Below, piece by piece: positions 1 through 64,000 of a stretch of 64,000 nt of DNA. The stretch's first letter is position 1. Every line of letters begins with the position of its first letter. The notes under the pieces are model-generated. The model was not told the origin of the DNA and made no database searches. It saw only the letters and a program-made list of their open reading frames with translations. Location: contig NZ_NKFP01000004.1 of NCBI RefSeq assembly GCF_002215035.1, positions 745,726 through 809,725 of the forward strand. The letters run 5' to 3'. Position numbers and translations under genes: made by a program. Source of the stretch: Leptolyngbya ohadii IS1 (GTDB lineage: Bacteria; Cyanobacteriota; Cyanobacteriia; Elainellales; Elainellaceae).

Positions 1-881
1 AAGGAACCCCCTGCATGGGCAACGGTTTCGTAGACCTGCACCACGTTTTCCAGGGGCGGAATCGGCACATCCGGGACGTTATAGATGTGGGCTTGTCCTG
101 CCCGGTGGACGAGAATCAGGTGGGTGGGCTGGGTTCCGCGCAGCAGGGGCAGAGTTGCCGTCGAAGCGGGATTCATCAGCGATCCCTGTCCTTCAACAAA
201 AACAAGGTCGTGATCCTTGCCGTGACGCATGACGATTTGTTCGACTGCGCCGGACGCAAAATCAATCCGAATCGCATCCAGGGGAATGCCGTCGTAGCCC
301 AGCATCAGTCCCGTTTGCCCGGTTGCCAGAAAGCAGGAGCGAATGCCACGCCGCCGTGCATATTTGTGGAGTTCCAATCCAGTGGACATTTTGCCCACGC
401 TCATATCTGTGCCCACGCACAGCACCCGCCGACAGGAGAGCGATCGCGCCTTGCCGCTACCGATGATCAGTCCTGCTGGTTCTCGCCGCACGTCCCAGAG
501 CCACTGATCGGGCTTCAGCAATGCCTGAAATTCCGGATCGTCTGCCATCGCAGTATGGAGTCCGTTCATCACCGACAGTCCAGCCGCAACGCCCTGTTTC
601 ACCTCCTGCCGCCACGGTTCCGGTAAGGCTCCCCCCGATGGAGCAATCCCGATCGCCAGCACATCTGGTTTGTAGGCAAGGGCATCCTTTACAGAAGCAA
701 CAATCGGCGCATCGCGATCGATTCCTGTCAACTGGGGCAAAGACTGTCCCGCACAGGACTGATCCACCACCGCAACGATCGGATTTTCGCTATAGCGCAG
801 CAGAGAAATACCTGTTTTGCCCTTCGAGCTTTGGGTGCCTTCGTGGAGCAGGATGGCGATGCGATCGGTCGGTTTCAGCAT
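1..881 (-). CDS. DUF1611 family protein, DgcN-like (3' end outside window)
   Basis: Reading leftwards from the ATG at 881 the frame stays open to the window edge, giving about 293 residues without a stop. It begins MLKPTDRIAILLHEGTQ and holds a Rossmann-like N-terminal part and a P-loop-like stretch (CVGTDMSVGKMSTGLEL, about residues 160-176), which fits DUF1611. Established knowledge: DUF1611 proteins include DgcN, which together with the epimerase-like DgcA is implicated in D-glutamate catabolism. The next gene upstream on the same strand (973-1980) is such an epimerase, with a 91-bp gap, so the two probably form an operon. The family assignment is firm; the D-glutamate role is inferred from the pairing. 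The C-terminus is not visible. Confidence 0.85.
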   Translation of the reverse strand, partial: MLKPTDRIAILLHEGTQSSKGKTGISLLRYSENPIVAVVDQSCAGQSLPQLTGIDRDAPIVASVKDALAYKPDVLAIGIAPSGGALPEPWRQEVKQGVAAGLSVMNGLHTAMADDPEFQALLKPDQWLWDVRREPAGLIIGSGKARSLSCRRVLCVGTDMSVGKMSTGLELHKYARRRGIRSCFLATGQTGLMLGYDGIPLDAIRIDFASGAVEQIVMRHGKDHDLVFVEGQGSLMNPASTATLPLLRGTQPTHLILVHRAGQAHIYNVPDVPIPPLENVVQVYETVAHAGGS

Positions 882-972
882 AGGAAGAATAAATAGAAAC
901 TGTAGTTATAAATAGACTGGAAGCATGACAAACTTCCCAAAAGGCAGGCAAGATGCCTACCTCACAAGATTT

Positions 973-1980
973 TCAGGCGCGATCGACTCCCAATCCAGGG
1001 GCATCGGATGGAATCAGGCAACCGTCTTTCATCGTAGCGCCCACAAACGGATCGTCCTTCAGGTTCAGGTGGCTATCCAGATCCAGATGATCCGCCAGGG
1101 GGGCAAGCTGAGCCGCTGCCGTATTCGAGAGGGCACTGTCGGAATAGCAGCCAAACATCACCTGTAAGCCGCAGGCTCGCGCCGTGTAGATCATTCGCAG
1201 TGCCTCGGTTAAGCCACCCGACTTCATCAGTTTGATATTAATCCCGTTCACCCGATCGGCGAGGGCAGGAATATCGCGGCTGGTAAAGCAGCTTTCGTCT
1301 ACAAAAATTGGCAGGGGCGATCGGCGGTAAACCTGGGGCAAATCGGCTTCCTGTCCGGCGGGGAGGGGCTGCTCGATGTAGGTGATGCCGTGATCGTTCA
1401 GCCAGTGTGCCATTTCGATTGCCTGTTCCACCGTCCAGCCCCCATTGGCATCGACGCTAAATTTGGCGTCGGACGGCGCAACTTCCCGGACTGCCTGCAA
1501 CATCGCGCGATCGGCTGCCAAACCCTCCGGACTGCCCAACTTCACCTTCACGGCTTTTACGGTCGTTACATCGAGCCACTGAAGCATCCGCTGTTTTGCA
1601 GCTTCCGGGGAGCTAATGCCGATCGTCACAGAGGTCGGGACAATGCGGCGGCGATCGAGTCCCCAGATTTGCCAGAGGGGAAGCCCGACTTTTTTACCCA
1701 TCCAGTCATGGAGCGCCAGATCCACAGCAGTTCGAGTCGCAGAAAGCAGGCTAAAGGTGCGGAGCAAACTTTCGATCGTACTGGCGATCGGGCTATGGAG
1801 CTTTTCAGAGGCGATCGGTGGGTGAATTGCCCTAAACATAAAATCTTGAGCAGTCCGGTCGATCGTCCTATGAAATTTTTGGGATGAATGCTCCAGTAGC
1901 GATGCAGTTTCGCCGGATCGGGCATTAAATAAAGGGTGAGATGTTTGCTCCGTGTGGGGCGGACGTTTCCAAAACAGCAC
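973..1980 (-). CDS. Enolase-superfamily dipeptide epimerase / DgcA-like, N-terminal cap domain missing
   Basis: From about residue 70 the protein is a typical mandelate racemase/muconate lactonizing barrel. The KxK motif is present (AVKVKLG), as are metal ligands in SVDANGGW, YIEQPLP and IFVDESC, and the second catalytic lysine in INIKLMKSGG. Family members (L-Ala-D/L-Glu epimerase, DgcA) carry about 90 residues of cap domain before the barrel, with a strand-rich start and a GWGEA-type motif. Here residues 1-70 show no resemblance to that domain in any frame, and the divergent methyltransferase starts only 38 bp upstream. The gene therefore looks 5'-deleted: the barrel chemistry is intact but the specificity loops are absent. 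It may be a recent pseudogene. It precedes the DgcN-like gene on the same strand. Confidence 0.75.
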   Translation of the reverse strand: MLFWKRPPHTEQTSHPLFNARSGETASLLEHSSQKFHRTIDRTAQDFMFRAIHPPIASEKLHSPIASTIESLLRTFSLLSATRTAVDLALHDWMGKKVGLPLWQIWGLDRRRIVPTSVTIGISSPEAAKQRMLQWLDVTTVKAVKVKLGSPEGLAADRAMLQAVREVAPSDAKFSVDANGGWTVEQAIEMAHWLNDHGITYIEQPLPAGQEADLPQVYRRSPLPIFVDESCFTSRDIPALADRVNGINIKLMKSGGLTEALRMIYTARACGLQVMFGCYSDSALSNTAAAQLAPLADHLDLDSHLNLKDDPFVGATMKDGCLIPSDAPGLGVDRA

Positions 1981-2017
1981 AACCTGAGCACCGAAAGTTC
2001 ATTCCCCTGAGTACGCA

Positions 2018-2755
2018 GTGACTAAAGATGTACGGCTGTCCGATCGCTGGAAAAAAGCTGCCCCGCAGCATCCCCCAGAATGCCTATCCGCGAGTCCCTA
2101 TGTGCAGCCGAATGTCGGCGGATTGGTTAGCCGTGTATCGCGCCAGATGCGACGCAAAATGTTTGAGTCACTGATGCGGCTCTATTCTGCGTCTCCCAGT
2201 CAGACGGTTCTGGATGTAGGTGTCACCTGTGATCGGCGGGAGGACTGCAATTTTTTTGAGCAATGGTATCCGTTTCTGCACCAAATTACAGCGGTGGGCA
2301 TGGAGGATGCTGCGTTTCTGGAGCAGGACTATCCCGGCTTAAAGTTTGTGCAGGCGGACGGTTTGAATTTACCCTTTGCCGATCGAAGTTTTGATCTGGC
2401 GGTGAGCTTTGCCGTGATTGAGCATGTCGGCGATCGATCGCATCAAGCGGCTTTTGTGCGGGAACTGTTGCGGGTGGGTAAAGTCTGCTGTATTACTACG
2501 CCCAATCGCTGGCACCCGATCGAATTTCATACCGTGCTGCCGCTGGTTCACTGGCTGCCGCCTATCTGGTTTCGCCGGATTTTGCGCTGGCTGGGCATGA
2601 GTTTCTGGGCAGAGGAGAAGAATCTGAATCTCCTGACGGAGGCGGATTTGCTGGCGCTGGTGCCTGCGGGGTATCGGGTGAAAATCGATCGGTTCAGGCT
2701 ACTGGGATTTGTCTCGAATTTGCTGATTTATATTGAGCCTGATAATCGGGTCTGA
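2018..2755 (+). CDS. Class I SAM-dependent methyltransferase
   Basis: 245 residues starting at GTG. Motif I is recognisable (VLDVGVTCDRR, about residues 65-75). An acidic motif II region follows (QADGLNLPFADRSFD), then the motif IV/V region (AVSFAVIEHVGDR). The C-terminal part has hydrophobic segments (VHWLPPIWFRRILRWLG) like those of membrane-associated methyltransferases acting on lipids or glycans. The substrate cannot be inferred. The glycosyltransferase genes at 3044 and 3783 follow on the same strand after a 288-bp spacer, so a cell-surface role is possible. Divergent from the epimerase-like gene. Confidence 0.8.
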   Translation: MTKDVRLSDRWKKAAPQHPPECLSASPYVQPNVGGLVSRVSRQMRRKMFESLMRLYSASPSQTVLDVGVTCDRREDCNFFEQWYPFLHQITAVGMEDAAFLEQDYPGLKFVQADGLNLPFADRSFDLAVSFAVIEHVGDRSHQAAFVRELLRVGKVCCITTPNRWHPIEFHTVLPLVHWLPPIWFRRILRWLGMSFWAEEKNLNLLTEADLLALVPAGYRVKIDRFRLLGFVSNLLIYIEPDNRV

Positions 2756-3043
2756 TCATTGAGCCTAATTATTGAGCCTCATAATCAAGCCTGATCATTG
2801 AGCCTGATTTATATTGAGCCTGGTGCGGATTGCCAGTCCTGAAGATAGCGATCGAGTTTGCCCCGATCGATACCATCCGATGCGGCACGCTATTCGGTCG
2901 TCAAATGATCCATTCGAGAGTATTCTGCTTTTAAAGCAATGCCTTGAGGACAGCACGAAAACTGTCAGACAAGTGTAATTTGGACAGGTTTCTCTAAACT
3001 TACATATTCGCGACCAAACGTTATTTCAGGAAAGCCAGGTGTA
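2756..3043 (+). repeat. Spacer with decayed copies of the methyltransferase 3' end
   Basis: The last codons of the upstream gene contain ATTTATATTGAGCCTGATAA (from 2725). After the stop, TTGAGCCT or AAGCCT recurs five times between about 2759 and 2821, including a second TTTATATTGAGCCTG at 2805. This looks like local tandem duplication of the gene end followed by drift. The rest of the spacer, up to the ATG at 3044, shows no recognisable element. Confidence 0.6.
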
Positions 3044-3733
3044 ATGAAGCTTTCAGTTGTGATTCCTTGCTACAACGAACTGGGAACGATCGGCAGAGTA
3101 GTGCAGGCAGTTAAAGGGGCTCCTGTAGAAGCGATCGAAATTATTGTTGTGGACGATTATTCCACAGACGGCACTCGCGAACTGCTTCAATCCTCGATCG
3201 AGTCTGAGGTGGATCATGTCATTTACCATCCACGCAACCTGGGGAAGGGAGCTGCCCTGCGTACCGGATTCGCCGCCGCCACCGGAGATATTGTCATCGT
3301 GCAGGATGCTGACCTGGAGTACGACCCGCAGGAATTTCCAGACGTAATGGCACCCATTCTGTCAGGCAAGGCAGACGTGGTATTTGGGTCGCGGTTTGCG
3401 GGCAGTCGTCCCCATCGGGTGGTGTATTTCTGGCACATGGTCGGCAACAAGTTCCTGACGCTGCTGTCGAATATGCTGACCAACATTAACCTCACGGACA
3501 TGGAAACCTGCTACAAAGCGTTTCGGCGGGAAGTCATTCAGTCCGTAAAGCTAGAGGAAAATCGCTTTGGCTTTGAGCCAGAGGTCACGGCAAAGGTGGC
3601 AAAAATGGGTTGCCGGATCTACGAAGTGGGCATTTCCTATTACGGACGAACCTACAAGGAAGGAAAAAAAATCGGCTGGAAAGACGGCTTCCGGGCAATC
3701 TACTGCATCCTGAAATACAACCTGTTCCGCTAA
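3044..3733 (+). CDS. GT2 family glycosyltransferase, polyprenyl-phosphate sugar synthase type
   Basis: 229 residues. The GT-A fold starts [17 protein letters not shown] and continues with [10 protein letters not shown], the nucleotide-binding and metal motif [10 protein letters not shown], and FGSRFAG. There are no C-terminal transmembrane helices, so it resembles the soluble dolichyl-phosphate mannose synthase (DPM1) class. That class transfers a sugar from a nucleotide donor to a polyprenyl phosphate on the cytoplasmic face. A large multi-pass protein of GT-C appearance follows after 49 bp, fitting a pair in which the GT2 enzyme makes a lipid-linked sugar donor. The exact sugar is unknown. 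Confidence 0.88.
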
Positions 3734-3782
3734 CCACTCCCCACTCCCTACTCCCACCCCCCGCTCCCCTGCCCAATCGCCC
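3734..3782 (+). repeat. C-rich pre-start element
   Basis: The whole 49-nt gap between the GT2 stop and the next ATG is a pyrimidine-rich run of CCACTCCCC/ACTCCC type. It leaves no Shine-Dalgarno sequence for the downstream gene. Related runs sit just before the ATGs at 11852 (+) and 63099 (-). Confidence 0.7.
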
Positions 3783-5978
3783 ATGCCCCTCCCTAAACAC
3801 AGGATCATCGAACCGATCGTCTCCCCCCTGCGAACCTTTGTGCAGCGGAAACCTCAAGCGGCGATCGTCCTGCTGCTGATGGGCATTTGTACGGTGGTTT
3901 ATCTCAGCAATGGCGATCTGTACAACGGGTCAAACGATAATGTGCCCAGTACATTGCTGGCGTTTAACTGGCTGGAGAATCAGACTCTCACCTTCGACAA
4001 TTTCAGAGACACCCACTACTTTCAGGCTCGTGCCCCCTATTTTTTCACGGAAAGCTCAAACGGTCATGTAGTCTCAACCTATCCGATCGGCTCTGCGCTG
4101 GTTACGTTTCCGCTCTATCTGCTGTTTTTTGTTTTTCTCAAGCTGGCTGCGCTGTTCTCAGGAACCGATATTTTGGCAACTCTGACGCAGCCCGAATTTC
4201 AGGATTATCGCCAGACGTTTAGCAAACTTGCCGCTGCCCTGTGCAGTGCCCTGAGTGTAGGACTGTTCTACTTGGCGGTGCGGCTCAAATTTCAGCAGAC
4301 GACTGCGCTGATTGCCTCTTTTGTGTTTGCCTTTGCTACTACAACCTGGGCGCTGAGTTCACAGGATTTGCGGCAGCATACGATTTCTAACCTGCTGGTG
4401 ATTGCTGCCACTCTCTGTTTCTGGAAAGCCAATCATATCCTTCCAGCCCGAAGCAGCCTGTCCTCCCACAAATTCCAGCCTGATTCAGCAGAGAATTCCC
4501 AGAACAGTTCCCAGGATAGTTCGGCGATCGATTTTCAGCCTGATTCCTCGACTCATCCCCTGTCCCGTTCTGGCGATCGTTCTCCTGAATTAGAAGCTAC
4601 CGAATTAGGGAATGGCAAATTAGAAACCGCCAAATTAGAAACCGCCAAATTAGAAACTGCGTCCCGGCGTCAGGCAGTGCTGCTGCTTATGGCAGGCTTC
4701 TTTTGTGGACTGCTGCCCGGTGTACGACTAACTAGCGCTATTTTTACCGCAGCGTTTCTGGTGTTTGCGGTCTATGCCTACCGGAAGCGATCGATCTTTT
4801 TCTTGCTGGGATTGCCTTCGCTGCTGTTTAACTTGGGCTGGAATATCTACTTTTTTGGCTGGCGCGGCTTTCTGGGTGGCGGTTACGGGCAGATGTTTGA
4901 TGCAGGGGCGTCGAGCTATGTATTTACGCCTGCCTATGTTCTGGAGGCATTTGCGGGGCAGCTCATCAGTCCCAGCGATGGGTTGATTACCTTTTCACCC
5001 GTTCTTCTGTTTGCTATCCCAGGATTCTGGCGGGTATGGCAGCGAGTCTTTCCCCGACGCGGAACCGGAAATCTATCTCGATTCGATCAACAGTCAGCGG
5101 ATGAGCAACTTTTGCTGCTGCTAACCTTTGCCTGCGTGGGGCTATTCCTGCACTACTGCGTTTATCAACCCTGGACAGGCGGTGCAGATTCCTATGGACC
5201 TCGATTTTTAACGGACGTTGTGCCGATCGTTTGCCTACTCGTTACCTATTCCCTGGACTCCCTGATTCAAAAGCTTACAGCGCGATCGATCTCTCCGGAA
5301 AACCCTGTTCCTCGCAGGACTGCTCCGCGTCTGACCTTCGCAATTTTTCTGGCACTGTTAATTCTTTCGACTGGCATTCAAGCCGTCGGTGCCTTCACAA
5401 AAACGGATTGGGGCGCGGTTCCGGTGCCGCTGATTTCCCAACCTTCCCGGCTCTGGCAATTGCACGACAGCCAGATTGAGCGAAACACTCGCAATTTGAT
5501 TGCAAAGGCGGTTCATCCAATTCGCGATCGTCAGGCTTACTGCCAAGGTTTGGATGGCGCGATCGAGGAAGTAGAATGGCTCCGGGTAGACGGCAATCCC
5601 CAGCCGATCGGACAATCGCTCACGGTACGGCAAAACTTCCGGCGATTCTTTAAGCTTCGGCTTAAGAATACGGGACAGTCGCCCTGGTATGGCTATGAGA
5701 CGGGCATGATGAACATTGGAGAAACGCGCGTGCGCCTCCTATTTTTCGACCAGAACGGTCGGCGAGTTTCCCTGCCAGAACCCAATTTCTTTGCAATTTC
5801 CGGTACGGTAAAACCGGGCGAAACCGTTGAGGCGATCGGGCGAATTGTGCTGCCGCGCAAAGCAGGAACCTATGAGGCTCGGCTGTGGCTAGTGGCAACC
5901 GGACTGGAGGGTGCAAAAACCGCAAGACCCCCAATTCATAGCTTTACGATCAAAGTAGAGCCGCGCAATCAGGAATAG
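3783..5978 (+). CDS. Polytopic membrane protein, GT-C glycosyltransferase-like
   Basis: 731 residues with an N-terminal helix (about residues 27-43) and roughly ten further hydrophobic segments. The first loop contains acidic NGSNDNVPS, where GT-C enzymes of the ArnT/PMT type carry their acidic motif. Residues about 220-300 are a polar low-complexity insertion ending in KLETAKLETAKLETA, coded by 15-nt repeats. The last 200 residues are soluble and beta-rich. I infer a transferase using the lipid-linked sugar from the preceding GT2 enzyme. The family assignment is moderate and the acceptor unknown. Confidence 0.75.
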   Translation: MPLPKHRIIEPIVSPLRTFVQRKPQAAIVLLLMGICTVVYLSNGDLYNGSNDNVPSTLLAFNWLENQTLTFDNFRDTHYFQARAPYFFTESSNGHVVSTYPIGSALVTFPLYLLFFVFLKLAALFSGTDILATLTQPEFQDYRQTFSKLAAALCSALSVGLFYLAVRLKFQQTTALIASFVFAFATTTWALSSQDLRQHTISNLLVIAATLCFWKANHILPARSSLSSHKFQPDSAENSQNSSQDSSAIDFQPDSSTHPLSRSGDRSPELEATELGNGKLETAKLETAKLETASRRQAVLLLMAGFFCGLLPGVRLTSAIFTAAFLVFAVYAYRKRSIFFLLGLPSLLFNLGWNIYFFGWRGFLGGGYGQMFDAGASSYVFTPAYVLEAFAGQLISPSDGLITFSPVLLFAIPGFWRVWQRVFPRRGTGNLSRFDQQSADEQLLLLLTFACVGLFLHYCVYQPWTGGADSYGPRFLTDVVPIVCLLVTYSLDSLIQKLTARSISPENPVPRRTAPRLTFAIFLALLILSTGIQAVGAFTKTDWGAVPVPLISQPSRLWQLHDSQIERNTRNLIAKAVHPIRDRQAYCQGLDGAIEEVEWLRVDGNPQPIGQSLTVRQNFRRFFKLRLKNTGQSPWYGYETGMMNIGETRVRLLFFDQNGRRVSLPEPNFFAISGTVKPGETVEAIGRIVLPRKAGTYEARLWLVATGLEGAKTARPPIHSFTIKVEPRNQE
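4587..4661 (+). repeat. In-frame 15-nt tandem array (five units)
   Basis: Five consecutive 15-nt units encode ELEAT, ELGNG, KLETA, KLETA and KLETA. The last three are nearly identical and the first two have diverged. The array lies in the hydrophilic insertion of the membrane protein. Confidence 0.9.
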
Positions 5979-5984
5979 AATTTG

Positions 5985-8175
<2,191 letters not shown>

Positions 8176-8199
8176 ATCAGCGATCTCTTCTGGTACGGC

Positions 8200-9045
8200 A
8201 TGAGCGATTTTTCAGCAGGCAATCCGGCAGACCCTAATCCTAATACCAGTTCAAACAAGCCAACCGATCGTCGCTCAGATACAGCGGGTGCGTCGGCGGA
8301 CGACCTGGATCGGGACTTTGCCGAAGTGGAAGCCAGCCTGACGATCGACCCGGATGCGCCTGCCGAGAGTTCAAAGGGACGGAAAGATCCGGTGCGTGTG
8401 ACGACGCCTTCGCTGGTGATGGTAGAAACCGCCTTCCTCGCCAGTACCGCCAGTTTGATGTGGCTGGTGAGCTACTACCTTAGCGTTGGACCCTGGATGC
8501 GGATTTTATTTCCACTGCCGATCGCGCTGGTCTATTTGCGGTGGGGTTTTCGGGCATCCTGGATGTCTGCCGTGGTATCGGGGCTGCTGCTGTCGGTGCT
8601 GATGGGTCCCTATCTCAGCATTTTGTTTTGTGTGCCCTATGCCTTTATGGGCGTCCAGTTAGGGGCAATGTGGCGGCGCGGTTCACCCTGGCTTCCCTCG
8701 ATCGCGATCGGCACCTTGATTTCCACCTTCGGCTTTTTCTTCCGCATGGCAATTCTCTCCGTCTTCCTGGGAGAGGATCTGTGGAGCTATCTCACCAATC
8801 GCATCACCGACTTAATTCAGTGGTTTCTCACCTTCCTGCTGGACCGGGGACTGGTCGGCATTGATGCCCTCAGCCAAACCAACGTCACCGTCGTTCAGAT
8901 TGCCACGATCGCGATTGTTCTCTTCAGCGATTTAGTCTATCTCTTCACTGTCCATTTAGCCGCCTGGCTCCTCCTGGAACGCATCGGCAACCCCATTCCC
9001 GACCCGCCGCACTGGGTACAGGTGTTGATGGACGAGGAACGATAA
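8200..9045 (+). CDS. DUF2232 membrane protein
   Basis: 281 residues. The first 75 are acidic and polar, rich in Asp and Ser. About seven hydrophobic segments follow (from VMVETAFLAST to YLFTVHLAAWLLL). This matches the DUF2232 family common in cyanobacteria. The stop and the ATG of the CobT-like gene overlap as TAATG (9043-9047), indicating translational coupling. DUF2232 relatives resemble transporter S-components, so a link to cofactor or precursor uptake is possible, but no function can be assigned from the sequence. Confidence 0.82.
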   Translation: MSDFSAGNPADPNPNTSSNKPTDRRSDTAGASADDLDRDFAEVEASLTIDPDAPAESSKGRKDPVRVTTPSLVMVETAFLASTASLMWLVSYYLSVGPWMRILFPLPIALVYLRWGFRASWMSAVVSGLLLSVLMGPYLSILFCVPYAFMGVQLGAMWRRGSPWLPSIAIGTLISTFGFFFRMAILSVFLGEDLWSYLTNRITDLIQWFLTFLLDRGLVGIDALSQTNVTVVQIATIAIVLFSDLVYLFTVHLAAWLLLERIGNPIPDPPHWVQVLMDEER

Positions 9046-10172
9046 TGCTCCGCCTCCATACCCAACTTCCCCAAACCCAAGCCTGGATCGATCGCCATAG
9101 AGGCAAGCCTCCTCAGTTCGTCTGTGTGCTGGGATTCACGGAAACGGGGCTGATTGAGGGCATTTCTGCGGCAGGGGCAACACCCGCCGATCGTCAGTAC
9201 ACTGCCATTGCCGATGCGGAGTTTTTGTACTGCGGGGTGCAGGCAAGTCCCCAGTTTCCCTTGCCGCCGCTGATGGCAGGTGCTTCACCGACGCTAATTA
9301 CCCGTGCGATCGTAACTGGGCTTCAGATTCCGGTGCTGATTTTCAATGCGGGATTACCCCATCCGCCAACGGTTCCGGCGATCGATCTGGGTGGCATTCC
9401 AGCCCGGTGTTTGACCACAGGGAGAGCGATCGATCAGACCGCTGTAGAGCATCTGTTTCAGCAGGGGTTGCGCTGGGGGGAAAAGCTGGCGCAGCAAAAT
9501 CCGCAGGGTTATTTAGTCATTGGGGAATGCGTGGTCGGGGGAACGACGACGGCTCTTTCCGTACTGACCGGATTGGGCTGGCGGGTCGAAGGCAAAATTA
9601 ACAGCAGTCATCCCACCTGTAACCATCCACAAAAATGGGCGATCGTGCAGCAGGGACTCGATCGCTGGCGGTCTTTTAATTCTTCCGATCATCCGTTTGC
9701 AGTCGTAGCGGGATTGGGCGACCCCATGCAGATTGTGGTGGCAGGGATGGCGATCGCAGCCAGTCGGACGAACGGTGTTCTTTTAGCCGGTGGGACGCAA
9801 ATGCTGGCAATTTACGCGCTGGCACGATCGATCGCTCAGGTCGAAAACCTCTGCTGGCAGCCGGAACAGGTGGTCGTCGGCACAACGCGATGGGTAGCTG
9901 AGGATGTCACCGGAGATACGATCGGCTTGGCTGCACTGCTGGAAGTTCCGCTGCTGGCAACGAGTTTGAGTTTTGCCGATTCTCGCCATGGCCAACTGCG
10001 GGTGTACGAGCAGGGCTACGTGAAGGAAGGTGTAGGAGCAGGAGGCTGTGCCATTGCTGCCCATTTATTTGCCCACTGGACGCAGGATAACCTGCTCAAC
10101 GCAATCGAATCCTTACTAGACGAACAACAGCAAATTGCTGCGGAAAACGGACTAATGAACTCGCTTGGATAA
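9045..10172 (+). CDS. CobT-like nicotinate-nucleotide phosphoribosyltransferase family protein (TIGR00303 type)
   Basis: 375 residues resembling the cyanobacterial/archaeal CobT variant. Glycine-rich motifs include GECVVGGTTTALSVL and VVAGLGDPMQIVVAG, with a catalytic-region KEGVGAGGCAIAAHL near the C-terminus. CobT makes alpha-ribazole phosphate from nicotinate mononucleotide and the lower-ligand base in cobalamin assembly. This branch is less studied, so its substrate may differ (pseudocobalamin in cyanobacteria uses adenine). It is coupled to the DUF2232 gene. Its 3' end overlaps the convergent small gene by 21 bp. Confidence 0.85.
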   Translation: MLRLHTQLPQTQAWIDRHRGKPPQFVCVLGFTETGLIEGISAAGATPADRQYTAIADAEFLYCGVQASPQFPLPPLMAGASPTLITRAIVTGLQIPVLIFNAGLPHPPTVPAIDLGGIPARCLTTGRAIDQTAVEHLFQQGLRWGEKLAQQNPQGYLVIGECVVGGTTTALSVLTGLGWRVEGKINSSHPTCNHPQKWAIVQQGLDRWRSFNSSDHPFAVVAGLGDPMQIVVAGMAIAASRTNGVLLAGGTQMLAIYALARSIAQVENLCWQPEQVVVGTTRWVAEDVTGDTIGLAALLEVPLLATSLSFADSRHGQLRVYEQGYVKEGVGAGGCAIAAHLFAHWTQDNLLNAIESLLDEQQQIAAENGLMNSLG

Positions 10173-10529
10173 AAGCTGTTCCTCAAGGGCAGCAATCCGA
10201 TTGTAGGCAGCTGTAAGCTGTGCCGTCAGACGCTGAATTTGCACCTCGGTTGACAGAGTTCGATCGCTCGAACGTGCCTCTGATTCTGCATAGCTAACGT
10301 CAACCAAAACATCCTTGTGCTGTTCGATACCGCCATCAAACATCGATCGCTCTGAGTAGGACGATCGTCCACCGTTTGTATTTCCTTGAAGAGAAGGATT
10401 TCGATTTTCTAAAACCGCTTTCAGTACTGTTAGGATCTCAGCCGTCTGATGGCTCAGCTGCTCAACAATTTCCTGGGTAGCGTCAATCTTGAGATGTAGG
10501 GTGGCTACCTGTTCCTGTAGTGAATCCAT
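10152..10529 (-). CDS. Small coiled-coil protein, unknown
   Basis: 125 residues, hydrophilic, without a signal peptide or membrane segment. Heptad-like leucines occur in residues 1-42 (LQEQVATLHLKIDATQEIV) and again at 95-120 (QRLTAQLTAAYNRIAALEEQ), separated by a Ser/Gly-rich linker. I do not recognise the family. It converges with and overlaps the CobT-like gene by 21 bp. The frame is plausible because of the coherent heptads and the upstream space for a promoter. Confidence 0.6.
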   Translation of the reverse strand: MDSLQEQVATLHLKIDATQEIVEQLSHQTAEILTVLKAVLENRNPSLQGNTNGGRSSYSERSMFDGGIEQHKDVLVDVSYAESEARSSDRTLSTEVQIQRLTAQLTAAYNRIAALEEQLLSKRVH

Positions 10530-10589
10530 CTGACGCTTAACCTTTTTCCTAGACGTGCTTACATCTTAGGGAACGAATCCTTAGATTAG

Positions 10590-10602
10590 TCAGGATTCCT
10601 GA
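10590..10602. promoter_or_regulatory. Perfect palindrome TCAGGATTCCTGA in a divergent promoter region
   Basis: Two six-base arms around a single T, located between the divergent starts at 10529 (-) and 10769 (+). It could be a dimeric repressor site, but no cognate regulator is identified. Confidence 0.35.
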
Positions 10603-10768
10603 ATCATTTAACGTTTTGATAATTCTTATTTATTCCTAGAGGCGGAGATTTAGGATTACAAACTAAACGGTTGCAAGAGGACGTTCTGTGCTGCCATCGC
10701 TTGCAGGAAAACGTTCAACCTGGTTTGATCAAAATATCTTTTCTCTTTAATACGCTAATCAGCCTCTA

Positions 10769-11443
10769 ATGCTCAGCTTCCAAGACTTTTTTACTGCCTG
10801 TGCGGGTGTCTGGCAAACGGAAAGAACCTATCACTCGGTTTTGACAGGTGAGATTGAACGTTCCCACACTGAATTTCGTGCCGATAATCTCGATAACTTA
10901 GAAAAACAGCGAATTTTAACCGGATCATCTGATTCTTCACAGCAAACAACCAACGCTAATTTTTCTGGTATTCAAATTGCGATCGATCGCCTGATTGAAA
11001 ATCCCTTTTCCTGGTTTGGCTTTGCCATTTCCTTTGCCACCCGCTCCGAAACGGGCGAAGAAGTTGCCATGAGTCTAAAAGCACTCTTCGTTCCCGATGA
11101 ATTCGTCCTGACCCAGCCCAAGGACATGAAGCCCATGCCCCTCCCCGTCGCCGCCGAAGTACCCCTTACCCCCCCAGGAGAAGTCATCCAGGGATTTTAT
11201 CTGCGCGATCAGGGCTACTATCAACCCGGAGCGATCGCCGGACGATTTACCTACCAGCCCACTCGCCAAACCCTGGAGATGACCACCTACTACAAAAACT
11301 CTGTTGCCGTCGATCAAATGCGCTTCGTCCGTCCCGACCTGCGCCTGCGAACGATCGTCACCTACCAGCGCCCCGAAGACGACCAGATTCCCGCCTCCGT
11401 CGTCAGCCTCGTGGGATTTGGTGTAGAGCATAAACAGCCCTGA
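10769..11443 (+). CDS. CpcS/CpeS-family phycobiliprotein lyase
   Basis: 224 residues. It starts LSFQDFFTACAGVWQTERTYHS, the typical first helix and strand of the S-type lyase lipocalin fold, and ends with the strand-rich region RQTLEMTTYYKNSVAVDQMRFV. These lyases attach phycocyanobilin or related bilins to a cysteine of phycobiliproteins. The protein is longer than most family members because of a Ser/Gln-rich loop at about residues 50-70. A second S-type lyase lies at 38851. No phycobilisome structural gene is in the window, so the target is unknown. Confidence 0.8.
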   Translation: MLSFQDFFTACAGVWQTERTYHSVLTGEIERSHTEFRADNLDNLEKQRILTGSSDSSQQTTNANFSGIQIAIDRLIENPFSWFGFAISFATRSETGEEVAMSLKALFVPDEFVLTQPKDMKPMPLPVAAEVPLTPPGEVIQGFYLRDQGYYQPGAIAGRFTYQPTRQTLEMTTYYKNSVAVDQMRFVRPDLRLRTIVTYQRPEDDQIPASVVSLVGFGVEHKQP

Positions 11444-11851
11444 TTTGCAGCCTTGATTCGCTTCTGTTCACTCAATTCTTGTTTGTCATATTTCTGGATG
11501 CGATATTTCTGGATGCGATCGGACAAAGGCAACTTGTTATCCATTTGTTATCCAAAAGTCTTGTTATCCAAAAGTCGTCAGGTAAGGGCGAGCGAATTGC
11601 ACAGCTTGAATTGCACAATGGATAAGGGCGATAGATAAGGGCGATCGGGTTAGGTTGCAGGAGGGAAATGGGCGAATCTCAAAGAACTCTGAGATCCCAG
11701 CCCCTCTCAAGATAGGGGAAACCGAAACCACGCAGCCAATCTCTTTGCCCTGTCGTAAACTCCAGCAGTTAGAACGAAAGCAAACCCTCCTCCTATCAAC
11801 GCTCCCCCACCCATCCACTCATCCACCCATCCACTCCCCACTCCCCCCCAA
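11444..11851. repeat. Spacer full of short tandem duplications and a C-rich tract
   Basis: There is a perfect 15-nt unit ATATTTCTGGATGCG twice (11488-11517). Repeats of GTTATCC(A)AAAGTC type follow (about 11535-11580), then GATAAGGGCGAT repeats (about 11620-11648). From about 11785 the spacer becomes C-rich (CCATCCACTCCCCACTCC), ending one base before the ATG at 11852. No gene is convincing here. Confidence 0.8.
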
Positions 11852-13009
11852 ATGAACCGCCGCACCTTCCTCACCGCCGGAACCCTGGCACTCAGCTATG
11901 CCCTGATCGGATGCAGTCCTTCATCAGATGCCGATCTGCGCGTCCGGTTGCTGGAAAACTCAATTCCGGCAGAGCTACTGAAGGAATTTGAACGGCGCGT
12001 TGCCCGTGGGAAGGATTTGAGGCTGCTGCCCAGCAAACAGCTAGCGGATCTGTTTCAGCTGCTGCAAACCTGGAAGCCTGGAGATGAAGCAAAATCACAG
12101 GGCGGACTTCCTCTGCCCTTTACCAATCGCCGCTCGGCTCCCGTTGCAGACGTAATCACCCTGGGAGATGCGTGGCTCACCCGATCGATTCAGCAAGGAC
12201 TGCTCCAGCCCCTCCGAACCGATGATTTGAAGGACTTTCAGGCACTCCCCGATTCCTATCAGGCATTTGTGAAGCGCGATCGCCAGGGACAGCTTGCTGC
12301 CAATGGGGATATCTGGGCAGCCCCCTATCGTACCGGGACGCTGATGATTGCCTACCGACGCAAGGATTTTGAGGAATTAGGCTGGAAACCTCAGGATTGG
12401 GCGGATCTGTGGCGATCGGAATTGCAGCGCAAGATTTCTCTACCGGACAGTGCCCGTGCAGTGATGGGTCTGACGCTGAAGAAATTAGGGCGATCGATCA
12501 ATGCAGACGATCTGAACGCTATTCCGCAGCTTGCAGCAGAGCTAGAGGCACTGAATCGGCAGGTGAAATTCTACGGCTCTACCGACTATTTGCAGCCGCT
12601 CCTCATCGGCGATACCTGGGCAGCGGTGGGCTGGTCTACGGAGATCCTGCGCCAAGCAAAACGCGATCGACGCATTCAAGCCGTGATTCCTTCCAGTGGA
12701 ACAATCCTGACTGCGGATCTATGGGTGCGTCCTGCCGAAGCCTCGAATGATGCTACGCGCCAAACCCTTGAACAGGACTGGATCAGCTTCTTTTGGCAAC
12801 CCCAAATCGCAGAGCAGCTTTCCCTTTTAAGTCTGGCGGCTTCTCCCGTTTTGCTAAAGGGCGATCGCGCCTCGCTACCCGAATCCCTGCGGCAAAACCA
12901 AAACCTGCTGCCGTCTCAAGCCGTTCTGGAAAAAAGTGAATTTCTGCTGCCCTTAAGTGAGCAGGCGATCGCGCAATACCAGCAGCTTTGGACTAGCGTG
13001 CGATTGTAG
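11852..13009 (+). CDS. Extracellular solute-binding lipoprotein
   Basis: 385 residues. The N-terminus has twin arginines (MNRRTFLTAG) and a lipobox (SYALIGC), so export as a lipoprotein is likely. The body is a two-lobe periplasmic binding fold of the spermidine/putrescine or iron type (GDAWLTRSIQQGLLQP, DIWAAPYRTGTLMIAYR). No permease or ATPase gene is adjacent, so the ligand is open. Its 3' end overlaps the convergent gene by 17 bp. It is preceded by a C-rich element instead of a Shine-Dalgarno sequence. Confidence 0.82.
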   Translation: MNRRTFLTAGTLALSYALIGCSPSSDADLRVRLLENSIPAELLKEFERRVARGKDLRLLPSKQLADLFQLLQTWKPGDEAKSQGGLPLPFTNRRSAPVADVITLGDAWLTRSIQQGLLQPLRTDDLKDFQALPDSYQAFVKRDRQGQLAANGDIWAAPYRTGTLMIAYRRKDFEELGWKPQDWADLWRSELQRKISLPDSARAVMGLTLKKLGRSINADDLNAIPQLAAELEALNRQVKFYGSTDYLQPLLIGDTWAAVGWSTEILRQAKRDRRIQAVIPSSGTILTADLWVRPAEASNDATRQTLEQDWISFFWQPQIAEQLSLLSLAASPVLLKGDRASLPESLRQNQNLLPSQAVLEKSEFLLPLSEQAIAQYQQLWTSVRL

Positions 13010-13547
13010 GATTCATGAGCGGGACGGATGGATTTAGCAGCGCATTGGGCGTAGCGGGTGCCAGAAAAATTAGGCAGGTGGCGGCATCGGTGGGACAGAT
13101 ATATGCGCCCAGCAGCTCCCCACGCCCATTAAACACCCGCGTACTGTAACCAAAATCCTCCGACACGCGCCCAAACCGCAGCAAAAAGCTGTACTGCGCC
13201 AGATAATCCGTATTGTTCCACGCCTGCTGATTTACCAGCAGATCAACTCTGGGCGGCGTTCCATCCTCGCCTGAGAAGGCAAACCAGTATTCCAGCAAAG
13301 TGCCCCCATACTGCTGCTGTGCCCACCAGAGACTCGGAACCGTTAGCCCGGTCTGCGAAATCGTATCTGGTGTCACGACCCCCTGCTCGAACAATCGCTG
13401 TTGTTCTTCCGGCAAGTTGAGGTATTGAATTTCCAGCGGATCAGTCAGCAGCAGCAAAGTTTCCTCATCCACTGCGATCGCCTTCGGACTAAACAGACTT
13501 CCCCCCAGCAGCAGCGCCAGTACGCCCCAAGCCCATGTTTTGACCAT
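12993..13547 (-). CDS. Secreted protein of unknown function
   Basis: 184 residues from MVKTWAWGVLALLLGG, a clear signal peptide with probable cleavage after KAIA. The open frame extends 39 codons upstream, but that part is only the translation of 15-nt repeats (ALKLR units), so the start at 13547 is chosen. The mature part is strand-rich, with WWAQQQYGGTLLEYWFAF and a pair of cysteines near the end (YICPTDAATC). I do not recognise a named family. Confidence 0.7.
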   Translation of the reverse strand: MVKTWAWGVLALLLGGSLFSPKAIAVDEETLLLLTDPLEIQYLNLPEEQQRLFEQGVVTPDTISQTGLTVPSLWWAQQQYGGTLLEYWFAFSGEDGTPPRVDLLVNQQAWNNTDYLAQYSFLLRFGRVSEDFGYSTRVFNGRGELLGAYICPTDAATCLIFLAPATPNALLNPSVPLMNPTIAR

Positions 13548-13590
13548 CGCCCTTTGATTCTCCCGATCGCACCACAGCATCAGTATTTTT

Positions 13591-13650
13591 AAGGCTCTCA
13601 ATTTCAAGGCTCTCAATTTCAAGGCTTTTAATTTCAAAGCTCTCAAGCCA
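13591..13650 (-). repeat. 15-nt tandem array (four units)
   Basis: AAGGCTCTCAATTTC occurs exactly twice, then AAGGCTTTTAATTTC and a decayed fourth unit. It lies just upstream of the preferred start of the secreted protein gene. Confidence 0.9.
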
Positions 13651-13879
13651 CTCAAGCCCTCCAAAGAGGCATCTGGCTTTAGGAAAATTTGGGCAGCTTC
13701 AGGCGTGCAATCCTTGACTAGCCAAATTCCCTTCCCTCCACTACAATAAATCCATTAGCTAAATCCCGTAAACCGAGCGACTTACCGTAGATTGCTCCTT
13801 CCAAAGTAATTCCCGGCTACCCATCTTTGATTGCTTTGCACAGCTGCCTTCGGCGGATCGCCCTATCTTCCTAAAAGCC

Positions 13880-14188
13880 ATGACCTCTCTCAAATCCTTC
13901 AGTTCCCCCAACTTTTCGTTCGAGGCGGACGATCGCCAAAATGCTCAGACTCGAATTCGCATCCGGATTCCGAAGCGCTACCACCAGGAGCCAATTATTT
14001 CTAACCTGATCACCCAGCATGGTCTGACGGTCAATATTCAGGCAGCTTTACTGGGTGCGAATGCTCGTGATGATGGCTGGTTTGACCTGGAACTGCGCGG
14101 ACCCGTTGCCCAGATCGAAAGTGCCCTGATCTATCTCAACGACCTCGACCTGGAAATCTGGCACGATCGCAACGAAGACGGCTGGTAA
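13880..14188 (+). CDS. NIL domain-containing protein
   Basis: 102 residues. The core (RIRIRIPKRYHQEPIISNL to DLDLEIW) matches the NIL domain, a ferredoxin-like fold found at the C-terminus of methionine-type ABC ATPases and also as a free-standing cyanobacterial protein. Here it stands alone and is probably a small-ligand sensor or regulator. No transporter gene is adjacent. Confidence 0.8.
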   Translation: MTSLKSFSSPNFSFEADDRQNAQTRIRIRIPKRYHQEPIISNLITQHGLTVNIQAALLGANARDDGWFDLELRGPVAQIESALIYLNDLDLEIWHDRNEDGW

Positions 14189-14304
14189 ATTGCCCGATCG
14201 CCCAAATCACGCAGCAACTTGCGTCCTTCAGGAACACCCGCAGAGACACAATTGAGCCAAAATAGAGTCAGTCTTGATTGCGGAATTTATCGCTAGATCC
14301 CCCT

Positions 14305-15708
14305 ATGCCGACCCACCTGGCTGACGCAAAAAATCTGCTAGCTGACCTGATCGCCCGCTACCGATCGCAGGTCGATTACCTGGCAATTCGGCTTGAAGAA
14401 GCAGAAGGTACCGATATCCTTCTTCGCAGCAACCGGATTGAAACCCTGAGTGAAGGTATCTCCATTGGCGGACAGGTGCGAGCCTGCTACAAAGGCGGCT
14501 GGGGTTTTGCCAGCTTTAATCGCCTCTCTAGCCTCAAAGATCGAATTGAGGAAGCGATCGCCGCAGCCCGGTTAGTGGGCGACGAGGAAACCCTGCTGGC
14601 TCCCGTAGAAACAATCCAGGATATCCGCCAGCTCCCCCTCACGGGAACCGACCCTCGCCACATTTCCCTGGCACGCAAGAAAGATCTGTGCAGCCACTAT
14701 GCTGAAATCCTCAGAAGTGTAGACGATCGCATTGCCACCACCTCCGTTCGCTATGGCGACAGTGCCCAGCGGATTATCCTCGCCACATCCGACGGCACGA
14801 TGATCGAGCAGTCCTGGGTGGATCTGGAAATGCGCTTTGCTGCCACTGCCCGCAACGGCGAAACCGTCCAGACTGGACGCGAAACCACGGGTTCTCGCAA
14901 GGCTTACGAAGATTTGGAACAGCTCGACTCCCAGGTCAGAAGTGCGGCACAGCGAGCGGTGGAAGCTCTGGCACTGCCTCCCGTCAAAGGCAACACCTAT
15001 ACCGTCGTGATTGACCCGATCCTGTCGGGCTTGTTTGTCCACGAGGCATTTGGGCATTTGTCCGAAGCGGACATGATCTACGAAAACCCTGACCTGATGG
15101 AAGTCATGACCGTAGGGCGGCGGTTTGGTCCCAAGGAACTGCAAATCTATGACGGTGCAGCTCCCGAAGGGCATCGCGGCAGCTATTTCTACGACGACGA
15201 AGGCGTACCCGCCACCACGACCCAACTGATTCAGGACGGAGTGCTGGTGGGACGGCTCCACTCGCGCGAAACCGCAGGCAAGCTCGGAGAAACCCCGACC
15301 GGAAACGCCCGCTGCCTCAGCTACCACTTCCCGCCGATCGTCCGCATGACCAACACCTGGATCGCGAGAGGTAATACCCCGGTCGATCGCCTGTTTGAAG
15401 GCATTGAGGAAGGAGTTTATGCCCGGAACTGGCTCGGCGGCATGACAAACGGCGAAATGTTCACCTTTGCGGCAGGGGAAGCCTGGATGATTCGCAACGG
15501 CAAACTTGCCGAACCCGTGCGCGACGTGAATCTGTCCGGCAATGTCTTCACCACCCTGGCAGACATCGAGGCGATCGGCGACGACTTCTACTGGGATGAA
15601 TCCGGCGGCTGCGGCAAGGGAGGACAGAGCGGCTTACCTGTAGGCTGTGGCGGTCCCAGCCTGCGAATCCGGGATGTCGTTGTGGGCGGCGAAGCAGCAG
15701 AAGAATAG
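14305..15708 (+). CDS. tldD: TldD-family metalloprotease
   Basis: 467 residues from the ATG at 14305; an upstream TTG is less likely. The zinc motif HEAFGH is present in LFVHEAFGHLSEAD (about residues 249-262), together with the conserved glycine-rich C-terminus GGCGKGGQSGLPVGCGG. TldD works with the catalytically inactive partner TldE/PmbA, degrading unfolded peptides. The partner gene is not adjacent here, unlike in many cyanobacteria where the two are neighbours. Confidence 0.92.
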   Translation: MPTHLADAKNLLADLIARYRSQVDYLAIRLEEAEGTDILLRSNRIETLSEGISIGGQVRACYKGGWGFASFNRLSSLKDRIEEAIAAARLVGDEETLLAPVETIQDIRQLPLTGTDPRHISLARKKDLCSHYAEILRSVDDRIATTSVRYGDSAQRIILATSDGTMIEQSWVDLEMRFAATARNGETVQTGRETTGSRKAYEDLEQLDSQVRSAAQRAVEALALPPVKGNTYTVVIDPILSGLFVHEAFGHLSEADMIYENPDLMEVMTVGRRFGPKELQIYDGAAPEGHRGSYFYDDEGVPATTTQLIQDGVLVGRLHSRETAGKLGETPTGNARCLSYHFPPIVRMTNTWIARGNTPVDRLFEGIEEGVYARNWLGGMTNGEMFTFAAGEAWMIRNGKLAEPVRDVNLSGNVFTTLADIEAIGDDFYWDESGGCGKGGQSGLPVGCGGPSLRIRDVVVGGEAAEE

Positions 15709-15816
15709 TTTGTGCAGGGTCAGGCTCTCGGCGGAATTAGGCAGTCACCTCCGCAGGATGAGTGAGCGAAGCGTAACGCCTGATTTCCATGAGGTTTAGC
15801 TTTGACGCTCTCTGGA

Positions 15817-16455
15817 TCAGGTTCCGGGGCGATCGCGCAGGGTTTTGTCCATGTAGGATCGATCGCCCAGAATCTCCAGCAGGGGACCATACTTGCCAAA
15901 CTTGATTACGCTCACCGAACCCGCCAGGGCGTTAATCCGATCGCGATAGCGTCCCAGATCAATTCCCAGCAAGCTACAGAGCATGATCCGAATCGTGGCT
16001 TTGTGGGACACAATCAGCACATTCCCGTCCGGATAGGTTTCCTCAATTTCGGTAATCACGAGTGAGGCGCGGCTGGCAATTTGCACGGCAGTTTCGCCCC
16101 CCGTAGGCGGATTCCACGCGGGTTCGGTGAGCCAGTTCACATATTCATCGTGAAATTCTGCCTGCACTTCCTCCAGGGTTCTGCCTTCCCATTTGCCATA
16201 GCGAATTTCCTTCAAGCCATCTCGAAGCTGCATTTCCAAGCCGATCGCCTCACTCAGGGGTCTGGCAGTCGCGATCGTGCGTTTCATCGGGCTGACATAG
16301 AGAGCTTTCCAGTCCATGTTTTGATACGCTTCTGCAAAAGCCGCCGCCATTAAATGTCCTTCTGTGGTCAGGTCGGGGTCCAGTTCGCCGCAGTAGCCGC
16401 CATTTTGACTGTAGGGAGTTTCGCCGTGGCGCAAAAAGTAAAGCTTCAGGCTCAT
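15817..16455 (-). CDS. Histidine phosphatase (phosphoglycerate mutase-like)
   Basis: 212 residues. The catalytic motif LRHGETPYSQNGGYCG is at the N-terminus, with the partner arginine region VSPMKRTIATA, acid residue region YGKWEGRTLEEV and the second histidine in VLIVSHKATIRIML. This is the branch-1 histidine acid phosphatase fold, cytoplasmic. The substrate could be a sugar phosphate or a cofactor phosphate (CobC-like alpha-ribazole phosphatase belongs to the same family). With several cobalamin genes in the window the latter is worth testing but unproven. Confidence 0.85.
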   Translation of the reverse strand: MSLKLYFLRHGETPYSQNGGYCGELDPDLTTEGHLMAAAFAEAYQNMDWKALYVSPMKRTIATARPLSEAIGLEMQLRDGLKEIRYGKWEGRTLEEVQAEFHDEYVNWLTEPAWNPPTGGETAVQIASRASLVITEIEETYPDGNVLIVSHKATIRIMLCSLLGIDLGRYRDRINALAGSVSVIKFGKYGPLLEILGDRSYMDKTLRDRPGT

Positions 16456-16716
16456 GGTGGGGAAAAGCGGTTATAGAGGGTTATAGAAGGGGACAAGTCA
16501 AACCATGCCGCAGAAAATGGGAGTTAGCCTCTCCCGATCGATTAATTTAATTTTGGTTTTCCGATACCCTGCGATTTATAGCGGATGTATGGCAGATTAG
16601 ACGTTAATGCAAACAGAGTTCTTTGCTTAATATTTTTTGCTTAATATTTTTGCTTAATGTTCTCTGCTGCACGTTCTTTGCCTAACCTACTTGTCGATTT
16701 CTCCTGATATGTCTCC

Positions 16717-17523
16717 ATGCCTCAAACTCCTGCCCCCCTTTCCCCAGTCCCTATCTGCGATAGCTGGTTCTCGACGCAAAAAATCTCCGATCGCCTTTAC
16801 CTGGTTACCGAGCCACACTACTACTGGTTTAACCGGGCAAATTTGTGGCTGATTAAGGGGCAAAAGCAGGACTTACTGATTGATACAGGCTTGGGCGTTT
16901 CCAGTCTGCGACAGTATATTGCTTCTTTAATCGATAAGCCGCTGCTTGCCATTGCCTCCCACATTCACTTTGACCACGCAGGCGGAATGCACGAGTTCGA
17001 TCGCCGTGCCATCCATGCCGCCGAAGCGTCTGCCCTGCGAACGGGGGACGACTACGAAGCCCTGTGCAAACCAGAACAGGGGTGGGTGCGGCAGGAAGAT
17101 TTTCACTGTCTACCCCATGCCGGATTCACGGTTGAGCAATACACGCTGCACGGTACAGAACCAACTGATATTCTTAACGAAGGCGACGTTCTGGACTTGG
17201 GCGATCGTGCCTTTGAAGTGATGCATTTGCCAGGACATTCTCCGGGCTGCATTGCCCTTTACGATCCCCAGGCAAAGGAGCTATTTTCCGGCGATGTCGT
17301 CTACGACGGCGAACTGCTGGATCAGCTCCACTGTAGCCATGTGCCCACCTATGTTTCAACCTTCGAGAGGCTGCAAAAGCTGCCCGTTGAAGCGGTCTAC
17401 CCGGGACATTACACAGTCTTCGGCAGGGAACGCTATCACCAAATTTTGGATGAATATCTGGCTGCAAAGCGTCAGCCTGGCTGTCCCTCCGAGCTGCGTC
17501 AAATCAGGATGCAATCCGCTTAG
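16717..17523 (+). CDS. MBL-fold metallo-hydrolase
   Basis: 268 residues. The HxHxDH motif is SHIHFDHAGG (about residues 84-93). Further ligands are His in LPGHSPGC, Asp in SGDVVYDG and His in PGHYTVFG. Glyoxalase II/lactonase-type hydrolase, cytoplasmic. The substrate is unknown. It precedes the solute-binding protein gene at 17773 on the same strand by 249 bp. Confidence 0.86.
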   Translation: MPQTPAPLSPVPICDSWFSTQKISDRLYLVTEPHYYWFNRANLWLIKGQKQDLLIDTGLGVSSLRQYIASLIDKPLLAIASHIHFDHAGGMHEFDRRAIHAAEASALRTGDDYEALCKPEQGWVRQEDFHCLPHAGFTVEQYTLHGTEPTDILNEGDVLDLGDRAFEVMHLPGHSPGCIALYDPQAKELFSGDVVYDGELLDQLHCSHVPTYVSTFERLQKLPVEAVYPGHYTVFGRERYHQILDEYLAAKRQPGCPSELRQIRMQSA

Positions 17524-17559
17524 GGCAGGAAGCTCTATCTGAAGCTCTTCTAAGTTTTA

Positions 17560-17620
17560 TCCAGGGTGAGTTAAGCCAGCATGCCTTACCTGTCCGGTAG
17601 GCGTTTTGCCTGCCCCTGGA
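17560..17620 (+). promoter_or_regulatory. Possible structured leader upstream of a solute-binding protein gene
   Basis: TCCAGGG (17560-17566) can pair with CCCTGGA (17614-17620), enclosing smaller hairpins such as AGGC-gtttt-GCCT. I could not match it to a known riboswitch. It may be chance pairing. Confidence 0.25.
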
Positions 17621-17772
17621 GCAGTGTTCCCCGTATTCAGGAATTCCATCGCAATCCTGAGCAAGATTCCGGCAGAGTCTCACAAAGTGGTGAAAATCTT
17701 TGCAGCACACCTGCAAGGCGAGTCTGATCGTCTTTTTCATCTTTATCTACAGTCGTACCCGAAGGTAAACCA

Positions 17773-18804
17773 ATGCAGAATCCAATGCAAAGAAGAGACT
17801 TCCTTAAGTGGGCCAGCCTGTTTTCGGCGAGTGCTGCTTTGCCTAATTTACTGGCAGCATGCAATACTCAGCCTTCTGACCAAACCAATGCAGGTGGCAA
17901 TGCAGCCGATACTAAACCGCTGACCGTTGGCGTGCAGCCTTGGGCGGGGTTTCTGGGTCAATACATTGCGCTAGACAGGAATTTCTTCAGTGCTGAAGGC
18001 GTAACGGTCAAGGAAGAATACTTCCAGGTCGCAACCGATACAAATACTGCCCTTGCCGCTGGACGGGTAGACCTCGCCTGGGTCGGCATTCCTGACCTGA
18101 TGACTCTGGTCGCGCAAAACCCCTCGCTGAAGATTCTCATGGTATCGGACTATTCCAACGGGGCAGACGGCATTCTAGGACGCAATTTGAGTCGGGCATC
18201 GGATCTGCGCGGCAAAAAGGTTGCCCGTGAGGATGCGCCCTACGCCAAAATTTTCCTGGGCAGCTATCTGAAGCAGGCAGGACTCAGCGAAAAGGATGTG
18301 GAAGTAGTCTCCCTCTCTGCCAGCGATGCGGCAACGGCATTTGCAGCGGGACAGGTGGATGCCGCCACCACCTACGAACCCTGGCTCAGTAAAATTGTGC
18401 AGGAGGGCAAGGGGCAAATTATCTTTACCTCCAAGGACACCAACATTATTCCCAACGGACTGGCAGCCAGTGCCGAGGTGATCGCTTCCCGCCGGGACGA
18501 CATTGTGAAATATTTGCGGGCGATCGATCGTGCCCTTGCCTTCTCCAGAACCAACGCTAGCGAAGCGAACGAAATCTGCGCCAAAAAATTGGGCGTCACG
18601 GCAGCAGAAATTCCGCCTCAGCTCGCAGGCATTAGAGTTTTTGATGTGAAGGGCAACCAGGACGGTCCAATGAATCTGGACAGCCCCTATAGCCTGGTAC
18701 GCAGCCTGCAATCCGGTGAGCAGATTATTACTAGCCTGGGCTTAACCTCTAAACCGATCGATGCTGCCCAGCTAGTAGACGACTCCCTGGTGAAATCGCT
18801 GTAG
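17773..18804 (+). CDS. ABC transporter substrate-binding lipoprotein, NMT1/SsuA-like
   Basis: 343 residues. Twin-arginine signal (MQRRDFLKWASLF) followed by a lipobox (LPNLLAAC). The body matches the nitrate/sulfonate/taurine/thiamine-precursor binding family: VGVQPWAGFLGQYIALDRNF, DLAWVGIPDLMTLV and AATTYEPWLS. The second arginine-led start (QNPM versus MQRRDF) is uncertain. No permease or ATPase gene neighbours it, so the substrate is undefined. It converges with the YciO/YrdC gene. Confidence 0.85.
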   Translation: MQNPMQRRDFLKWASLFSASAALPNLLAACNTQPSDQTNAGGNAADTKPLTVGVQPWAGFLGQYIALDRNFFSAEGVTVKEEYFQVATDTNTALAAGRVDLAWVGIPDLMTLVAQNPSLKILMVSDYSNGADGILGRNLSRASDLRGKKVAREDAPYAKIFLGSYLKQAGLSEKDVEVVSLSASDAATAFAAGQVDAATTYEPWLSKIVQEGKGQIIFTSKDTNIIPNGLAASAEVIASRRDDIVKYLRAIDRALAFSRTNASEANEICAKKLGVTAAEIPPQLAGIRVFDVKGNQDGPMNLDSPYSLVRSLQSGEQIITSLGLTSKPIDAAQLVDDSLVKSL

Positions 18805-18832
18805 GGCGAATTGGCGGCGCAACTTCACAACC

Positions 18833-19483
18833 TTATGACGGCTCCATCTCCAGGTCAAAATCCGCAACTGCTTCCCAGCCCAGCCCTTTGCGGATCACTC
18901 TGGGTTCTGCCTGCGTTAAATCCAAAATGGTAGACACCTGATCATTGACCGGAGATTGGTCGTCGATAATGATATCCACTTGCTTATCAAGCTGGTCGAA
19001 AAGTTCCGCCGGATCGATATGCCGATCCTGAGCATGGACAACCGTTGGCGCAGAAGTAGAAATCACCGGATTGCCCAAACTTTCCAGCAATGCCTGACAG
19101 ATGGCATGATGGGGAACCCGAATTCCGGTGGTTTTGCGCTTCGGGTCTTGCACCAGTCGCGGCACCAGCTTGGTTGCAGGCAGCAGAAAGGTATAGGGTC
19201 CAGGAATCAGGTGACGAATCAGCCGATAGGCGGCATCGCTGACGATCGCATACTGGGCAATGTCAGACAGAGAAGGACAGAGGAACGTGAGGGGCTTATC
19301 ACTAGACAACTGCTTTAGCTTTCTCACCCGTTCAATTGCGGACTTGGCATTGAGGTCGCAGCCGATCGCATACACTGTATCGGTGGGATACAGCATCACG
19401 GCTCCCTGACGCAACGCATCGCGAATTTTTTCAATCCGTCGCATCTGGGGGGTTTCTGAGTGCAGTTTATAGACCGTTGCCAT
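18833..19483 (-). CDS. YrdC/Sua5/YciO family protein (threonylcarbamoyl-AMP synthase-like)
   Basis: 216 residues with the YrdC core: LYPTDTVYAIGCDL, KPLTFLCPSLSD, PGPYTFLLPATK, TGIRVPHHAICQALL and PVISTSAP. TsaC/Sua5 makes threonylcarbamoyl-AMP for the t6A37 modification of ANN-decoding tRNAs. The YciO branch is closely related and its activity is weaker or different. The length and the TTGIRVPHH motif suggest the YciO-like branch. The divergent gene is larC. Confidence 0.85.
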   Translation of the reverse strand: MATVYKLHSETPQMRRIEKIRDALRQGAVMLYPTDTVYAIGCDLNAKSAIERVRKLKQLSSDKPLTFLCPSLSDIAQYAIVSDAAYRLIRHLIPGPYTFLLPATKLVPRLVQDPKRKTTGIRVPHHAICQALLESLGNPVISTSAPTVVHAQDRHIDPAELFDQLDKQVDIIIDDQSPVNDQVSTILDLTQAEPRVIRKGLGWEAVADFDLEMEPS

Positions 19484-19531
19484 CGTTGTTCCTCGATCTC
19501 CTCACAGGGCTTGTCCGCTTAATTGTGCAAT

Positions 19532-20992
19532 ATGACGAAGCTAGCTTACTTTGATTGCCCAACAGGTCTATCCGGGGATATGTGCCTGGGTGCGCTGGTT
19601 CATGCGGGCGTGCCGCTCAACTATTTAGTCGAAACGCTGGAAAAATTGGGCATTTCAGAAGAATACAAGCTCTGGGCAGATCTCGTGCAGCGGAATGGGC
19701 AACAGGCAACGAAAGTTTTTGTCGAGCTGGTGTCAGGCTCCCACTCTCACCCTCATCCTTCTGATCACCCACCCCACCCCGTCCACAGCTCCGATCACGC
19801 GCATTCCAACCACGCTGCCGATTCCCATGCCGCAGCCCATAGCTCAGATTCCAGCCCAGATTCCAGCGCAGATTTCAACCATTCTCACAGCCATTCTCCT
19901 GCTCGCAACCTTCCCCAAATCGAAGCTCTAATTCGATCGGCACATTTGCCGCCCCGCACAGAAGCCTGGAGTCTGGCGGTTTTTCGTCGGCTAGCGGAAG
20001 CAGAAGCAGCGGTTCACGGCATTCCACCAGAGCAGGTTCACTTTCACGAAGTCGGTGCAACGGATGCGATCGTGGATATTGTGGGTACCTGTGCCGGACT
20101 CGATTGGCTGGGGGTTGATGGAATCTACTGCTCTGCCTTACCGATCGGTGGGGGAACGGTTTGGGCTGCCCACGGTCGTCTCCCCGTTCCGGCTCCAGCA
20201 GTCCTTAAGCTGTGGGAAATGCGTCAGGTTCCGGTTTACAGCAACGGCATCGATCGAGAACTAGTAACGCCCACGGGAGCCGCCCTGGTGACAACGCTTG
20301 CCGATCGCTTTGGCGCACCGCCTCCCATGATTTTGCAGAAGGTGGGCTTAGGGGCAGGATCGCGAGATTTACCGATCCCCAATATCCTCAGACTCTGGGT
20401 GGGCACTTCAGACAATGCGGAAACGGGCAGAATAGCGCAGGTCGTTGATCGATCGCTGCATCAAGGCTCTACTCATCATCAAGACTTTACTCATCATCAA
20501 GGCTCTACTTATCAGGAACCTGACCATCCTTTAGGACAGCAGGAAACCGTCACCGTCCTGGAAACCCAGATAGATGACCTCACGCCCCAGGCGATCGGCT
20601 ATGTCATGGAGCAGCTGCTTCAGGCGGGGGCGCTGGATGTATTTACCCAGCCCGTAGGCATGAAAAAATCTCGTCCGGGTCTCCTGCTAACGGTCATCTG
20701 TCGTCCAGAACAAACAGCTGACTGCGAGGCGATCGTCTTTCAGGAAACCACAACCCTGGGAATCCGACGATCGCAGCAGGCAAGAACGGCACTGCATCGA
20801 GAAATAGAGACAGTTACAACAGTTCATGGAGCGGTGCGCGTCAAAGTTGCGCGATTGGCTTCTGGAGCAGTTGCAAATGTTCAGCCAGAGTATGAGGACT
20901 GTGTTCAGATTGCGCGTCAAACCCAGCAGCCCTGGCGAGAAATTCATCGGCTGGCTCTGGCAAGCTGGTACAAACTCAGCAGCGTTCACTGA
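19532..20992 (+). CDS. larC: LarC, nickel pincer cofactor biosynthesis / nickel insertion protein
   Basis: 486 residues from ATG at 19532, starting MTKLAYFDCPTGLSGDM as expected for LarC (DUF111). There is a long His/Ser/Asp-rich stretch at about residues 70-128 (SGSHSHPHPSDHPPHPVH and more), a likely metal-storage loop. A second His-rich insertion at about 310-330 is coded by near-18-nt repeats. LarC inserts nickel by CTP-dependent chemistry into the pincer nucleotide made by LarB and LarE. Neither larB nor larE nor a racemase gene is in the window. Confidence 0.92.
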   Translation: MTKLAYFDCPTGLSGDMCLGALVHAGVPLNYLVETLEKLGISEEYKLWADLVQRNGQQATKVFVELVSGSHSHPHPSDHPPHPVHSSDHAHSNHAADSHAAAHSSDSSPDSSADFNHSHSHSPARNLPQIEALIRSAHLPPRTEAWSLAVFRRLAEAEAAVHGIPPEQVHFHEVGATDAIVDIVGTCAGLDWLGVDGIYCSALPIGGGTVWAAHGRLPVPAPAVLKLWEMRQVPVYSNGIDRELVTPTGAALVTTLADRFGAPPPMILQKVGLGAGSRDLPIPNILRLWVGTSDNAETGRIAQVVDRSLHQGSTHHQDFTHHQGSTYQEPDHPLGQQETVTVLETQIDDLTPQAIGYVMEQLLQAGALDVFTQPVGMKKSRPGLLLTVICRPEQTADCEAIVFQETTTLGIRRSQQARTALHREIETVTTVHGAVRVKVARLASGAVANVQPEYEDCVQIARQTQQPWREIHRLALASWYKLSSVH

Positions 20993-21055
20993 ACTCCAAC
21001 AGCTAACCCTCAGCCAAAACCCTGGACAGCCAGCGTTAGACAGTCAAAATCTGCC

Positions 21056-21502
21056 TTAGCGGAGCAGTCGAGAACGGCTCTTAAACTGCTTGCAGAGTCT
21101 CAGCTCGGTTCCTTCGTGGTTCCAATTGACCTGATCAAACACTTGATGCAGAATGTATAGACCGCGACCACACTCATCAAACTCACTGATGTTGTACTCG
21201 CTAAAATCTGACCCTCCACAGCAGCAATCCGGCACAAAGCCACTTCCCTGGTCGGAAATGACCCACCAGTACTGATCTTCTAGGACAAAAAACTCAACCA
21301 GGATAATTTTGCTGGGGTCAAGATTGTTGCCGTGCTTCGCGGCGTTGACTAACGCTTCCTGCAAGCCTAAGCGCAGTTCTGGCTGCCACTTGAGGGGAAC
21401 ATCTGCCAGCAGCAAATCCAAAATGGGGCACAAATGAAGAGTAGAGGCAAAGCTTACCGTGCCACACTTGCGACCACTTGGACGCAGTGAGATGGAAATC
21501 AC
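21056..21502 (-). CDS. RsbW-like ATP-binding protein (anti-sigma factor type GHKL)
   Basis: 148 residues with GHKL boxes: N box EALVNAAKHGN, G1 box DQGSGFVPD, G2 box CGRGLYILHQVFD. There is no histidine-acceptor domain, so it is a stand-alone HATPase of the serine/threonine-kinase anti-sigma type, usually part of a partner-switching module. An unusual cluster CCCGG (residues about 95-99) may bind metal. No antagonist or phosphatase is adjacent, although a PP2C gene lies at 29873. Confidence 0.85.
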   Translation of the reverse strand: MISISLRPSGRKCGTVSFASTLHLCPILDLLLADVPLKWQPELRLGLQEALVNAAKHGNNLDPSKIILVEFFVLEDQYWWVISDQGSGFVPDCCCGGSDFSEYNISEFDECGRGLYILHQVFDQVNWNHEGTELRLCKQFKSRSRLLR

Positions 21503-21691
21503 TAAACAAACCTCTCAGCTTTCAAATGGGCAATCTGCAATGCTCCAAAGGACAAAGCAGCAGAGACAAATACTCTACGCTTCCAAAGCCAATCAGAACT
21601 CGCTATTGCATAGCTTGAGAAAACGATTAGAGACATACAGCAGCACTTGAGGGTTAACGAAACATCAAACAATCTTGCTGCCTATACCCAA

Positions 21692-21766
21692 CTGCCTGCT
21701 TTGGTTAACCTAGCTCTAGTCAACCTAGTTTTGATTAATCTAGCCTTGGCTAACCTATCTTTGGCT
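21692..21766 (+). repeat. 15-nt tandem array (about five degenerate units)
   Basis: Units of AACCTAgctcTaGtC type start exactly every 15 nt at 21707, 21722, 21737 and 21752, with a weaker unit at 21692. Each unit differs at several positions. Confidence 0.85.
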
Positions 21767-22160
21767 AGGGTCTACTCTAACGGGCTAATTCCAGCTTAGC
21801 ACAGCTCAACTTCCTTTCCTAGCGGCAATTCCAGGAATAGAGACAGAACCCACTTCCACCTAAAGATGGGTGATTTTCAAATTCAAATTTGATTTACTAG
21901 TCAGTCTTTGAACTGTATTAAATACAGCAGCACGGTGGAAGTACTGAGAACTTTAATGTAATTTTTCTGTGAACTCCTGTAGAAGCACTGGTATTCACTC
22001 TGGAAAAGTGCCAATCTTGATTACAGATAAAGCTATACCTGTGCATAGACCTGCTGCACTGTTCCCAGAATGAGGATTAACCTGTATGGCAGCAGGACGT
22101 TAAAGGGGTTATTCGCGAAATTAATTCAGGTTCGCAAAGATTGAAAACAGATAGGCTGAG
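21767..22160. other. Gene-free spacer
   Basis: Between the tandem array and the structured leader I see only AT-rich sequence and no frame, tRNA or terminator that I can support. It probably contains the promoter of the glycosyltransferase gene. Confidence 0.5.
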
Positions 22161-22164
22161 CAGA

Positions 22165-22256
22165 GTACCCGATCTTTTTTCGGGCATGCCGTTCGACGGC
22201 TCTGTAAGCCATGCCAGGATGTGAACAGTTTCCTTGCGACCCTGCAAGACTGTTTC
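22165..22256 (+). promoter_or_regulatory. Structured 5' leader, candidate regulatory RNA
   Basis: Three helices follow each other. CCCGA/TCGGG (22168-22172/22180-22184) comes first. GGCATG/CATGCC (22183-22188/22210-22215) encloses CCG/CGG. The third is a long hairpin with AACAGT/ACTGTT (22224-22229/22249-22254) stacked on CTTGC/GCAAG (22233-22237/22244-22248). No U-tract follows, so it is not an ordinary terminator. It ends 46 nt before the ATG at 22303. I do not recognise a known riboswitch class. Confidence 0.5.
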
Positions 22257-22302
22257 GTAGACGTGACGGAGTGGTGAGTGTTTTGTGGAGGGCAAGCTCT
22301 CA

Positions 22303-23094
22303 ATGAGCCAAGTCAGATTACTGAATGTTGATATTGATAATTTAACCATGACGGAAGTGCTGGAGCGGCTAACCAGCGGCACCGTCATTACTCCTAATGT
22401 GGATCATCTCGTTAAGCTGCAAACCGATCGCGAATTCTACGATGCCTATCGTGCCGCAGACTTTCGCACCTGCGACAGTAAGATTCTGTATTACGTCACT
22501 AAGCTGCTCGGTTGCCCGGTGAAAGAGAAGATTTCTGGGTCGGATCTGTTTCCGGCTTTTTATAAATATCACAAGCATAACGAGGACATCGAAATCTTTT
22601 TGCTGGGAGCCAAGGAAGGCGTTGCGGCAGAGGCTCAGCGGCGGATTAACGGCAGAATTGGCAGAAAAATTGTGACTGCGGTTCACTCCCCCTCCTTCGG
22701 CTTCGAGAAAAGCGAGGAAGAGTGTGAGCGGATTATTGAGCTAGTCAACCAGTCTAAAGCCACTGTTCTGGCGGTTGGTGTGGGCGCACCGAAGCAGGAG
22801 AAGTTCATTCACAAGTACAAGCACCGCTTTAAGCACGTCAAAATTTTCATGGCGATCGGTGCCACGATCGACTTTGAGGCGGGCAATGTGATGCGGGCAC
22901 CTAAATGGGTCAGCGAGATGGGGCTGGAATGGCTGTATCGTCTGCTGTCCGAGCCGCGTCGTCTCTGGAGGCGCTATCTGGTTGAGGGTCCGGTCTTCTT
23001 CTGGCTGGCGTTTCTGCAAATGCTGCGTCTATACAAAGATCCGTTTGATGCGGATAAGCCTAAGGCATCCCAGGCAACTCGTATAACTGCCTGA
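22303..23094 (+). CDS. WecG/TagA/CpsF family glycosyltransferase
   Basis: 263 residues from ATG 22303, starting MSQVRLLNVDIDNLTM. GT26 signatures are TPNVDHLVKL, RTCDSKILYY, ISGSDLFPAFYK, VGVGAPKQEKFIHKY and GATIDFEAGNVMRAPKW, with the C-terminal basic amphipathic end typical of peripheral membrane binding. The family transfers a sugar (ManNAc or ManNAcA in WecG/TagA) to a polyprenyl-linked acceptor in surface-polysaccharide synthesis. An intrinsic terminator follows at 23132, so it is probably transcribed alone. Confidence 0.9.
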   Translation: MSQVRLLNVDIDNLTMTEVLERLTSGTVITPNVDHLVKLQTDREFYDAYRAADFRTCDSKILYYVTKLLGCPVKEKISGSDLFPAFYKYHKHNEDIEIFLLGAKEGVAAEAQRRINGRIGRKIVTAVHSPSFGFEKSEEECERIIELVNQSKATVLAVGVGAPKQEKFIHKYKHRFKHVKIFMAIGATIDFEAGNVMRAPKWVSEMGLEWLYRLLSEPRRLWRRYLVEGPVFFWLAFLQMLRLYKDPFDADKPKASQATRITA

Positions 23095-23131
23095 ATCCTG
23101 ACTGCCTGAGTGCGCTTTCCCTGTCAATTCG

Positions 23132-23164
23132 CCTGAGTAGCAACCCTGCTCAGGTTTTTTCTTC
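23132..23164 (+). terminator. Intrinsic terminator of the WecG/TagA-type gene
   Basis: CCTGAG (23132-23137) pairs with CTCAGG (23149-23154), extended by AGC/GCT, and is followed directly by six T then CTTCT. Confidence 0.8.
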
Positions 23165-23384
23165 TATGGTTTTTCCGTTTTATCCAGGTTCTCATAGACG
23201 GGGCAAACCCAGGAGGACTGGCGCTGGCGGGACTACCAAAAGCAGCATGAAATTCCCTAAGACTCTTGTTAGGATAATGGGGCGATCGGGGCATTTTAGC
23301 CCCAAATCGTCATTGATAGAGTTATCTATAGAGTCACCGGACACCATTGCCTTCGCAACAGCACGATGCCCAGGAGTTTCTGAC

Positions 23385-23993
23385 ATGGGATTGTTTGAAG
23401 ATCTAAGCAGCTTTTTAGAAAGCAGACTGGAGGAATTTTTGCGAAGCAATCCCCATCTGGAACTACAGGCACTGGCGGATAAACTTGCCGATCAGGAGAG
23501 CGAAGCGGTGCGGCTGCTGGGGGATCTACGGCTACGCGAAAAGCAGATTGAAGCAGAAATTTTAGAGACGGCACAGGAAATTCAGCGCTGGCACATCCGG
23601 ATTGAGAAAGCACGCAGCGCCAATCGACTCGATCTGCTTAAACCAGCGGAAGAACGGGAAGCGGCTCTCCTGCGGCAGGGCAATCAGCTCTGGGGACAGA
23701 TGGAACTTGTGAAAGGGCGAATTCAGCAGACGATCGATCTTCAGCGGCAGATCCAGGTGCGTTGTCAGGAAGTGAAGGTGAAACTGGCGGAGGCAGAAGC
23801 GAACCGTGCTAAAGCCGCGCAGCAGACTCCTAAGGCAAACGGTACGGAACAGCAGTGGCAGACGATCGGCTGGAATCAGGGCTATCGTTCCAGTAATTCA
23901 AATATGGGTGCCGCCGATCCGTTGGAGCAGTCCTTCCGCAAATGGGAAATGGACGAGGAGCTGGAAAAACTGAAGCGGGAAATGGGACGCTAG
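23385..23993 (+). CDS. TIGR04376 family coiled-coil protein
   Basis: 202 residues from MGLFEDLSSFLESRLEEFL. The frame extends upstream to 23166 but that part lacks family resemblance, so the ATG at 23385 is chosen. It is mostly a long helix/coiled coil (residues about 35-160) rich in Glu, Arg and Gln, reminiscent of PspA-type proteins. The C-terminus is polar with an amphipathic end (FRKWEMDEELEKLKREMG). Characteristic of cyanobacteria; function unknown. Confidence 0.8.
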   Translation: MGLFEDLSSFLESRLEEFLRSNPHLELQALADKLADQESEAVRLLGDLRLREKQIEAEILETAQEIQRWHIRIEKARSANRLDLLKPAEEREAALLRQGNQLWGQMELVKGRIQQTIDLQRQIQVRCQEVKVKLAEAEANRAKAAQQTPKANGTEQQWQTIGWNQGYRSSNSNMGAADPLEQSFRKWEMDEELEKLKREMGR

Positions 23994-24034
23994 TGCGACA
24001 TTATTGCGACGTTTATTGCAACGTTACAGTGTAT

Positions 24035-24070
24035 CGCAAAAACAAAAACCCCCTGGGTTTTCCACAGGGG
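24035..24070 (-). terminator. Intrinsic terminator of guaA
   Basis: Read on the minus strand, a hairpin CCCCTGTGG-aaaa-CCCAGGGGG is followed by a T-tract TTTTTGTTTTT. It lies 88 bp past the guaA stop. Its 5' arm and loop overlap the first DnaA-type box. Confidence 0.75.
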
Positions 24071-24109
24071 TAGCGTAGTTTTCCACAAGCTTTGCGGGAG
24101 TTTTCCACA
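24058..24109 (+). promoter_or_regulatory. Cluster of three DnaA-type boxes TTTTCCACA
   Basis: Exact TTTTCCACA at 24058-24066, 24079-24087 and 24101-24109, all in the same orientation, with start-to-start spacing of 21 and 22 bp, about two helical turns. TTTTCCACA is the DnaA box form known from cyanobacterial origins. I found no other exact copy in the window. Confidence 0.6.
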
Positions 24110-24157
24110 GGTTTGGGGGAAATCTGATTCAGAACCCGATCGGATCTCTAACTGAAT

Positions 24158-25765
24158 CTATTCCCACTCGATCGTCCCAGGCGGCTTCGAGGTAATGTCG
24201 TAAACGACGCGATTCACGCCGCGTACTTCGTTGACGATGCGGTTAGAAATGGTTTCCAGCAGGTCGTAGGGGACCCTTGCCCAGTCTGCCGTCATACCGT
24301 CTTCGCTGCGGACAAACCGGAGGACGATCGGGTAAGCGTAGGTACGCTGGTCGCCCATGACGCCCACACTGCGAATCGGCAGCAGCACGGCAAACGCCTG
24401 CCACAGCTCATGGTACATATCGGCGCGGTTAATCTCCTGCCGCACAATCAGATCCGCATCCCGCAGAATATTCAGCCGCTCTGATGTCACTTCGCCCAGA
24501 ATCCGAATTGCCAGACCGGGACCGGGGAAGGGCTGTCGCTGCACAATTTCCTCCGGCAAACCGATCGATCGTCCCACCTTCCGCACCTCGTCTTTAAACA
24601 GCTTCCGCAGCGGTTCGATTAGTTTGAACTGCAAATCTTTGGGCAGTCCGCCGACGTTATGGTGGCTCTTGATCTTAACGGCAACTCGCTCACCCGTTTT
24701 CGGATCAACGTTCGTATCTGCCGATTCGATTACGTCTGGATACAGGGTGCCCTGTGCTAAGTAATCGAATGGACCGAGCCGCCGGGATTCTTCCTCAAAC
24801 ACGCGGATAAACTCATGCCCGATCCGCTTGCGCTTTTCCTCCGGATCGGTGATGCCTTCCATCCGTGCCAGGAAACGATCGCGGGCGTTGATGTACTCAA
24901 CGGGAATATGAAACTGCTCCTGGAAAAGTTTGAGCAGTCGCTCCGGTTCGCCCTTCCGCATAAAGCCCTGATCGATGAACATACAGGTGAGCTGATCGCC
25001 GATCGCCTTGTGTAGCAGGAATGCCAGCGTCGAGGAATCCACCCCGCCAGACAGTGCCAGGAGCACACGCTTATCGCCGACCCGCGCCCGAATTTCTCGA
25101 ATCGACTCCTCTACAAAGGCTGCGGTCGTCCAGGTGGGTTCGCAATCGCAGATGTGATAGACAAAGTTGCGGATCAGGGCAATGCCGCCGATCGAATGCA
25201 CGACTTCAGGGTGGAACTGCACACCGTACAGCTTTTTCTCGTGGTGGGCGACTGCGGCACAGGGGGTATTTTCGGTATGGGCCAGCGTCTCGAAGCCTGC
25301 GGGAAGCTGCTTGACGGAATCTCCGTGGCTCATCCACATGGTCGTCCCGTCTTCTACGTTGGTCAGCAAATCGGTGGGATCGTCGATATAGAGGGAGGCT
25401 TTGCCGTATTCGCCCCGCTCTGCCCGTTCCACACCGCCGCCCAACTGCTGCACCATGAGCTGCATTCCATAGCACACTCCCAGGACTGGAATTCCGAGTT
25501 TCCAGATTTCCGGATCACAGTGGGGCGCATTCTCGTCGTAAACAGAGCTGGGTCCGCCGGACAAAATAATGCCCTTGGGGTTAAGCTGGCGGAGCTGCTC
25601 GATCGTCGTGCGGTAAGACAGCACTTCAGAATAGACCTGGGTTTCGCGAATGCGACGGGCAATCAGCTCCGAGTACTGGGAGCCGAAGTCCAGAATCACA
25701 ATGATCTGACGATTAAGCTTTTCCGACGACGATACGGTTGGGGGTTGTTCGGTTTGAAGAGTCAC
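24158..25765 (-). CDS. guaA: GMP synthase (glutamine-hydrolysing)
   Basis: 535 residues. The N-terminal class I amidotransferase domain starts at [18 protein letters not shown], with the nucleophile in [11 protein letters not shown] and the His-Glu pair in QFHPEVVHS. The ATP-pyrophosphatase domain has the PP-loop [16 protein letters not shown] (about residues 234-249), and the C-terminal dimerisation domain ends KPPGTIEWE. It aminates XMP to GMP in the cytoplasm. The length is normal. The cbiD gene lies 109 bp upstream in the same direction, and a terminator follows downstream. Confidence 0.97.
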
Positions 25766-25874
25766 CGCTGAATCCTGCTGTTACATCCTTATAGTTCAAC
25801 CAAGATAGCTTGCTAAACCGCTCTCAAGGCTCTAAAGTAAAACGCTTTCGTTAAACGTAATAATTTCTCAATAT

Positions 25875-27077
25875 TTAGTCTAGATTAACAAAACTGTGCA
25901 GCAATGATGCGCCAATTTTGCTCTGCACGATGATCTGGCGATCGCGATCGAACAGCACCGACCCCACTTCTACGCTTTGCTCACCGTTAGTCGGACAGTG
26001 GGTTTGAATATAGGAAGCAGCACGGCGATCGATTTGTTCGGCAATTGCCCCATAAATTTGATCAACCCAATCACTGCCCTCCGTTTTGTCCAACTCCCGC
26101 AGGTATCCCAGAGCGGCTTCCGTCGTAGGACTGGCAAAGACCTTTTGCAAATGAACGGTCGGAAGCCCCAGGTTGGCACAGTGCGCCGTCAAAATCTCCT
26201 GCCTGCCGTCCGCAACATGGTGATGGGTGTGGAAAATGCCGCCCGCCAGTTTGATCAGCTTGCCGTGATAGCCAAACAGCAGCACCGATCCCACGTCCTG
26301 TAAGCCTGCCTCCACCAGCATCGATCCCAGCCAGTTTGCGGTTTTGATCAAACAATCGGGGTTGATCCCTAGCTTTTGTGCCAGGTCTAATCCGTTTTCG
26401 CCAATACAGAAGACCAGACCCTCCGATCGATTTGGTCGCTGCTGAAGATCCCGCCGAAACTGCTCTAGCTGACCCGGTGCGCTAAGGGGCTGGGCGATTC
26501 CCGATGTCCCTAACAGGGATAACCCTTCGACCACACCAAAGGCTGCATTAGACGTTCGCGCCGCCAATGCTCGACCCTGGGGCAAAATAATCGTGACCTG
26601 GATTGCAGTATCCGATTGCAGATAGGCAGAAAGATTGTGATGCAGCAGTCGCCGGGCATAGGCATAGATTGCCGGCTGAGCATCTGCGTTCACCTGTTTA
26701 CCAATTCCCTCTCCGCCCTGGATCACAATTTGTTCTGTGTCAGCGGAGCAGGGAAACACCTCCACCATTGCCCAGACGGGAGTATCCCTGGTGAGATCCA
26801 GATTGTCTCCAGGATCGCTGCGAGTGATTGCCAGGGCAGAGGTTTTAGATAGGGGAGCCACCTGCTCGATCGAAATCTCAACCGTCTGTTCCGGTTCCAC
26901 TAGATCGATCGAAACAGTCGTTAAATCTGGCTTTGAGTTCGGGAAGTCTTCCTGAAGCGATCGCAAGGCAGCAACGGCAGCAGCACAGGCAAACACAGGT
27001 AGGGTATAGCCCGATCGAGGAGAGGCTACGCCATCAAGAGATGGGTTGGCAGAAGAATCAGCAGAAAAATTAGACAA
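25875..27077 (-). CDS. cbiD: Cobalt-precorrin-5B C(1)-methyltransferase
   Basis: 400 residues. The family start RSGYTLPVFACAAAVAAL appears at about residue 21, after a short Ser/Asn-rich extension. GGEGIGKQ, the PQGRALAARTSNAAFGVVEGLSLLGTSG region and the GYHGKLIKLAGGIFHTHH motif agree with CbiD. It methylates C1 of the corrin ring in the anaerobic-type pathway used by cyanobacteria. It lies upstream of guaA on the same strand and divergent from moaA. Confidence 0.93.
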   Translation of the reverse strand: MSNFSADSSANPSLDGVASPRSGYTLPVFACAAAVAALRSLQEDFPNSKPDLTTVSIDLVEPEQTVEISIEQVAPLSKTSALAITRSDPGDNLDLTRDTPVWAMVEVFPCSADTEQIVIQGGEGIGKQVNADAQPAIYAYARRLLHHNLSAYLQSDTAIQVTIILPQGRALAARTSNAAFGVVEGLSLLGTSGIAQPLSAPGQLEQFRRDLQQRPNRSEGLVFCIGENGLDLAQKLGINPDCLIKTANWLGSMLVEAGLQDVGSVLLFGYHGKLIKLAGGIFHTHHHVADGRQEILTAHCANLGLPTVHLQKVFASPTTEAALGYLRELDKTEGSDWVDQIYGAIAEQIDRRAASYIQTHCPTNGEQSVEVGSVLFDRDRQIIVQSKIGASLLHSFVNLD

Positions 27078-27245
27078 GGAAACGCCAAAAGTATCGAGAA
27101 AATAAAGGGCAAAGAATTAGGAAAAACTGGAGTTATCCCCGAATGACTATCGCATAAAACAGGGAATGCCATTCGTTAAGATGGGTTTAGCGTCTTGTTT
27201 CAATTCTAAACACTCATTCAGCTCACCTTCACCCCGGTTGCGCCC

Positions 27246-28259
27246 GTGAATCCCGCTCGAAATCCCGCTGCAAATCCAACTGTTGATTACCTTCGCATTA
27301 GTCTGATCGATCGCTGCAATTTTCAGTGTCAGTACTGTATGCCGGAAGGAGCGGAACTGGAATACCTCCGAAAACAGGACGTTTTAACCGACGAAGAACT
27401 GCTGACGCTGCTGCGCGAAGTCTTTATCCCCTGCGGCTTTACCCGCTTCCGGCTGACTGGCGGAGAACCGTTGCTTCGTCCCCAGGTGGTGAATCTGGTC
27501 GGACAAATTGCCGCCCTGCCCGAAACGCGGGATCTTGCGATGACCACCAACGGGTTTTTGCTGGCAAATCTGGCGCAGGATCTCTACGATGCCGGACTGC
27601 GGCGCATTAATATCAGCCTCGATTCTCTGGAGCCGGAAACCTTCGATCGCGTTATTGGCAACCGGGGCAGAACTCGCTGGCAGCAGGTTTGGAGCGGCAT
27701 TCAGGCAGCCCATCGCGTTGGGTTCGATCCGCTAAAGCTGAATGTAGTCGTCATTCCGGGTGTCAACGATCACGAGATCTTGGACTTAGCTGCCCTGTCG
27801 ATCGATCGCAGTTGGCACGTTCGCTTTATTGAATTCATGCCGATCGGCAATGGGGATTTGTTTGGTGACAAAGGCTGGATTGATTCGGAAACCCTGCGGC
27901 AGCAGATTCGCCAGAAGTGGGGCTTAATGGAATCGCGAGTGCGCGGTAACGGTCCTGCCGATGTGTTTCAGATTCCCGGTGCAAAAGGCACGCTCGGCTT
28001 TATTAGCCAAATGTCTGAATGTTTTTGCGATCGCTGTAACCGAATGCGGCTCTCGGCGGATGGCTGGCTGCGCCCCTGTTTGCTGAACGAAACCGGACAA
28101 ATTGACCTGAAAACCGAACTGCGATCGGGGACTCCAACTGGGGAGCTTCGCGATCGGGTGCAAACGCTGCTCAACCTCAAACCGTTGATTAACTACAAGC
28201 AGCGCGAGTCCGGAACATCAGGAGTCTATACGCGCACTATGTCTCAGATTGGTGGGTAA
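27246..28259 (+). CDS. moaA: GTP 3',8-cyclase (molybdenum cofactor biosynthesis)
   Basis: 337 residues from GTG. The radical SAM cluster motif is CNFQCQYC (residues about 24-31), with [12 protein letters not shown] and [11 protein letters not shown]. The C-terminal second 4Fe-4S cluster motif is [20 protein letters not shown]. It converts GTP to 3',8-cyclo-7,8-dihydro-GTP, the first step of molybdopterin synthesis. No other moa gene is close. The extreme C-terminal GG (QIGG) is present, as expected for active MoaA. Confidence 0.95.
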
Positions 28260-28300
28260 AAAATCAAACAAGTCCCCTGACAAATACTGTGCAGAGGACT
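28257..28300 (-). terminator. Probable intrinsic terminator for rpsD
   Basis: On the minus strand, AGTCC-t-CTG and CAG-g-GGACT form a stem with a loop of about 12 nt, followed by TTGTTTGATTTTTT. It is about 170 bp beyond the rpsD stop. Confidence 0.55.
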
Positions 28301-28472
28301 CGTTAAAAGCTTGTTTTGTCTCGATTAATCGACTCCGCAGCCGCACGGGGACGATCGACGATGACAAGTAGGTTGTTAGAAATTTGGCATCAGACTTTGG
28401 TTTAGGACTGTTGAGAGGAAGGCATGACCAAAGCCATTTCGCCAGAATTCGCAGGAAATGCGATCGCAGAAT

Positions 28473-29081
28473 CTACGCCTGACGCGAGTAGTACTCAACC
28501 ACCAGCAGTTCGTTGACCTGAAGCGCAACCCATTCGCGCTCAACTACGCCGTTGACCTTTCCGGTCATCTTACCCTTATCAAATTCCAGGTGGCTGGGCA
28601 GGTGTGCCAGACCGGGAAACTGAAGATTTGCCTCAACCAGCTTGCGAGAGCGCTCCGTATCGCGCACGCTAATCACATCGCCCGGACGAACCTGATAGCT
28701 GGGAATATTAACCACGCGACCGTTGACCGTAACGTGACCATGATTCACCAACTGGCGGGCACTGGGGATCGTGGGAGCCATACCAAGCCGGAAAACGGTA
28801 TTGTCCAGACGCATTTCCAGCAGTTGCAGCAGCACTAAACCCGTTGAACCTGCGGCACGGCGGGCTTTCCGCACATAGCGGAGCAGCTGACGCTCAGAAA
28901 CGCCATAGTTAAAGCGAAGCTTTTGCTTCTCTTCCAGACGGACTGCGTATTCAGAACGCTTTTTGCGGGCTTGACCATGCTGTCCGGGGGGATAGGCTCG
29001 TCGGGCGCTCTTCCGGGTTAAACCAGGTAATTCGCCCAAACGACGCACAATTCGGAGGCGCGGACCTCGATATCGCGACAT
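28473..29081 (-). CDS. rpsD: 30S ribosomal protein S4
   Basis: 202 residues, starting [21 protein letters not shown]. It has the S4 RNA-binding domain ([34 protein letters not shown]) and the cyanobacterial/plastid-type C-terminus [14 protein letters not shown]4 binds 16S rRNA early in 30S assembly and often represses its own operon. Stand-alone placement is normal in cyanobacteria. Confidence 0.97.
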
Positions 29082-29496
29082 CTAGATTCCTCTCTGTGTA
29101 AAACGTACCCAAAAGTATTATTTTAGCGGCTCTATGCAAAATAGACCAGATCAATTCGTTTATTTTTCTAGGGTATGTCCTTAGAGTGAGCCTCAAACTC
29201 CAAAAAATAGGCACCCTAAAATCAGCGACTCTTATTCTTTGAAAGTCATTTCATCGCAATCGACAATACTGTGGGCAGAATTGCAGTAACCCCTATCACA
29301 TTTTCGCGTCTGTGCTAACATACAAGACGAAACACGGGTTTCTGTCATTTCTCCTGATATCTGGCAAGCTGTCACAGAGTGGGTGCGGGCATGAAACGCT
29401 CTTTAGGGGCGGCACTCGACTGGATGGGCAGCGATGAAGGTAGGAAAGTGACAGGTAGAAAATTAGAACATTTCAATAACCATGACAAAAGGTGTT
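29082..29496. other. Intergenic region between rpsD and a small gene
   Basis: Must contain the rpsD promoter (minus) and that of the small gene at 29497 (plus). I see no tRNA, hairpin terminator or convincing frame; a 79-codon frame from 29379 is probably chance. Confidence 0.5.
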
Positions 29497-29718
29497 ATGA
29501 ACCAGCAGGTTGCTCACCCGATGGAAAAATTGCAGCGACAAGTTCGCTCGCTTGTCCAGTCCAAAGTGCTGAAGCCCAGCGATCGCATCTGGAAAATTGC
29601 CTTCCTCTACGGGGATGATTGGGCGTTCTGGAAGCGTGAGCTACAGGATTTTGACTTCTCAATGCAGGATACGATCGAGTCGCTGCTTGCAGTTGAAACC
29701 TGGGAAGAGGACGAGTAG
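29497..29718 (+). CDS. Small conserved cyanobacterial protein, DUF4327-like
   Basis: 73 residues from ATG 29497, which has AAAGG five bases upstream; another in-frame ATG is at 29482. The pattern MEKLQRQVRSLVQ ... IWKIAFLYGDDWAFWKREL ... FDFSMQDTIESLL resembles the DUF4327 layout of small cyanobacterial proteins, but the resemblance is from memory. Soluble, acidic C-terminus. Function unknown. Confidence 0.65.
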   Translation: MNQQVAHPMEKLQRQVRSLVQSKVLKPSDRIWKIAFLYGDDWAFWKRELQDFDFSMQDTIESLLAVETWEEDE

Positions 29719-29872
29719 ATTCCGAGGATTAACCCCAGTAGATCCCTCATTACCGTTGCCCGATCGCCTATCCTGCTTGTTGATTCACCAAATTGATTTT
29801 CTGAAACTAAAACAGGTCGATCAGGTAGACAGATTTTCAGCCAGATTTGCAGATATATTTGCAGACCCACTA

Positions 29873-32035
29873 CTAGGGCTGAGATCGCTGGATTGAATCC
29901 AGGGTTTGTCCCAGCATTTCCACGTTGGGGCGCACGATCGCTCGGATCACCAGTGCCGTCACGTTATCGTGTCCGTTCCGTTCATTTGCCAAGTTAATGA
30001 GCTGATTGACCCCTTGCTCGACCGATAGCTGCGAGCGCAGAATAGGTTCCAGATGAGTTTGCCAGCTTCGCTCCAGCAGATCATTGTCGGATAAGCCATC
30101 GGAGCAGAGCAGCAGCAGCAAGTCCTCATTCAGCTCCAGAAACTTGACATCTGGGTTAATAAAGTTGCCATCGCGGGGACCAAGTGCCTGAGTTAGCTGG
30201 TACGCGTCCGGACGAGCATATGCGATCGCAGGTTCAACGCCCCTCTGGATTTCACGCTGTCCAACCTCGTGATCCACCGTCAGCTGCTCCAGGCTGCGTG
30301 ACCGACTGAAGCGATAGAGACGGCTATCTCCAACATGGGCGATCGCTGCCTCTGTATTGTGAATGAGTACCAGCACCAGGGTTGTGCCCATCCGTCCACT
30401 GCCCGATCGCTCATCTTCCTGATTCAACGCATAGATCGCCCGATTTGCCTGCAAAATGCCCTCTCGAATGCAGGCTTCGCTGGGCAGTTTGTCCTGCCAG
30501 TGGGTCGCAAAATATTGAGTCAGTGTTTCAACTGCTAACGCACTGGCAACTTCTCCACCCGCATGACCTCCCATCCCGTCACAGAGAATATAGAGTCCCT
30601 TCGCTTCAAGACTTCGTCCCTGAGGGGTTTCGACTTTACGGTATTCCGTGCAGATATTAAAACAGTCTTCGTTATGGTCACGCTGACGTCCCACATCCGT
30701 CCGCCCCGCATCCTCCAGGCTCACCAGGCGCATCGGCAAAACGATCGTGGGACTCTCATCGCCTTCTCCTCCCTCTTCTCCAGCCGTCATCGGCTCCATC
30801 CATGCCGCATCACCGTTGAATGAATTGAGGGCAGCCAGGCTAAACGGCACAGTATTATCCTCAGCGTCTGGGTGGGTCATATCTTCTCCAAGATGCAGCA
30901 AAGCAGCATCCTCTAAGGAAAGGTTGGGGGAAAGATTGGCTGTCTCGGCAGCAGGAGCATTGATTGGCAGGTCAAGGGGTTCCGTTGTGTCAGAAGCGCT
31001 CATCATGGGGTCATGGGTTTGAAGCAGAATGGCGATCGCCTCAATCCGAGTTCGCAGGGCGTCCGCCGAGGTAATTTTTCCCAGGGTTAACTCGTGCTGC
31101 AACAGTGCCAGTTCTGCTGGGTGGGTGCGCTGGGACTGCTGGAACATTTGCTGCCACAGCTCCGCCAATCTTTTAATCTCGATCGACTGACTTGATAAAT
31201 TACCTGAGAAGTTCCCGAATAAATCGTCTGATGCATCGTCTGGTAAATCAAAATCCGGCGAACCAAAATCTGATGAGTTTGAATCTGCTGAATCAAAATA
31301 GAGCCGCTGGAGACAAAGCAACTGATCTTCGTCTACATGCAGATTTTCCGGTTTCAACAAACTGCTGCAAGCCTGGTGTGGTTCTAGCAATGCCCATAGC
31401 GTTGCCATCTCATGCAGCCAGTGTAGGATTTGGAGCGGTAAGACCGTTGCTTCTTCCCAAGCCTGACTCAGCATCGGTAACTGGGTGCGATCGCTCAGCA
31501 GGATGACCGAGATGCCATTTTCCTCCCAGGCATCGTGAATGTCTGGCATCGCCAGGGAATGGTAATCGGCTTGCAGTTCCAGATAGGGGATGATTTCAGT
31601 AGGAGTCCGATCGCGCTGCAAGAGCTGAAGTGGCGAAGCCTGGAGGGGCTGACCGTCTAGCACTCGGACAATAAACTCCTGGGGATTAGCGCCGGGAAGA
31701 ATTTCGAGGACTCGATAACGCTGCTGCCTGTCCAGATAGGCACCAATTTGAGGCAGGATCGCAGACTGCATAGAAGGAGTTGCCCTATCCCCCACCGCAT
31801 CCTCAGACGCAGATACCGTTGTCGATTCTGCACGGGCTGGTTTTGGGGCACGCACCGCACAGATTGCATACCAGATCGTTCCCGTAAAGGTCTGGCAAGC
31901 AGGACAGCGCTCCAGCTGGACAGGCACCAGAGAACCGCAGCCCGGACAGGGTTGCTCCGTCAGCAGATGACCACAAGCCTGACAGAATTTGTGGGTATCG
32001 GGGTTTTCCGATGAGCAGTGGGGGCAGATTAGCAT
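29873..32035 (-). CDS. PP2C-type protein phosphatase with zinc ribbons and a degenerate kinase-like domain
   Basis: 720 residues. Residues 1-50 hold two zinc ribbons with four CxxC pairs (CPHC, CQAC, CPGC, CPAC). Residues about 105-250 look like a decayed Ser/Thr kinase. It has YRVLEIL at the start and a catalytic-loop remnant LLKPENL (226-232) without HRD, without a VAIK lysine and without DFG. A Ser/Asp-rich linker follows. From about 435 comes a PPM phosphatase: DVGRQRDHNEDC, LYILCDGMGGHAGGEVAS, AHVGDSRLYR, LLLCSDGLSDN and GHDNVTALVI, with the metal-binding aspartates kept. It probably dephosphorylates Ser/Thr proteins in the cytoplasm. The kinase-like part may sense or scaffold. Confidence 0.88.
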   Translation of the reverse strand: MLICPHCSSENPDTHKFCQACGHLLTEQPCPGCGSLVPVQLERCPACQTFTGTIWYAICAVRAPKPARAESTTVSASEDAVGDRATPSMQSAILPQIGAYLDRQQRYRVLEILPGANPQEFIVRVLDGQPLQASPLQLLQRDRTPTEIIPYLELQADYHSLAMPDIHDAWEENGISVILLSDRTQLPMLSQAWEEATVLPLQILHWLHEMATLWALLEPHQACSSLLKPENLHVDEDQLLCLQRLYFDSADSNSSDFGSPDFDLPDDASDDLFGNFSGNLSSQSIEIKRLAELWQQMFQQSQRTHPAELALLQHELTLGKITSADALRTRIEAIAILLQTHDPMMSASDTTEPLDLPINAPAAETANLSPNLSLEDAALLHLGEDMTHPDAEDNTVPFSLAALNSFNGDAAWMEPMTAGEEGGEGDESPTIVLPMRLVSLEDAGRTDVGRQRDHNEDCFNICTEYRKVETPQGRSLEAKGLYILCDGMGGHAGGEVASALAVETLTQYFATHWQDKLPSEACIREGILQANRAIYALNQEDERSGSGRMGTTLVLVLIHNTEAAIAHVGDSRLYRFSRSRSLEQLTVDHEVGQREIQRGVEPAIAYARPDAYQLTQALGPRDGNFINPDVKFLELNEDLLLLLCSDGLSDNDLLERSWQTHLEPILRSQLSVEQGVNQLINLANERNGHDNVTALVIRAIVRPNVEMLGQTLDSIQRSQP

Positions 32036-32939
32036 CAGAGCAATTCCTCTAATCCCGGAACAATTGCTGAAGGTAGACGGTTTGTTGTGCCAGTGCTTGT
32101 CATGCTAGACAATTCTGACGTGCAGGAAACACGATCGCAGCAAAAGCTATTCAGAAAGCCATTCAGGTTGCGGTTGAAACTGCGGTTTAACAGTGTGTTC
32201 AACGGATTCAACGCAATCAGCTCAAACGCGATCGGTTCAACTCTGGGTTGATCCCTGAGAATTTGACCACTAATTTGACCATTAATGTGACGACCATTAA
32301 TGCAACGATAGACAGAACGACGTTGACCGAACAAAACCGCTCCTGCGAAACAATAACTGAACCGGGTTAACCGACTGTACTGACAGTACGTTAGCCCATG
32401 CGTTAACCCTGTTAAAAAGGGTACCCTGATCCAGCTTATGCGATCGATCGCCCTTCTTACAGTGGGTCAATAGCCCTCAAAGCAAAGTTGAACAAAGCAA
32501 AGTTGAACAAAGCAAAGTTGAACAAAGCAGAGTTGAACGTTGACTGCCGTGGAGCCATACCCGTCACGAGCGCTACAGGGGTATGAGACAATTTTTCGCT
32601 GGGGCGGTTCCAAATCTCTGCATAACGGAGGCGGATTGGCAGATGTCTGATCGCAGCAGTCGCAGTTGCCAGTTCCTTAGCATCATTTGCTCGGTGGATT
32701 AGACTGCGGTCGCTCCCTCACTGGATATCGGTGTCATGGCATCAATCACCATCCTCTCTGATTCCGTTCCATCTGACTGTGATTTGAGATAAAAGGGGCA
32801 AATTTTTGCAGTAATGTCCAGTTTCTTTGCGTGAACCTAACATTCCCTCCAACCTCAGCCACTCCAACCCCCTAACGACTCCACCCCTCAGCGAAAACGG
32901 TACTGAACATTGACTGAACCTTTGGAATTGAACCCTGGA
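32036..32939. other. Long spacer with repeats and inverted repeats
   Basis: About 900 bp without a convincing gene. It contains degenerate TTGACCATTAATG-type repeats (about 32270-32310) and a near-palindrome GTACTGACAGTAC (32377-32389). A hairpin ACCCT-gttaaaa-AGGGT (about 32406-32422) and a 15-nt array (32491-32535) follow. The promoter of folP should lie near its right end. Confidence 0.6.
32491..32535 (+). repeat. 15-nt tandem array AACAAAGCAAAGTTG (three units)
   Basis: Exact units at 32491 and 32506, then one with a single change at 32521. A partial unit precedes at 32479. Confidence 0.92.
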
Positions 32940-33791
32940 ATGACGGCATGGACTCTCAGAGGACAAACTTTTGCCTGGAGCCAGAGAACCTATCTGATGG
33001 GCATTTTGAACGTGACGCCCGATAGCTTCAGCGATGGGGGACAGTTTGATACCCTCGATCGTGCCTTCGCGCAAGCCGCCTATCTGGTTCAGTCCGGGGC
33101 AGATATCCTGGACATTGGCGGACAGTCCACCCGACCGCAGGCGGAAACCGTTTCTCTTCAGGAAGAACTCGATCGCGTTGTTCCGGTAATCCGCTGGATT
33201 CGTCAGGACTCCTCTGATCTGCAAGCTGTTCCAATTTCCGTTGATACTACCCGATCGGGGGTTGCCCAGGCTGCGGTGGAAGCAGGTGCAGATGTGATTA
33301 ACGATGTTTCTGGCGCGACCTATGACGATCGAATGCTGTCGGTTGCAGCGGAGTTAGGAGTACCCATCGTCCTGATGCATCTGCGGGGCACACCCAAAAC
33401 CATGCAGCAATTGACCGACTATCAGGATCTCATTGGCGAAATCTATGATTTTCTGGCGCGTCGGATTGACGCTGCGGTGAGGGCAGGGGTAGCGAGCGAT
33501 CGAATTATGATTGACCCTGGGATCGGATTTGCTAAAACCGCCGATCAAAATCTGGAGCTGCTGCGTCGCCTGCCGGAGTTTCAGAAATTGGGCTGTCCGA
33601 TTCTCGTGGGCACCTCTCGCAAAAGTTTTATTGGACATCTCACCAACCAGCCCGACCCCCAGCAGCGAGTTTGGGGAACGGCGGCAACCTGCTGTGCAGC
33701 GATCGAAGGAGGAGCCAACGTGCTGCGGGTGCATGATGTACGGGAAATGCGCGATGTGTGTCGCGTGGCAGATGCCATCTGGCGGGGGTGA
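32940..33791 (+). CDS. folP: Dihydropteroate synthase
   Basis: 283 residues from ATG 32940 (MTAWTLRGQTFAW); a TTG at 32910 would add ten residues. Signatures are LMGILNVTPDSFSDGGQF, ADILDIGGQSTRP, DVINDVSGA, VLMHLRGTP, IDPGIGFAKTADQN, VGTSRKSFIG and the C-terminal LRVHDVREM. It condenses p-aminobenzoate with the pterin pyrophosphate in folate synthesis. The partner folK lies about 1 kb away on the opposite strand, beyond the stomatin-like gene. Confidence 0.95.
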   Translation: MTAWTLRGQTFAWSQRTYLMGILNVTPDSFSDGGQFDTLDRAFAQAAYLVQSGADILDIGGQSTRPQAETVSLQEELDRVVPVIRWIRQDSSDLQAVPISVDTTRSGVAQAAVEAGADVINDVSGATYDDRMLSVAAELGVPIVLMHLRGTPKTMQQLTDYQDLIGEIYDFLARRIDAAVRAGVASDRIMIDPGIGFAKTADQNLELLRRLPEFQKLGCPILVGTSRKSFIGHLTNQPDPQQRVWGTAATCCAAIEGGANVLRVHDVREMRDVCRVADAIWRG

Positions 33792-33811
33792 ACCTGTACG
33801 CTCAGAGATCC

Positions 33812-34672
33812 CTACTCTGACTTGGAACCATTGCCGTCATTATTGTGATGTTGACGGGGTTCCGGTGTTGAGATCAGGTCAGAAAGTCCTTCTGTTAAAT
33901 CGCGGGGACTCATAAACACCACTTTGGCGTTGTCGCTTTGCCCCAGCTGATAGTTTGCCTCCACAAATCGCTGAGCCACCAGATAGCGCAGGATTTCCTC
34001 TCCCTTCGGGGTGCCTCGCACGGCTTCGGAGATGCGCTGGACCGATTCTGCAATTGCCGCTGCGTTTTCGATTGCCGCTTTCTTCCGACCCTCTGCCTCA
34101 GCTTCCATTGCCCGTCGTTCGCTCTGGGATGCCCGCTCTTTTTCCAGGGCTGTCCTGATGTTGGGCGGTAACACAATGTCCTGCACTTCAACTCGTGTAA
34201 CCTTGACGCCCCAGGGATCGGTCGCTTCGTCCAAACTTTCGGAGAGGGAACGGTTAATTGCTGCCCGCGAAGAATAAATCTCTTGCAGATCCATCCCGCC
34301 AATTTGCGATCGCAGGGTCGTCACCACCAGGTTCTTCAGCGCTTCCTCAATGTCCGAAATTTTGTAGTATGCCTGACGCAGTTCCAGGATTTGCCAGAAG
34401 ATCACCGCATCGATCGTGACGGTCACGTTGTCTTTTGTGATCACGTTGCTGGGGTCAATGTCGAGAATTTGCTCCCGCATCGAGGCTTCAATTACGACCT
34501 CATCAACGATCGGCAGTACCCAGAAGTTCAGACCTGCTGTTAGGGTTCGCTGATACCGTCCCAGCCGTTCTACCAATGCCTGATTACCCTCATTGATCCG
34601 CTTAACGGAACCGACCGTTGCTCCCAGCACCGTCAGCACCACTGCAAAAACCCAAACTAGAGGAGAATACAT
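33812..34672 (-). CDS. SPFH/Band 7 membrane protein (stomatin/QmcA-like)
   Basis: 286 residues. N-terminal membrane anchor (YSPLVWVFAVVLTVLGATV), then the SPFH domain from about residue 24 (INEGNQALVERLGRYQRTL, FWVLPIVDEVV, MREQILDIDPSNVITKDNV). An Ala/Glu-rich coiled coil (about 175-225) and a polar His/Asn-rich tail follow. Such proteins form membrane microdomain assemblies and are often linked to membrane protein quality control. An NfeD partner is not adjacent. The 3' end converges with folP, leaving 20 bp. Confidence 0.9.
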   Translation of the reverse strand: MYSPLVWVFAVVLTVLGATVGSVKRINEGNQALVERLGRYQRTLTAGLNFWVLPIVDEVVIEASMREQILDIDPSNVITKDNVTVTIDAVIFWQILELRQAYYKISDIEEALKNLVVTTLRSQIGGMDLQEIYSSRAAINRSLSESLDEATDPWGVKVTRVEVQDIVLPPNIRTALEKERASQSERRAMEAEAEGRKKAAIENAAAIAESVQRISEAVRGTPKGEEILRYLVAQRFVEANYQLGQSDNAKVVFMSPRDLTEGLSDLISTPEPRQHHNNDGNGSKSE

Positions 34673-34762
34673 AACCCTGTTCTATGGCGATCGAGCCAGC
34701 GACAATTCGTGCTTTCTAGTTCAAATATATCGCTCGAATTTGTTTTCGGTGAAACCGCTGGG

Positions 34763-35245
34763 TTAGTGAAAGAACTGGCGGAACGGCTTGACCCCCGATC
34801 GATCGACCTGCTGGGCAAGGGTGGCGATCGTCTTTCCGGTGAGAGGGTTGACCCAATCGGATGCAATTTCTGAGAGGGGCACCAGGACAAAGGCGCGTTC
34901 GGTCATGCGGGGATGGGGAATTTGCAGATGGGGCAGATCGATCGTCCAGTTCTCGTATAGCAGCAGATCGATGTCCAGCGTTCTGGCTCCCCAGCGCTCC
35001 CGGCGGACTCTGCCAAACTGCTTTTCGAGATTGAGCAATGTTTGCAGCAGGTATTCCGGATCGAGGGTCGTCAACAAAATCGCGCAGGCATTCAGGTAAT
35101 CGGGCTGGGGCGGACCGATCGGCGCAGTTTGATAAAGATGTGATCGCGCTTCCACCCGGATTCCAGGAATAAAGTCGAGCTTGCTCAAGGCATCCTTCAG
35201 GGTCGCTTCCGAGTTGCCTAGATTGCTGCCCAAGCCGATCGCCAC
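34763..35245 (-). CDS. folK: 2-amino-4-hydroxy-6-hydroxymethyldihydropteridine pyrophosphokinase
   Basis: 160 residues if started at GTG 35245 (VAIGLGSNLGN), matching the normal HPPK length. The open frame extends to 35356 but would overlap the ferredoxin-like gene by 20 bp. Motifs present are IGLGSNLGN, YLNACAILLTT, FGRVRRERWGARTLDIDLLLY and PHPRMTERAFVLVPL. It pyrophosphorylates the pterin for FolP. It lies downstream of the 2Fe-2S gene on the same strand, probably co-transcribed. Confidence 0.92.
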   Translation of the reverse strand: MAIGLGSNLGNSEATLKDALSKLDFIPGIRVEARSHLYQTAPIGPPQPDYLNACAILLTTLDPEYLLQTLLNLEKQFGRVRRERWGARTLDIDLLLYENWTIDLPHLQIPHPRMTERAFVLVPLSEIASDWVNPLTGKTIATLAQQVDRSGVKPFRQFFH

Positions 35246-35336
35246 GCGATGCCCAATGCCCAAATTCCCTGCCTCTTCCGTGAATGTTCCTGTTTTGCAA
35301 CGAGCAACGATAAACCTGACTCTTAAACCCTGACTC

Positions 35337-35576
35337 TTACCAGGTCGGATCAACAAACAGACTGATGGTCATTTCTGACCTTCCGGGCGGCACCGAACTG
35401 ATGCAGGCGCGGAGCGTTTCACCGTCCTCCAGTTCTACCTCGCAGGCATAGCACGACCCCATCAGGCAGCCCGTTGGAATGGTGAGACCTGCGCGATCGG
35501 CAACCTGAAGCAATGGCTCTCCCACTTCAGCAGCAACGGTGACATCATTGGGCAAAAAACGCACCTGCACAGTCAT
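35337..35576 (-). CDS. Small 2Fe-2S ferredoxin-like protein
   Basis: 79 residues with the plant-type 2Fe-2S ligand pattern C-x4-C-x2-C (GCLMGSCYACEVEL) and the fourth Cys in LRACISSVP. It is shorter than photosynthetic ferredoxin and ends in LFVDPTW. It probably acts as a small electron carrier or cluster protein; the partner is unknown. It sits between cobQ and folK on the same strand with short gaps. Confidence 0.88.
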   Translation of the reverse strand: MTVQVRFLPNDVTVAAEVGEPLLQVADRAGLTIPTGCLMGSCYACEVELEDGETLRACISSVPPGRSEMTISLFVDPTW

Positions 35577-35630
35577 TACAACTTTCCCAGAAGATAGATC
35601 AGCAGCGGACTCAAGATGTCCTTATCTAGT

Positions 35631-37124
35631 CTAGCTGTTCAGCCGTTGCAGAATTGGATTCAGGTCGAGATGTTCGCCCACCGCACCTGCCAGGGCATCA
35701 AACATCGCCTCTCGCTGTTCCCGGTAGTTAGGAATGCCTGTCGGGAGGGACTTTAGCCCCCGCTGCTGCCGCAGACGATTCAGCCAGGCTCGCCGCCATG
35801 CACCGTTGTCAAAGATGCCGTGCAGATAGGTGCCCCAGATGGACTGCGTTGTATCCACCACGCCCAAATTCTGGTCTTCAAACATCGACTTGAACACGGG
35901 TTCATTTTCGCTTTCCGGCTCTGCCAGGTGGCTGCGTCCCTGGTGGATTTCATAGCCGGATACGGGCAAGCCAGGCTGTGGGAAATGGGAAGTGACCTGG
36001 CGCTGACGAGCCACTTTTTGACCCGTAATCACCGTCTTGAGGGGTACCAGTCCCAGCCCGCGATAGCGTCCTTCCTGTCCCTCCAGTCCTTCCGGGTCTG
36101 CCAGGAGTTTGCCCATCATTTGAAAGCCGCCGCAGATGCCCAGGATTGTACCGCCCGCTGCAACGTAGTTCTGAAGCTCTTCCGCCATACCTGTCCGCTG
36201 CATTGCCACCAGATCGGCGATCGTCGTTTTCGATCCGGGCAGAATCACCGCATCCGGGTAGCCCAGAGACTCCTTCAGCGTCACGTATTTCACCTGCACC
36301 GAGCTTTCCGACTCCAGCGGGTCAAAATCTGTGAAGTTAGAAATGCGCGGCAAACGAATCACGGAGATCGTCAAATCCGCATTGCTATTGCGACTGGGAC
36401 GCTCCAGCAGAGACAGGGAATCCTCCGCCGGAAAAACCTCCTCGAACCAGGGGATCACGCCAATCACCGGAATGCCCGTCCGCTGCTCCAGCCACTCAAT
36501 CCCCGGTTGCAGCAGTTCTCGATGCCCCCGGAATTTGTTGATTACAATGCCATGAATCAGCGCCCGCTCCTCCGGCTCCAGCAGTTCCAGCGTACCGACG
36601 ACATGGGCAAAGGCTCCGCCGCGATCGATATCCACTACCAGAATTGTGGAGGCGTTGAGATGGCGTGCCACCCGCATATTGGTCAGGTCGCGGTGCTTTA
36701 AGTTTACCTCCGCCGGGCTGCCTGCCCCCTCGCACACAATCAGGTCAAACTCTTCGCCCAATCGCTGCAAGGATTCCTCGATCGCCTGCCAGCCCGTATC
36801 AAAAAACTGCTCGTAGTAGTCCTTCGCGCCGACCCGTCCGGCAACCCGCCCCTTCAAAATGACCTGGGAAGTCATGTCTCCCTGCGGTTTCAGCAGAATA
36901 GGGTTCATTTCCACACGGGGTACAATGCCCGCTGCCCATGCCTGCACTGCCTGAGCATGACCAATCTCGCCGCCGGAAGGTGTGACGTAGGCATTCAGCG
37001 CCATATTTTGTCCCTTAAAGGGAGCTACCCGCCAGCCCTTTCGACTCAGCATCCGGCAGAGTGCGGTTGTCAGCATAGATTTCCCGGCGTGGGAGGTCGT
37101 CCCGACAACCATAATTGCTTTCAT
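35631..37124 (-). CDS. cobQ: Cobyric acid synthase
   Basis: 497 residues from MKAIMVVGTTSHAGKS at 37124; the frame runs 13 codons further upstream without family similarity. The N-terminal P-loop domain (GTTSHAGKSMLTTAL, GQNMALNAYVT, EGAGSPAEVNL) is followed by a class I amidotransferase domain with nucleophile Cys in TILGICGGFQMMG and His in WGTYLHGIFDN. It amidates four side chains of adenosylcobyrinic diamide using glutamine and ATP. The neighbouring Npun_F0494-like gene upstream is on the same strand. Confidence 0.96.
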   Translation of the reverse strand: MKAIMVVGTTSHAGKSMLTTALCRMLSRKGWRVAPFKGQNMALNAYVTPSGGEIGHAQAVQAWAAGIVPRVEMNPILLKPQGDMTSQVILKGRVAGRVGAKDYYEQFFDTGWQAIEESLQRLGEEFDLIVCEGAGSPAEVNLKHRDLTNMRVARHLNASTILVVDIDRGGAFAHVVGTLELLEPEERALIHGIVINKFRGHRELLQPGIEWLEQRTGIPVIGVIPWFEEVFPAEDSLSLLERPSRNSNADLTISVIRLPRISNFTDFDPLESESSVQVKYVTLKESLGYPDAVILPGSKTTIADLVAMQRTGMAEELQNYVAAGGTILGICGGFQMMGKLLADPEGLEGQEGRYRGLGLVPLKTVITGQKVARQRQVTSHFPQPGLPVSGYEIHQGRSHLAEPESENEPVFKSMFEDQNLGVVDTTQSIWGTYLHGIFDNGAWRRAWLNRLRQQRGLKSLPTGIPNYREQREAMFDALAGAVGEHLDLNPILQRLNS

Positions 37125-37196
37125 GAAAAACCTCCAGCAGTGCAAGGACAAATAGGGGAGCAAAGAGAGCCGATCGCGTTAACCAATCCCATTCCG

Positions 37197-37613
37197 TTAT
37201 CGCATCCAGTCGGGCAGGCGTAGCCAGCGTTGCAGTCCATTTTTGAGCCGATCGCCCCAGGTGGCAGACGCAAATTCGCCCGTATCCTGCCATTTTTCCA
37301 CCAGCAGATGACCAAGGGGGGTGAGCCTGAAGCTGTCGGTTAGCCCCTGTCCATCCACCTCGCGGCGCAGTAGCCCCACCTGAATCAGCCACAGCAGTTC
37401 GTTTTCGGCGGCGAGTTCGGCGATCGGCTGATGGGTGTATTCCTGATCCACTCCGGACGTTCCGGCAATGGCACGCAGTTCAACGCTTTGATTTCGCATC
37501 GTAGCAAATAGCTTTAGCCGAAAGGGGGCACAGCGCAACGCCCGATCCGCACGATCGATCGTCTTGGGGTCATACTGGACGGGTTGCGAAGGACGAAGGC
37601 GGGTAGAAGACAT
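37197..37613 (-). CDS. Npun_F0494-like cyanobacterial protein
   Basis: 138 residues. Sequence features: YDPKTIDRADRALRCAPFRL, ENELLWLIQVGLLRREVDG and DSFRLTPLGHLLVEKW. The middle part looks like a winged-helix arrangement, so DNA or protein binding is possible. It resembles the cyanobacterial Npun_F0494 family, from memory and not verified. It precedes cobQ on the same strand by 72 bp. Confidence 0.7.
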   Translation of the reverse strand: MSSTRLRPSQPVQYDPKTIDRADRALRCAPFRLKLFATMRNQSVELRAIAGTSGVDQEYTHQPIAELAAENELLWLIQVGLLRREVDGQGLTDSFRLTPLGHLLVEKWQDTGEFASATWGDRLKNGLQRWLRLPDWMR

Positions 37614-38098
37614 GAACGTTGCGGGAGTTAAGGTTGTAGCAGTAAGGTTGTAGCAGCGTTGACAGCAAAGTTATAGCAGTATTGGTGTCTGCGACGATGG
37701 CAATGCCTGTCAGCGGTATTGGTGAATATTATTTGGTGATTGGTTTGTGAGTCTTGTGGCAGCACCTACCTTAATCAATTCTTTTTTAGCAATACTTCCG
37801 GTTGATCAAACCTTCCGGCAAAACTTCCCAAAAACCTTCTTATCAGGCTTGTATTGGGCTTATGTCGGGCTTGCATTGGGCTTAAATAGCGGCAATTGCA
37901 GTGAAAATAGCTGCGCCGCCGAAATTACTGACCTTTCCTATCTTATGATGTTTCCCTAACCCGACAATAAACTTAACGCTGTCTCACTCCAGCGACCCCC
38001 AAGGCAAGAGGAGAATTTCATTACTCCTTGACTGAATGCCCTTTGATTCAATTGATTCCATATCAATAATCGATCGCATTTTTTGAACCCTCGAAGCT
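37614..38098. other. Spacer with tandem arrays
   Basis: TAAGGTTGTAGCAG occurs twice near 37629-37657. An 11-nt array, GCTTGTATTGG type, runs at 37847-37890 with four units. A 70-codon frame across the array is probably chance. No RNA gene recognised. Confidence 0.65.
37847..37890 (+). repeat. 11-nt tandem array (four degenerate units)
   Basis: Units GCTTGTATTGG, GCTTATGTCGG, GCTTGCATTGG and GCTTAAATAGC start exactly every 11 nt. Confidence 0.85.
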
Positions 38099-38545
38099 AT
38101 GAGCAATGTCCCCCGTACCGATGCTGCTTTTGGAATTATTCCGATTCTGCCGTTGTCAGATGGCTACCAATTTTTGCTGATTCAGCACTGGGGAGGGCAT
38201 TGGGGATTTCCGAAAGGACACGCCGAAGCCGAAGAAACACCGCTCCTGGCTGCCTGTCGTGAGTTTGAGGAGGAAACAGGAATTTCTGCCTACGAGGTGA
38301 TCGAATCGGTTTCGTTCACGGAGCAGTACCGCTTTTTTAAGGATAAACAGCCTGTTGATAAAACTGTGATTTATTTTCCCGCATGGGTTAAATCTACGGT
38401 CGTGGTTCGACAACAGGAAGAAATTCAAAATTACTCCTGGCTTCCCTACGAGGAGGCGCTGAAGCAAATGTCGTTCAAGCAGGGCAAGCAGGTCTTGCGG
38501 CAGGTGCAGGAGTATTTGAGCGGCATTCAGTCCAGGGAACAGTGA
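38099..38545 (+). CDS. Nudix hydrolase, diadenosine tetraphosphatase-like
   Basis: 148 residues. The Nudix box GHAEAEETPLLAACREFEEETGI-type sequence spans about residues 40-62, with the REFEEETG core intact. It opens TDAAFGIIPIL and has WGFPKGHAE, as in Ap4A hydrolases. It hydrolyses nucleoside diphosphate-linked compounds in the cytoplasm. Isolated gene; a spacer of 485 bp precedes it. Confidence 0.88.
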   Translation: MSNVPRTDAAFGIIPILPLSDGYQFLLIQHWGGHWGFPKGHAEAEETPLLAACREFEEETGISAYEVIESVSFTEQYRFFKDKQPVDKTVIYFPAWVKSTVVVRQQEEIQNYSWLPYEEALKQMSFKQGKQVLRQVQEYLSGIQSREQ

Positions 38546-38850
38546 TGAGCAAAGGGGTATCAGGACAAGGATAGATTAATTGTTTCCAAAGGAATACCCG
38601 CCAAGGGTGATGCCGTATTCTTCAGCGATCGCTAAAACCGAAATATAAACAATTTAGTTGGAAATTGGCTCCTGGCGATCGACGTGCAGTAAAAGAGGAC
38701 TTTGGGAATCTTAGGCGGAAAGCGCGATCGCAAAAATGATGACCTAAGGCGAGATTTTGTAGCTCTCGCTACCAAGGTGAACAATTTTTAATTTATATTA
38801 AGAACTGTGAACCTGATTGTTCTGTCCCTAGTTCAACTTCATCTCAACCC
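38546..38850. other. Gene-free spacer
   Basis: About 300 bp, AT-rich toward the right end, with two HIP1 octamers (GCGATCGC). No gene or RNA recognised. Presumably contains the promoter of the lyase gene. Confidence 0.5.
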
Positions 38851-39405
38851 GTGAGGAATGATACTGTGACTGCCTCCTTACTGACTGCATCAACCCTTGA
38901 CGAGTCCCTGATTGCCGAATTTTTTGGACGGTCGGAGGGACAGTGGCGATCGGAGCGTCGCTATTACACCCTGCCCGATGGCGATACCAAGGAGATGGTC
39001 AGTATTATTCAGGTTCGTTTCCTGGAGCAGGGCTGCCCAGAGCTCTGCAAACTCGCCCAGCTTCATGGATTGGTGGATGAAGCGGCAATGGTCTGCGGGG
39101 CAGAGGTTTCCTGGGATGCTGCCAACTCCGTCACGGGACGGCGGGAGTCCAGAGGGCATACCTTATTCGGTGCACTGGGGAATATTCTCTACCGCGATCG
39201 GGGCTTTGCTACGCCCAAACCCGTCATTGCCGAGTACTACTTCATAAACCCCGATACGCTCTGCCTCCGCACGGAGTACAAAGGCTCCAAGTTTGAGGAA
39301 GAGCTAAAGCTGGTTGGGAACCAGTACCGCACCCGCCAGACGATTATTTCCCACGAGGGCGAGCAGCAGATGATCGGTCAATACCTGGAAAAGCGGATTG
39401 CCTGA
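38851..39405 (+). CDS. CpcS/CpeS-family phycobiliprotein lyase (second copy type)
   Basis: 184 residues from GTG 38851; another GTG start at 38866 is possible. S-type lyase features: FGRSEGQWRSERRYYTL, the TLFGALGNILYRDRGFATPKP region and the lipocalin-like strands CLRTEYKGSKFEEELKLV. It ligates bilin to phycobiliprotein cysteines. It differs clearly from the 10769 protein, so the two may work as the heterodimer seen for CpcS/CpcU in some cyanobacteria. Confidence 0.85.
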   Translation: MRNDTVTASLLTASTLDESLIAEFFGRSEGQWRSERRYYTLPDGDTKEMVSIIQVRFLEQGCPELCKLAQLHGLVDEAAMVCGAEVSWDAANSVTGRRESRGHTLFGALGNILYRDRGFATPKPVIAEYYFINPDTLCLRTEYKGSKFEEELKLVGNQYRTRQTIISHEGEQQMIGQYLEKRIA

Positions 39406-39489
39406 GTGCCTGTAAATTGAACTGAAATTAAACTGGGTTTGGGCGATCGCCCCTGAGCGATTCACGCCGAGTATTTTCAAGTCAGACGT

Positions 39490-40083
39490 TTATTCTCCCT
39501 GCATCTGTCCGTGCATTAGCGTCAGGTCTTTCACGATCTGCATCAAGCGATTCTCCAGGGTTTGCTGTCTTTCCAGCAACGTCCTCAGTTTTTGATAGCG
39601 GGCGATCGCCAGACTCACGTAGGGCACCTGCTGCGGCGGACAGGGACGCGACCAGAGCTGACCTTCGGCATCCAGTCCACAGAGCCAATAGCCGCTCCGG
39701 GGCTGGTTATCTGTGAACGGGGGTTGGGGATTGCTGCAAATGGCTTCCACGTATTCGTGCAGATGCTCAATCTCCGCATGGCGCAAAACTGTAGCACCCG
39801 TGGGCTGAATGGGCTGACCTGGCGATCGATGCGTGAGCTGCGTTGTCTGGTACGCTTCTGGGGACTGTGATTCTAACCAGCCATCCACGATCGGTCCTTC
39901 GGCATAAAGGCTCTGAATTTGCTGCGAAATCTGCTGTAGCTCGATCTGCCACTGCTGCACGATCGCCTCAATTTGATGCAGTAAGCCGATCGCCAGACTG
40001 GGGTTGGCGGCATGGCGATGGGAATTCCTGTGAGGTATCGGGGTCGCCTCAATTCGTTTCGGTTCACGCTTATTCGGTTTCAT
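39490..40083 (-). CDS. Conserved hypothetical protein, helical
   Basis: 197 residues, soluble, basic N-terminus. A Gln-rich helix at about residues 30-65 (HQIEAIVQQWQIELQQISQ) and another at the C-terminus (LLERQQTLENRLMQIVKDL) flank a compact middle with RSGYWLCGLDAEGQLWSRPC. I do not recognise a named family. It stands alone, convergent with the lyase gene. Confidence 0.7.
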   Translation of the reverse strand: MKPNKREPKRIEATPIPHRNSHRHAANPSLAIGLLHQIEAIVQQWQIELQQISQQIQSLYAEGPIVDGWLESQSPEAYQTTQLTHRSPGQPIQPTGATVLRHAEIEHLHEYVEAICSNPQPPFTDNQPRSGYWLCGLDAEGQLWSRPCPPQQVPYVSLAIARYQKLRTLLERQQTLENRLMQIVKDLTLMHGQMQGE

Positions 40084-40257
40084 GTCGCCAGCCTTAGCAG
40101 GATCACCTTGAGCGGATCAGGAAGATCAGACAATGTAGAGAAACGACGTAGAGAAAAAGCGAAACGACCTGCATATCTCCGACTTGAGCCTATTCTAGCC
40201 GTTTATACCGGGGTTTCCACCCTTTAGCTTTCTCCGATTCCCTAACCCTAAAAGCTG

Positions 40258-40827
40258 ATGCCACTTCCCGCTAATTCCCCCAGACAGATCATCCTGGTGA
40301 CGGGTCCAGCCCGCTCCGGCAAAAGTGAATGGGCAGAAACGCTAGCAGTCCGGTCTGGGCGATCGGTAGTATATGTGGCTACGGCTCAGCTTAACCCCGA
40401 TGATGCCGAATGGCAGACGCGCATTATCCGCCACCAGCAGCGTCGTCCCGCAACCTGGAAAACCCTCGCAGTGCCGATCGCCCTTCCGGAAGCCATCGCA
40501 AGTGCCAAAGAAGAATGTCTCCTGGTTGATTCCCTGGGAACCTGGCTGGCAAACCTGCTAGAGCAGGACGAAGACACCTGGCAACAGACGATCGATCAGC
40601 TGCTTAATGCCCTGGATCACACAACGGCTGAAGTCATTTTTGTGGCGGAAGAAACGGGCTGGGGCGTGGTGCCTGCCTATCCTCTGGGGCGACTGTTTCG
40701 CGATCGGCTGGGCAATCTAACGCGCCAAATTGGGACGATCGCCAGCGACGTTTACCTGGTAACGGGCGGCTATGTGCTGAATCTGAGCCAGCTGGGACAG
40801 CCCCTTCCTAGTCCGACAGAACCGTAA
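40258..40827 (+). CDS. cobU: Adenosylcobinamide kinase / guanylyltransferase
   Basis: 189 residues. P-loop LVTGPARSGKSEWAE near the N-terminus, Walker B-like CLLVDSLGTWLANLL, and VAEETGWGVVPAYPLGRLFRD, typical of CobU/CobP. It phosphorylates adenosylcobinamide and transfers GMP to it, preparing the nucleotide loop of cobalamin. About 3 kb from cobQ, not in one operon. Confidence 0.95.
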   Translation: MPLPANSPRQIILVTGPARSGKSEWAETLAVRSGRSVVYVATAQLNPDDAEWQTRIIRHQQRRPATWKTLAVPIALPEAIASAKEECLLVDSLGTWLANLLEQDEDTWQQTIDQLLNALDHTTAEVIFVAEETGWGVVPAYPLGRLFRDRLGNLTRQIGTIASDVYLVTGGYVLNLSQLGQPLPSPTEP

Positions 40828-40911
40828 TTCCAGAACCGGAATTCACCGTATTCAGTTGCTTGAGTGACGATCCTGGAATGCTGGCAATCCTGCAATCGCA
40901 GACTCACTGAA

Positions 40912-40966
40912 GGTTCTCCAGAAAGGTGCTCCAGAAGGGTTCTCCAGGAAGATTCTCCAGGGAAGC
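40912..40966 (+). repeat. 13-14-nt degenerate tandem array
   Basis: GGTTCTCCAGAA-type units are repeated four times at 13-14-nt spacing downstream of cobU. Confidence 0.7.
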
Positions 40967-41021
40967 TTAATCTTTCCTGCGGATTGGCAGGCACATAAGC
41001 GATCGGAGAATCGTTAGCATT

Positions 41022-41035
41022 AAATATGCATATTT
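41022..41035. promoter_or_regulatory. Palindrome AAATATGCATATTT, candidate operator
   Basis: A perfect 14-bp palindrome just upstream of ATG 41044. Its core ATATGCATAT recurs 22 bp before the Lrp gene (49307-49316). An in-frame ATG at 41026 lies inside it. Confidence 0.5.
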
Positions 41036-41043
41036 ATTTTCCT

Positions 41044-41478
41044 ATGGCATCTCCTGAACAGGTCAAACAATATCTGGCGTACTGGTTCCAGCTTGGCAAG
41101 CCGCTAATCCTGGACGGGAAAAATACGGAGGACGGTCGCTCGAAGGTGTTGCCCCAGTCTGTAATTCAGGGCGATCGCTATAGTCCTGAGTTCGAGGCGT
41201 GCTGGCAGCAAATCAGCAGTGGAGCCTGGAAGTCTAGCTATTTGGAAGGCACCGTTCAAACGGTCGAACATCTCCTGTCATCTCAGTGGGAAATTTCCAG
41301 CTGTGCCCGCTGTGCCATGCCTGTGCCAATGCTGAGTCTTGGCTTACAAACGGGCGATAGTGAGTGTCCCTGTGCCGACCTGCCAGGATGGCCCAATACG
41401 GAACTTCCCCAGCCGCGCGTTCCAGTGGACTCCCGAAATCGGCTTCAGAATATTCGCGATCGCCTTTCCCAGCACTAG
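41044..41478 (+). CDS. Conserved hypothetical protein with a possible zinc site
   Basis: 144 residues from ATG 41044 (MASPEQVKQYLAYWFQLGK). An earlier ATG at 41026 lies inside a palindrome and is not preferred. The middle has CARCAMPVP and the later CPCADLPG, a four-cysteine arrangement that could bind zinc. The family resembles unnamed cyanobacterial proteins. Converges with ftsE, leaving 3 bp. Confidence 0.7.
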   Translation: MASPEQVKQYLAYWFQLGKPLILDGKNTEDGRSKVLPQSVIQGDRYSPEFEACWQQISSGAWKSSYLEGTVQTVEHLLSSQWEISSCARCAMPVPMLSLGLQTGDSECPCADLPGWPNTELPQPRVPVDSRNRLQNIRDRLSQH

Positions 41479-41481
41479 CCG

Positions 41482-42309
41482 CTATCTTGCCCGGAACAGC
41501 CGTCCGTTGCGAATTTGTACAACCGGATGGTGAGAAGCTCGCACCAGATGCTCATCGTGGGTGGTGATAATCACTGTAATTCCCATATCGTTGAGCTTTT
41601 GCAAAATTTGCACGACCTGCCGCGAGTTGTCCGGGTCGAGGTTTCCGGTTGGCTCATCGGCTAACAAAATGGGGGGAGTACCAACGATCGCACGGGCAAT
41701 GCTGACGCGCTGCTGTTCGCCGCCGGAGAGCTGATCGGGAAAACAGGCTGCCTTATCCTGCAAGCCCACTAGCTTCAGCGTAGGAACTAGCCGCCGATGG
41801 ATTTCTTTGCGGGTGAAGCCCTGCGCCCACAGCACAAAGGCAACATTCTCGGAAACGGTGCGACGTGGGATGAGTTTATAGTCCTGAAATACCACGCCAA
41901 TCTGCCGCCGCAGTTTAGAAAGCTCGTTGCCGCGAAGTTGGGCAATCAACTGGCTGTTGACAATGACTTCCCCCTGGGTCGGACGTTCCTCGCCGTAGAG
42001 CAGCTTCAGCAGGGTCGATTTACCGGAGCCTGAAGGTCCTGTGACAAACAAAAAATCGCCCTGACGCACCTGCAAATGCACATCAACCAGGGCGGTATAG
42101 CCGTTGCTGTAGGTTTTATTGACCTGATGCAGTTCAACGATTGGTTTTGCGGCAGCATCATCCGGCTGACTGGGGCGAGCCGTGGGGAAGGTCGCTTGGG
42201 CGAAGACGGACTGAAATTGCGCCGCTGGGGAGCGCACGTCTGAGGTAGGCGTTCCTGAAGTTTGGGGGGCAGAGTGCAGCGAACGAGATGGGGATGTCCC
42301 TGAGGGCAT
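41482..42309 (-). CDS. ftsE: Cell division ATP-binding protein FtsE
   Basis: 275 residues. After a Ser/Pro-rich N-terminal extension of about 55 residues comes an ABC ATPase: Walker A GPSGSGKST, Q-loop VVFQDYKL, signature LSGGEQQR, Walker B ILLADEPT and switch His TTHDEH. The sequence VFQDYKLIPRRTVSENVAF is characteristic of FtsE. With FtsX it controls peptidoglycan hydrolases during division. ftsX is not next to it. The long N-terminal extension is unusual; a later start near residue 57 is possible. Confidence 0.88.
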   Translation of the reverse strand: MPSGTSPSRSLHSAPQTSGTPTSDVRSPAAQFQSVFAQATFPTARPSQPDDAAAKPIVELHQVNKTYSNGYTALVDVHLQVRQGDFLFVTGPSGSGKSTLLKLLYGEERPTQGEVIVNSQLIAQLRGNELSKLRRQIGVVFQDYKLIPRRTVSENVAFVLWAQGFTRKEIHRRLVPTLKLVGLQDKAACFPDQLSGGEQQRVSIARAIVGTPPILLADEPTGNLDPDNSRQVVQILQKLNDMGITVIITTHDEHLVRASHHPVVQIRNGRLFRAR

Positions 42310-42483
42310 AGCTTCAGAACCTGGCAGAGAATTGGCGGAGTATTATTTTTTACCGCTAAATATGAGTGAACAAATCGAGCGGACAAATTGAGAGCAATTG
42401 TAATCGCTCTGACAAAATCCGTCACGCAATCGACTGAGACGATCGACAAACCTTAATGAACGGAACCCTGTATGTGAACTGCG

Positions 42484-42569
42484 TCAACAAATGACATCAA
42501 CAAACGATATCAACGAACAGCGTCAAAAAATGACGTTAACAAGCAGCGTCAACAGACGATATCAACAGA
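42484..42569 (+). repeat. 13-nt tandem array (six units plus partial)
   Basis: TCAAC-type units start at 42484, 42497, 42510, 42523, 42536, 42549 and 42562, exactly every 13 nt, with several substitutions per unit. Upstream of ftsE, in a 312-bp spacer that has no gene. Confidence 0.9.
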
Positions 42570-42621
42570 TCTGTCGCAAACTGGCAAACCAGATTAAAGC
42601 CCAGAATCAACCGTTCGGAAA

Positions 42622-43146
42622 CTAGCGGCGAACCTTACCCGCAAATCCAGCCGCCTTGAACTGTTCAAGCTGAAGTGGGGTGGGCTGGTTAGCCGGAATC
42701 GTAATGCGAAGCTCAAAATCGCTCTCACCGAGGGGAACCTCATCGATCGACCCTAATCGGGTGCGGTTTTCCAGCACGGAGTTGCCGTTGGCGTCGTAGA
42801 TTCTGCCAAAAATATCGGCGTTGTAGATAGGCTTACCCGATGTATTTTTTGCTTTGCCCGTCACGATGAAGCAGTTTGCCCGCATACTTGTCCCGCCGGA
42901 TGTAATGGCACCCTCGGACAGTTCGGCTGGACATTCGTGATAGGTGACGTCGCTTAGCGGAATCTGGGTGAGGGCTTGAGCGGTTGGGGCAACCAGGGCA
43001 CTGCCGAACCACAGCACAATGGCAAACCCACCAATGACGATCGCTCTTAGACCGGAGTGAAGCATGGGGTGCAAGGAAGCCAAAAGGCGAGACAGAAGGC
43101 GAGGTAGAGCGAAAGAGGTGTTGCTTACAGGGTGAGGAGTGTTCAT
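42622..43146 (-). CDS. Secreted protein with FxLYD-like domain
   Basis: 174 residues. A hydrophobic segment (LRAIVIGGFAIVLWFGSALV) ends at a cleavage-like AQALTQ. It is preceded by about 27 residues, so a start at 43065 is also possible. The mature part FIVTGKAKNTSGKPIYNADIFGRIYDANGNSVL looks like an FxLYD/immunoglobulin-like domain, with two cysteines (YHECPAE, RANCFIV). Function unknown; probably periplasmic or membrane-attached. Confidence 0.72.
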   Translation of the reverse strand: MNTPHPVSNTSFALPRLLSRLLASLHPMLHSGLRAIVIGGFAIVLWFGSALVAPTAQALTQIPLSDVTYHECPAELSEGAITSGGTSMRANCFIVTGKAKNTSGKPIYNADIFGRIYDANGNSVLENRTRLGSIDEVPLGESDFELRITIPANQPTPLQLEQFKAAGFAGKVRR

Positions 43147-43391
43147 AGTCTTGAATCAGCCGCCAAATCAATCCAACCCCAGATTATCGCGAAATGCTGG
43201 AGCAAAATGCATCGGTGCCAGCCTCGCTTCCCAGAATTGAGCCACACCGGAGCGTTAACCGCTGCGTAATTGTCTGCTCACTGTCCGCCAACTGCCTGGC
43301 AACTATGTGCTAATTGTCTGCTCACTGTCCGCCAATGACAGTCCACTACAATGAAAGGAAGAGGAGCCTATTTGTAAAGAGAGCCGGACGT

Positions 43392-43757
43392 ATGCAGTTA
43401 AAACGAATTGGTCACGTTGCCATCTGTGTTCAGGATATCGATCGCGCTGCCCAGTTTTACCAGAATTTAGGAATGGATCTGGTTTGGAAGGACACAGACT
43501 GGGCGTATCTTAAAGCCGGAGAAGACGGGCTGGCATTGCTGAGTCCTAGCTACGATCAGGCTGGACCGCATTTTGGCTTTATTTTTCACGATCGGGCTGA
43601 GGTACAGGCAGCCTACGATCGCCTGAAGGCAGAGGGTGTCCATCTTACCGAAATCCACGACCACCGGGACGGCACAGCTTCCTTTTATGGACGCGACCCG
43701 GAAGGAAACTGGTTTGAGTACCTCTATGAGCCAGTGGCAGTGGCAAGCGCCGTCTAA
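43392..43757 (+). CDS. VOC family protein (glyoxalase-like)
   Basis: 121 residues from MQLKRIGHVAICVQDIDRAAQFY. It has the two-module fold with putative ligands His (GHVAI), His (QAGPHFGF) and Glu (NWFEYLYEP). The frame opens 26 codons upstream, but the family start is at 43392. Single-domain glyoxalase I or bleomycin-resistance type; substrate unknown. Distinct from the 5985-6374 VOC protein. Confidence 0.82.
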   Translation: MQLKRIGHVAICVQDIDRAAQFYQNLGMDLVWKDTDWAYLKAGEDGLALLSPSYDQAGPHFGFIFHDRAEVQAAYDRLKAEGVHLTEIHDHRDGTASFYGRDPEGNWFEYLYEPVAVASAV

Positions 43758-43864
43758 GGATTTGATCTAAAGACCTGTCTAAAGGGCTGTTGGAAAGACC
43801 CCTGCCAAGGATCTGGGGAGCAGGGACAGGGGGTAAGCGGCTGCCCTCTGCCCGTTAACCGCCC

Positions 43865-45868
43865 CTATTCCCCCGCACTGGTGTCGATTTCGATCGCAAA
43901 ACTGCGGAGCATTCCCGTGTCCCGTGAGGCTTTGTCGGTAATTTCGAGCGTCCAGGTGCCTGCTGGATTTTTGCCAATCATGGCTTGCAGTGCAGGAATA
44001 TTCGCAGTGTCGTAGGTGCGCTTCAAATTATCTGTGCCGCCCCCAGCGCGATCGTGCAGGATGATCGGCTGTCCGTTCAGAGCCGCAGGCGGAACCAGCA
44101 TCACCACCAGATCACCAATGTAGGTATGCTCTACATCGATCGTCACCTGGATCGATCGAATGGGTGCCGGATTACCCACGGACAACGAGAGTCGGGCGGT
44201 CTGGAAGTCGCGAATTGGGATGTCCTGGGCAATGCGGTAGGTCTGTCGGGGATCTGGACTGCTGGGTAGGGCAAGTTCAACGGCTTTTCTTGCGTTTACT
44301 CGACCATAGCCATAGAAGGGGCTGCGTCCATTCGCGTCGTATTTGCCGCCTTCCGGATCGATGCGATCGCAGGACTGCCGCAGAATTTCGCGCACCTGAT
44401 CCCAGCGCAGATCGGGATTTCTTGCCAGAATCAGCGCCACCACGCCCGCTACACCGGGAGTTGAACTGGAGGTGCCGCCAAAGGCATTTGTATAGTTGCC
44501 CTGGCGATCGCCCTGGGTCGCATTCCCTGGGTTATAGCCCGCTGTACCACTGCGATCGGTTGTCCAGATGCCGGAGGTGAGGGAGGGTTCGCCGTCGTTG
44601 CTGGGGAAGGTACACCAGATTGCCTTACCAAAATCGCTGTAAACGCTGCGGACGCCCCGATCATTGGAGGCGGCTACTGCAATTACGTTTCGATAGCTGG
44701 CATAACCGTCGTTATCTACGCTTTCGTTGCCATTTCCTGCCGCAAACAGCACCACGCAGCCCTTGCCATTGCGTCCCTGGGTGACGGCATAGTCGATCGC
44801 CAGTCGAGTGGAGTCTGCGAGGGGAACTACCTGCTGGTGTAAGGGATCATTTGGGTCCCACCAGGCTCCATCGGGCGGACCCCAGCTACAGGAAATCACG
44901 TCTGCCCCGTTCTGTGCCGCCCACACAAAGGAATCGGCTTCTGCCTGCGATCGTAATCCGGATGCCAGACGAATCGGAATCAGCTTTGCTTCGGGAGCGA
45001 CCCCGGATGCCCCAAAATTCCCGTTGGCACAGGCAACCCCGGCACAGGCAGTCCCATGATCTTCTCCCCGCCCCGGACGCGGGTCATTGGTTTTGCGGGT
45101 GACATCCCTGGGCGCGACAATTTTGCCGGACGATCGAAATTCTTCATGATCGATGTCTACTCCATCGTCGATCACGGCAATAATGGCACCCGTCCCCCGG
45201 CTCAGTTCCCAGGCGGCTTCCACGTTGGCACTGGCATCAATGACGCGCCCGTTAATCGTTGTTTTTGCCAGATGCCACTGATCCGGAAAGACGCGCCGTG
45301 CTCTGGTATCGCTGACGAGTTCGGGATGGCAAAATTCCACAATGTCTTCTTGCAGCAACCGTTCTGCGATTTCAAAGGTCGCCAAGCCCGTCCCCTCAGG
45401 TGCCGCAACAAAATAGGCGTTGCGGGCATATTCAAGCGGACGTTTCACCGTCAGTCCGTACTGAGCAATCAGGGCTTCGCAGGCTTCCGGCAACTGGTCG
45501 TTGAAAAACTTAAGGAAGAAATTCTCGCTGTATAGTATGGGCGTTTGCGATGCGACATCCACCAGCACCCGTCCGGCAAATTCAATTTCCGGTTCAGCAT
45601 TCAGCATTTCGCGGGCAGCATCCCTGAGGGACGTATCCGGCTGCGGGGACTTGGCTTTTAATACTTCCACTCCGGCATGACGAAAGCGGGTGTTTAGCTC
45701 AAAGTTTTGGCTGAGCATCTGGTATGCCTGCTGAGACAGGGGGGCAATCTCAAACGATCGCCGACTCATCATGGCTGCCCGATTGACGGTACGAACAGCA
45801 ACATGATCCTGACTAATTTCAAACTCATACCTCCGCCCATTCTTGCCACCATACTGAACCCATACCAT
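43865..45868 (-). CDS. S8 subtilisin-like protease with P domain, PrcA-like
   Basis: 667 residues. Residues 1-195 are a prodomain-like region starting MVWVQYGGKNGRRYEFE. The catalytic domain has Asp (VIDDGVDIDHEE, about 235), His (GEDHGTACAGVA, 271) and Ser (FGGTSSSTPGVAG, 467), with Asn in LFAAGNGNES. The C-terminal P/homo B domain (about 545-667) contains HTYIGDLVVMLVPP and GTWTLEITD. The overall form resembles the Anabaena calcium-dependent protease PrcA. No signal peptide, so it is likely intracellular. A gene resembling its prodomain lies divergently at 46223. Confidence 0.9.
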   Translation of the reverse strand: MVWVQYGGKNGRRYEFEISQDHVAVRTVNRAAMMSRRSFEIAPLSQQAYQMLSQNFELNTRFRHAGVEVLKAKSPQPDTSLRDAAREMLNAEPEIEFAGRVLVDVASQTPILYSENFFLKFFNDQLPEACEALIAQYGLTVKRPLEYARNAYFVAAPEGTGLATFEIAERLLQEDIVEFCHPELVSDTRARRVFPDQWHLAKTTINGRVIDASANVEAAWELSRGTGAIIAVIDDGVDIDHEEFRSSGKIVAPRDVTRKTNDPRPGRGEDHGTACAGVACANGNFGASGVAPEAKLIPIRLASGLRSQAEADSFVWAAQNGADVISCSWGPPDGAWWDPNDPLHQQVVPLADSTRLAIDYAVTQGRNGKGCVVLFAAGNGNESVDNDGYASYRNVIAVAASNDRGVRSVYSDFGKAIWCTFPSNDGEPSLTSGIWTTDRSGTAGYNPGNATQGDRQGNYTNAFGGTSSSTPGVAGVVALILARNPDLRWDQVREILRQSCDRIDPEGGKYDANGRSPFYGYGRVNARKAVELALPSSPDPRQTYRIAQDIPIRDFQTARLSLSVGNPAPIRSIQVTIDVEHTYIGDLVVMLVPPAALNGQPIILHDRAGGGTDNLKRTYDTANIPALQAMIGKNPAGTWTLEITDKASRDTGMLRSFAIEIDTSAGE

Positions 45869-46222
45869 CGCAGTGTTCCTTCCTTCTTACCTTGTTGGGG
45901 GTTAACAGGTTATTAAATCGCTGTCGATTTGCGGTTGATTGCTTCTTTCGAGTTATAGCCCCGACCGCAGAGAAATCGGGTGAGCGTTGCTGAAAATTTA
46001 CATCGACTTGCCAGTATTCAGCTTCACTGAATGAACCATAGCGTTCCCAAGGGAGGCTTGCGTAAGGGGGAATGCCCCTGCTCTGATTCGGGTGTCGAGG
46101 CGACAAAGATAAACTTTCGGAAAGATGATTTTTGCAGGGGTTGCGTTAGGTTTAAGGAAAGGCGTCGGTTTTCAGGTTCGGTTTAGTGTCTGGTGTTCCT
46201 CTATTCAAAAAGCGAGTGTAGC
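45869..46222. promoter_or_regulatory. Divergent promoter region between the protease and prodomain-like genes
   Basis: About 350 bp with no internal gene. It must drive both directions. I see no clear shared operator. Confidence 0.4.
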
Positions 46223-46756
46223 GTGAGCGTTCCATTAGACTCTTTAGAGCAATTTCCGCAGCAGGTGCAGGTTCAGCGATCGATGGTTTATGTGCGGCAG
46301 TCCGACTATTTTGCGGTGCATTTGCAGGAGCCGTCCCAGACAAGCCCCGCCCGACTCGCCTCCGAAGCCGTTCTCACCCTGGAAGACCACATCGCCATCT
46401 TTCGGGGCAGTCCCGCCACCCATCGATCGATCGCTACCCAAGCCGAAGCGATCAGTGCCGTGTATGTCCTGGAACCGGGAGGATCGATCGCTGTCCCCAC
46501 CGGACAGGTCTTTTTGCGCTTTGCGGAAGGGGTTGCTGTGGAAACTCACCAAAACACGATTCAGCAGGCAGGCTATCAGGTAACGGAAATTGTCTTCTAC
46601 GCGCCGAATGCCGCCTGGCTCCGTCCCCTCTCCGGCGAAATTGCCGATGCTCTGCGCCTTCTTCCCCAACTGGAAGCGATCGACCCCGTGGAGGTGGTGG
46701 AACCGCAGATGGTGATGGGGCGATCGAAGCGGGAGCTTATGCAATCGGCAACGTAA
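46223..46756 (+). CDS. Stand-alone protein resembling the PrcA prodomain
   Basis: 177 residues from GTG 46223; ATG 46283 is possible. By eye it follows the protease N-terminal region. MVYVRQ resembles MVWVQY, DYFAVHL resembles DHVAVRT, and FLRFAEG resembles FLKFFND. FYAPNAAWLRPLSG resembles EYARNAYFVAAPEG, and VEVVEPQ resembles VEFCHPE. There is no catalytic domain. It could be a folding helper or inhibitor of the divergent S8 protease. The last 20 bp overlap the convergent histidine kinase gene. Confidence 0.72.
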   Translation: MSVPLDSLEQFPQQVQVQRSMVYVRQSDYFAVHLQEPSQTSPARLASEAVLTLEDHIAIFRGSPATHRSIATQAEAISAVYVLEPGGSIAVPTGQVFLRFAEGVAVETHQNTIQQAGYQVTEIVFYAPNAAWLRPLSGEIADALRLLPQLEAIDPVEVVEPQMVMGRSKRELMQSAT

Positions 46757-48899
46757 ACCAAAACACCGTCCCCTGCCCTAGCTCACTGTCTACGCCGATC
46801 GATCCTCCATGCGCTTCGATGATCTGGCGACAGAGATAGAGTCCGAGTCCGAGTCCGACGGATTTGGGTTTCTGGCTGCCGCGATAGTAGGGGTCGAAGA
46901 GGCGATCGCGCTGTTCGGGTTTGATGCCGATGCCGTTGTCGCCGACGGTGCAGTGAATCCAGGAGCTGCGAAGATCGGCGGTGAGGGTGATGGTGAGTCC
47001 GGGAGGGTTGTGCTTGAGGGCATTTGCCATCAGGTTTTGGTAGACTCGCGACAGCTGAAGCGGATCGGCTTTGATCGGGGGCAGATCGGCGGAAATGCGA
47101 TCGTCGAGAATGGTGCGTTCCTTTTCCAGCAGGGGATAGAGGTCGGACAGGGCGGAGTTGACCAGATCCCGCAGGGCGATCGGTTCTGGGTGGAGGGCGA
47201 TGCCCCAAATTTCGGCGGCGTGACTGTCGATCAGGGAGTTGATCAGTTCCAGCTGGCGCTGATTGCTTTCCTGCATCCGGCTCAGGATTTTGCGCGGCAG
47301 TTTCAGATCGTCTCCGGGCTGTTCGCTCAGGTTGTTCAGCACCATTGCGGTTCCCAGTACGGGATTGCGAAGATCGTGGGAAACGGCGTGGAGAAACAGG
47401 TTGAGCTGGCGGCGCAGTTCGGCTTCCAGGGATTCAAGCTGCTCGTTCTTTTGTTCTAATCCCTGCGAGTATTCTGCAAGCTGCTGGTGGGACTGCTTCA
47501 ACTGCTGCCGCATATGGTTAAACGCCTGTGCCAGCGTCCCCAATTCACCCGATCGCTTCACATCTACCTCCCGATCCCAATCTCCCTCTGCCAATGCTTC
47601 AGCGGCACGGCTCAGCTCCAGAATCGGACGGGCAATCCACTGACTGGTAGCAATTCCCAGGGCGATCGCCAGCAGCAGCGCAACCAGGCACAGCAAAATC
47701 GTAATCCGCGTATTGGCGTTAATTTTCGCCATGAATTCCTCTTCGGGAATGACCACGACGACAAGCCATTCCAAGCCCCGGAATCCGCCCCGCCGCTGCG
47801 AGACCCCTCCCCCTCCGGGATAATCGACGCCTGGAAAGGGCTGGACTTTCACAAATCGCCGCCTGCCGTTCTCATGAAACTCAAACTCTTGAGGGCGGGA
47901 AATATTCGCCAGTTTGCCGTACTGCTGCTTGAGAAAATTGGCAGTGATGCGGGTGAGTCTATCCTGGCTGTTCTGAACGTCGATCGGCTTCTTCGTCTCC
48001 CCTTCCAGTCGAAAAGGTTTCTCTCCGGTTGAGGTGGCAATCAGATTTCCGTTGGGTTCTACGATGAAAATTTGCCCGGTTTCGCCCACCTTAAGGTCAC
48101 AGAGAAATTGCCCAATTCCTGCCAGGCTCAGGGTGGCATCGGCGACGCCCAGCAGATTTCCCCGGCGATCGGAGAAGGGGCGATCGGCTGAAATTACAGG
48201 CGCATTATCCGTAACGGTGTAGTAGGGGTCAATCCACAGCAGCGAACCTGCATCGACTGCCCGCTGATACCAGGGACGCAAACGCGGATCGTAATCCGGT
48301 ATGGTGTTGACGACCTGTGTCCGCCTTCCCCACTCATTCACTGTCCAGACCCGCAGATTTTTGTCTTTGCTCACATCGCGAACTGCCATCTCAAGCTGAT
48401 TGTTCGCGTTATAGCCAATGTCGATATAGTTGCCCTTTTCTGTGCCAATCGAAATAAAGGTGAGTCCGCTGCGCTGTGCCACGGTTCCCTCCGATCGCAG
48501 ACACCGCTGGTCAGCCAGAGCAACCGTGTTGAAGGGCTGATTGCTAAACTGCTGAAACTGCTCCCACAGATAGGGTTCCAGGCTCGTAATGTCATCGATA
48601 TTCAGCAAGCCCAGCCGCACATTGTCCGCATTCATCTCGGTGACAATCTGGGGAATCCGCAGGTATGCCTCCAGGGTTTGTTTAGTGCGATCGCTCGCCT
48701 CCCGCTCTAGCTGGCTGACCAGATCCCGCACCGCATCCTGCCCGTTGCGATAGGACAAATAGCCCGTCACGCCAACGATCGCCACAATTTGCAGCAAAAA
48801 CGGAATGATCAGGATGACCCGCAGCGGTACCCGTCTGGATAGGCTGGCAAGGGGTTTCAGGACAGTACGACGAAGCGACGAACGCATAAATAGGTTCAC
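46737..48899 (-). CDS. Membrane sensor histidine kinase (Cache-HAMP-HisKA-HATPase)
   Basis: 720 residues. TM1 at about 27-49 is followed by an extracytoplasmic dCache-type domain (about 55-385, with RLRPWYQRAVDAGSLLW and GVADATLSL). TM2 at about 395-420 (ITILLCLVALLLAIALGIA) is followed by HAMP (IARPILELSRAAEALAEGDW) and a coiled coil. The H box is LHAVSHDLRNPVLG, the N box NLMANALKHNP, G1 DNGIGI and G2 GLGLGLYL. It should sense a small ligand outside the cytoplasmic membrane. No response regulator gene is adjacent. Confidence 0.93.
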   Translation of the reverse strand: MNLFMRSSLRRTVLKPLASLSRRVPLRVILIIPFLLQIVAIVGVTGYLSYRNGQDAVRDLVSQLEREASDRTKQTLEAYLRIPQIVTEMNADNVRLGLLNIDDITSLEPYLWEQFQQFSNQPFNTVALADQRCLRSEGTVAQRSGLTFISIGTEKGNYIDIGYNANNQLEMAVRDVSKDKNLRVWTVNEWGRRTQVVNTIPDYDPRLRPWYQRAVDAGSLLWIDPYYTVTDNAPVISADRPFSDRRGNLLGVADATLSLAGIGQFLCDLKVGETGQIFIVEPNGNLIATSTGEKPFRLEGETKKPIDVQNSQDRLTRITANFLKQQYGKLANISRPQEFEFHENGRRRFVKVQPFPGVDYPGGGGVSQRRGGFRGLEWLVVVVIPEEEFMAKINANTRITILLCLVALLLAIALGIATSQWIARPILELSRAAEALAEGDWDREVDVKRSGELGTLAQAFNHMRQQLKQSHQQLAEYSQGLEQKNEQLESLEAELRRQLNLFLHAVSHDLRNPVLGTAMVLNNLSEQPGDDLKLPRKILSRMQESNQRQLELINSLIDSHAAEIWGIALHPEPIALRDLVNSALSDLYPLLEKERTILDDRISADLPPIKADPLQLSRVYQNLMANALKHNPPGLTITLTADLRSSWIHCTVGDNGIGIKPEQRDRLFDPYYRGSQKPKSVGLGLGLYLCRQIIEAHGGSIGVDSELGQGTVFWFTLPIA

Positions 48900-49337
48900 T
48901 GCCGAGGATAGTCCTATTCTCAGCTATTGTTCGCGGGATGGACGGAAACCCGCATTCTTTTCAAAGATTTGTGATACGCCTGATGGCAACAAGCGATTGG
49001 CGAAAAGCTAGCAGCAAGAAAGCTGGCGGCAAGAAAGAGGGATTGAAGGCAATCTGTAGAGCTTGACCCCCAATCCACTGCACTCATCGAATCTGACGAA
49101 CTACTCTTGATGTTTCTATTTTGGGCAAACCGTCCTGAATCCTGGTAAATCGAAATGCAGATTCCCCTCTCCCCACATTGATTGATCTGCGCTGAGAGAA
49201 TTTTTGATCCCCGTACCTCAAGGGATATAAGCCCTCCCCCGCCGATCGGTAGGCGAAAGACTTAAAAAAAGATAAACCCGCTTGAAATTCTTTGAAAATA
49301 AAGTAAATATGCATATAGACTTGCGAATCGAAAGAAA
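48900..49337. other. Spacer upstream of the Lrp gene
   Basis: Contains a 15-nt duplication AAAGCTagCAGCAAG / AAAGCTggCGGCAAG (49004-49033) and the palindrome ATATGCATAT (49307-49316). No gene or RNA recognised. Confidence 0.6.
49307..49316. promoter_or_regulatory. Palindrome ATATGCATAT before the Lrp-type regulator
   Basis: Ends 22 bp upstream of the ATG at 49338. The same core lies upstream of the hypothetical gene at 41044. Lrp/AsnC proteins usually regulate their own promoters. Confidence 0.45.
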
Positions 49338-49817
49338 ATGGAGCTAAACGAGGCGGATTCCAAAATTCTTCAGCAAATGATGTCTCAAGGTCGTATCACC
49401 TGGGCGGAGCTGGCACATGGGCTGGAACTTTCTGCTCCTGCGGCTGCCGATCGCGTACGGCGACTGGAGGAAAAGGGCGTGATTCAGGGCTACACTGCGC
49501 GGATTAATCCAGAGGCGATCGGCTGTCATCTCACGGCGTTTGTTGCCGTTACCCTGGAACATCCCCGCCATCGGGAAGGCTTTTTGCAGCTGGTGCAGCA
49601 GCTTACTGCAATTCAGGAATGCCACCACGTCACCGGCGACGACGATTACCTGCTCAAAATTCGCTGCCGCCACACCCGTGATCTGGAACATCTGGTCAGC
49701 GAGCAGCTAAAGTCCCTTCCCGGTATCCTGCGAACCCGCACCACGATCGTCCTTTCCACTGTTAAAGAAACCTCCGATTTACCCCTCTATCGAGAAACTG
49801 AGGTAGACAATGCTTAG
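49338..49817 (+). CDS. Lrp/AsnC family transcriptional regulator
   Basis: 159 residues. N-terminal winged helix (LQQMMSQGRITWAELAHGL ... SAPAAADRVRRLEEKGVI) and C-terminal ligand-binding RAM domain (FVAVTLEHPRHREGF, ITGDDDYLLKIRC-type sequence). It overlaps the LysE-type exporter gene by 8 bp, the common arrangement in which an Lrp-type protein senses an amino acid and controls its exporter. Confidence 0.92.
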   Translation: MELNEADSKILQQMMSQGRITWAELAHGLELSAPAAADRVRRLEEKGVIQGYTARINPEAIGCHLTAFVAVTLEHPRHREGFLQLVQQLTAIQECHHVTGDDDYLLKIRCRHTRDLEHLVSEQLKSLPGILRTRTTIVLSTVKETSDLPLYRETEVDNA

Positions 49818-50493
49818 CCCTGCAATTGACCCTAATTCTTTACTGCGCGGACTGCTGATAGGCTTCTCGATCGCCGCCCCCGTGGGACCGATCGGCATCC
49901 TCAGTATCCGGCGCACCCTCACCGACGGTTTACTCATGGGTATCCTTACCGGACTGGGTGCAGCCACCGCAGACGCAATTTATGGCGGCATCGCCGGATT
50001 TGGACTCACCGCGATTTCCAACGTGCTGATTCAGCAGGGCTTTTGGCTCAGGGTTTTGGGCGGTCTATTTCTCTGCTATTTGGGTATCCGGATCTTTTTC
50101 AGCAAACCAATCTTCCCATCTCCCTCAGATGAGCCTGCGGAAAACCAGAAGCGATCGCTCCGCGCAGCCGCCTTCGGCGGATCGATCAAAACTCTCATGG
50201 GAGCTTATAGCTCAACCGTATTCCTCACCCTCACCAATCCCGCCACTATTCTCTCCTTTACCGCCGTCTTTGCCGGATTGGGACTCGCCAATAGCCGCAA
50301 TAGCTATACAGAGGCGATCGTTTTGGTGCTGGGCGTATTCCTTGGCTCTGCCCTGTGGTGGCTGCTGCTCTGCGGCTCCGTCAGCCTGTTTCGGATACGC
50401 CTGAACGCCAAAACTCTGCGCTGGCTGAATCGAATTTCCGGTCTAGTCCTCCTAACCTTTGGCATAATTGCTCTGAGCTTACGGTCGCAATAA
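49810..50493 (+). CDS. LysE/RhtB-type amino acid exporter
   Basis: 227 residues with six hydrophobic segments and the family motif GFSIAAPVGPIGILSIRR (residues about 16-33). It probably exports a basic or neutral amino acid across the cytoplasmic membrane under the control of the overlapping Lrp-type gene. The last 211 bp are duplicated in inverted orientation immediately downstream (50503-50718). Confidence 0.92.
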   Translation: MLSPAIDPNSLLRGLLIGFSIAAPVGPIGILSIRRTLTDGLLMGILTGLGAATADAIYGGIAGFGLTAISNVLIQQGFWLRVLGGLFLCYLGIRIFFSKPIFPSPSDEPAENQKRSLRAAAFGGSIKTLMGAYSSTVFLTLTNPATILSFTAVFAGLGLANSRNSYTEAIVLVLGVFLGSALWWLLLCGSVSLFRIRLNAKTLRWLNRISGLVLLTFGIIALSLRSQ

Positions 50494-50718
50494 GGGGGCG
50501 CACCCCCTTATTGCGACCGTAAGCTCAGAGCAATTATGCCAAAGGTTAGGAGGACTAGACCGGAAATTCGATTCAGCCAGCGCAGAGTTTTGGCGTTCAG
50601 GCGTATCCGAAACAGGCTGACGGAGCCGCAGAGCAGCAGCCACCACAGGGCAGAGCCAAGGAATACGCCCAGCACCAAAACGATCGCCTCTGTATAGCTA
50701 TTGCGGCTATTGGCGAGT
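50283..50718. repeat. Perfect inverted repeat, 216-bp arms, 4-bp spacer
   Basis: 50283-50498 and 50503-50718 are reverse complements around the spacer CGCA, with GGGGG/CCCCC at the centre. The right arm re-creates the 3' end of the LysE-type gene on the minus strand, then joins M23 sequence within GT-ACCAATCCG, where both sources share CCAATCCG. Confidence 0.95.
50508..50718 (-). pseudogene. Inverted copy of the LysE exporter 3' end
   Basis: Encodes the last 70 residues of the exporter (from LANSRNSYTEAIV to the stop) identically on the minus strand, without a start. It belongs to the inverted repeat and is not an independent gene. Confidence 0.9.
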
Positions 50719-51321
50719 ACCAATCCGATCGCACGGCACTGGCAGAACTCCAGAAAGCAGCAATGGCGATCGAACGGCAGCGGCGACAGGTAGAAGGTCA
50801 GCGCAACCAAGTCGCTCTCTTAACGCAGGAACTCCAGGCACAAAAGACAGAGTATCAGGCGCAGGCAGCCTCCCAGCAGGAACTCATCAACCGACTGCGG
50901 CAGGATCGACAGGCACTCGAAGCGGCAGAGGAACAGCTTGCCAAAGCCGAGAAAGGCTACCAGGGCAAACAGTCGGCAACGGTGGCACGGCTCAAATTTT
51001 TGCAGCGGCAGCAGGGAAGCCGGGGCTGGGCACTCTTGCTGGACAGCGAGAATTTGAATGAGTTTCTCGATCGGCGCTATCAGCTTCAGCGGGTGTACCA
51101 ATCCGATCGCACGGCACTGGCAGAACTCCAGAAAGCAGCAATGGCGATCGAACGGCAGCGGCGACAGGTAGAAGGTCAGCGCAACCAAGTCGCTCTCTTA
51201 ACGCAGGAACTCCAGGCACAAAAGACAGAGTATCAGGCGCAGGCAGCCTCCCAGCAGGAACTCATCAACCGACTGCGGCAGGATCGACAGGCACTCGAAG
51301 CGGCAGAGGAACAGCTTGCCA
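50717..51321 (+). repeat. Direct repeat of 227 bp at a 378-bp offset inside the M23 gene
   Basis: 50717-50943 equals 51095-51321. The offset is 378 bp = 126 codons, so the reading frame is kept. The copies end differently: the first continues KAEKGYQG, the second RDSRNLAIL. Confidence 0.95.
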
Positions 51322-51779
51322 GGGATTCGCGCAATTTGGCAATTTTGATTCAGCGGCTTGCTGGGGGCGATCGGTCTCGTCCGGCAATCATCGGCACCGG
51401 GCAAATGGGCTATCCCAGCATTGGGGAAATTACCAGCAGCTTTGGCTACCGAATTCACCCCATTCTCGGCTACAAGCGGTTCCACGCAGGCATCGACTTT
51501 GGCGCAGATACGGGCAGTCCGATCTATGCCGCAGATTCGGGGGTTGTCCTCTTTGCCGGATGGTATGGCGGCTATGGTCAATCCGTCATCATTGATCACG
51601 GCAACAGCCTCACCACCCTCTATGCCCACGCCAGCGAACTCTATGTCTCCGAAGGGCAGTCCATCCAGCAGGGACAGGTGATTGCGGCGATCGGCTCTAC
51701 GGGACTTTCCACCGGACCCCATCTGCATTTTGAGGTGCGGCAAAACGGCGAACCTGTTGATCCCTTGAATTACCTGTAA
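50763..51779 (+). CDS. M23 family peptidase (EnvC/NlpD-like), 5' end replaced by rearrangement
   Basis: 338 residues from the first ATG after the junction. The C-terminal LytM/M23 domain is complete: SSFGYRIHP, HAGIDFGAD and GPHLHFEVR. The N-terminal half is a coiled coil in which 76 residues (VYQSDRTALAEL to EEQLA) occur twice. There is no signal peptide, although relatives are exported to cleave or regulate peptidoglycan hydrolysis. The true 5' end appears lost where the inverted LysE copy joins. As written the product may be non-functional. Confidence 0.75.
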   Translation: MAIERQRRQVEGQRNQVALLTQELQAQKTEYQAQAASQQELINRLRQDRQALEAAEEQLAKAEKGYQGKQSATVARLKFLQRQQGSRGWALLLDSENLNEFLDRRYQLQRVYQSDRTALAELQKAAMAIERQRRQVEGQRNQVALLTQELQAQKTEYQAQAASQQELINRLRQDRQALEAAEEQLARDSRNLAILIQRLAGGDRSRPAIIGTGQMGYPSIGEITSSFGYRIHPILGYKRFHAGIDFGADTGSPIYAADSGVVLFAGWYGGYGQSVIIDHGNSLTTLYAHASELYVSEGQSIQQGQVIAAIGSTGLSTGPHLHFEVRQNGEPVDPLNYL

Positions 51780-51853
51780 AAATTAAATAATCTATGCCCT
51801 GTTCTGTGAATCGGGAACGATTACCCCTTCAAGAAACGGTGGAGTAAACGGCA

Positions 51854-52741
51854 ATGGCAGCAAAATTATCGATCGATTTTGCCCAGGAGCAGGAGCAGGG
51901 CTACGAGCGCGTTTTTGCCAGGCGACCGCTGCTCACTAATCTGTCGCTGAGCTGGAACGGCATCTATTTTGCCTACGATTACATGCCACCCGGAGAAACG
52001 CCGGAAGTTTCTGCGAAGCAGCACTGTATCGCCATTTTTGCCAACCCCAGTGCAATTCGGGCAGAGCGACGGCTCGACGGAAAGTTTCGCCAGGAAGATG
52101 TGCAGGAAGGCGATATGGTGATTACGCCTGCGGACGTGAGCTGTGCAACCCGATGGCATGGGTCAGGCGGCGTGATTTTGCTGGGGGTCGAGCCATCCCG
52201 CTTTGCCCAGGCGGGCTATGAGTTTTTAGACCCCGATCGCGTTGAATTGGCTCCCCGCTTCGCCACTTCCGATCCGTTGACCTATCAACTGGGACGATCG
52301 ATTAAGCAAGCCATTGAGCAGGACGCAGTCGGCAATTGCCTCTATGCCGAAACGCTGGCAAACACGCTGATAGTCCATGTGCTTCAGCACTACGCAACTC
52401 GTCCTCTGAGACTGCAAGACCGGATTGATCGCCTCCCCCACGCTCAGCTCCAGCAGGTAATCGACTATATTTATGCCCATCTAGACCAGAATCTCAGTCT
52501 GGCTCAGTTAGCGGTCGTGGCTGGCATGAGTCCCCATTACTTTGCCCAGCGATTTAAGCAATCTATGGGCATGAGTCCGCATCAGTTTGTGATTCGTTGT
52601 CGGGTGGAGCGAGCCAAACAGCTTTTGCAGCAGGGACGATCGATCGCTGAAACGGCTCTCCTGGTCGGATTTGTTGACCAGAGCCATCTAAATCGCCACT
52701 TCAAACGCTGGTTTGGCATTACGCCGAAAATGCTGCGCTAG
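51854..52741 (+). CDS. AraC family transcriptional regulator
   Basis: 295 residues. The C-terminal double helix-turn-helix (about 195-295) has DQNLSLAQLAVVAGMSPHYFAQRFKQ and AETALLVGFVDQSHLNRHFKRWFGITP. The N-terminal half is a cupin-like effector domain. Effector and targets unknown. It precedes ndhA by 174 bp, without evidence of a shared operon. Confidence 0.9.
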   Translation: MAAKLSIDFAQEQEQGYERVFARRPLLTNLSLSWNGIYFAYDYMPPGETPEVSAKQHCIAIFANPSAIRAERRLDGKFRQEDVQEGDMVITPADVSCATRWHGSGGVILLGVEPSRFAQAGYEFLDPDRVELAPRFATSDPLTYQLGRSIKQAIEQDAVGNCLYAETLANTLIVHVLQHYATRPLRLQDRIDRLPHAQLQQVIDYIYAHLDQNLSLAQLAVVAGMSPHYFAQRFKQSMGMSPHQFVIRCRVERAKQLLQQGRSIAETALLVGFVDQSHLNRHFKRWFGITPKMLR

Positions 52742-52915
52742 CTCAGGCGTTTTTTAATCGATTCTCCTGTCTGTTTTCCTAAACTGATTTCTTCAGCCGA
52801 GTCTTTGAGATTGCCTGCGATCGCAAGAACGTCCAAAAATCGGAAAAATCTCCAAGATTGCTTTCCTGCCTCTGCTGATACTGAAGACAGCTTATTAGTT
52901 GGGGGTTTCTACCCT

Positions 52916-54028
52916 ATGGAATCGATCGACTTTCAGACCAGTTTCATTGACTTACTCCACAGCTTCGGCATTCCCACAGGGGCAGCAAAAGTTCTCTGGA
53001 TGCCGATTCCCATGATTCTGATCATCACATTTGCCACTCTCTTTGCCCTGGTGACAACCTGGATGGAGCGCAAGGTTTCGGCGGCAGCGCAGCAGCGCAT
53101 TGGTCCGGAGTTTATGGGTCCGTTTGGTGTTTTGGTTCCGATCGCCGATGTCCTGAAACTGCTCACGAAGGAAAATATCATTGCCGGCAGCATCGATCGC
53201 TGGCTGTTCACGCTGGCTCCCCTGCTGGTCTTTGTGCCCGTGTTTTTGTCCTACCTGATCGTGCCGTTTGGACAAACGATCGTCATTACGAATCTGGGCA
53301 TCGGCATCTTTCTCTGGGTTGCCCTATCGAGCATTGCGCCGATCGGTCTGTTGATGGCAGGCTATTCCTCAAACAACAAATACTCCCTGCTGGGCGGGTT
53401 GCGGGCTGCGGCTCAGTCGATTAGCTACGAAGTTCCCCTCGCTCTGTCTGTCCTGGCAGTGGTAATGATGTCAAATTCGCTCAGCACGATCGATATTGTG
53501 CAGCAGCAGTCGGGCTATGGAATTTTGGGCTGGAATCTCTGGCGACAGCCGATCGGCTTACTGATTTTTTGGATCGCGGCACTGGCAGAATGCGAACGGC
53601 TCCCTTTTGATCTGCCTGAAGCCGAAGAAGAACTCGTCGCCGGACACCAGACCGAATACACAGGCGTCCGCTTCATGCTGTTTTACGGCACGTCCTACAC
53701 CCAGTTGGTGTTGTCCGGTCTGCTGTTTGCAGTCCTGTATCTGGGGGGCTGGGAGTTTCCAGTTTCGGTGGATGCGATCGTCCGATGGTTCAACATTCCA
53801 CCCTCTGCGCCAGTCCAGATTTTGCTGGCAGCGCTGGGCATTGTGACGACGCTCTTCAAGGCTTATCTGATGGTGTTTCTGGCAGTTCTGATTCGCTGGA
53901 CGGTTCCGCGCGTCCGCATTGACCAGATTCTAGACCTGGGCTGGAAGTTTATGCTGCCGATTTCTCTGGTGAATCTCATTGCCACGGCTGGATTGAAACT
54001 CGCTTTTCCTGCCGCCTTTGGTGGCTAA
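52916..54028 (+). CDS. ndhA: NAD(P)H-quinone oxidoreductase subunit 1 (NdhA)
   Basis: 370 residues from ATG 52916; the frame opens 37 codons earlier without family similarity. About eight transmembrane helices with conserved [40 protein letters not shown] and the quinone-site region [15 protein letters not shown]. It is part of the membrane arm of NDH-1 in thylakoids, for cyclic electron flow and respiration. In most cyanobacteria ndhI, ndhG and ndhE follow directly. Here a sulfiredoxin gene does. Confidence 0.95.
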
Positions 54029-54119
54029 TCCTGCTTTCCCGAACCCTGATGGACTTGAAACTCGCAGCTGTCAGGGATTGTAGATATTTTCTTCACAGAA
54101 GCCATTCTGGCTTGCAGCT

Positions 54120-54138
54120 CATAGTCGTTATGACTATG
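54120..54138. promoter_or_regulatory. Inverted repeat CATAGTC-GTTAT-GACTATG upstream of the sulfiredoxin gene
   Basis: Seven-base arms, five-base spacer, 34 bp before the ATG at 54173. It could be an operator for a redox-responsive or other dimeric regulator; none is identified. Confidence 0.45.
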
Positions 54139-54172
54139 ATGTAGAAGAAGCAATCATCGACAGGTCACTCCC

Positions 54173-54433
54173 ATGCGAATCCAAGATATCCCTCTCCGCG
54201 AAATTCGCCGTCCCCTCTTTCGGCAGAACGATCAAGAGAAAGTGAGAGCTTTGATGGAATCGATCGCCGAAATTGGCTTGCAGGAGCCGATCGATGTCCT
54301 GGAAGTAGACGGGCAATACTACGGCTTTTCCGGCTGTCATCGCTATGAAGCCTGCACGAAGCTGGGACACGAAACGATTCGCTGTCGGGTTCGCCGCGCT
54401 CCCAAATCGGTGCTAAAAGCGCACCTGGCTTAG
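54173..54433 (+). CDS. srxA: Sulfiredoxin
   Basis: 86 residues. The ParB/sulfiredoxin fold ends with the active-site motif FSGCHRYEA, with Cys as catalytic residue, plus IPLREIRRPL at the start. It reduces cysteine sulfinic acid of 2-Cys peroxiredoxins using ATP, protecting against peroxide. Small size and motif agree with cyanobacterial Srx. A minus-strand terminator lies just beyond its stop. Confidence 0.9.
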   Translation: MRIQDIPLREIRRPLFRQNDQEKVRALMESIAEIGLQEPIDVLEVDGQYYGFSGCHRYEACTKLGHETIRCRVRRAPKSVLKAHLA

Positions 54434-54439
54434 AACCTG

Positions 54440-54479
54440 GCTGAGAAATAAAAAATAAAAAGGCGAGCAAAATGCTCGC
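54440..54479 (-). terminator. Intrinsic terminator on the minus strand
   Basis: GCGAGCA (54463-54469) pairs with TGCTCGC (54473-54479). On the minus strand it is followed by CCTTTTTATTTTTTATTTC. It probably ends transcription of the gene at 54622-54831. Confidence 0.75.
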
Positions 54480-54621
54480 ACTCATTAAAAAATTATCTGT
54501 TTAAAAGGGGGCTGGTTGCGATCGGGTTAATCGGGTGAGTCTCTCTCATTCCCTTTTATAAACCCTATAAACCCGCAAAGCCGTTCAGCATTTCCCAGGA
54601 AAAATTTGAACTGAAGCAATA

Positions 54622-54831
54622 TTAAACCTTCGGATCGCTGGCATCCACTTCGGGAACCACATCCGGACGCTGCTTATCTTCCCAACCCGGCGGACGCTTC
54701 GAGTTGTACCAGGCGATCGAACCAATCGTCACCGCTGCGACAAAGCCCACAATATAAACTGCCGTGAAGGCAAACGGAAAATGAGGTTGCTTATCTATTG
54801 CTTCGGCTGCGGCTTGGAGTAGCACAGTCAT
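54622..54831 (-). CDS. Small single-helix membrane protein, candidate Psb35 (Ssl2148-like)
   Basis: 69 residues, MTVLLQAAAEAIDKQPHFPF, then one transmembrane helix (TAVYIVGFVAAVTIGSIAW) and a basic/acidic tail SKRPPGWEDKQRPD. AGGAAGG lies five bases upstream of the ATG. The topology and NSKRPPGW motif recall Psb35, a small protein of the CP47 assembly module of photosystem II, but I am relying on memory. It is a real small membrane protein gene; the specific name is tentative. Confidence 0.75.
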   Translation of the reverse strand: MTVLLQAAAEAIDKQPHFPFAFTAVYIVGFVAAVTIGSIAWYNSKRPPGWEDKQRPDVVPEVDASDPKV

Positions 54832-54956
54832 TTTTCCTTCCTCAGTATTTGTAACATTTTTCCCACTATAGAGCCAAGCTAGCCCTACTTCCTCACCCCT
54901 ACTCAGGATTTGATCCCGAAATAGAAAAGTGAGGATCTGTCTCCTGCCCTATTTCT

Positions 54957-57386
54957 TTAGGGGCTAGCGGCAGGCTCAGGAGGTGGGGGAGCGGGTTCAG
55001 TCGGAACCACAACGGGCGGGGGAGCCTCGATCGGTGCAGGTTCGGGAGGGGGCGGAGGAGCAGTGTCGATCGGCGGCGGTGGCTCAGGCGCAGCAGGTTC
55101 AGCCGGAGCTGGATCGATCGGAGCTTCAGCAGCAGGTTCGCTGTAGGCGGGTTCGGAGTAGCTGGGTTCGGAGTAGCTGGGTTCGGAGTAGCTGGGTTCG
55201 CTGTAGCTGGGTTCTTCTCGCCAGGAGCTTTCGCCCGAATCACTCCAGGATCTTTCACTGCGCGACCCTTCGCTATCATCCCGCTGACCGCTAACCGCAT
55301 CTCTGGCAACCACCCGGCGCGGGTTCACAGGCTTCGCCTTAATCGTGCCTTCTCGTCCATCCAGTTGGGGCACCTCCGGGAAATCCTCTGGCTTCATGTC
55401 GTCTGTTAGCTTCGACATGAAGTTATACCAGGTTAGCGCCGCAGTGCTGCTGGCTCCATAGGTGGGGCTGCTGTCGTCGTTGCCCATCCAAACCCCCGTG
55501 ACAAGCTGGGGAATATAGCCCACAAACCACAGGTCGCGACGCTTTTCCGAGGTTCCGGTCTTTCCGGCGACGGCTCGATCGCCCAGCGCTGCATTACCAC
55601 CCGTCCCGCTATTCACCACGCCTTCCAGAAGCCAGGTCATGATTGCCGCACTGTCAGCGTCGATCGCCCGTTCCGGCTTCATTTTGGCTTCGTAGATCAG
55701 CTTGCCGAAGCGGTTATAGATGCGGGTAACGCCATGTGCCTCGACGTGATTGCCCTTGTTCGCCAGGGTTCCGTAGGCGCTGGTTAGCTCCAGCAGGTTG
55801 ACCTCCGAACTGCCCAGAGCCAGGGAGTAGGCGGGCAGCAGATTGGACTGGATGCCCATCTTCTTCGCCATTTCGACCACCGGGTCAAAGCCCACGTCCA
55901 CCAGCACCTTGACGGCAACAATGTTGAGCGACGAAATCAGGGCATCCCGCACGGACACCCAGCCGCGATATTTCTTGTTGTAGTTGCGTGGCTCGTAGCC
56001 GTCCACAATGTATTTGCCGTCCATGTAGGACTTGTAGGGCGAAAATCCAGCCGCGATCGCCGTGGAGTACACAAAGGTCTTAAACGTCGAACCGGGCTGG
56101 CGCTGTGCCTGGGTTGCGCGGTTAAACTGGCTCTTGCCAAAGTCGTTGCCGCCTACCAGTGCCTTGATTTGCCCGTTGCGCGGATCAACCGCTACCAGAG
56201 CTGCCTGCTCAAAGCCCTCCGGCGGACCATAATTCTCGATCGCCCGGTTGACTGTCTCCTGCGCTTCCTTCTGCCACTTTGGATTTAGCGTCGTTTCAAC
56301 GGTCAGTCCCCCTGCCTCCAGTTCTTCTTTGGAGACCAGATTGGGTAACTGCTGCTGAATATAGGACGTGAAGTAGGGTGCTGGACTGCTGACGTACTTC
56401 GGGCTGCTGGGCTTTACGGCGATCGGATTTGCCATTGCCTGATCGCGATCGGAGGCGGTAATGAACCCGGCATCCACCATGCGCTGAAGCACAATATCGC
56501 GCCGCTGCTGGGCAATATCGGGGTTCACCAGAGGCGAGTAAACGCTAGGAGCCGGAGCCATTCCCGCAATCATCGCCATTTCGCCCAGGGTCAGTTTCTC
56601 CACGGGCTTACTAAAGAAAATCCAGGCGGCGTCCGCCACGCCATAGGCACCCGACCCCAGGTACACCAGATTCAGGTAGCGTTCGAGGATCTGGTCTTTC
56701 TGGAGTTCATCCTCCATTTTGTGCGCCAGCATCGCCTCGCGCAGTTTCCGTCCCATGCTGCGCTCCTGCCCCAGGAACACAATCCGGGCAAGCTGCTGGG
56801 TAATGGTACTGCCGCCCTCAACCACTTCTCCTGCGGTAAAGTTGGCATATGCTGCACGGGCGATCGCCTGATAGTCCAGCCCGTCGTGCTTGTAAAAATC
56901 CCGATCCTCGGATGCGATGAATGCCTGCTTGAGGCGATCGGGCATTTCGCTCAGGGTGACTTTATCGCGAGTCGCAGGTCCAATTTGCTGAAGCACCGAA
57001 CCATCGGCAGCTTTAATTGTCAGCGTCCCGTTTCTCACATAGGTCAACGCTTCGGCAGTGTTGGGTAACTGCTTCTGGATGCCCACGATCGTCTCTCTGG
57101 CGGCAAGTCCGGTGCCTGCCAACCCTAGACCCAGCCCAACCACACCCCAAGCCCACCACCGTTGATAGAGCGGACGAGGACGACGCGATCTGGGAGGTTG
57201 GGGCTTATGCCCGCCTGTCTCACCCGTTTCGGGTAGTAGAGGATCGATCGGCTGCTCAGCCTGGTTTGCCTGCCCCGTCAGAATGTTGAGCGGCGTCAGG
57301 GGAAGGAGTTTCCGCTGCTGCTGAGACTCGTGGGATTTTGGCTGTCGATTCGACAGCATTTTAAGTTTGGTGAAAAAGTCTGTCAC
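54957..57386 (-). CDS. Class A penicillin-binding protein (PBP1A-like)
   Basis: 809 residues. Cytoplasmic tail, one TM (about 75-95), then a GT51 transglycosylase with EDRDFYKHDGLD, GGSTITQQLAR and KLREAMLAHKMEDEL. The transpeptidase has SxxK (PGSTFKTFVYS), SxN (SSLNIVAV) and KTG (VAGKTGTSEKRRDL). From about residue 700 there is a Ser/Glu/Pro-rich tail with repeated SYSEP units and proline-rich runs, possibly spanning the wall. It polymerises and cross-links peptidoglycan. Confidence 0.93.
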   Translation of the reverse strand: MTDFFTKLKMLSNRQPKSHESQQQRKLLPLTPLNILTGQANQAEQPIDPLLPETGETGGHKPQPPRSRRPRPLYQRWWAWGVVGLGLGLAGTGLAARETIVGIQKQLPNTAEALTYVRNGTLTIKAADGSVLQQIGPATRDKVTLSEMPDRLKQAFIASEDRDFYKHDGLDYQAIARAAYANFTAGEVVEGGSTITQQLARIVFLGQERSMGRKLREAMLAHKMEDELQKDQILERYLNLVYLGSGAYGVADAAWIFFSKPVEKLTLGEMAMIAGMAPAPSVYSPLVNPDIAQQRRDIVLQRMVDAGFITASDRDQAMANPIAVKPSSPKYVSSPAPYFTSYIQQQLPNLVSKEELEAGGLTVETTLNPKWQKEAQETVNRAIENYGPPEGFEQAALVAVDPRNGQIKALVGGNDFGKSQFNRATQAQRQPGSTFKTFVYSTAIAAGFSPYKSYMDGKYIVDGYEPRNYNKKYRGWVSVRDALISSLNIVAVKVLVDVGFDPVVEMAKKMGIQSNLLPAYSLALGSSEVNLLELTSAYGTLANKGNHVEAHGVTRIYNRFGKLIYEAKMKPERAIDADSAAIMTWLLEGVVNSGTGGNAALGDRAVAGKTGTSEKRRDLWFVGYIPQLVTGVWMGNDDSSPTYGASSTAALTWYNFMSKLTDDMKPEDFPEVPQLDGREGTIKAKPVNPRRVVARDAVSGQRDDSEGSRSERSWSDSGESSWREEPSYSEPSYSEPSYSEPSYSEPAYSEPAAEAPIDPAPAEPAAPEPPPPIDTAPPPPPEPAPIEAPPPVVVPTEPAPPPPEPAASP
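55136..55210 (-). repeat. In-frame 15-nt tandem array (five units)
   Basis: Units of 15 nt (GTTCGGAGTAGCTGG type on the plus strand) at 55136, 55151, 55166, 55181 and 55196. They encode the SYSEP/AYSEP repeats of the PBP tail. Three are identical. Confidence 0.93.
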
Positions 57387-57722
57387 ATTGATTCCTCAGT
57401 TCCTCACAACCCACCGCGAACTGCAAACGACGAATGCTGACTTTAGGAATTGCAGATCTGAACGTTGCAGATTGCCACATCGATATGCACCTGACCTGCT
57501 TTTAAACAGCGAGACACTGTATGAATAAGCTTGGTTCCGCTTTGCTTCGCTGCATCAAACCTCAGAAACACCGACAGGGAGTCTGACAGAAAACCTGAAA
57601 ATCTGCCTGACAGAATGGGACACATATCACAGGGAGAGCCGCCTGCATTGCGCTTCATCCAAAATTAATCTGTTTCTGGACAAAGCGCAACCGAGCAATT
57701 CCCACCTTAGAGCTGTTTTCGA
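57387..57722. other. Gene-free spacer between chlG and the PBP gene
   Basis: About 335 bp. It should contain the PBP promoter. I see no RNA gene, repeat array or clear terminator. Confidence 0.5.
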
Positions 57723-58745
57723 CTACACGCCTGCATGACCCAGTGCCAGCGCAGTAACCAGCATTCCCAGCACCAGGAAGGGCTGCGCGCTCGCCTGATA
57801 TTTCACATCGTTTTTCAGCGGATCTCTCAGGAAATACATATCCTGGAAGGTGATTTGCGGAACAATCAGCAGAATCAGCAAGACCGCATATAAGTTTTGC
57901 CCGATCGACATCAGGTAAGCGGCAACGCCAGACTGAAAGACATCGATCATCAGCACACAAATCCAGGCGGCAGTCGTAATGCCAAACATCACGGGCAGGG
58001 ATTTTAAGCCCAGCTGACGATCGCCCTCCACGCTCTTAAAGTCGTTGACAATTGCGATTCCTAACCCGGACAGGCTATAGAACAGCGTCAGTGCCACGAT
58101 CGTCCAGTTCAAATCGCCAAACAGAGCATGACCCGTCCACCAGGGCAGCGCAATATAGCTCGCGCCCAGCGCATAGTTCCCCAGCCAGCCGTTTTGCTTC
58201 AGCTTCAGGGGCGGCGCGGAATAGATATAAGCCAGGAACGATCCGCCGATCGCCAGCGCTGTAATGGTGGGGAAGGAATGACCCGCCCAGCGATCGAGCA
58301 GGTAAGCAATACCAATTCCGCCTGCCAGCAGCACTAAAATTTGGGTGACAACCTGGGGGATAGAAATTGCGCCAGAGGGAATGGGGCGATAGGGTTCGTT
58401 AATCGCATCGATTTCGCGATCGTAATAGTCATTGAGCGTTTGGGTGTATCCGGTGAGCATTGGACCGGAGAGCAGCATCGCAGCAGCGGAAATCAAGAAA
58501 TTTTCCAGCGTCCAGGTGTAATGCCCCGAGGAAGCTGCCCCACACACCACGCCCCAGATCAGCGGAATCCAGGTAATGGGCTTCATCAACTGGAGCCGAA
58601 TCTTCCAGATCGAGGTTTCTCCGGGCTGCGCGCCTTTCATGCCAAGGAGCTGACGAGCTTTGGCGCTGGCGTTACTGGTTTCGGATGAGGTTTCAGATGG
58701 GGTTTTAGATGAAATATCGGGCGGAGAGGTCTGTGACTCGGTCAT
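57723..58745 (-). CDS. chlG: Chlorophyll synthase (geranylgeranyl/phytyl transferase)
   Basis: 340 residues from MTESQTSPPDIS at 58745. A polar N-terminus leads into a UbiA-type prenyltransferase with about eight membrane helices. The first aspartate-rich motif is NDYYDREIDAINEP and the second NDFKSVEGDRQLGL. It esterifies chlorophyllide with phytyl or geranylgeranyl pyrophosphate in the thylakoid. This copy is complete. Parts of it reappear at 59775-60041 and 60037-60622. Confidence 0.96.
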   Translation of the reverse strand: MTESQTSPPDISSKTPSETSSETSNASAKARQLLGMKGAQPGETSIWKIRLQLMKPITWIPLIWGVVCGAASSGHYTWTLENFLISAAAMLLSGPMLTGYTQTLNDYYDREIDAINEPYRPIPSGAISIPQVVTQILVLLAGGIGIAYLLDRWAGHSFPTITALAIGGSFLAYIYSAPPLKLKQNGWLGNYALGASYIALPWWTGHALFGDLNWTIVALTLFYSLSGLGIAIVNDFKSVEGDRQLGLKSLPVMFGITTAAWICVLMIDVFQSGVAAYLMSIGQNLYAVLLILLIVPQITFQDMYFLRDPLKNDVKYQASAQPFLVLGMLVTALALGHAGV

Positions 58746-58885
58746 AGGGGTTACATCCAATCACTGCGTCTGATTGCGTCGAGCTTGCATCACGAGATTA
58801 GGAGTTAGCCTCCTAGCCTACCTTAATTATTGTGCAGTGTTGGATGACTTTTCTGGGGGGATTTGGGGAGTGGGGATGTGTGGAT

Positions 58886-59251
58886 TTACCGGATCGAACT
58901 GATCTTCGATCGGTAGGCAGCATTGCGATCGAGTCCGGCTGCGGAAACCAATCCGGATGCCAGTGCCCCTTCTCGTAAATTTTCGACGGCGTGACGACCC
59001 CCGATATGCCCGATCTCGTGTGCCAGAACGCTGGCAAGCTGTGCCTCGTTGTCTGCCGCTTTAAGTAAGCCTGTGGTGACGTAGACAAATCCGCCCATTG
59101 TGGCAAAGGCGTTGATTGAATTGCCTTCCACCACCTGAAACGTGTAGGGAATATTCGGACGATTGCTGAACGGTACGAGCCGCTGTCCCACCTGATTTAC
59201 GTATTGGGTCACAGCCGAATTGTTGTATAACCGGACTTCTTCGGAAAGCAG
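58886..59251 (-). pseudogene. M48 peptidase fragment carrying the likely native C-terminus
   Basis: Encodes part of the M48 domain with HEIGHIGGRH, then jumps after GLDRNAA to YRSKISSIR and a stop. That short tail looks like the natural end of cyanobacterial M48 proteins, so the middle of the C-terminal region has been lost here. The 5' part is replaced by the fold-back. Confidence 0.8.
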
Positions 59252-59774
59252 CTGCTTTCCGAAGAAGTCCGGTTATACAACAATTCGGCTGTGACCCAAT
59301 ACGTAAATCAGGTGGGACAGCGGCTCGTACCGTTCAGCAAACGTCCGAATATTCCCTACACGTTTCAGGTGGTGGAAGGCAATTCAATCAACGCCTTTGC
59401 CACAATGGGCGGATTTGTCTACGTCACCACAGGCTTACTTAAAGCGGCAGACAACGAGGCACAGCTTGCCAGCGTTCTGGCACACGAGATCGGGCATATC
59501 GGGGGTCGTCACGCCGTCGAAAATTTACGAGAAGGGGCACTGGCATCCGGATTGGTTTCCGCAGCCGGACTCGATCGCAATGCTGCCGTTCGGCTGGGCG
59601 TAGAATTTGCCGTGCGTCGTCCCAACAGCCGTCAGGATGAGCTAGAAGCCGACCAGCAAGGACTGGCAAACCTGAGACGGGCAGGATACGCACCGGGCGC
59701 AATGGTAAGCTTCATGCAAAAACTGCTCAATCAGGGTTCTGTTCCTTCCTTCCTCAGCACCCACCCCGCAGTCC
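59252..59774 (+). pseudogene. Inverted M48 peptidase fragment
   Basis: Runs on the plus strand from YNNSAVTQYVNQ through HEIGHIGG to STHPAVRDR, then continues out of frame into antisense chlG (stop at 59833). One substitution (Asn to Lys in FSKRPN) separates it from the other two copies. No N-terminus. Confidence 0.85.
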
Positions 59775-60041
59775 GCGATCGAGCAGGTAAGCAATACCAA
59801 TTCCGCCTGCCAGCAGCACTAAAATTTGGGTGACAACCTGGGGGATAGAAATTGCGCCAGAGGGAATGGGGCGATAGGGTTCGTTAATCGCATCGATTTC
59901 GCGATCGTAATAGTCATTGAGCGTTTGGGTGTATCCGGTGAGCATTGGACCGGAGAGCAGCATCGCAGCAGCGGAAATCAAGAAATTTTCCAGCGTCCAG
60001 GTGTAATGCCCCGAGGAAGCTGCCCCACACACCACGCCCCA
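59775..60041 (-). pseudogene. Direct copy of an internal chlG segment
   Basis: 267 bp identical to 58290-58556, same orientation as chlG, no start or end of its own. It joins M48 sequence at GCGATCG and chlG upstream sequence at CCCCA. Confidence 0.85.
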
Positions 60042-60166
60042 CTCCCCAAATCCCCCCAGAAAAGTCATCCAACACTGCACAATAATTAAGGTAGGCTAGG
60101 AGGCTAACTCCTAATCTCGTGATGCAAGCTCGACGCAATCAGACGCAGTGATTGGATGTAACCCCT

Positions 60167-60622
60167 ATGACCGAGTCACAGACCTCTCCGCCCGATATTT
60201 CATCTAAAACCCCATCTGAAACCTCATCCGAAACCAGTAACGCCAGCGCCAAAGCTCGTCAGCTCCTTGGCATGAAAGGCGCGCAGCCCGGAGAAACCTC
60301 GATCTGGAAGATTCGGCTCCAGTTGATGAAGCCCATTACCTGGATTCCGCTGATCTGGGGCGTGGTGTGTGGGGCAGCTTCCTCGGGGCATTACACCTGG
60401 ACGCTGGAAAATTTCTTGATTTCCGCTGCTGCGATGCTGCTCTCCGGTCCAATGCTCACCGGATACACCCAAACGCTCAATGACTATTACGATCGCGAAA
60501 TCGATGCGATTAACGAACCCTATCGCCCCATTCCCTCTGGCGCAATTTCTATCCCCCAGGTTGTCACCCAAATTTTAGTGCTGCTGGCAGGCGGAATTGG
60601 TATTGCTTACCTGCTCGATCGC
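60167..60622 (+). pseudogene. Inverted chlG copy, N-terminal half only
   Basis: Identical to the first 152 codons of chlG, with the same upstream sequence and start ATG. It is cut at AYLLDR and runs into antisense M48 sequence, stopping at 60643. It lacks the second aspartate-rich motif, so it cannot be active. Confidence 0.88.
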
Positions 60623-61397
60623 GGACTGCGGGGTGGGTGCTGAGGAAGGAAGGAACAGAACCCTGATTGAGCAGTTTTTGCATGAAGCTTACCATTGCGC
60701 CCGGTGCGTATCCTGCCCGTCTCAGGTTTGCCAGTCCTTGCTGGTCGGCTTCTAGCTCATCCTGACGGCTGTTGGGACGACGCACGGCAAATTCTACGCC
60801 CAGCCGAACGGCAGCATTGCGATCGAGTCCGGCTGCGGAAACCAATCCGGATGCCAGTGCCCCTTCTCGTAAATTTTCGACGGCGTGACGACCCCCGATA
60901 TGCCCGATCTCGTGTGCCAGAACGCTGGCAAGCTGTGCCTCGTTGTCTGCCGCTTTAAGTAAGCCTGTGGTGACGTAGACAAATCCGCCCATTGTGGCAA
61001 AGGCGTTGATTGAATTGCCTTCCACCACCTGAAACGTGTAGGGAATATTCGGACGATTGCTGAACGGTACGAGCCGCTGTCCCACCTGATTTACGTATTG
61101 GGTCACAGCCGAATTGTTGTATAACCGGACTTCTTCGGAAAGCAGCTGCTGATTAATCTGCCGTCCTAGCGCCACTTCCTGCTGATCCGACAGACTGGAA
61201 AGCTGAAGGACCTGGACGCCGCGCAGCAGTAGGTCGAGCCACGGAACTGCCTGGGAGGGATGGGGTGTGGTAATGACCAGACTGACTGCGGTAAACAGCG
61301 ATAAAAATCCGTAGAGCCAGCGACGGCGCAAATAGAGCGAAAGACGATCGAAGAAGTTGAGCATATCTGATGCGGAATGTTCAGAGTGCAGGTTCAT
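60564..61397 (-). CDS. M48 family zinc metallopeptidase, C-terminus replaced
   Basis: The most complete copy. A membrane or signal segment (YGFLSLFTAVSLVITTPHPSQA) is followed by DQQEVALGRQINQQL and the zinc motif VLAHEIGHIGGRHA. The third ligand region is ELEADQQGLANL. After HPAVRDR the frame continues only through antisense chlG sequence (AGKQYQFRLPAALKFG), so the native C-terminus is missing. It is probably an exported Oma1/BepA-like peptidase in the unrearranged genome. The start is uncertain (61418, 61397 or 61364). Confidence 0.78.
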   Translation of the reverse strand: MNLHSEHSASDMLNFFDRLSLYLRRRWLYGFLSLFTAVSLVITTPHPSQAVPWLDLLLRGVQVLQLSSLSDQQEVALGRQINQQLLSEEVRLYNNSAVTQYVNQVGQRLVPFSNRPNIPYTFQVVEGNSINAFATMGGFVYVTTGLLKAADNEAQLASVLAHEIGHIGGRHAVENLREGALASGLVSAAGLDRNAAVRLGVEFAVRRPNSRQDELEADQQGLANLRRAGYAPGAMVSFMQKLLNQGSVPSFLSTHPAVRDRAGKQYQFRLPAALKFG

Positions 61398-61727
61398 TGA
61401 GAATGGCAGATTTTGCACTTCTGCCTGTCAAACGGCGATCCAAAAAACAGCGATCGAGATCAGGTCGCAATGCAGCGATCGAAACTGGTATTGGCGAATC
61501 CTGGATCAGAATTAATGGCTTGCTAGGGAACGTACACTAATTTTTTCTTTGACGACACAGCAAAGCAAATTGTTTCAGTTCCAGTTCAGGGGTTCGATCG
61601 CCATTCTAAACATTCCGCTGCCCATCGTCGAAATGCCTGTGCCAATGCCCCGAATGTCCCAACTTCGCCTACAATCGCCTACAATTATTCTTGCTTTTCA
61701 TACCCGGTGCTGGGCACTCCTCAACTC
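61398..61727. other. Divergent spacer between the M48 and DUF4330 genes
   Basis: About 330 bp, carrying probable promoters in both directions. No RNA or array recognised. Confidence 0.45.
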
Positions 61728-62279
61728 ATGGCTATTTTGGACTCTAAAGGTCGGCTATTTGGCAAAATCAGCGTTCTCGATTTGGGCGCAGGTCTGGTTA
61801 TTTTGCTGGTGCTGGTCGGACTGTTTCTACTGCCGGGAAGCGGTGGCTCTGTCGCACAGGTGGGCACATCAACCAAGCCGATCGAAGTAGATGTTATCGT
61901 GCGAGGTCTAACGGTACGCGATCCGCAGGCATTGGTGAAGTCGCTGGAAACCGAGAAGAAAACAAACATTATTATCCGCAATCAGCCCTACGGTCAGGTG
62001 GATGTTTTGGGCGTGCAGCAGCTTCCCCGCACCGTCGCCGTTCCCCAACCCGATGGCTCTGTGAGACCGCTGGAAGACCCGCGCCCTGAGCTAGACTACA
62101 CGATCGACATGATGGTCACGCTGGGCGGCAATGCTCAAATCGTGGATAACGGTCCTATCCTGGGCAACACCAAAATTAAAGTTGGCACTCCCCTGGAATT
62201 AGAGGGCTTAACCTACCGCTTCAATGCCCCCGTGATTGGTGTTCGCATTAAGGATCAGGCAGCGTCCGGACAGTCCTAA
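61728..62279 (+). CDS. DUF4330 domain membrane protein
   Basis: 183 residues from MAILDSKGRLFGKISVLDL at 61728; the frame opens 7 codons earlier. One N-terminal transmembrane helix (LGAGLVILLVLVGLFLLPG) is followed by a strand-rich domain (VDVIVRGLTVRDPQAL, TIDMMVTLGGNAQIV, VGTPLELEGLTYRF). This matches the DUF4330 family common in cyanobacteria. Function unknown; probably anchored in the cytoplasmic or thylakoid membrane with the domain outside. Confidence 0.82.
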   Translation: MAILDSKGRLFGKISVLDLGAGLVILLVLVGLFLLPGSGGSVAQVGTSTKPIEVDVIVRGLTVRDPQALVKSLETEKKTNIIIRNQPYGQVDVLGVQQLPRTVAVPQPDGSVRPLEDPRPELDYTIDMMVTLGGNAQIVDNGPILGNTKIKVGTPLELEGLTYRFNAPVIGVRIKDQAASGQS

Positions 62280-62439
62280 TTCTTGCTTTCTTGGATCACC
62301 TTTTCTGTCATTTAGACTGGCGTTTGTTGATTTAATTTTGTTGACTTAATTTCGATCGCATTGACTCAAAATTTTGGGTGAGGCGATCGATTTTTGGTTG
62401 TGCGGCGGCTTTACTCACCCCGCTGCTAGTTTCAGACGG

Positions 62440-63099
62440 TTAACGTTTGAGGGCAAGGGTCAGCCCATCGGCGATCGGCAATAAACTCAACATAATTCGA
62501 TCGTCCTGATGGAGCTGTTCGTTAAAGCGACGAATCAAATTGGTGCGGTTGTCTTGCACTTGCGGATCTGCCACTCTGCCAGACCAGAGAACATTATCGA
62601 TTGCAACCAGTCCGCCGGGACGAACGAGTTGGAGGGCACGATCGTAATAGGCAGGATAGGCACTCTTATCCGCATCGATAAAGGCGAAATCAAAGCTGTT
62701 TGCCTGACCTTCTGCTAAAAGGCGATCGAGGGTTTCCAGGGCAGGGGCAAGGTGCAGGTCGATTTTGTGGCTAACTCCAGCGGCTCCCCAGTATTTGCGA
62801 GCGATCGCAGTATATTCTTCGCTGACATCGCAGGCGATCAGTTTGCCGTCATCGGGGAGTGCCAGTGCCACAGAAAGCGAACTATATCCGGTGAAAACTC
62901 CGATTTCTAAGGCTTTTTTTGCGCCCATCAGCTTGACGAGGAAGCCCATAAACTGCCCCTGCTCTGGGGAGATCTGCATCTGGCTCATGGGGTGGGTTGC
63001 CGTCTCCTCGCGGAGCTGTTGCAGCAGGTCGGGTTCGCGCAGGGAGTTGGCGAGGATGTAGTGGTAGAGGGGGTCGGTGAGGGAGAGGTATTTGGGCAT
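62440..63099 (-). CDS. O-methyltransferase (caffeoyl-CoA OMT-like)
   Basis: 219 residues from MPKYLSLTDPLYHYI at 63099. Motif I is ALEIGVFTGYSSLSVALALP, followed by KLIACDVSEEYTAIARKYW and the metal/SAM motif FDFAFIDADKSAYPAYYD, then GGLVAIDNVLWSGRV. It is a divalent-metal-dependent catechol-type O-methyltransferase. The frame extends upstream only through a C-rich repeat. Substrate unknown. Confidence 0.92.
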   Translation of the reverse strand: MPKYLSLTDPLYHYILANSLREPDLLQQLREETATHPMSQMQISPEQGQFMGFLVKLMGAKKALEIGVFTGYSSLSVALALPDDGKLIACDVSEEYTAIARKYWGAAGVSHKIDLHLAPALETLDRLLAEGQANSFDFAFIDADKSAYPAYYDRALQLVRPGGLVAIDNVLWSGRVADPQVQDNRTNLIRRFNEQLHQDDRIMLSLLPIADGLTLALKR

Positions 63100-63198
63100 T
63101 TGGGGGAGTGGGGAGTGGGGAGTGGGGAGTGGGGGGTAGGGTGGATGGGTGGACGAGTGGATGAGTGGATGGGTAAGAGGGGGAGCAGGGGGGCAGGG
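63100..63198 (-). repeat. C-rich pre-start element (7-nt and 8-nt repeats)
   Basis: On the minus strand: CCCATCCACTCATCCAC, then CCACTCCCCACTCCCC runs ending in AA-ATG of the O-methyltransferase. Almost the same ending precedes the ATG at 11852. It includes a 7-nt unit CCCCACT repeated at least four times. Confidence 0.85.
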
Positions 63199-63643
63199 GA
63201 GATGAAGGAAACCTGTCAACCTTCACTGAGATGGATCGGAAGTCCCCCATTTATGGGGGATTTAGAGGGCAATGCAGGATTTCTAGCACTTTTCCAAAAC
63301 GCTTCTATCCAGCCGCATCCGTGCTATTCGATCGCCTCAGTACCTCCCCCTCAAACCCATTCCTCTACCATCATCCGATCGCCTCACCCATCGCTGATCG
63401 ATCGCCGGATAAATTGCGTCGCGATTTTAACCTGTTTTAAGGAATTTTTGGTACGTTGGTACTAAGAACAGTTTTGTTGCTGAAATAGGGTCGCTGAAAG
63501 TACGGCGGCTCGATCGGGCTTGTTTTGTATGGGGTTGCTCTACTTGTAGCGTTTTGTACGAGGAAAATTGCTCCAAATTTCTATATGTAGTTGGCAGGAA
63601 TTCGGTTAACCTTATCTCAGCCCTGTGTGTGGTATGAGAGCTT
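63199..63643. other. Spacer upstream of dnaE
   Basis: About 445 bp with a short duplication TTGGTACGTTGGTAC (about 63449-63463). It should contain the dnaE promoter. No gene or RNA recognised. Confidence 0.45.
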
Positions 63644-64000
63644 ATGTCCTTCGTTGGTCTTCACATTCATAGCGACTATAGCCTGCTGGATGGCGCGAGT
63701 CAGTTGCCCGAACTCGTCGATCGCGTGCTGGAGCTGGGGATGCCTGCGGTTGCCATTACGGATCATGGCGTGATGTATGGGGCGATCGAGCTGCTGAAGG
63801 TGTGCAAGGGCAAGGGCGTAAAGCCGATTATCGGCAATGAGATGTATGTGATCAACGGCGACATTACCAAGCAGGAGCGTCGTCCAAAGTACCATCAGGT
63901 CGTGCTGGCGAAGAATAAGCAGGGCTACAAGAATCTGGTGAAGCTGACCACGATCTCGCACCTGAAGGGCTACCAGGGGAAGGGGATTTTTGCGCGTCCC
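63644..64000 (+). CDS. dnaE: DNA polymerase III alpha subunit, N-terminal part (runs off the window)
   Basis: 119 residues visible from [20 protein letters not shown]. The PHP domain histidines ([16 protein letters not shown]) and the sequence [12 protein letters not shown] are diagnostic of DnaE. It is the replicative polymerase of the replisome. In many cyanobacteria dnaE is split by an intein into dnaE-N and dnaE-C; this cannot be judged because the split site lies beyond the edge. Confidence 0.95.

Follow-up and report, generated by a model that had tools for sequence, protein, structure and literature searches.

A gene for a kexin-like S8 protease and a small gene transcribed away from it lie next to each other in the window, by which we mean the whole stretch of 64,000 nucleotides of Leptolyngbya ohadii IS1 that was analysed. 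The product of the small gene resembles the prodomain of the protease. Bacterial subtilases usually hold their inhibitor in cis, and here there is a second, separately transcribed and conserved prodomain. What is the relation between the two proteins, how regularly do their genes occur together, and what might a prodomain encoded by a gene of its own do to its neighbour?

The divergent gene pair and its kexin-like protease

Both genes were found at the coordinates given for them in the initial annotation (Table 1). For the small gene two GTG codons are possible starts, at 46193 and 46223, with the stop side at 46756 on the plus strand. The GTG at 46223 is the favoured start because the homologue in G006 begins at a matching ATG. 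Both promoters are presumed to lie inside the region between the genes, and in 22 other intact divergent loci the corresponding gap measured 56-706 bp. On its other side the small gene is convergent with a histidine-kinase gene (46737-48899), with a 20-bp overlap of the two ends.

Table 1. Positions of the divergent pair and of the homologous domains within the window
Feature	Position	Strand	Length or extent
PrcA-type, kexin-like S8 protease	43865..45868	-	667 aa
Free-standing prodomain-like protein	46223..46756	+	177 aa; 187 aa from the GTG at 46193
Intergenic region between the divergent genes	45869..46222		354 bp; 324 bp if the GTG at 46193 is the start
Second domain of the protease's own prodomain	45296..45547	-	residues 108-191, ending at the putative P1 Arg191
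Domain of the small protein homologous to the protease prodomain	46478..46735	+	residues 86-171, ending in GRSKR

The protease consists of a prodomain (residues 1 to about 191), an S8 domain (225-522; PF00082, E 2.6e-45) and a P-domain (571-660; PF01483, E 2.2e-15). Its closest relatives in the PDB were kexin (E 5.2e-35), furin and ASP (3hjr, E 2.4e-22). In the alignment with Kex2 the catalytic triad D234/H271/S467 is intact and N379 is the oxyanion residue. D333 and D387, invariant among 25 aligned proteases, occupy the places of Kex2 D277 and D325, which we take to be the residues lining the S1 pocket. As both of these acids are present, a Lys or Arg at P1 should suit the pocket. The triad, the oxyanion Asn, the acidic S1 pocket and the P-domain thus mark the aligned protease as kexin-like. 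The protease's own prodomain is conserved in all 25 aligned proteases. The initial annotation had called the enzyme PrcA-like and this label fits: like PrcA of Anabaena, the partner is a kexin-like P-domain subtilase, and the Nostocaceae members of the subfamily read here are 662 aa long, which is presumably also the length of PrcA. PrcA is calcium-dependent with trypsin-like cleavage and has reportedly been under study since about 1990 (a paper of 1991).

Similarity between the small protein and the protease prodomain

The small protein had been described as a match to the N-terminal, non-catalytic region of the protease over most of its length, without a protease domain. The absence of the protease domain was borne out: the 177 aa contain no S8 domain and match zero Pfam families at E<=1, hence not Inhibitor_I9 (which we take to be PF05922), and the one NCBIfam match (E 0.14) lies far below the family cut-off. 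A pairwise BLASTP search of the small protein against the protease gave no match to the prodomain, the best match (E 0.17) falling in the catalytic domain, so the letter motifs on which the likeness was originally based are little proof when taken alone. A single-sequence search of the PDB with the small protein returned nothing useful. The small-family profile gave two chance matches in the PDB, with no propeptide and no ORF2 (3wqb_B) among them.

The comparison of profiles, which the initial annotation had named as a check, revealed significant similarity. Profiles of eight small proteins and of seven protease N-termini aligned with an E-value of 3.4e-5. With 18 small proteins and 25 proteases hhalign aligned 86 ungapped columns at E 4.7e-7 and a score of 50.0, whereas 20 column shuffles never exceeded 18.3 and four windows taken from the remainder of the protease never exceeded 12.8. 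With the C-terminal domains alone we observed E 2.2e-9 over 80 ungapped columns, and the score of 50.6 compares to at most 17.2 in 100 shuffles. The N-terminal halves scored 15.8, no more than shuffling yields (up to 17.1 in 50 shuffles), and on that account we rejected a similarity running through the whole of both N-terminal regions. Because the N-terminal halves match no better than chance, the described likeness stands for about residues 86-171 of the 177, roughly half of the small protein, and falls for the N-terminal half.

Searches of genomes pointed in the same direction. The HMM built from the small family alone matched nine long ORFs of 584-722 aa in nine genomes; six of the nine were read and all six belong to this protease subfamily. 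Conversely, one match of the protease profile, in G135 (E 6.2e-4), was the small gene. By these profile comparisons the small protein shares homology in its C-terminal half with the neighbouring protease's prodomain.

The unguided profile alignment sets GRSKR of the small protein (followed by E) on DTRAR of the prodomain (followed by R). At +10 from a conserved (E/H)P we found a Lys or Arg in 25/25 small proteins and in 32/32 proteases, compared to an overall Lys+Arg content of 7.6% and 11.2%, respectively. In the proteases this residue is the last basic one ahead of the catalytic part and presumably marks the autoprocessing site, with Arg191 as the putative P1 in the window protease. In the small proteins it forms the C-terminal end in 16 of 25 cases and is followed by 1-7 residues more in the other nine; the window protein has seven (ELMQSAT) after GRSKR. 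This count covers 25 of the 53 genomes with the small gene. G078, where the gene is broken over two frames, and G101, where it meets a contig edge, were excluded from it and from alignment A3.

We also compared structure models. The AlphaFold2 model of the small protein has a mean pLDDT of 87.8 and a pTM of 0.82, with the element order at residues 88-166, and the model of protease residues 1-205 has a pLDDT of 86.1, dropping below 50 for the last 17 residues. Foldseek assigned a probability of 1.00 to the PC1/3 prodomain, to ORF2 and to subtilisin propeptides, yet no match reached E 1e-3, and tandem RRM proteins of the same common fold (e.g. NONO) outranked the propeptides by E-value. With VIA-align the best matches of the small-protein model were pro-subtilisins (pro-subtilisin E, Z 7.7), and the PC1/3 prodomain (9fie_B, 9fic) scored Z 6.5 and ORF2 Z 6.2 with an rmsd of 5.0 over 94 residues, all of them values under 8 that can reflect a common arrangement. 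For the protease prodomain model the best match was the PC1/3 prodomain (9fic) with Z 10.1; ORF2 reached Z 9.0 over 92 residues (rmsd 2.3, 23% identity) and POIA1 (1v5i) reached Z 7.5, again under 8. The modelled fold matches of the small protein to subtilase propeptides are therefore moderate, and as a Z below 8 may be a common arrangement the claim of homology rests on the sequence profiles.

Distribution, linkage and co-inheritance of the pair

In a class survey of 388 genomes the small gene was found in 20 and the protease subfamily in 25. The corresponding numbers were 35 and 39 among the 192 genomes of GTDB family f32, five and five among the 151 genomes of f2, and six and six among the six genomes of f11. 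The cut-off for counting a protease was E<=1e-15 in the family surveys and E below 1e-50 in the survey of the class, where the next weaker match (9.3e-13) was a second piece of G078. Pooled, 53 distinct genomes carry the small gene, and each of them has a protease of the subfamily on the same contig and in divergent orientation, at a distance of less than 1.5 kb in 50 genomes and of 5.0, 7.7 and 8.2 kb in the other three. The small gene, for which the initial annotation had proposed a survey of co-occurrence, was thus never found without an S8 protease. Lack of significant profile similarity and regular occurrence of the small gene without such a protease had been named there as grounds for refuting the idea of a lone prodomain, and the idea withstood both checks. 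The pair spreads over GTDB families f1, f2, f11 and f32. Most of the 53 genomes come from two Nostocaceae genera, and many of them are not independent, because both genes are inherited vertically together within families. The Fisher tests (2.8e-34 for the 192 genomes and 1.6e-9 for the 151) ignore phylogeny and we do not count them as proof.

The protease occurred without the small gene in eight of 61 genomes (G005, G030, G118, G177, G333, G555, G394 and G422), where G394 holds a 101-aa fragment and G422 ends at a contig edge. The protease therefore does not need the small gene. In G553 the small gene lies in pieces beside an intact protease, and in G544 (L127:2438-5021) the protease is split into ORFs of 327 and 314 aa and the small gene is truncated to 94 aa. 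The small gene was not found in 46 further genomes with weaker protease matches; those matches that were read are other S8 proteases. A scan of genome contigs returned one locus, from a FACHB-502 relative. Plasmid records searched with a Nostocaceae member gave no relatives, and of 18 pattern matches in viral contigs none was confirmed.

Several loci showed features of their own. In G014 (L098:7630-15400) the two genes are separated by a CRISPR array, whose 36-nt repeat occurs 94 times, and the divergent order is kept. The insert between the pair in G542 is, by eye, partly like an IS607-type element. In G390 (L110:10039-12700) the protease gene is followed at a distance of about 1 kb by a CRISPR-type array of about 40 copies of a 37-nt repeat. 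G045 (L099:621-2408) has a second, shorter protease of the subfamily (595 aa), with no small gene within the 10 kb read; its main copy has one. The nine loci L129-L137 contain other cyanobacterial S8 proteases with weak prodomain similarity and, in several cases, signal-peptide-like N-termini. In eight of these nine, those from genomes without the pair, there was no small gene.

What lies beyond the small gene, away from the protease, varies from locus to locus, and hence the pair is the conserved unit. Of the 23 loci for which 1.5 kb of flank or more was available, three (the window, G001 and G006) have a Cache histidine kinase next to the small gene. A regulated-proteolysis module including this kinase, as suggested in the initial annotation, is unsupported at three of 23 loci and we rejected the kinase as a part of the unit. 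The tree places the small proteins in a single clade (100/99), separate from the prodomains of the proteases. Across 18 pairs the distances between small proteins track those of the partner prodomain (r 0.90) and of the catalytic part (r 0.83), and none of 5000 permutations was as high. The single clade and the tracking of distances would fit an old duplication that has been retained alongside the protease.

The N-terminal compartment signals of the two proteins are less uniform. A strongly hydrophobic N-terminus was observed in six of 24 small proteins, two of these six with a lipobox-like motif; the window protein has no such N-terminus by the same measure. Inspecting the aligned members of the protease subfamily by eye, we saw no signal peptide. 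The exoproteome of Anabaena PCC 7120, in the sections available to us, lists the calcium-dependent protease Alr1381 together with All1380, a "no similarity" protein encoded divergently from it (PMC4390845). Probably All1380 is the member of the family in this strain. The gene order of PCC 7120, with prcA followed by fut genes, was not found among nine loci of one Nostocaceae genus, so that the assignment of All1380 stays an inference.

A proposed prodomain in trans: probable function, alternatives and known systems

Homology, the register of the basic tail, the conserved catalytic and S1 residues and the strict divergent linkage were all observed and form the basis for a proposal on function. 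The small protein is probably a dedicated trans-acting prodomain that inhibits the neighbouring kexin-like protease with its basic tail in the S1 pocket. It would fold as a subtilase propeptide and dock on the catalytic domain. The C-terminal tail would then enter the substrate groove, its terminal Arg or Lys occupying the acidic S1 pocket like a product after cleavage, and this docked, product-like tail would inhibit the mature enzyme. Where 1-7 residues follow the basic one, as the seven in the window protein, the protease may trim the tail itself. The two genes could also be co-regulated. The case of G544, where protease and small gene are both broken, speaks for a trans-acting prodomain. 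Against it we have to set that the protease retains a prodomain of its own, that eight of 61 genomes do without the small gene, that the compartment signals of the pair disagree in part, and that the fold matches are moderate and the small-family profile matches neither a propeptide nor ORF2 in the PDB.

Some of the same observations bear on the question whether the small protein is mainly an external foldase, that is an intermolecular chaperone working alone or with the cis prodomain, with inhibition as a side effect. ORF2, which is the closest bacterial fold match of the protease prodomain model (Z 9.0, rmsd 2.3), folds ASP and also inhibits it according to the portions consulted of its description (PMC5638518). 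At least six genomes have an apparently intact protease and no small gene (those listed above except G394 and G422), and the intact protease of G553 stands beside a fragmented small gene. ASP is said, in the title of a 2015 paper, to be without a propeptide, whereas the cyanobacterial protease has one in all 25 aligned members. Since the protease keeps its prodomain and persists in several genomes without the small gene, we favour an inhibitor over an obligatory foldase and consider the chaperone role unlikely.

It is very unlikely that the small protein acts as an anchor or sorting factor which captures the protease at the membrane or outside the cell and uses the prodomain fold as a docking surface only. 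The six hydrophobic N-termini, two of them with a lipobox-like motif, would agree with such a role, and 18 of the 24 proteins including that of the window have none by the same measure. The joint listing of All1380 and Alr1381 in the exoproteome, as far as that source was available (PMC4390845), would agree with it as well, but may stem from lysis or vesicles, and All1380 is a putative member of the family. We give hardly any credence to a leftover or repurposed duplicate of the prodomain that has no dealings with the protease and is linked to it by inherited synteny. Vertical inheritance within families and the non-independence of many of the 53 genomes are what it could appeal to. The divergent order, however, is kept in 53/53 genomes, even across inserts of 5-8 kb such as the CRISPR array in G014, while other neighbours change; the basic tail is kept in 25/25 small proteins, and the single clade extends across four GTDB families.

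Taking the small protein as an inhibitor in trans, a wider picture can be drawn that is possible but in our judgement rather doubtful. PrcA-type proteases might be under a doubled prodomain, with a cis copy that is cut on maturation and a trans copy that is born cut, ends on P1 and serves as a standing product-type inhibitor. In lineages whose trans copy has an export or lipid-anchor segment, this copy would be held outside the cytosol, and the protease would be unrestrained on one side and blocked on the other. All1380 would be the trans copy of PrcA (Alr1381) in Anabaena PCC 7120.

Stand-alone regulators of the propeptide type are already known. The cyanobacterial pair resembles ORF2/ASP of Aeromonas sobria (PDB 3wqb) in that the neighbour of the small gene encodes a P-domain protease of the kexin-like S8 type, in the propeptide-like fold matched by both AlphaFold2 models (moderately by that of the small protein), and in the basic residue at the C-terminus (in register in 25/25, terminal in 16/25). 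In the accessible text on ORF2 its C-terminal Lys reaches the catalytic centre of ASP, inhibition has an IC50 of 84.3 nM, and the homologues named are from gammaproteobacteria and Chromobacterium and not from cyanobacteria (PMC5638518). The small gene is divergent in 53/53 genomes, whereas orf2 lies directly downstream of asp, and the small-family profile has no sequence match to 3wqb_B. The pair is real and strictly linked, and it is this gene order together with the retained cis prodomain, which ASP does not have, that sets it apart from ORF2/ASP.

The small protein also resembles the stand-alone propeptide mimics SUB1-ProM (Plasmodium) and TgMIC5 (Toxoplasma) in being a free-standing, propeptide-like protein. 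SUB1-ProM is described, in the parts consulted, as a potent stand-alone inhibitor encoded beside subtilase genes, the partner subtilase keeping its own propeptide as in our case (PMC6993865). The tail of SUB1-ProM is of variable length and does not fill the groove, whereas the position of the basic tail is invariant in the 25 small proteins examined. Both of these mimics occur in eukaryotic parasites with other subtilases. Single proteins with the propeptide fold also make up MEROPS family I9, presumably the family of POIA1-type inhibitors (POIA1, yeast proteinase B inhibitor, Arabidopsis SPI-1), but these are eukaryotic and the small protein has no Pfam I9 match. The prodomains of proprotein convertases (PC1/3, furin) share the fold match and the basic residue at the processing site and differ in being cis parts of a proenzyme, whereas the small protein comes from its own gene. 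7B2 and proSAAS inhibit convertases in trans and are not known to derive from a prodomain gene. In the literature searched, with most subscription papers outside its scope, we found no description of such a protease partner. The pair offers a testable handle on the control of the best-known P-domain protease of cyanobacteria, and if All1380 is the Anabaena member it can be tested in a standard laboratory strain.

Elsewhere in the window, at 50274-51321, we noted a perfect 225-nt inverted repeat (50274-50498 and 50503-50727, with 4 nt between) and an adjoining perfect 227-nt direct repeat (50717-50943 and 51095-51321). The repeats cut into the end of a LysE-like gene and into an M23-peptidase-like gene, and the affected ORF has 338 aa in the window compared to 434 aa in G001. 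Either a mistake in the assembly or a recent rearrangement could account for them.
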